Positions 1-18,627 of a stretch of DNA of 18,627 nucleotides are shown here, in pieces; position 1 is the first letter of the stretch; each line of letters starts with the position of its first letter. The stretch is taken from assembly GCA_013695175.1 (NCBI GenBank), contig JACDAZ010000027.1, forward strand, positions 1 through 18,627, in the 5' to 3' direction. The notes under the pieces are model-generated. The model saw only the letters and a list, made by a program, of their open reading frames with translations, made no database searches and was not told the origin of the DNA. Both the position numbers and the translations under genes were made by a program. This DNA comes from Flavisolibacter sp. (GTDB lineage Bacteria > Bacteroidota > Bacteroidia > Chitinophagales > Chitinophagaceae).

Positions 1-128
1 TTATTTAAAATTCACTTTACCAATCTATTGACAGTATATTTAAAAATAAAAGCTACCTTTACCGTGTTAATTTGAGCCTCGCATCAGTAAACGTTAATTA
101 TTCTGCTTCTGCATCTTAGTTAGTCCCT

Positions 129-136
129 TACTTTGC
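129..136 (+). promoter_or_regulatory. Candidate -7 promoter element of the RRM gene
   Basis: TACTTTGC lies 37 nt before the RRM start codon and resembles the Bacteroidota -7 element (TAnnTTTG, here with one n). The identical octamer occurs 40 nt before the cold-shock-domain gene (568-575), and TAATTTGC precedes the beta-barrel gene (1596-1603). The -33 partner is weak (TTCTG at 101-105). A second candidate further upstream pairs TTG at 28-30 with TACCTTTA at 54-61, spaced 23 nt; using it would give a leader of roughly 100 nt. Assignment is by motif and position only. Confidence 0.4.
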
Positions 137-173
137 CTTTCTCAGATCTCTTTAAATTTTAATTAAAAAAGTA

Positions 174-500
174 ATGAACATTTACGTTTCAAACTTAAGC
201 TTCAACATTCAGGATGAAGACTTAAAAGAATTTTTTACTCCTTATGGAGAAGTTACCTCTGCTAAAGTAATCAACGACAAATTCACAGGAAAATCAAGAG
301 GATTTGGTTTTGTGGAAATGTCAGATGATGCTGCTGCTAAAACAGCAATTGCTGAATTAGACAATGGCGAAGTTGATGGCAGAACCATTAAAGTAATGGA
401 AGCTAAACCAAAAGAAGACAGACCTGCCCGTAAAAGCAGCCCTTTCCGTGATAACAACGGCGGCGGCGGCGGCGGTGGATATAACAAAAACAGGTGGTAA
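174..500 (+). CDS. RRM-type RNA-binding protein with glycine-rich tail
   Basis: A 108-residue single-RRM protein that binds single-stranded RNA in the cytoplasm and probably acts as an RNA chaperone or post-transcriptional regulator. RNP2 is IYVSNL at residues 3-8 and RNP1 is KSRGFGFV at 40-47, with the aromatic residues needed to stack on RNA bases present. The RRM fold spans about residues 2-78. It is followed by a basic linker and a tail of seven consecutive glycines (96-102) ending in YNKNRW. This layout matches the small glycine-rich RRM proteins common in Bacteroidota and cyanobacteria, where some family members are cold-induced; induction here is inference. The ATG follows an A-rich leader without a Shine-Dalgarno sequence, as is usual in Bacteroidota. 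The gene has its own terminator, so it is probably monocistronic. Confidence 0.93.
   Translation: MNIYVSNLSFNIQDEDLKEFFTPYGEVTSAKVINDKFTGKSRGFGFVEMSDDAAAKTAIAELDNGEVDGRTIKVMEAKPKEDRPARKSSPFRDNNGGGGGGGYNKNRW
459..479 (+). repeat. GGC trinucleotide tract coding the polyglycine tail
   Basis: Five GGC codons followed by GGT and GGA encode glycines 96-102 of the RRM protein. It is a short GC-rich slippage-prone tract in an otherwise AT-rich region; gain or loss of units would keep the frame and change only the length of the flexible tail. Confidence 0.8.
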
Positions 501-512
501 GATATATCTTTA

Positions 513-538
513 AAAAGACCTCCTTTGGGAGGTCTTTT
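513..538 (+). terminator. Intrinsic terminator after the RRM gene
   Basis: An 11-bp perfect stem (AAAAGACCTCC at 513-523 with GGAGGTCTTTT at 528-538) closes a 4-nt loop and begins 12 nt after the RRM stop codon. The 3' arm ends in TTTT. The A-run on the 5' side makes it look bidirectional, but no minus-strand gene ends here. Confidence 0.88.
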
Positions 539-567
539 GTATTATAGATGATGCAATGACTGCCTCG

Positions 568-575
568 TACTTTGC
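568..575 (+). promoter_or_regulatory. Candidate -7 element of the cold-shock-domain gene
   Basis: TACTTTGC is the same octamer as at 129-136 and lies 40 nt before the next start codon, just after the RRM terminator. No convincing TTG is seen at the expected -33 distance; TTTG at 536-539 is too far away (28 nt). Confidence 0.4.
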
Positions 576-615
576 TTTATAAAAACAAGATTCCTTAATT
601 TAAAAGAAAAAATGT

Positions 616-1071
616 ATGGCTAAACCTAAAGAAACCTTCAATAAAAGAGAAAAAGAAAAGAAAAGATTGAAGCAAAGACAGGACAAGAAAGAAAAGATGG
701 AAGAACGCAAATCAAATACTCCAAAAGCCAAATCGCTTGATGATATGATGGCTTATTTAGATGAAAACGGGAATTTATCTTCTACACCCCCAGATCCTAA
801 AAAAGCAAAAGTATTTAAGCAGGAAGACATGCAAATAGGTGTTCCCAAATATGAAAAAGAAGAAGTTGATATTATCCGAAATGGTACCGTCACATTTTTT
901 GATGAATCAAAGGGTTTTGGATTTATTAATGATAAACAAACCGGTGAACGTGTATTTGTTCACATCAACCAGCTTACAGAGAGAATCAGCGAAAATGACA
1001 AAGTAACCTTTGAAGTAGAATCCGGTGCAAAAGGATTAAGTGCAGTCAATATTAAAAAGGTTGTAGTTTAA
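616..1071 (+). CDS. Cold-shock-domain protein with charged N-terminal extension
   Basis: A 151-residue protein whose C-terminal part (about residues 88-150) is a cold-shock domain. It contains the RNA-binding motifs RNP1 KGFGFI (99-104) and RNP2 VFVHI (113-117). The first 35 residues are almost all Lys, Arg, Glu and Gln and should form a charged helix or disordered RNA-binding arm. Residues 36-85 form an acidic/proline-containing linker. This N-extended cold-shock protein type, about twice the length of CspA, occurs in Bacteroidota. It probably acts as a nucleic-acid chaperone; the target is unknown. ATG 616 is chosen because the ATG at 612 reads only Met-Tyr-Gly before TAA. It lies 115 nt after the RRM gene, past its terminator, so it is probably transcribed separately. 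Confidence 0.92.
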   Translation: MAKPKETFNKREKEKKRLKQRQDKKEKMEERKSNTPKAKSLDDMMAYLDENGNLSSTPPDPKKAKVFKQEDMQIGVPKYEKEEVDIIRNGTVTFFDESKGFGFINDKQTGERVFVHINQLTERISENDKVTFEVESGAKGLSAVNIKKVVV

Positions 1072-1226
1072 TCTAATCCGGATTTACTGCAGAACATTCA
1101 GGTTCTATTTCCAATTTCATCCTTGCAATGATTTTTTTTGCCTTTACTGGTGAACCAAACCTGATTGCAACAAGGCTTTAAAATACCCACTTCAAATTAT
1201 AACCAAAAGGAAATTCTTTTGCATGC

Positions 1227-1233
1227 TATTTGC
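1227..1233 (+). promoter_or_regulatory. Weak candidate -7 element before the CDGSH gene
   Basis: TATTTGC lies 36 nt before the start codon, the same distance as the TACTTTGC elements of the two preceding genes, but it is one base shorter. No clear -33 element is seen. The 198-nt gap upstream (1072-1269) holds nothing else convincing. Confidence 0.25.
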
Positions 1234-1269
1234 ACATAATAGAATTTATCTTTAAAAAAATGTTCTGGA

Positions 1270-1500
1270 ATGGCAAAAACAAAACTTATAATCAACAGCA
1301 ATGGCTCTGTTAAAGTAGAAGGTGATTTTGAAATAGTAGACCGCAATGGAAATGTATATGGTTTAGGAGGAAGATCTATAGTTTCCCTATGCCGTTGTGG
1401 AATGTCAAAAAATAAACCTTATTGTGATGGTTCGCATAAAGGTTACCTGGAACATGATGCCGTAGCATTTGATCTGCCTCCAAAGCAGCCCATCCTTTGA
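1270..1500 (+). CDS. CDGSH iron-sulfur domain protein
   Basis: A 76-residue soluble protein carrying the CDGSH signature. Cys41, Cys43, Cys52 and His56 (CRCGMSKNKPYCDGSH) form the three-Cys/one-His ligand set of a [2Fe-2S] cluster as in the mitoNEET family. There is no membrane anchor or signal peptide, so it is expected in the cytoplasm as a small electron-transfer or cluster-transfer protein. Its length fits the short single-domain bacterial CDGSH proteins. The ATG at 1260 is out of frame, so 1270 is the start. The neighbours are RNA-binding proteins and an outer-membrane protein, so no clear partner is given by context. Confidence 0.92.
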   Translation: MAKTKLIINSNGSVKVEGDFEIVDRNGNVYGLGGRSIVSLCRCGMSKNKPYCDGSHKGYLEHDAVAFDLPPKQPIL

Positions 1501-1571
1501 TAAATTCTCCAGATTTCAAGTGGCTAAACAATATAGGGGGCACCTGCTGTTAAATATTATTTATATTTAAG

Positions 1572-1603
1572 TTGATATTGAACCCCGTGTTAACGTAATT
1601 TGC
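1572..1603 (+). promoter_or_regulatory. Candidate Bacteroidota promoter of the beta-barrel gene
   Basis: TTG at 1572-1574 and TAATTTGC at 1596-1603 are 21 nt apart, close to the spacing of Bacteroidota -33/-7 elements. The -7 element ends 21 nt before the start codon. It is the best-spaced promoter candidate in the window. Confidence 0.5.
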
Positions 1604-1624
1604 TGTCCCATTAACTAACCTTTT

Positions 1625-4069
1625 ATGCCACCTATTTTTATTATTTCTTGCTATAGCAAAAACTTCTTGTGTTTAATTATACTTTTACTCAGCACATACG
1701 TGCAACTAATCGCACAATCAACAATTACCGGTACGGTCCAAAATACCTCCAATCAATCTATAGATTTGGTTAATGTGCTACTACTAAAGGCAAAAGATTC
1801 TGCTTTATTAAAGGGAAGTATAACAACTAAAAATGGCTCTTATAAATTTGAAAACATAAGCACAGGTCAGTATCTATTACAACTTTCATCAGCAGGTTTT
1901 GAAGAAACCTATACAAATATTTTTGAGGTAAATGGTCTTGAAAAGGAAATTAAACTTGGTATACAACAATTAAAAGAGTTGAATGTAACATTATCATCAG
2001 TTACCGTTACCGGTAAAAAACCTTTGTTTGAACAGAAGATAGACCGAATGGTTATTAATGTACAAAACAATATTACTGCTGCCGGTGGAAGTGCACTTGA
2101 AGTATTAGAAAAATCTCCCGGAGTTGTTGTAAACAGGCAAAATAATTCCATTGCTATAACCGGTAAAGAAGGAGTTGTTGTGATGGTAAATGGAAAAGTA
2201 AGTAATATGGCGGCTTCAGCCATTGTACAATTGCTGGAAGGAATGAATGCAGGCAGTATAGAAAGAATAGAGTTAATTACCACACCTCCATCAAATTTTG
2301 ATGCAGAAGGAAATGCCGGTTTTATAAATATTGTTTTTAAGAATAACCCTAACCAGGGATTGAATGGCTCTTATTCTTTAACCATGGGATATGGAAGAGG
2401 CACAACGCCTGCAGCTAACATCAATTTTAATTACAGGCAAAATAAACTGAATCTTTTTGGAAGTTATTCCTTTATGAGACTTGATTTTATACAGGATTTT
2501 TATCTGTACAGAAGCGTAAGCAATCGTTCAGATATCAGGGAAACATCTATTTACTCCCGACGGGATGGTGTCATAAGAAATCATAATGCAAGGTTGGGTG
2601 CAGATTACCAGGTAAGTGATAAAACTGTAGTAGGAGTTGTAGCAGGTACATATAATAACAGGTGGTCAATGGATGCAGTTAATATTAGTTCAATGCTTTT
2701 AAATAAAACAAAAGACACGTCTGTTAAAGTAATTAATGATGAAATAAATCAATGGCATAATTATATGGCCAATGTAAACCTGCAACATAATATTTCTACT
2801 AAACAAAGAATTTCTTTTGATGCAGACTACCTTTATTATTTTGATAATAATCCCACAAATTATTTCAACAGTTACTTCAATGGATCCGGAAATTTATTGT
2901 TTAATGAACAAACAAGAAGTGGTAAAAAAACTCCCATACATATTTGGGTTGGAAAAGGAGATTATGTAACAACTATTGGTAAAGCAGAAATAGAAACAGG
3001 TATAAAAGGCACTACATCTCAATTTACAAATGATGTTATTGTACAAGATCTGGAACAAAATCAGTGGGTAACCAACTATGATTATACAGCTAAATATAAC
3101 CTCAAAGAAAATATTGGTGCTGCTTACGGTTCATTTCAAATAAACCCAACTGCCAAACTCACATTAAAAGCAGGCATACGTTATGAATATACTTCTTCAC
3201 ATTTAGGAAGTGCAAATGAACCTGATTTAGTAAACAGGAAGTATGGAAACTTTTTCCCTACATTTTTTCTTTCCAATAAAATTAATGACGCCAGTACCAT
3301 CAACTTTTCATTTAACAGACGTATTACCCGTCCCACATTTAATGATATGGCACCCTTTATCATTTTTGTAGATCCCAATACTTTTATTTCCGGTAATGCT
3401 GCACTTCGCCCCGCCATTTCCAGTACTCTCAAATCCGATTACAGTTATAAAAGATTAATATTCTCACTTTCTTATACTGATACTAAAGATGCTTTTTCAA
3501 TGTTTCAACCACAAATTGATTCAGTAACAAATAGAGTAATTACAAGTGCAGAAAATATGAAGGGCGATAAACTTGCTTCTGCTCTCATTTCCTTACCTGT
3601 TACTATAAATAATTGGTGGAATATGCAAAACAGTATTATGGGTATCTGGCAGCAATTAGATCTTGTTTATCTTAAAGAAGATGTTCAAATAACCCAGAAA
3701 TATATCAGGCTTAGCTCTTCTCAAAATTTTATACTGCCTAAAGATTTTTCCATGCAATTGTCAGGCTTTTATCAATCTTCAGGCTTTTTTGGAATGGGAA
3801 TTATGGAACCTTTTGGTTCTTTAGATTTTGGCATCAGGAAAAAAGTGAACAATGGTTCATTTAGTTTTAATGTAAGTGATGTATTTAATACTAACAGGTG
3901 GGACAACTTTATTAATTTACCTGAACAGAATCTTATAAGTACTTTCCAGGTTCAGTTTTTTCCCCGAACATTTCGTTTAACATATACCCGCAACTTTGGA
4001 AAGAAAGATTTGAAAGAAGGTAGAAATAGAACTACCGGCTCAGAAGAAGAAAGACAAAGAGTGCAATAA
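1625..4069 (+). CDS. Outer-membrane beta-barrel protein, TonB-receptor-like
   Basis: An 814-residue secreted protein. A hydrophobic signal peptide (residues about 12-30, ending QLIA-QS) is followed by a carboxypeptidase-regulatory-like beta-sandwich (33-105). A plug-like region (125-240) contains LEKSPGVVV, a VMVNGK turn, [18 protein letters not shown] and a GFINIVFKN stretch. The remainder, to about residue 790, alternates polar and aromatic residues as in a beta-barrel. The layout matches the 'outer membrane beta-barrel family' proteins of Bacteroidota, which are relatives of TonB-dependent receptors. Substrate is unknown. The protein ends in a charged tail ([22 protein letters not shown]) after the last strand rather than in a terminal aromatic residue. 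The PepSY gene 85 nt downstream on the same strand suggests a joint envelope role, perhaps metal or siderophore uptake (inference). Confidence 0.88.
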
Positions 4070-4112
4070 TTGATTGAAGTAGATAACTATATAAATTATT
4101 TGGAATAAAAAT

Positions 4113-4129
4113 AAATTAGTTTCTAATTT
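4113..4129 (+). promoter_or_regulatory. Perfect inverted repeat before the PepSY gene
   Basis: AAATTAG (4113-4119), a TTT loop and CTAATTT (4123-4129) form a perfect 7-bp dyad in the 85-nt gap between the beta-barrel and PepSY genes, 25 nt before the PepSY start. It could be a small operator or a weak AT-rich hairpin. It is not GC-rich and no T-run follows, so a terminator is unlikely. Confidence 0.3.
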
Positions 4130-4154
4130 CAATTTTAGAAAGAATCTTTGTTGA

Positions 4155-4715
4155 ATGGATGCTGCTAAAAGAAAAAGGCAAGCTAAATGGATAAGGCAGT
4201 TTAGAAAAATACACAGGTTTACAGGCATTTTTCTTTTTGCATTCTTTTTATTAATAGGTATTACCGGTTTGTTGTTGGGATGGAAAAAACAAATTGGATT
4301 TTTACCGGGTACTGCAAAAGGAATTTCTAATAATGCTGCAGACTGGTTACCCATGGATAGTTTAAAAACAAAAGCTACTGCTTACTTAACTGATTCTGTC
4401 GATGGGAATTTATCTACCAAACTTGACAGGATAGATATAAGACCTGATAAAGGCATTGCCAAAATGATTTATGCCGAACATTATTTTGAACTTCAACTGG
4501 ATTGCACTACTGGTTACATAATTCAAACAGGAGAAAGAAATTCTGATTTCGTTGAACACCTTCATGATTTTTCAATCTTTGAAAGAAAAATTAAAACAGG
4601 AACAGATGTAATTAAATTGATTTATACATCTATTATGGGGCTTGCAGTAATTACTTTTTCCATCACCGGTTTTTGGCTTTGGTATGGTCCAAAAAGAATG
4701 AAACAAAACAGGTAA
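4155..4715 (+). CDS. PepSY-associated transmembrane protein
   Basis: A 186-residue inner-membrane protein. A basic N-terminus with RKIHRFTG (17-24) leads into a first membrane segment (about 22-43). A periplasmic PepSY-like domain follows (about 60-150, including the EHLHDF motif at 134-139). A second membrane segment (about 157-176) ends in WLWYGPKR. This is the short PepSY-TM type of Bacteroidota, often found beside outer-membrane metal or siderophore receptors and thought to work in periplasmic reduction or peptidase control. Conserved His20, His135 and His137 could bind heme or metal, as suggested for PepSY-TM proteins (inference). It follows the beta-barrel gene and may be co-transcribed. 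Its stop codon is only 4 nt from the end of the convergent TlpA-like gene. Confidence 0.8.
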   Translation: MDAAKRKRQAKWIRQFRKIHRFTGIFLFAFFLLIGITGLLLGWKKQIGFLPGTAKGISNNAADWLPMDSLKTKATAYLTDSVDGNLSTKLDRIDIRPDKGIAKMIYAEHYFELQLDCTTGYIIQTGERNSDFVEHLHDFSIFERKIKTGTDVIKLIYTSIMGLAVITFSITGFWLWYGPKRMKQNR

Positions 4716-4719
4716 TATT

Positions 4720-5847
4720 TTATTTAAATAATTCTTCCAGTTTATGTTCCAACTCCTCTCCTCTAAGATCTGTTGCAATAATAATTCCTTCAGGATTAAA
4801 CAGAATATTTTTTGGAATAGCATTAATGCCATATAGTTTAGCAACTTCATTATTAAAAAATTTAAAATCTGAAACTTGTGCCCAGGCCAGGTTATCTTTT
4901 CTGATAGCTTTTAACCATGCTTCTTTAGCATTCTCTCTTTCTAAAGCAACTCCCAATATGGTAAAATTTTTATTCTTGTACTTATGAAATGCAGCAACCA
5001 GGTGCGGGTTTTCTTCTCTGCATGGTTTGCACCAGCTTGCCCAAAAATCAATAAGCACATATTTTCCTTTATAAGAAGAAAAAGATACGGGATTACCCAA
5101 AGTATCATTTTGTGTAAAGTCAACTGCTACAGAACCAATTCTTGTTCGTTTTGCACCCTCTAATCTTTCAAGAAACTCCTTTCCAGACCAGGTGGCTTTT
5201 ACAGACGGATGCAATAACTCATATAATGGCTGAACTTCATCAATATCTATTTTATATCCTGCAAAAGCATTTAATGCAAATAACGATGAGGGAGAATTTG
5301 GATTATTTTTGATATACTGAGCATATACAATTTCACGCCTCTCTTTGTCAATAGCTTTTTGTTTATCACGAATTTTTCTTGCTTCCTCTTCATTATCTTT
5401 TAACTCGGTTAACCGGTTATGTAACTCCATTAATTGTTTATTATACTGCTTATCCTTTCCAATGAGTGCAGTATAAACATCATGAGCTTTTGATCCTTTT
5501 ACAATTAGATTTGAAACAGAATCAACACTTTTAACTTCAATAATTCCTTTATCGAGATAAACATTAAAAAAATCCCGTGGCCATTTTTGCATTATACTAT
5601 CATGTGAATACGTAACAGAGAAATAAGCCATACGAGGTTCAGTAATAGTGCCTTTAAATTGGTATTTTCCATTCTTAACTACAGCACTGTCTTCCTTATT
5701 CTCACCATCTACTCCATAAGATATCTTAACCATCCCTACAGGTAATTTAACAGCAGATACATCACCATGTAAAACAAAGTCAATCTTAGGTTGCGATTGA
5801 ATATGTGTAAAGCAAAATACTAATGTTGCTAACAGAGCTACTTTCAT
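4720..5847 (-). CDS. TlpA-like thiol-disulfide oxidoreductase with DUF4369-like N-terminus
   Basis: A 375-residue exported protein. It has a signal peptide (residues 1-18, MKVALLATLVFCFTHIQS), an N-terminal beta-rich DUF4369-like domain (about 22-120) and a charged helical section, probably coiled coil (about 130-180). A C-terminal TlpA/AhpC-TSA thioredoxin domain (about 240-375) has the redox motif WCKPC (272-276) and the cis-proline in AIPKN (Pro345). It should reduce or rearrange disulfides in the periplasm. This architecture is common in Bacteroidota. The start is fixed: an in-frame TAA lies four codons upstream, inside a palindrome. The gene follows TolC by 85 nt on the same strand with no visible terminator between, so it may be the last gene of the transporter operon. 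Cys12 lies in the hydrophobic core of the signal and is not a good lipobox. Confidence 0.88.
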   Translation of the reverse strand: MKVALLATLVFCFTHIQSQPKIDFVLHGDVSAVKLPVGMVKISYGVDGENKEDSAVVKNGKYQFKGTITEPRMAYFSVTYSHDSIMQKWPRDFFNVYLDKGIIEVKSVDSVSNLIVKGSKAHDVYTALIGKDKQYNKQLMELHNRLTELKDNEEEARKIRDKQKAIDKERREIVYAQYIKNNPNSPSSLFALNAFAGYKIDIDEVQPLYELLHPSVKATWSGKEFLERLEGAKRTRIGSVAVDFTQNDTLGNPVSFSSYKGKYVLIDFWASWCKPCREENPHLVAAFHKYKNKNFTILGVALERENAKEAWLKAIRKDNLAWAQVSDFKFFNNEVAKLYGINAIPKNILFNPEGIIIATDLRGEELEHKLEELFK

Positions 5848-5848
5848 A

Positions 5849-5864
5849 TACGATATTTATCGTA
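5849..5864 (-). promoter_or_regulatory. 16-bp perfect palindrome abutting the TlpA-like start codon
   Basis: TACGATA (5849-5855), TT, TATCGTA (5858-5864) form a perfect dyad ending one base before the ATG at 5847. In mRNA it would fold into a 6-bp hairpin with a 4-nt loop over the ribosome entry region. As DNA it is a plausible operator. It also contains the in-frame TAA that fixes the start. Confidence 0.5.
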
Positions 5865-5932
5865 CAATTTAAGAATTATGAAAATTGCGGCTTATTTTTT
5901 TTGATGAAAGGCAATTTCTTTATGTGAAATAT

Positions 5933-7351
5933 TTAAAACCTGTTGGTCTGATAAAACTCAAGTACTTTTTTACGAAGAATAAAATCATATTGTGCAATGA
6001 CAAGATTTGCATTTGCCCTGTCAAGATTATTTTTTGCAATTAAATAATCTATAGAATTTCCAACACCTGCATTAAAACGTATTTCAGCTGCACGAAAAGA
6101 TTCTGTATAAGCAGCTACCTGTTCTCTCGATACTCTATACCTTTCCCAGGCATTATTCATATTTACATATGCCTGGTCAACCTCCTGTCTAAGCTGCAGG
6201 TTAACACTCTGTTGGTCGAGTTCAACATTTTTTAATTCGATTTTTGCGAGCCTGATCCTGTTACGTGCCTGGAAAGAATTAAAAATAGGAATACGAACTC
6301 CTACATTCACATTTGAAAAAATATTGTTCTCCAGTTGATCAAAATATCCAATACGGGATGTATTAAAATTGTTTACGTTTCTTATAACAGGTGTTTTTGA
6401 TCCGTTTACTAAAACAAAATCGTTGCTGGGAATTTCAATTGTGTTTTCAAATATATCACGTGTAGCTATACTTGAATAATTTGTATTAAGGTTACCACTT
6501 AGTACAACTGTAGGAAAAAGCTCACCTCTTACTGCTTTTATTCCTGCTTCTGCACTTTTTTTACGTAGTTCAGCAGCTTTTACTATTGCCATTCTTCTTG
6601 TTGCTTCATTAAATATTTCTTCTGCAGACAAGGTGGACTGGTTTAATAATTCTTCCATGGTTATCTGCTCCACTCTAATTTGAGGGTCGTATGGGATGTT
6701 CATTACCTGTGTCAAAGTAAGCCGTGCAGATTGGAGGTTGGCAAGATTGGTAACAACAGCCAGTTCATTTTCTTTAAGTTGCCCCAGCATATCATATAGT
6801 TGTGGCGGACTTATAGCTCCTTCGCGGTTCAGTATCTCCAGCCTCTCAACTTGTTTTTGTGTAACATCAGACTGGTTTCTGGCAACTTCAACCAGGTCTT
6901 CATTAGTAAGTACCTGCAGGTAAGCCAGAATTACATTTAAAGTAAGATTATCTTTTACCTGTTGCAGATCCATTTCAGCAGCATCTTTTGCATACTGAAA
7001 CTGTTTTATAGTTTGAACTTGAGTAAGACCATTAAATAATATCACATTGCTGTTGATACCATAGCTGGAATAGTTTATTGTTTGATTTACATAAGCATTG
7101 GTGAAGGGATCAATACTACGTCCCTGGTTTAAACCATAATTAAGGTTGCCGCCTACAGCAGGTAAACGGTTTAATCTTGCCTGGTTATAATTTATTTTAG
7201 CTGCTTCCACCTGCAGGTCTGCCTGCCTTGCAACAATATTATTTTCAATAGCAATATCAATTACTTCTCTTAAAGTGTATACTTTAGATTGTGCTCCTGC
7301 TATTATTGAAACAAATGAAGTAATGATAAAAAGAGATAAATACTTTTTCAT
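5933..7351 (-). CDS. TolC-family outer-membrane efflux channel
   Basis: A 472-residue outer-membrane factor that forms a trimeric channel across the outer membrane and periplasm. The signal peptide is residues 1-20 (ending SIIAGA-QS). Two OEP repeats follow, made of long alpha-helices with heptad-like Gln/Ala/Leu content, and two predicted beta-hairpin regions (about 65-110 and about 280-350). The protein ends in a terminal Phe (YQTNRF), the usual outer-membrane assembly signal. Length fits the family. Its ATG overlaps the ATPase stop by one base (TAATG), so translation is probably coupled. The context points to a tripartite export system, but the periplasmic adaptor expected between TolC and the ABC pump is absent from this window. 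Confidence 0.93.
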   Translation of the reverse strand: MKKYLSLFIITSFVSIIAGAQSKVYTLREVIDIAIENNIVARQADLQVEAAKINYNQARLNRLPAVGGNLNYGLNQGRSIDPFTNAYVNQTINYSSYGINSNVILFNGLTQVQTIKQFQYAKDAAEMDLQQVKDNLTLNVILAYLQVLTNEDLVEVARNQSDVTQKQVERLEILNREGAISPPQLYDMLGQLKENELAVVTNLANLQSARLTLTQVMNIPYDPQIRVEQITMEELLNQSTLSAEEIFNEATRRMAIVKAAELRKKSAEAGIKAVRGELFPTVVLSGNLNTNYSSIATRDIFENTIEIPSNDFVLVNGSKTPVIRNVNNFNTSRIGYFDQLENNIFSNVNVGVRIPIFNSFQARNRIRLAKIELKNVELDQQSVNLQLRQEVDQAYVNMNNAWERYRVSREQVAAYTESFRAAEIRFNAGVGNSIDYLIAKNNLDRANANLVIAQYDFILRKKVLEFYQTNRF

Positions 7352-8037
7352 TAGTGAGATGCATTTTGTAATGAAGGCTCTACACGTCCATCTAATAGAT
7401 TTATGATCCTGTTTCCATAAGATGCATTTTTTTCGGAATGTGTTACCTGTATAATAGTAACACCTTCCTCCTGGTTTAGCTGCTGAAACAACTGCATGAT
7501 TTCTTCACCTTGTGCTGTATTTAAATTACCTGTTGGTTCATCTGCTAAAAGCAATTTTGGTTTTGCTATTAATGCTCTTACTATTCCAACCAGTTGTTGC
7601 TGACCACCGGAAAGCTGCGAAGGAAACAGATCTTTTTTACCAACAATATTAAACTTGTCCAGCATATCTGCTACAATAGCTTTTCTTTCAGATGATTTTA
7701 CATTCTGGTAAAGAAGCGGCGTTTCTATATTTTCATAAACAGTGAGTTCATCTATTAAATGATAAGCCTGGAAAATAAAACCAATGTTTTTTTTATAAAG
7801 TTCGTTTCTATGTTTGTCTTTTAAATTATACACAGACTCGCCAAAAAAATGATATGCACCTTCATTAGGCATATCAAGCATTCCCACTATATTTAGCAAG
7901 GTTGACTTACCTGAACCGGAAGGTCCCATGATGGAAATAAATTCTCCTTCCTTCACCTTCAGGTTGATATCTTTTAAAATAAAAACAGGTTTACCACCTA
8001 CATTGTACCATTTAGAAATATGTTGCAGTTCAATCAT
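7351..8037 (-). CDS. ABC transporter ATPase, LolD/MacB type
   Basis: A 228-residue cytoplasmic ATPase that powers MacB/LolCDE-like mechanotransmission permeases. Walker A is GPSGSGKST (38-46), the Q-loop is Q90, the signature is LSGGQ (142-146), Walker B is LLLADEP (162-168) and the H-loop is H200. Two positions differ from the usual family sequence. The segment after the signature reads QQLVGIVRAL, with Leu149 where Arg is normal and Val153 where Ala is normal. The D-loop reads NLNT, with Asn173 instead of Asp. I believe these changes are shared by a Bacteroidota subfamily, so the protein is probably active. It is the only ATPase beside four permeases and so is likely shared. A 7-codon out-of-frame reading frame (ATG at 8053) overlaps its start. 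Confidence 0.93.
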   Translation of the reverse strand: MIELQHISKWYNVGGKPVFILKDINLKVKEGEFISIMGPSGSGKSTLLNIVGMLDMPNEGAYHFFGESVYNLKDKHRNELYKKNIGFIFQAYHLIDELTVYENIETPLLYQNVKSSERKAIVADMLDKFNIVGKKDLFPSQLSGGQQQLVGIVRALIAKPKLLLADEPTGNLNTAQGEEIMQLFQQLNQEEGVTIIQVTHSEKNASYGNRIINLLDGRVEPSLQNASH

Positions 8038-8092
8038 TTTTATATTTTTTCATCAATCTATATAATATAAGCAGTTTTTACTGAGAAGTCTT

Positions 8093-8109
8093 TCGTAATT
8101 CTGTACCAA
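8093..8109 (-). promoter_or_regulatory. Imperfect sigma-54-like -24/-12 element before the ATPase gene
   Basis: On the minus strand TTGGTACAGAATTACGA resembles the -24/-12 consensus (TTGGCAC, then TTGCA). GG and the next conserved dinucleotide are exactly 10 nt apart, but that dinucleotide is CG rather than GC. A start site would fall near 8082, about 45 nt before the ATPase ATG. Two direct repeats lie 52-84 bp further upstream, where activator sites of such promoters usually sit. The -12 mismatch keeps confidence low. Confidence 0.25.
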
Positions 8110-8160
8110 TTTTTTTAATTATTGAAAATGAACTAATTGTGCATAATAGCTATTAGCAGG

Positions 8161-8193
8161 TGTTCGTTTTTGATACAGGTTCTGTTCGTTTTT
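8161..8193 (-). promoter_or_regulatory. Pair of 11-bp direct repeats, candidate activator sites
   Basis: TGTTCGTTTTT occurs at 8161-8171 and again at 8183-8193, starting exactly 22 bp apart, about two turns of B-DNA. The first copy is followed by GATACA, giving an imperfect TGTTC/GATACA dyad. They lie in the 175-nt stretch between the heptamer array and the ATPase gene, where a promoter for the ATPase-TolC pair is expected. Same-face tandem sites suggest two regulator dimers (inference). The rest of 8038-8212 shows no gene. Confidence 0.5.
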
Positions 8194-8212
8194 ATAGGCA
8201 GGTTAGTAATTG

Positions 8213-8338
8213 GGTATCGGGAATCAGGTTTCGGGTATCAGCCATTAGCAATCAGCAATCAACTTTTTTATTTTACATTTTACATTAAATCCTAAATTTT
8301 TTTCACTATTGACCATTCACCATTCACTATTCTCATCT
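8213..8338. repeat. Heptamer tandem array A (18 units)
   Basis: Eighteen consecutive 7-bp units in unbroken register. On the plus strand they begin with GGTATCG, GGAATCA, GGTTTCG and GGTATCA and pass through two GCAATCA units. An AT-rich middle follows (TATTTTA, CATTTTA). The array ends with GACCATT, CACCATT and CACTATT, and the last unit runs into the stop codon of the 820-aa permease. The mRNA strand is the minus strand. Other arrays of the same type lie at 10822-10933 and 13344-13490. They are short degenerate units without spacers, so this is not a CRISPR. Confidence 0.85.
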
Positions 8339-10800
8339 CATTCACTTCGTAAATTCCTTACCGGGTTTGAAAGTGCTGCTTTAATAGCCTGTATACTTAT
8401 GGTAAAGAGCGCAACTGCCAGTGCCCCCAAAGCAGATAATATAAGAACCCACCATTGCACGTTAATCCGGTAGGCAAAATCCTCAAGCCATTTATTCATA
8501 CCTAACCATGCAACAGGAAAAGCTATAAGAGAAGCTATAAGTACAAGTTTCATAAAATCTACTGAAAGCATTTTGATGACATTGGAAACGGATGCACCCA
8601 ATACTTTCCTGATACTTATTTCCCTGCTTCTTAATTGTGTTGCATAGGCTACCAAACCCAATAAACCGATACAGGCAATAAAAATAGCTAACACTGAAAA
8701 AGCTGAAAAAACTCTTTTAGTAGTTTGTTCAGCTACATATTGATTCTCTAACGTCTGATCCAGGAAAGTAAACTTAAATGGCTCATCCTTTACAAATTTT
8801 TTCCAGGTTTGTTCTACATCATTTATAGTTTTTTGCAAATTATTTCCTTTAGTACGAATGGCTGTCAGCGGAAGGAAATTTTGAAACTGGGCTGCATTCA
8901 TAATAACAAGTGGTGAGATGGCTTGATGCATAGACTGAAAATGAAAATCTTTTACCACGCCGACTACCGTAAATTCATGTGGTGGTCCACCGGGTGGATT
9001 AAAATTGTCATCGAGATTATTAAGTTTAGCACCGACAGGATTGGTTAAACCCAATTCACTTACTGCCTTTTCATTAAGAACCACCGCAAGTGAATCTGTA
9101 AGGAACTGCGGGGAAAAAAACCGCCCTTCCTTCATCTCCAGTTGAAGTACCTGTGCAAACTGATTATCTGCAACAACTCCCCTGCCTGTCATTTGTTCAT
9201 TTGCACCTTTTTGCTGAAAAGTGGTTCCAAAATAATTTGCATTACCGGGTATAGTAGATGCATTGCTTATTGCTTCTACTGATACCAGCTTTTTTAATTC
9301 AGTATTGAAAGCTTCCCTTTGCTGGGCCAATACGTTAGCTCCCTTTACAACCAGTACCTGTTCTTTGTTAAATCCCAGTTCTCCTTCTGTCATAAATTTC
9401 ATTTGCTGGTTTACCACAATTGTACAAATAATAAGAACCACTGAGATAGCAAATTGAAAAACTACCAAACCATTTCGTAAAGCCAAACCCATAGTACTGG
9501 ATTTAAACCTGCCCTTTAAAACATATATGGGATTAAATGAAGAAAGTACAAAAGCAGGATATAAACCTGCCACAAAACCAACCATTAACACCAGAGATAG
9601 AATTACTATAAGCGTTTTAGGAGTGAACAAGGTTAATAAGCTAAGTTCTTTATTGGTAAGCTGATTAAACATAGGTAATAAAACAATTACAACAACAAAA
9701 GCTGCTATTACTGCCAATACACTAATGATCATAGATTCGATAAGAAACTGCTTTACCAGCATAGTTTTATCAGAACCAAAGGTTTTTCTGATACCTACTT
9801 CTTTTGCTCTTTCCATAGAACGGGCAGTAGAAAGATTAATAAAATTGATACAGGCCAGCAACAAGATAAAAACAGCAATAGCACTGAAAATATATACTGA
9901 GGTGATGCTTCCGTTGGTTCTTAACTCAGATTCCAGATGTGAAGTAAGATGAATTTTTTTTAAAGGTTGCAGGTAATAATTATAACCATTGCCTTGTGCC
10001 TGGAATTCTGCAAATGTTTGCCCGAATCTTCTTCCTACTTCACCTGCAACGTATTTTTCTAACAGCTGCGGAACTTTTGCTTCTATAGCTTTTGGTGAGG
10101 CATTAGGATGAAGTAATAGATAGGTATGAGCAGAAAAACCTATATAATTTGGCTGCTGCAAAAAAGGTGCTGCCACGGTGCTTACAAGTATATCAAAAAG
10201 GAAATGCGAATTCTCCGGCCAATCCTTTATAACACCATTAATGGAGAAAACATTGTTATTGTTATTATCTACTCCATCTATAGTAAATGTATTGCCCATT
10301 GCTTTTTCTACAGAACCATATAATTTTTTTGCTGCCGACTCTGTAAGTACTACAGCATTAGGTTTAGATAAAGCTGTTGCAGGATCACCATTTATAAAAT
10401 TGCTTGTAAATACATTGAAAAAATTGGAGTCTGCACCCAATACTCTTTTTTCCTCATGCAGCTGATCGTTTATCCGGAGGAAAAAACTACCGGCATTATT
10501 AAAATTAAAAACCCTTGTTGATTGGTTTACTTCAGGAAATTCTTTTTGAAAGGCTTCACCAATGGAATGCGGTATATTGGAATACGAAGTTGATCTTCCG
10601 GGATAACGCCTTTCTAATGCTATTCTGTAAATATCATCCGCATTTTCGTGGTGCCGGTCATAGCCAAGTTCTGAATCAATAAAAAGAACTATCAGAATAA
10701 CTACTGCCATACCGGTAGCAAGACCCAGAATATTAATGGCACTAAATCCTTTTCGTTTTAATAAACTCCTTATGGCTACTTTAAAATAATTTTTGAACAT
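8338..10800 (-). CDS. FtsX/MacB-type ABC permease 1 (820 aa)
   Basis: A full-length double permease: two MacB periplasmic domains and two FtsX membrane units in one chain. Membrane helices are near residues 21-41, 300-322, 350-375, 395-420, 440-462, 697-718, 745-767 and 780-802. The coupling-helix motifs that touch the ATPase are EVGIRKTFGSD (about 333-343) and EISIRKVLGAS (about 727-737); the first departs from the RKVLGA form of its paralogues. The periplasmic motif VVGVVKDFHF lies near 611-620. The C-terminus NPVRNLRSE is shared, with small changes, by all four permeases. It probably moves a substrate out of the inner membrane or drives periplasmic export with the shared ATPase. An Asn run (about 178-182) comes from an alternating AAT/AAC tract. 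It is the permease nearest the ATPase gene, separated by 300 nt. Confidence 0.9.
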   Translation of the reverse strand: MFKNYFKVAIRSLLKRKGFSAINILGLATGMAVVILIVLFIDSELGYDRHHENADDIYRIALERRYPGRSTSYSNIPHSIGEAFQKEFPEVNQSTRVFNFNNAGSFFLRINDQLHEEKRVLGADSNFFNVFTSNFINGDPATALSKPNAVVLTESAAKKLYGSVEKAMGNTFTIDGVDNNNNNVFSINGVIKDWPENSHFLFDILVSTVAAPFLQQPNYIGFSAHTYLLLHPNASPKAIEAKVPQLLEKYVAGEVGRRFGQTFAEFQAQGNGYNYYLQPLKKIHLTSHLESELRTNGSITSVYIFSAIAVFILLLACINFINLSTARSMERAKEVGIRKTFGSDKTMLVKQFLIESMIISVLAVIAAFVVVIVLLPMFNQLTNKELSLLTLFTPKTLIVILSLVLMVGFVAGLYPAFVLSSFNPIYVLKGRFKSSTMGLALRNGLVVFQFAISVVLIICTIVVNQQMKFMTEGELGFNKEQVLVVKGANVLAQQREAFNTELKKLVSVEAISNASTIPGNANYFGTTFQQKGANEQMTGRGVVADNQFAQVLQLEMKEGRFFSPQFLTDSLAVVLNEKAVSELGLTNPVGAKLNNLDDNFNPPGGPPHEFTVVGVVKDFHFQSMHQAISPLVIMNAAQFQNFLPLTAIRTKGNNLQKTINDVEQTWKKFVKDEPFKFTFLDQTLENQYVAEQTTKRVFSAFSVLAIFIACIGLLGLVAYATQLRSREISIRKVLGASVSNVIKMLSVDFMKLVLIASLIAFPVAWLGMNKWLEDFAYRINVQWWVLILSALGALAVALFTISIQAIKAALSNPVRNLRSE

Positions 10801-10821
10801 ATTGTTAGTTTTATATTATCG

Positions 10822-10933
10822 GCAATCAGCTATCAGCTATCAGGTGTCAGGTATCAGGTATAAGCAATCAGCAATTAACATTCACCATTCATCATACCAC
10901 ATTCATAACTCATAATTCATAATTCATAATTTA
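10822..10933. repeat. Heptamer tandem array B (16 units)
   Basis: Sixteen 7-bp units in unbroken register fill the spacer between permeases 2 and 1. On the plus strand they run from GCAATCA and two GCTATCA units through GGTGTCA and GGTATCA, GCAATTA, ACATTCA, CCATTCA and TCATACC to TAACTCA, TAATTCA (twice) and TAATTTA. Seven nt separate the array from the stop of permease 2 and 21 nt from the start of permease 1. Because the mRNA reads TGA in nearly every unit and the period is 7, stops occur in all three frames. Confidence 0.9.
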
Positions 10934-10940
10934 AAAATTT

Positions 10941-13325
10941 TCACTCAGTTCGTAAGTTCTTAACAGGGTTTGCCATAGATGTTTTTATGGCCTGTAAGCT
11001 TATGGCAATTAAGGAAACAACTAATGTTCCTAAACCCGCAACAACAAAAACCCACCATTCCATTTTTGTTTTATAAACAAAGCTATCCAGCCACTTGCTG
11101 GTTGCAAAAATTGCAATAGGTATGGCAAGTACCATAGCAATAACTATTAACCGAATAAAATCTTTTGAAACCAATGATAAAATATCTACCACAGACGCAC
11201 CCAAAATTTTCCTTATTCCTATTTCCTTAGTGCGTTGCACCATAGAATATGCAGTTAATGCAAATAATCCTAAACAAGCCAATAAAATAGCAATGAATGC
11301 AAAAGAAGTAAATACACCTGCAGTACGTTGCTCTGTTTTATAAAGATCATTGAATTCATCATCCAGGAATTTGTATTCAAACGGACGGTGTGGAACTCTT
11401 GACTTCCAGATCTTCTCCAAACCGGCTATTGTATTTTGTGTATTGTTACCGGATATTTTAATAAAAATAGATCCTAACATCCTTTTATCCAGGAACAATA
11501 CCATTGGATTGATTGCTTCATGAAACGAACGGAAATGAAAATCCTGAACAACAGCTTTTATTGTTCCTTCTCTTCCTTTTGATACGGTTTTACCTATTGC
11601 TTCTTCAGGAGACCAACCTAATGCTTTTACCGCAGCTTCATTTAGCATGAAAGTATAGCGTATATTATTACCCTGGTTGGTTGTATCAAAGGCCTGCACA
11701 TCACCCCAGGTGTAATCTGAACCGGCAATAATTTTTAATCCAACTGTCTTTACAAAATCTTCATCAACAGGTAAAGCATTTATACTGATTTGCTTGCCAT
11801 CAGTTGGCCTGTTTAAACCATCACTCCAGCCAATATGTGTTGGGGATTCATATGCACCACCAATGGAAATTACATTAGAGGTTGTAGCCAATGCCTTCTT
11901 TAGATCGTCATATTGTTCAGATATTTTTGAATCAACCGGTAATATAATGACCTGCTCTTTATCATAACCAAGATCTTTATTTTGAATAAAGGCTAGTTGC
12001 TGAAGTATAACAATAGTAGCAATAATTAAAAAAACAGAAATTACAAATTGAAAAACAATAAGTGATTTACGTAAAGTACCTGAGCCGGTAAAATGGAACC
12101 CTGATTTTAAAATATGAATCACTTTACCTGCAGACAATATAATTGCAGGATAAGCACCAGCTGTAAAAGAAACAACTGATGCTAAAATTAGTAATGATAG
12201 TAAAGTAAATGGCTTAAAGAAAATTTCAGCATTGAATTCTTTACCTGACAAATTATTGAAATAAGGAACTAAAACAGTGCAAATTACAAGTGCAAAAACA
12301 ACAGCTAACAATGTTATTAAAAATGTTTCGCAAATAAACTGGTTAAATACCTGCAGCCTGTTTGCCCCCAAAACTTTGCGCATTCCAATTTCACTTGTTC
12401 TCCTTGCAGATTGTGCAGTACTTAAATTAGTATAATTGACACCTGCAATAAGTAAAATGAGTATAGCAACTGCACCCAGTATATATATGTAAACTATGTT
12501 GTTACTGGGTTCTAATCCATCAAGCTTTGAATGTAATCGCACTTGTGTTAACGGTTCGAGATGATATTTCATATACTCATCTCCGGTAGTATTCATTTCC
12601 TCCTTACTTACTTTATCTGCATAAGCATATATCTTATTCTGTAGCGGTGCAATTGCTTCTGAATTATTCAACAATAAATACGTAACATAATTTGCTTCTG
12701 TCCATTTTTCTTCTTTAGATGCATTGAGTGAAGTAAAAGAACCAATAAAATCAAATTGTATTTGTGAATTATCAGGAGCATCTGCCGCCACTCCTGTTAC
12801 CATAAAATCTTTAATACCCACCTTTATCATTTTTCCAACAGGATCCTCTGATCCAAAATATTTCTTAGACATTGATTCTGTTACAACCAATTTATCAGGG
12901 GCATCTAAAACTGTTGCAGCATTTCCTATCAACAGCGGAAAAGAAAACATTGAAAAAAAAGCAGAATCTGCATATAGAAATGTTTTCTCTTCAAATAATT
13001 TATCCTGGTAACCAATGACCCTGGGATATTTCATCAATCGTACATAACTCTCCACTTCAGGAAATGTTCTCTGAAATTGAGGTCCTACTTTGGTACCGGT
13101 TGTTGCTGTTTTATTTGTGGCATCTCCAAAATGATATTCCCATGTAACCCTTGCTATTCTATTTCCATTTTCATGAAACCGATCATAACTCAGTTCATGC
13201 CATATGTAAACTCCAATAAACAAACAGCTGGCTATACCAATAGCTAAACCAATAATATTTACAAACGCATATAGCTTGTTTTTTTGCAAATGTCGTAATG
13301 CGATTTTAAAATAGTTGCGTATCAT
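10941..13325 (-). CDS. FtsX/MacB-type ABC permease 2 (794 aa)
   Basis: Second of four paralogous permeases. Helix 1 is at about 20-40 (FVNIIGLAIG). The first FtsX unit has helices near 277-298, 331-353 and 374-398, with coupling motif EIGMRKVLGAN (312-322). The second half starts with a helix near 421-441 and ends in helices near 672-694, 720-742 and 755-778, with coupling motif EIGIRKILGAS. The periplasmic motif KAVVQDFHFRSFHE matches the VVKDFHF motif of the others but has Gln for Lys. The C-terminus is NPVKNLRTE. Both halves appear intact. The role is as for its neighbours: an inner-membrane export or extrusion permease whose substrate cannot be read from sequence. Flanked on both sides by heptamer arrays. 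Confidence 0.9.
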   Translation of the reverse strand: MIRNYFKIALRHLQKNKLYAFVNIIGLAIGIASCLFIGVYIWHELSYDRFHENGNRIARVTWEYHFGDATNKTATTGTKVGPQFQRTFPEVESYVRLMKYPRVIGYQDKLFEEKTFLYADSAFFSMFSFPLLIGNAATVLDAPDKLVVTESMSKKYFGSEDPVGKMIKVGIKDFMVTGVAADAPDNSQIQFDFIGSFTSLNASKEEKWTEANYVTYLLLNNSEAIAPLQNKIYAYADKVSKEEMNTTGDEYMKYHLEPLTQVRLHSKLDGLEPSNNIVYIYILGAVAILILLIAGVNYTNLSTAQSARRTSEIGMRKVLGANRLQVFNQFICETFLITLLAVVFALVICTVLVPYFNNLSGKEFNAEIFFKPFTLLSLLILASVVSFTAGAYPAIILSAGKVIHILKSGFHFTGSGTLRKSLIVFQFVISVFLIIATIVILQQLAFIQNKDLGYDKEQVIILPVDSKISEQYDDLKKALATTSNVISIGGAYESPTHIGWSDGLNRPTDGKQISINALPVDEDFVKTVGLKIIAGSDYTWGDVQAFDTTNQGNNIRYTFMLNEAAVKALGWSPEEAIGKTVSKGREGTIKAVVQDFHFRSFHEAINPMVLFLDKRMLGSIFIKISGNNTQNTIAGLEKIWKSRVPHRPFEYKFLDDEFNDLYKTEQRTAGVFTSFAFIAILLACLGLFALTAYSMVQRTKEIGIRKILGASVVDILSLVSKDFIRLIVIAMVLAIPIAIFATSKWLDSFVYKTKMEWWVFVVAGLGTLVVSLIAISLQAIKTSMANPVKNLRTE

Positions 13326-13343
13326 ACAAGAAGTTTATTATTA

Positions 13344-13490
13344 GGTTTTGGGTATCGGGTTTCAGCACTCAGCTATCAGCAATTAGCTATCAGCCTTCAG
13401 CCTTCAGCATTCAGCTGTCAGCAATCAACTGTCAGTAAATAGCTTTCAGCAATCAACATTCATCATTAATAATTCATAATTCATAATTTC
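13344..13490. repeat. Heptamer tandem array C (21 units)
   Basis: The longest and most regular array: 21 units of 7 bp (147 bp) without a register break. On the plus strand it starts GGTTTTG, GGTATCG, GGTTTCA. A long run of GCnnTCA units follows (GCACTCA, GCTATCA, GCCTTCA twice, GCATTCA, GCTGTCA, GCAATCA). It ends ACATTCA, TCATTAA, TAATTCA, TAATTCA, TAATTTC. Exactly 18 nt separate it from the permease 3 stop and 18 nt from the permease 2 start. Confidence 0.93.
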
Positions 13491-13508
13491 TTTAATTCAT
13501 CATTCCAC

Positions 13509-15890
13509 CTACTCTGTCCTCAAGCTTTTTACAGGATTCATCAACGCAGCTTTTATTGCCTGAAAACTTATTGTTATTAAAGCCGTAAGCAAAGCCAATA
13601 GACCCGCAACAACAAATACCCACCATGCGATGTTTATTCTGTAGGCAAAATCCTGTAACCATTGATTCATAAAATACCAGGCAAGAGGTGCTGCTATAAA
13701 AAATGCAATCAATATCAGCAGCAAAAAATCTTTGGATAATAAACCTATAATATTATTGATACTGGCACCCATCACTTTTCTAATACCAATTTCCTTAGTT
13801 CGTTGAATGGTGCTGTATGAAGCAAGACCTAATAATCCTAAACAAGAAATTAAAATAGCCAGTATAGCAAAATTTAAAAACAGCTTTCCGAATCTTTCTT
13901 CGCTACGGTATTGCCTGTCAAAAAATTCATTTAAAAAATAATAACTGAAAGGCCGGTTCGAAATCAAAGTCTTCCATTTGCTTTCAATGGCTGCAATGGA
14001 TGCAGGCAAATTACCGGCAGCTACCTGCACAGATATTAAATAACTTCGGCTTGGTTCTATACGCATGGAAAGAGGTTCAATTTGTTCCTGTAAGGATTTA
14101 AAATGAAAATCTTTTACAACACCTATAATCTTCCCTTCCCTTCCCCATTGTTTAAATTTTTTTCCAATTGCTTTATGCGCTGAAGGATATCCAAAATATT
14201 TTACAGCCGCTTCATTTATTACCATTGCTTCTGTAGTGTCCATTCCAAACTCACGTGAAAAAGGACGGCCTGCTACCAGTTGAATCTGGTATTGAGGTAT
14301 GTAATCAAAATCAACAAAAAAAAGATCCAGGTTTGCCACCTGTAAATCACCATTGCTATTTTCAATTTCAGAATAAGCAGTTGAATGTGAGCCACCCGGA
14401 ACAGAAGAAGACAGAGTAGTACCTTTTATTCCCGGCAGCTTTGAAATTTCCTGTGTTAATGCATCCTTAGCTGCATCACCTTGCGTATCTAAAACTAGCA
14501 TTTGATCTTTTGCAAACCCAAGGTCATGGCTACGCATAAACGTCATTTGTTTATACACCACAATGGTTCCTATAATTAAAGCAATGGATATAGCAAACTG
14601 TGTGATCACCAGGCCTTTTCTTAACACAATTCCTTTACTGCTTGTTGCAAAACGACCTTTTAATACTGTTATGGGTTTAAATGATGAAAGCACCAGTGCT
14701 GGGTAAATACCTGCCATTAGACCTGCACCTATAGCCAGGGTAAAAAGAAGTAATAAATAATTATAGTTATCAAATATTCCGGTACTGATGGTTTTACCTG
14801 CTAATTGATTGAACAGAGGTAACAATAAGGCAGTTAAGATTAAAGCCAGTACAAATGCGAATAAGGAGAGCATTAACGACTCACCTATAAATTGTTTTAC
14901 TAATTGATTTTTTTCAGCACCAACTACTTTTCTTATACCTACTTCTTTAGCACGTTCTACTGAACGGGCTGTAGTTAGATTTATAAAATTAATATAGGCT
15001 ATCAACAAGATGAATGCAGCTATAACAGAGAAAATATAGACGTTGGTTATATTTCCTTTTTCTATGTTGCTTTCACGTTTTGAAAACAGGTAAACAAACT
15101 TTAAGGGTTCCAGGTATAAAGTGAAAAACATTTGGCTTTTTTCCATTTCTTTACCATTCCGTCTTTCAAGAAAAGCAGGAAATTTTCTTTCTAGTGCCCG
15201 GGGATCTACACCCGGTTTTAATTGTAAATAACTAACTGCATCAAAATTACTCCACTGTTCATCCAACCCAGGAATAATAGTTTGTGTAAGAGATGACATT
15301 GAAACAATTATATCCGCTTTAATTTGGGAATTTTCAGGTATATCCTCCATAACTCCTGTAATAGCTGCAGGGTAATAATCATAGAGAGAAATGGATTGCC
15401 CCATAGGATCTGCATCTCCGAAATATTTTTTGGCTGCTGTTTTAGATAATACTACAGTAAACAAATCCTTTAAAACCTTATCCGGATCACCTTTAATTAA
15501 TCTAAAATCAAACATTTTAAAAAAAGATGAATCTGCCCACAGCACCCGGTCTTCCTGAAATTTTTTGTCATCCTTTGTAATCAACATGCTTGTTTGTTGA
15601 ACACGTGTAAAAAATTCTACTTCGGGAAAATCATCTTTTATATTAGGTGCAAAAGGCCAGGCTGTAATGCCAGCATGAATGGTTTCACTGGGTGTTTTTA
15701 CATCTGTAACTAACCTGTAAATATGTGGAGCCTTTGTATGAAATGAATCATAACTTAATTCAAACTTTACATAAAGAAAAATAAGAAAACATGCTGCCAT
15801 ACCTACAGCAAGACCTATTATATTGATCAGAGAAAAAACTTTTTTCCTCAGTATGTTTCTAAAGGCAATTTTTATATAGTTTCTGATCAT
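13509..15890 (-). CDS. FtsX/MacB-type ABC permease 3 (793 aa)
   Basis: Third permease of the set. Helices are at about 21-42, 283-304, 336-360, 377-402, 425-446, 671-692, 720-742 and 754-776, giving four per half. Coupling motifs are EVGIRKVVGAE (316-326) and EIGIRKVMGAS (700-710). The periplasmic motif IIGVVKDFHF is at 588-597 and the C-terminus is NPVKSLRTE. The two MacB-like periplasmic domains lie at about 45-280 and 450-665. The start follows the stop of permease 4 by only 9 nt (TTATTTTTT), so these two are certainly one transcript. Full length, no frameshift seen. As a single chain with two membrane units it could work alone with an ATPase dimer, unlike the half-size MacB. Confidence 0.9.
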   Translation of the reverse strand: MIRNYIKIAFRNILRKKVFSLINIIGLAVGMAACFLIFLYVKFELSYDSFHTKAPHIYRLVTDVKTPSETIHAGITAWPFAPNIKDDFPEVEFFTRVQQTSMLITKDDKKFQEDRVLWADSSFFKMFDFRLIKGDPDKVLKDLFTVVLSKTAAKKYFGDADPMGQSISLYDYYPAAITGVMEDIPENSQIKADIIVSMSSLTQTIIPGLDEQWSNFDAVSYLQLKPGVDPRALERKFPAFLERRNGKEMEKSQMFFTLYLEPLKFVYLFSKRESNIEKGNITNVYIFSVIAAFILLIAYINFINLTTARSVERAKEVGIRKVVGAEKNQLVKQFIGESLMLSLFAFVLALILTALLLPLFNQLAGKTISTGIFDNYNYLLLLFTLAIGAGLMAGIYPALVLSSFKPITVLKGRFATSSKGIVLRKGLVITQFAISIALIIGTIVVYKQMTFMRSHDLGFAKDQMLVLDTQGDAAKDALTQEISKLPGIKGTTLSSSVPGGSHSTAYSEIENSNGDLQVANLDLFFVDFDYIPQYQIQLVAGRPFSREFGMDTTEAMVINEAAVKYFGYPSAHKAIGKKFKQWGREGKIIGVVKDFHFKSLQEQIEPLSMRIEPSRSYLISVQVAAGNLPASIAAIESKWKTLISNRPFSYYFLNEFFDRQYRSEERFGKLFLNFAILAILISCLGLLGLASYSTIQRTKEIGIRKVMGASINNIIGLLSKDFLLLILIAFFIAAPLAWYFMNQWLQDFAYRINIAWWVFVVAGLLALLTALITISFQAIKAALMNPVKSLRTE

Positions 15891-15899
15891 AAAAAATAA

Positions 15900-18314
15900 T
15901 TATTCAGTTCTTAAACTTTTTACCGGGTTTGTTAATGCTGCTTTTATAGCCTGAACACTTACAGTTACCAATGCCACTACTAATGCCAGTATTGCTGCAG
16001 TTATAAAAATCCACCATGGTATATCAATACGGTAGGCAAAATCTTCCATCCATTTACTTAATGCCCACCATGCAACAGGGAAAGCAATAACAGATGCAAC
16101 TATTACCAATAGAATAAAATCTTTGGATAACAGTGTTACAATCCTGGGGACACTGGCACCCAGCACTTTTCTGATTCCAATTTCTTTTGTTCTTCTTACT
16201 ACTACCAGTGTTGCCAAACCAAACAATCCCAGGCAGGCAATAAATATGGATAGGAAAGATGCATATTTAACTATGTTACCTAACCGCTGTTCCTGTTCGT
16301 AAGAAGCGGCAAGCGCTTCATCTAAAAATCTGAATTCAAAATTTTCATCAGCTGCTACGGTTTTCCAGGCAGCTTCCAAACTTTTTATATGCTCCTGTAC
16401 GTTGCCTTCACGAAAACGAACTGAGACTCTTGGCTGCGGTGAAGCATTATAACTAACATCACTCGAGTAGGCAAACATACTGTCTGGTTTTAATGCCATT
16501 ACCAGGGGAGCAATGGGTGTATGTAATGATTCAAAATGAAAATCTTTAACAACGCCAACCACTTGTTGCGGGTATTTACCCGGAAGCTTTTTACCAATAG
16601 GATCTTTCCATCCATATTGCATTACCAGGGCTTCATTTACAATAATCATATTGGAATCTGCCGTATTATTTTTTAAAAAGCCTCTGCCTGCTACAACTTC
16701 CAAGCCCATTGCAGGAATAAAGTTTTCATCAATAGCATTAAAACGAAATTGCCTGAATACACCTTTGTCATCACTATACCCTAAAGACATCCAACCTAAT
16801 TGCGCCATGCTGAACATGGAAGTGGTGGTGCTTATTACTTTGGGATTTTTCTGAATAGCTAATTCATATCTTTTTCCTAAAGCATTACCTAATTGCCTTG
16901 GCTTATTGGTAGGTACTATAATGACATGTTCTTTATTAAATCCAAGATTTTTATTTCTTAAATAATTTAATTGCTTACCTACAGTAAGTGTACAAATGAT
17001 CATTATTATAGAAGCAGCAAACTGTCCAACAATAAGCGCTTTTCTAAAAAAGCCCATGTTGTTACCAATATTTAATTTGCCTTTTAATACCTGTATAGGT
17101 TTAAAACCTGATAACACGATGGCAGGATAAAAACCTGCAATAAAACCAATAACAAGAATTAGAATAACAGAAAAAATGAGCGTAAAACTGTTTAACGAAA
17201 GAAATAATTCACGATTAGCAAGCTGGTTAAAATGTTTTAGTGACGCAAGGGCTAATAGAAAACCAATTATTATAGCTATAAATGTTAATAAAATAGACTC
17301 ACCCCAAAACTGCCTTACCAGTTGTTTTCTTTCTGCACCCAATACTTTTCTTACACCTACTTCCATTGCCCTTGTAGCCGACCGCCCAACAGATAGCGTT
17401 ACAAAATTGATGCACGCAATCAGCAATATCAATATTCCCACTGTACCAAGTATGTAGGAGTATTTTGGATCGCTGTAACCTCTTTCGCCTTCCGGTAGTG
17501 TAGTATTGAAATAGATATCTTCCAGGGGTTGCATCCTCACATTATATTCACCCGGTTTATAATTTTTAGCAACAAGTGGCTGTAAAATAGTAGCTGCTTT
17601 TTGATTAACATTTTCAACAGATGTGCCTTTTTGTAATAGAAAAAAACTGGCAACAGAAACATTTGACCAGGCACTGTTACGCGTTTGTTCGCTCCAGATG
17701 TATGAGGCATTGGAAAAAGGTATCACCATATCAAATTGAATATTTGACTCCATTGGTGCATCTTTAGCTAATGCTGTAATAGTGAATAAAATATTATCAT
17801 CTCCTAACTGGACCTCCAGGTTTTTACCTATGGGAGATTCATTACCAAAATATCTTTTAGATGCTCTTTCTGATATAACGATTGAGTTAGCTGTTGAAAA
17901 CGGATCTTGTTTATTACCTTCTAATAGAGGGAAATTAAATATTTTAAAGAAAGTGCTGTCTACCATATTCACTTCCTCATTAAATATATTGTTGTTGTAT
18001 TTAACTGGTGGACGCATGCTTGCGATCCGGCAGCTTAATTCTATTTCGGGTACGCCTGCCTGCAATACCGGAACAAGCGGAATGGGAGTTGCCGTATTTC
18101 TAAAAATTTCTCCCTGGTAAAATTCTTCCAGCCATGCACGATAAATTCTTTCTGAATTGGGATGAAAACGATTAAAGCTCCACTCGCTTCTGACAAAAAG
18201 AGCAATCAGGATACAGCAAGCAATACCTACTGATAATCCAAGCACATTAATAAAGGTGTAACCTTTGTGTCTTGATAAATAACGAAAAGCAATTTTTAAA
18301 TAATTTTTGAACAT
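15900..18314 (-). CDS. FtsX/MacB-type ABC permease 4 (804 aa)
   Basis: First permease in transcription order. Helix 1 is at about 20-41 (FINVLGLSVG); the first FtsX unit starts with a helix at about 286-307 and has coupling motif EVGVRKVLGAE (318-328). The second FtsX unit lies near the C-terminus with coupling motif EIGIRKVLGAS, and the end is NPVKSLRTE. The VVGVVKDFHFESLHTPIAPLV stretch in the second periplasmic domain is the clearest family motif. It is joined to permease 3 by a 9-nt gap and follows the NTF2-like gene by 57 nt. All features for a working permease are present. Substrate is unknown; related Bacteroidota proteins are usually annotated as antimicrobial-peptide or macrolide-type exporters by homology only. 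Confidence 0.9.
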   Translation of the reverse strand: MFKNYLKIAFRYLSRHKGYTFINVLGLSVGIACCILIALFVRSEWSFNRFHPNSERIYRAWLEEFYQGEIFRNTATPIPLVPVLQAGVPEIELSCRIASMRPPVKYNNNIFNEEVNMVDSTFFKIFNFPLLEGNKQDPFSTANSIVISERASKRYFGNESPIGKNLEVQLGDDNILFTITALAKDAPMESNIQFDMVIPFSNASYIWSEQTRNSAWSNVSVASFFLLQKGTSVENVNQKAATILQPLVAKNYKPGEYNVRMQPLEDIYFNTTLPEGERGYSDPKYSYILGTVGILILLIACINFVTLSVGRSATRAMEVGVRKVLGAERKQLVRQFWGESILLTFIAIIIGFLLALASLKHFNQLANRELFLSLNSFTLIFSVILILVIGFIAGFYPAIVLSGFKPIQVLKGKLNIGNNMGFFRKALIVGQFAASIIMIICTLTVGKQLNYLRNKNLGFNKEHVIIVPTNKPRQLGNALGKRYELAIQKNPKVISTTTSMFSMAQLGWMSLGYSDDKGVFRQFRFNAIDENFIPAMGLEVVAGRGFLKNNTADSNMIIVNEALVMQYGWKDPIGKKLPGKYPQQVVGVVKDFHFESLHTPIAPLVMALKPDSMFAYSSDVSYNASPQPRVSVRFREGNVQEHIKSLEAAWKTVAADENFEFRFLDEALAASYEQEQRLGNIVKYASFLSIFIACLGLFGLATLVVVRRTKEIGIRKVLGASVPRIVTLLSKDFILLVIVASVIAFPVAWWALSKWMEDFAYRIDIPWWIFITAAILALVVALVTVSVQAIKAALTNPVKSLRTE

Positions 18315-18325
18315 AGAAATAAGTT

Positions 18326-18346
18326 TAATCAGCTATCAGCATTATG
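18326..18346. repeat. Three-unit heptamer remnant D
   Basis: TTAATCA, GCTATCA and GCATTAT follow each other in 7-nt register 11 nt before the start of permease 4, in the 57-nt gap after the NTF2-like gene. They match the GCnnTCA unit of the larger arrays and have the same orientation. Alone this would be chance-level; it is listed because position and phase match the other arrays. Confidence 0.45.
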
Positions 18347-18371
18347 TTTAAATAAAAATTGTGTGTTTCAT

Positions 18372-18627
18372 TCACTTCTTCGGATAATCCTGCCATAGTA
18401 CATTTATTATCATCCACTTCCCATCTAATTTTGCTAAATGGAAATAATCAATTCCCCAGTATGCTTTCAGCTTTGCTGATGCCGTTTTATCTAACATATC
18501 CAAAACGATAATTTTTCTAGGAGTGCTCTCATTGAAGGTTTTATTTTTACTCCACTTTTTGGTCAAAGCAATTAGTTGATCATAGGTCATGGTACCTTCC
18601 ACAGCCATACCATTATTAGTATAATAA
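18372..18627 (-). CDS. NTF2/lumazine-binding-like protein, 5' end outside the window
   Basis: The reading frame stays open to the window edge (YYTNNG before the first ATG at 18608), so the 78 residues from that ATG are probably only the C-terminal part of a protein of about 130-150 residues. The piece has the charged helix/strand pattern of the NTF2-like 'putative lumazine-binding' family, ending in YFHLAKLDGKWMIINVLWQDYPKK, where the GKW and LWQ segments form the last strands of the cone-shaped fold. Such proteins are small, soluble and mostly of unknown function. It is 57 nt upstream of permease 4 on the same strand and could be the first visible gene of the operon. The family call is from motif resemblance. 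Confidence 0.6.
   Translation of the reverse strand, partial: YYTNNGMAVEGTMTYDQLIALTKKWSKNKTFNESTPRKIIVLDMLDKTASAKLKAYWGIDYFHLAKLDGKWMIINVLWQDYPKK

Follow-up and report, generated by a model that had tools for sequence, protein, structure and literature searches.

The STRR heptamers of cyanobacteria are tandem units of 7 bp that lie between genes, and the arrays described below resemble them in both respects, the comparison being one by description only. Among the tandem repeats between genes, heptamers are reported to be the most frequent in many different prokaryotes, with unknown function (SPADE survey, PMC6344855), and slippage tied to a 7-nt polymerase contact has been suggested for them (Mrazek 2007 survey, via PMC4679880). 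A survey of DNA features found longer-unit repeats to be normally or weakly over-represented (PMC4060949), and a survey of prokaryote satellites describes one short-repeat group as being as a rule species-specific and as having probably moved through the genome by transposition (PMC6749651). Direct repeats of TAACTGA are present in Beggiatoaceae, Cyanobacteria and five Bacteroidetes, in some of them with other heptamers alongside, so that the first-pass annotation of the present locus, which knew of no named equivalent in Bacteroidota, has to be corrected in this point (PMC4679880). Moreover, GGGNATC/GGGAATC repeats are found in Xanthomonas and Nostoc (PMC4692102), and the P6b stem of the Nostoc trnL intron is built of degenerate heptanucleotides of two classes (PMC3488679, PMC4476775).

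On its minus strand the window, by which we mean the whole analysed stretch of 18,627 nucleotides, carries four consecutive MacB-type permease genes, after which come an ABC ATPase gene and a gene for outer-membrane efflux. Two of the four permeases were compared with Pfam. The features needed here are:

7351..8037, minus strand: gene for the ATP-binding protein of an ABC transporter; array A and the region 8038-8212 lie upstream of it
8213..8338, minus strand: array A, in the spacer 3' of the permease gene 8338-10800; period 7, with phase shifts within
8338..10800, minus strand: MacB-type permease (MacB_PCD + FtsX); TGA stop, then array A
10822..10933, minus strand: array B, in the 140-bp spacer 10801-10940; 16 heptamers in a single register
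10941..13325, minus strand: MacB-type permease (MacB_PCD + FtsX); TGA stop, then array B
13344..13490, minus strand: array C, in the 183-bp spacer 13326-13508; 21 heptamers
13509..15890, minus strand: MacB-type permease, by similarity to the gene 10941..13325; TAG stop, then array C
15900..18314, minus strand: first permease of the run; TAA stop, then a 9-bp spacer without array

Besides the arrays, six CGG units are found at 458-475 of the window. They belong to the gene 174-500, whose small product resembles an RNA-binding protein, and encode part of its glycine-rich tail. By eye, the region 8038-8212 and the spacers before the ABC ATPase gene in the loci L048, L051, L277 and L273 have a recurring block in common, GTATCAAAA..GAACAC followed by TTGG(T/C)A, which is reminiscent of an enhancer together with a -24 element of the sigma-54 type. 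A strict pattern for this block matched six places in five of 12 loci, some of them coding-like, and had no match in the window.

The coordinates and unit counts given in the first-pass annotation were confirmed, with 126, 112 and 147 bp for A, B and C corresponding to 18, 16 and 21 heptamers. Lag-7 identity amounts to 0.64 in A, 0.77 in B and 0.69 in C (z 8.6-10.4), and none of 2000 dinucleotide shuffles reached such values. An exact 7-bp tandem period above chance is therefore found in all three arrays, as it is in the intergenic heptamer repeats of prokaryotes, and all three likewise sit in spacers. Read on the transcribed strand, array B runs from TGAATTA through TGAATGK, TGATTGC and TGATACC to TGATAGC, and array C from TGAATTA through many TGAWNGC units to CGATACC/AAACC. 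Array A, whose high end abuts the stop codon of the gene 8338-10800, has a TGAATGG block, an A/T-rich middle with TAAAATG and then TGATTGC, TGATACC and CGATACC units. The unbroken register claimed for all three arrays holds for B and C, where TGA recurs at the same phase of the transcribed strand, but not for A, in which the TGAATGG block and the TGATTGC/TGATACC block are out of phase on either side of the A/T-rich stretch and which TRF divides into four segments.

Similar to the intergenic heptamers of other prokaryotes, the window arrays have a 7-bp unit, but those consist, as described, of one unit per repeat, whereas here several ordered unit classes recur at several loci (PMC6344855, PMC4679880). 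The common order of B and C, which had been noticed before, was borne out by unit alignment, with a score of 27.5 against 20.2 +/- 2.3 for permuted units (reached by 4 of 2000) and 16.0 for the reversed order. The order is not strict: in B, TGATACC is followed by a return to TGATAGC, and at the end of A and C, GATACC and AAACC take turns. At the sequence level B and C are 73% identical (BLAST), a value at which convergence from a common vocabulary is possible and which we therefore counted against copying.

A similar succession, TGAATTA/TGAATGG, then GCTGA units, GATACC and AAACC towards the next start codon, follows permease stops on two other contigs of this genome (G000) with MacB-type permeases, C215 and C312. 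A protein search of the genome (E up to 1e-100) retrieved eight permease genes, five of which have a composite directly after them; these five composites lie on three contigs, show one succession of unit classes and all read from stop to start. No composite directly follows the permeases C429:15903, with its 9-bp spacer, and C312:885, with a spacer of 73 bp, and between the permease C215:2485 and the weaker copy behind it lies a gene of 429 bp. In pairwise tests at the sequence level, seven of the ten pairs among the five composites scored higher than all 300 unit shuffles, and in the other three pairs 1, 2 and 15 of the 300 shuffles scored as high. With reversed order as a control, the score was lower in eight of ten pairs, slightly higher for A-B and tied for C-C312. 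The arrays are dense in the window, with three in 5.3 kb (five segments with the same detector) compared to three in 337 kb of 60 other G000 contigs. Gene conversion via recently duplicated permeases was considered and rejected, as the other seven permeases of the genome have 34-40% identity to the query permease protein and copies are also found beside unrelated genes. The strict pattern TGAATTATGAATTAN{8,38}TTGCTGA and its swapped version, with two matches (B and C) and none, respectively, in 298 genomes, were too narrow and missed even C215 and C312; their results are no evidence that the order is absent elsewhere.

Further copies were sought with a sequence-only profile model built from the five composites A, B, C, C215 and C312. 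At E up to 1 it matched 36 places in this genome, counting the five on which it was trained, and a model of reversed order likewise matched 36. The best untrained places are C215:5338-5437, C19:10894-11043, C419:2967-3108, C223, C345 and C63, and all six favour the forward over the reversed model by 5.7 to 17.9 bits (37.8 vs. 19.9 bits at C215:5338 and 34.6 vs. 16.8 at C419). Among the 14 untrained places with at least 15 bits in either model, eight favour the forward and six the reversed one, the latter (C491, C388, C94, C173, C384 and C91) with at most 21 bits. By eye, the left-to-right order is recognizable at C215:5338, C19, C419 and the weak C239 (E 0.07), is least clear at C345, and C223 holds the right half of the composite only. 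The C19 copy, which is one of the three period-7 arrays of the 337-kb, 60-contig sample, is situated in the tig-clpP spacer, in the orientation opposite to both flanking genes; that at C239 lies 3' of a DinB-family gene, that at C345 near a gene for a solute-binding protein, and that at C419 between a gene without Pfam match and an esterase gene. The forward model also scores an array of the relative G013, the vocabulary of which differs, at 38.1 bits, on a par with the best untrained place of this genome, and the E-values of the model are therefore no proof of common descent.

The vocabulary of the composites was compared with the published words. The TAACTGA repeats are likewise intergenic heptamers, long in Bacteroidetes and missing from matching spacers of some relatives, but in a Beggiatoaceae genome they mostly stand just before start codons, whereas the arrays here mostly stand just after stops (PMC4679880). 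Tandem TAACTGA pairs were absent from both strands of seven composites, with one single TAACTGA in C419. Words of the GGGNATC type of Xanthomonas and Nostoc occur on the strand opposite to transcription, three in A and one each in C and C215 (PMC4692102). A loose two-G quadruplex pattern matches array A, and neither tandem GGGANTN (at least two units including GGGAATC) nor a four-G3 quadruplex was found in the seven composites. The P6b stem of Nostoc trnL has in common with the arrays degenerate 7-nt classes, unit-wise change of length and repeated class shifts at one site; its units pair into the intron hairpin, whereas the window arrays have no convincing fold (PMC3488679, PMC4476775). Its words TDNGATT/NNTGAGT match at most once per composite, and fold z ranged from -0.1 to -2.9 in this comparison. 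We conclude that the window arrays belong to a known class, the bacterial heptamer repeats, in an ordered composite form, and are not a new kind. In the literature searched, in which subscription journals were largely not included, an ordered multi-class heptamer array common to several loci was not found.

As the best explanation we tentatively propose, with a probability of about 0.47, that copying carried an ordered composite from spacer to spacer within this genome and that 7-bp slippage and substitution later made the copies diverge. Direct observations are the unit order, the additional copies, the shortness of orthologous spacers and, in one relative, G013, the placement at gene 3' ends. 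The suggestion that one element was copied to several places finds support within this genome for C215 and C312 and, more weakly and by eye, for C215:5338, C419, C19, C239 and C345, whereas the copying step is one that we infer. The three arrays would accordingly be lineage-specific degenerate heptamer repeats, and a composite that reads TGAATTA/TGAATGG, GCTGA units, TGATACC/CGATACC and AAACC on the transcribed strand would have been copied among spacers, with targets mostly just 3' of stop codons and chiefly in MacB-type permease operons. The copies would then drift via gain and loss of 7-bp units and via substitution. Copying may have occurred by ectopic recombination or template switching between similar arrays, array length may change through 7-nt slippage, and the arrays may be tolerated because spacers after stop codons are presumably little constrained.

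The spacers of orthologous operons speak in part for a gain in this lineage. The gene 10941-13325 has orthologues with 63-70% identity in five relatives, in which the spacer corresponding to that of array C measures 12 bp (G007), 10 bp (G011), 6 bp (G002), 109 bp (G006) and 186 bp (G009), without a detected array in the last two. The idea that MacB operons are a general array site was dropped, since the permease loci of relatives hold three arrays in about 293 kb; the preference for permease loci is thus peculiar to this genome. At the locus L277 of G005, the spacers after the permease stops 6794 and 9265 have another ordered composite in common, which consists of GAATGACGAAT, then GATGATG/GATGATA units and then TATAAAC/TATAAAG words.

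Dispersed copies, most of them with their left end at a stop codon, and short orthologous spacers might also be left by a small, non-autonomous mobile element whose body consists of heptamers and which inserts beside stop codons. Among 83 permease genes, arrays follow TGA/TAG in 7 of 28 cases and TAA in 1 of 55 (p 0.0017), which would suit such an element, five of these eight array cases being from this one genome. In G003, all five arrays in this comparison go with non-TAA stops (p 0.019), but the link is not seen in G013 (14 TAA vs. 17 other stops, p 0.35) and is not significant in the G000 sample, and a switch to TGA/TAG stops was rejected as a general rule. Furthermore, copy length varies, and neither terminal repeats nor fixed ends, which are the mark of a transposable element or MITE, were noticed in the aligned composites of this one genome; target-site duplications, a shared flank or a donor copy were not noticed either. 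We regard a mobile element as very unlikely.

A further possibility is a functional mRNA cis element between co-transcribed genes, be it a stop-rich insulator, an RNA structure or a repeated regulator-binding site, for which the single orientation of the five permease copies after a stop codon could speak. Array C has a better fold than 198 of 200 shuffles and C312 gave fold z of -1.9 and -3.0 in two runs, but the values for A (-0.1), B (-1.5) and C215 (-0.3) are weak, and in G013 17 of 43 arrays have fold z below -2, similar to 23 of 59 array-free spacers. An RNA hairpin found no support for the window arrays, and the folding of A, B and C215 is unremarkable. The six copies linked to permease loci have 0.087-0.143 stop codons per nt in sense compared to 0.036-0.071 in antisense; however, dinucleotide shuffles of the sense strand retain most of this density, the bias is opposite in C419, and sense exceeds antisense in just 14 of 29 arrays of G013. 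A stop-codon insulator was rejected as well, the bias being mostly composition and not general. The constrained structure that the first-pass annotation had offered as an alternative therefore found no support, with fold z from about -0.1 to -3.0 and a strand bias that is mostly compositional and absent in G013. As the orthologous operons also do without such arrays, we consider a functional element unlikely.

The relatives of this genome show how heptamer arrays are distributed elsewhere. In 400 kb of G013, 39 arrays were found at period 7 and nine at period 8, with at most seven at the other tested non-multiples of 7 (4 to 20); the G003 sample gave 10 at period 7 vs. 4, and the 60-contig sample of G000 three at period 7, three at period 9 and four at period 21. 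Shuffled sequence of G003 and G000 contained no period-7 arrays. An excess of period 7 over other periods is clear in G003 and G013, where 7 is the commonest unit, whereas in the G000 sample it ties second behind period 21. The coding autocorrelation of G000 was inflated, which we ascribe to runs of N. In G013, 33 arrays adjoin the 3' end of a gene, and 58% of these are no more than 15 nt from a stop codon (31% at random); for start codons the share at this distance is 21% of 24 (35% at random), and one of 34 arrays lies in a divergent spacer, a type that accounts for 11,347 of 50,824 intergenic bp. Placement in G003 is weak, with 57% of seven arrays near a stop and 50% of eight near a start. 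For these placement counts and for the comparison of TAA with other stops above, the coding mask followed a longest-ORF rule without a gene caller, and some stops may be wrong. In favour of copying, arrays of G013 separated by less than 5 kb resemble one another more than permuted arrays do (similarity 11.25 vs. 8.79 +/- 0.72; 17 of 5000); against it, neighbour similarity among the 12 arrays of G003 is not significant (652 of 5000). A conspicuous region of G013 (L374; C1, about 2,010,960-2,018,970) has ten heptamer composites within 8 kb. The genes there are short and may code for ribosomal proteins, and five of the ten composites have GCTGTTA-type words with a reverse-complement arm.

The tig-clpP spacer has period-7 segments in six of 17 relatives at a permissive threshold (L423, L425, L429, L430, L432 and L438), with about five vocabularies, G010 and G012 having similar ones; a contig end truncates one of the 17 stretches, and several tig stops are probably misplaced. 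By eye, inverted heptamer arms surround a terminator-like hairpin in some relatives. Heptamer arrays therefore appear to form again and again at one type of site, for the most part with words peculiar to the species, and this makes independent growth with convergence the main rival of copying. Each array would have grown by slippage at its own site, and vocabulary and order would follow from a similar local seed, i.e., a gene 3' end with TGA, and from the mutation bias of the genome. This is also in line with one array of G005 that repeats the GAATGA of the gene end, and with neighbouring units in B and C that are unusually alike (0 and 1 of 5000 shuffles as high). Furthermore, runs of the heptamer TGATWGC occur across many bacterial phyla, including candidate phyla, in at least 116 stretches (L076-L191). 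By eye, those among the matches listed are mostly pure runs, in which the succession seen in G000 was not noticed. The pattern (TGANNNN) is present in 36 of 58 relatives; as many of these contain matches to its backwards control as well, the result shows heptamer arrays generally and not TGA ones. Alone, slippage with convergence gives no account of the common succession of unit classes on three contigs and beside unrelated genes, and we regard it as possible but doubtful.

The same gradient, for which the first-pass annotation had proposed to look elsewhere, recurs at other loci of this genome, but other species have other vocabularies and there is no universal gradient. Of the two outcomes that would have spoken against the first-pass reading, no excess of period 7 and a random unit order, neither clearly came about. 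In 22 other genomes the forward model gave the better best E-value in 20 and more matches in 18, with models that are unmatched in length and information, and the order may thus be partly common across the genus. A broader form of the copying hypothesis would be that heptamers spread as ordered composites throughout the genus, by dedicated or replication-linked copying between gene 3' ends and with an own "grammar" per genome, which we hold to be rather unlikely.

Ordered units that are common to several loci keep a history that is missing from pure runs, and they could therefore separate copying from slippage. The placement at gene 3' ends in G013 provides a concrete site to watch in sister strains. 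In this way, ordered arrays ease the study of a repeat type that is widespread in bacteria.
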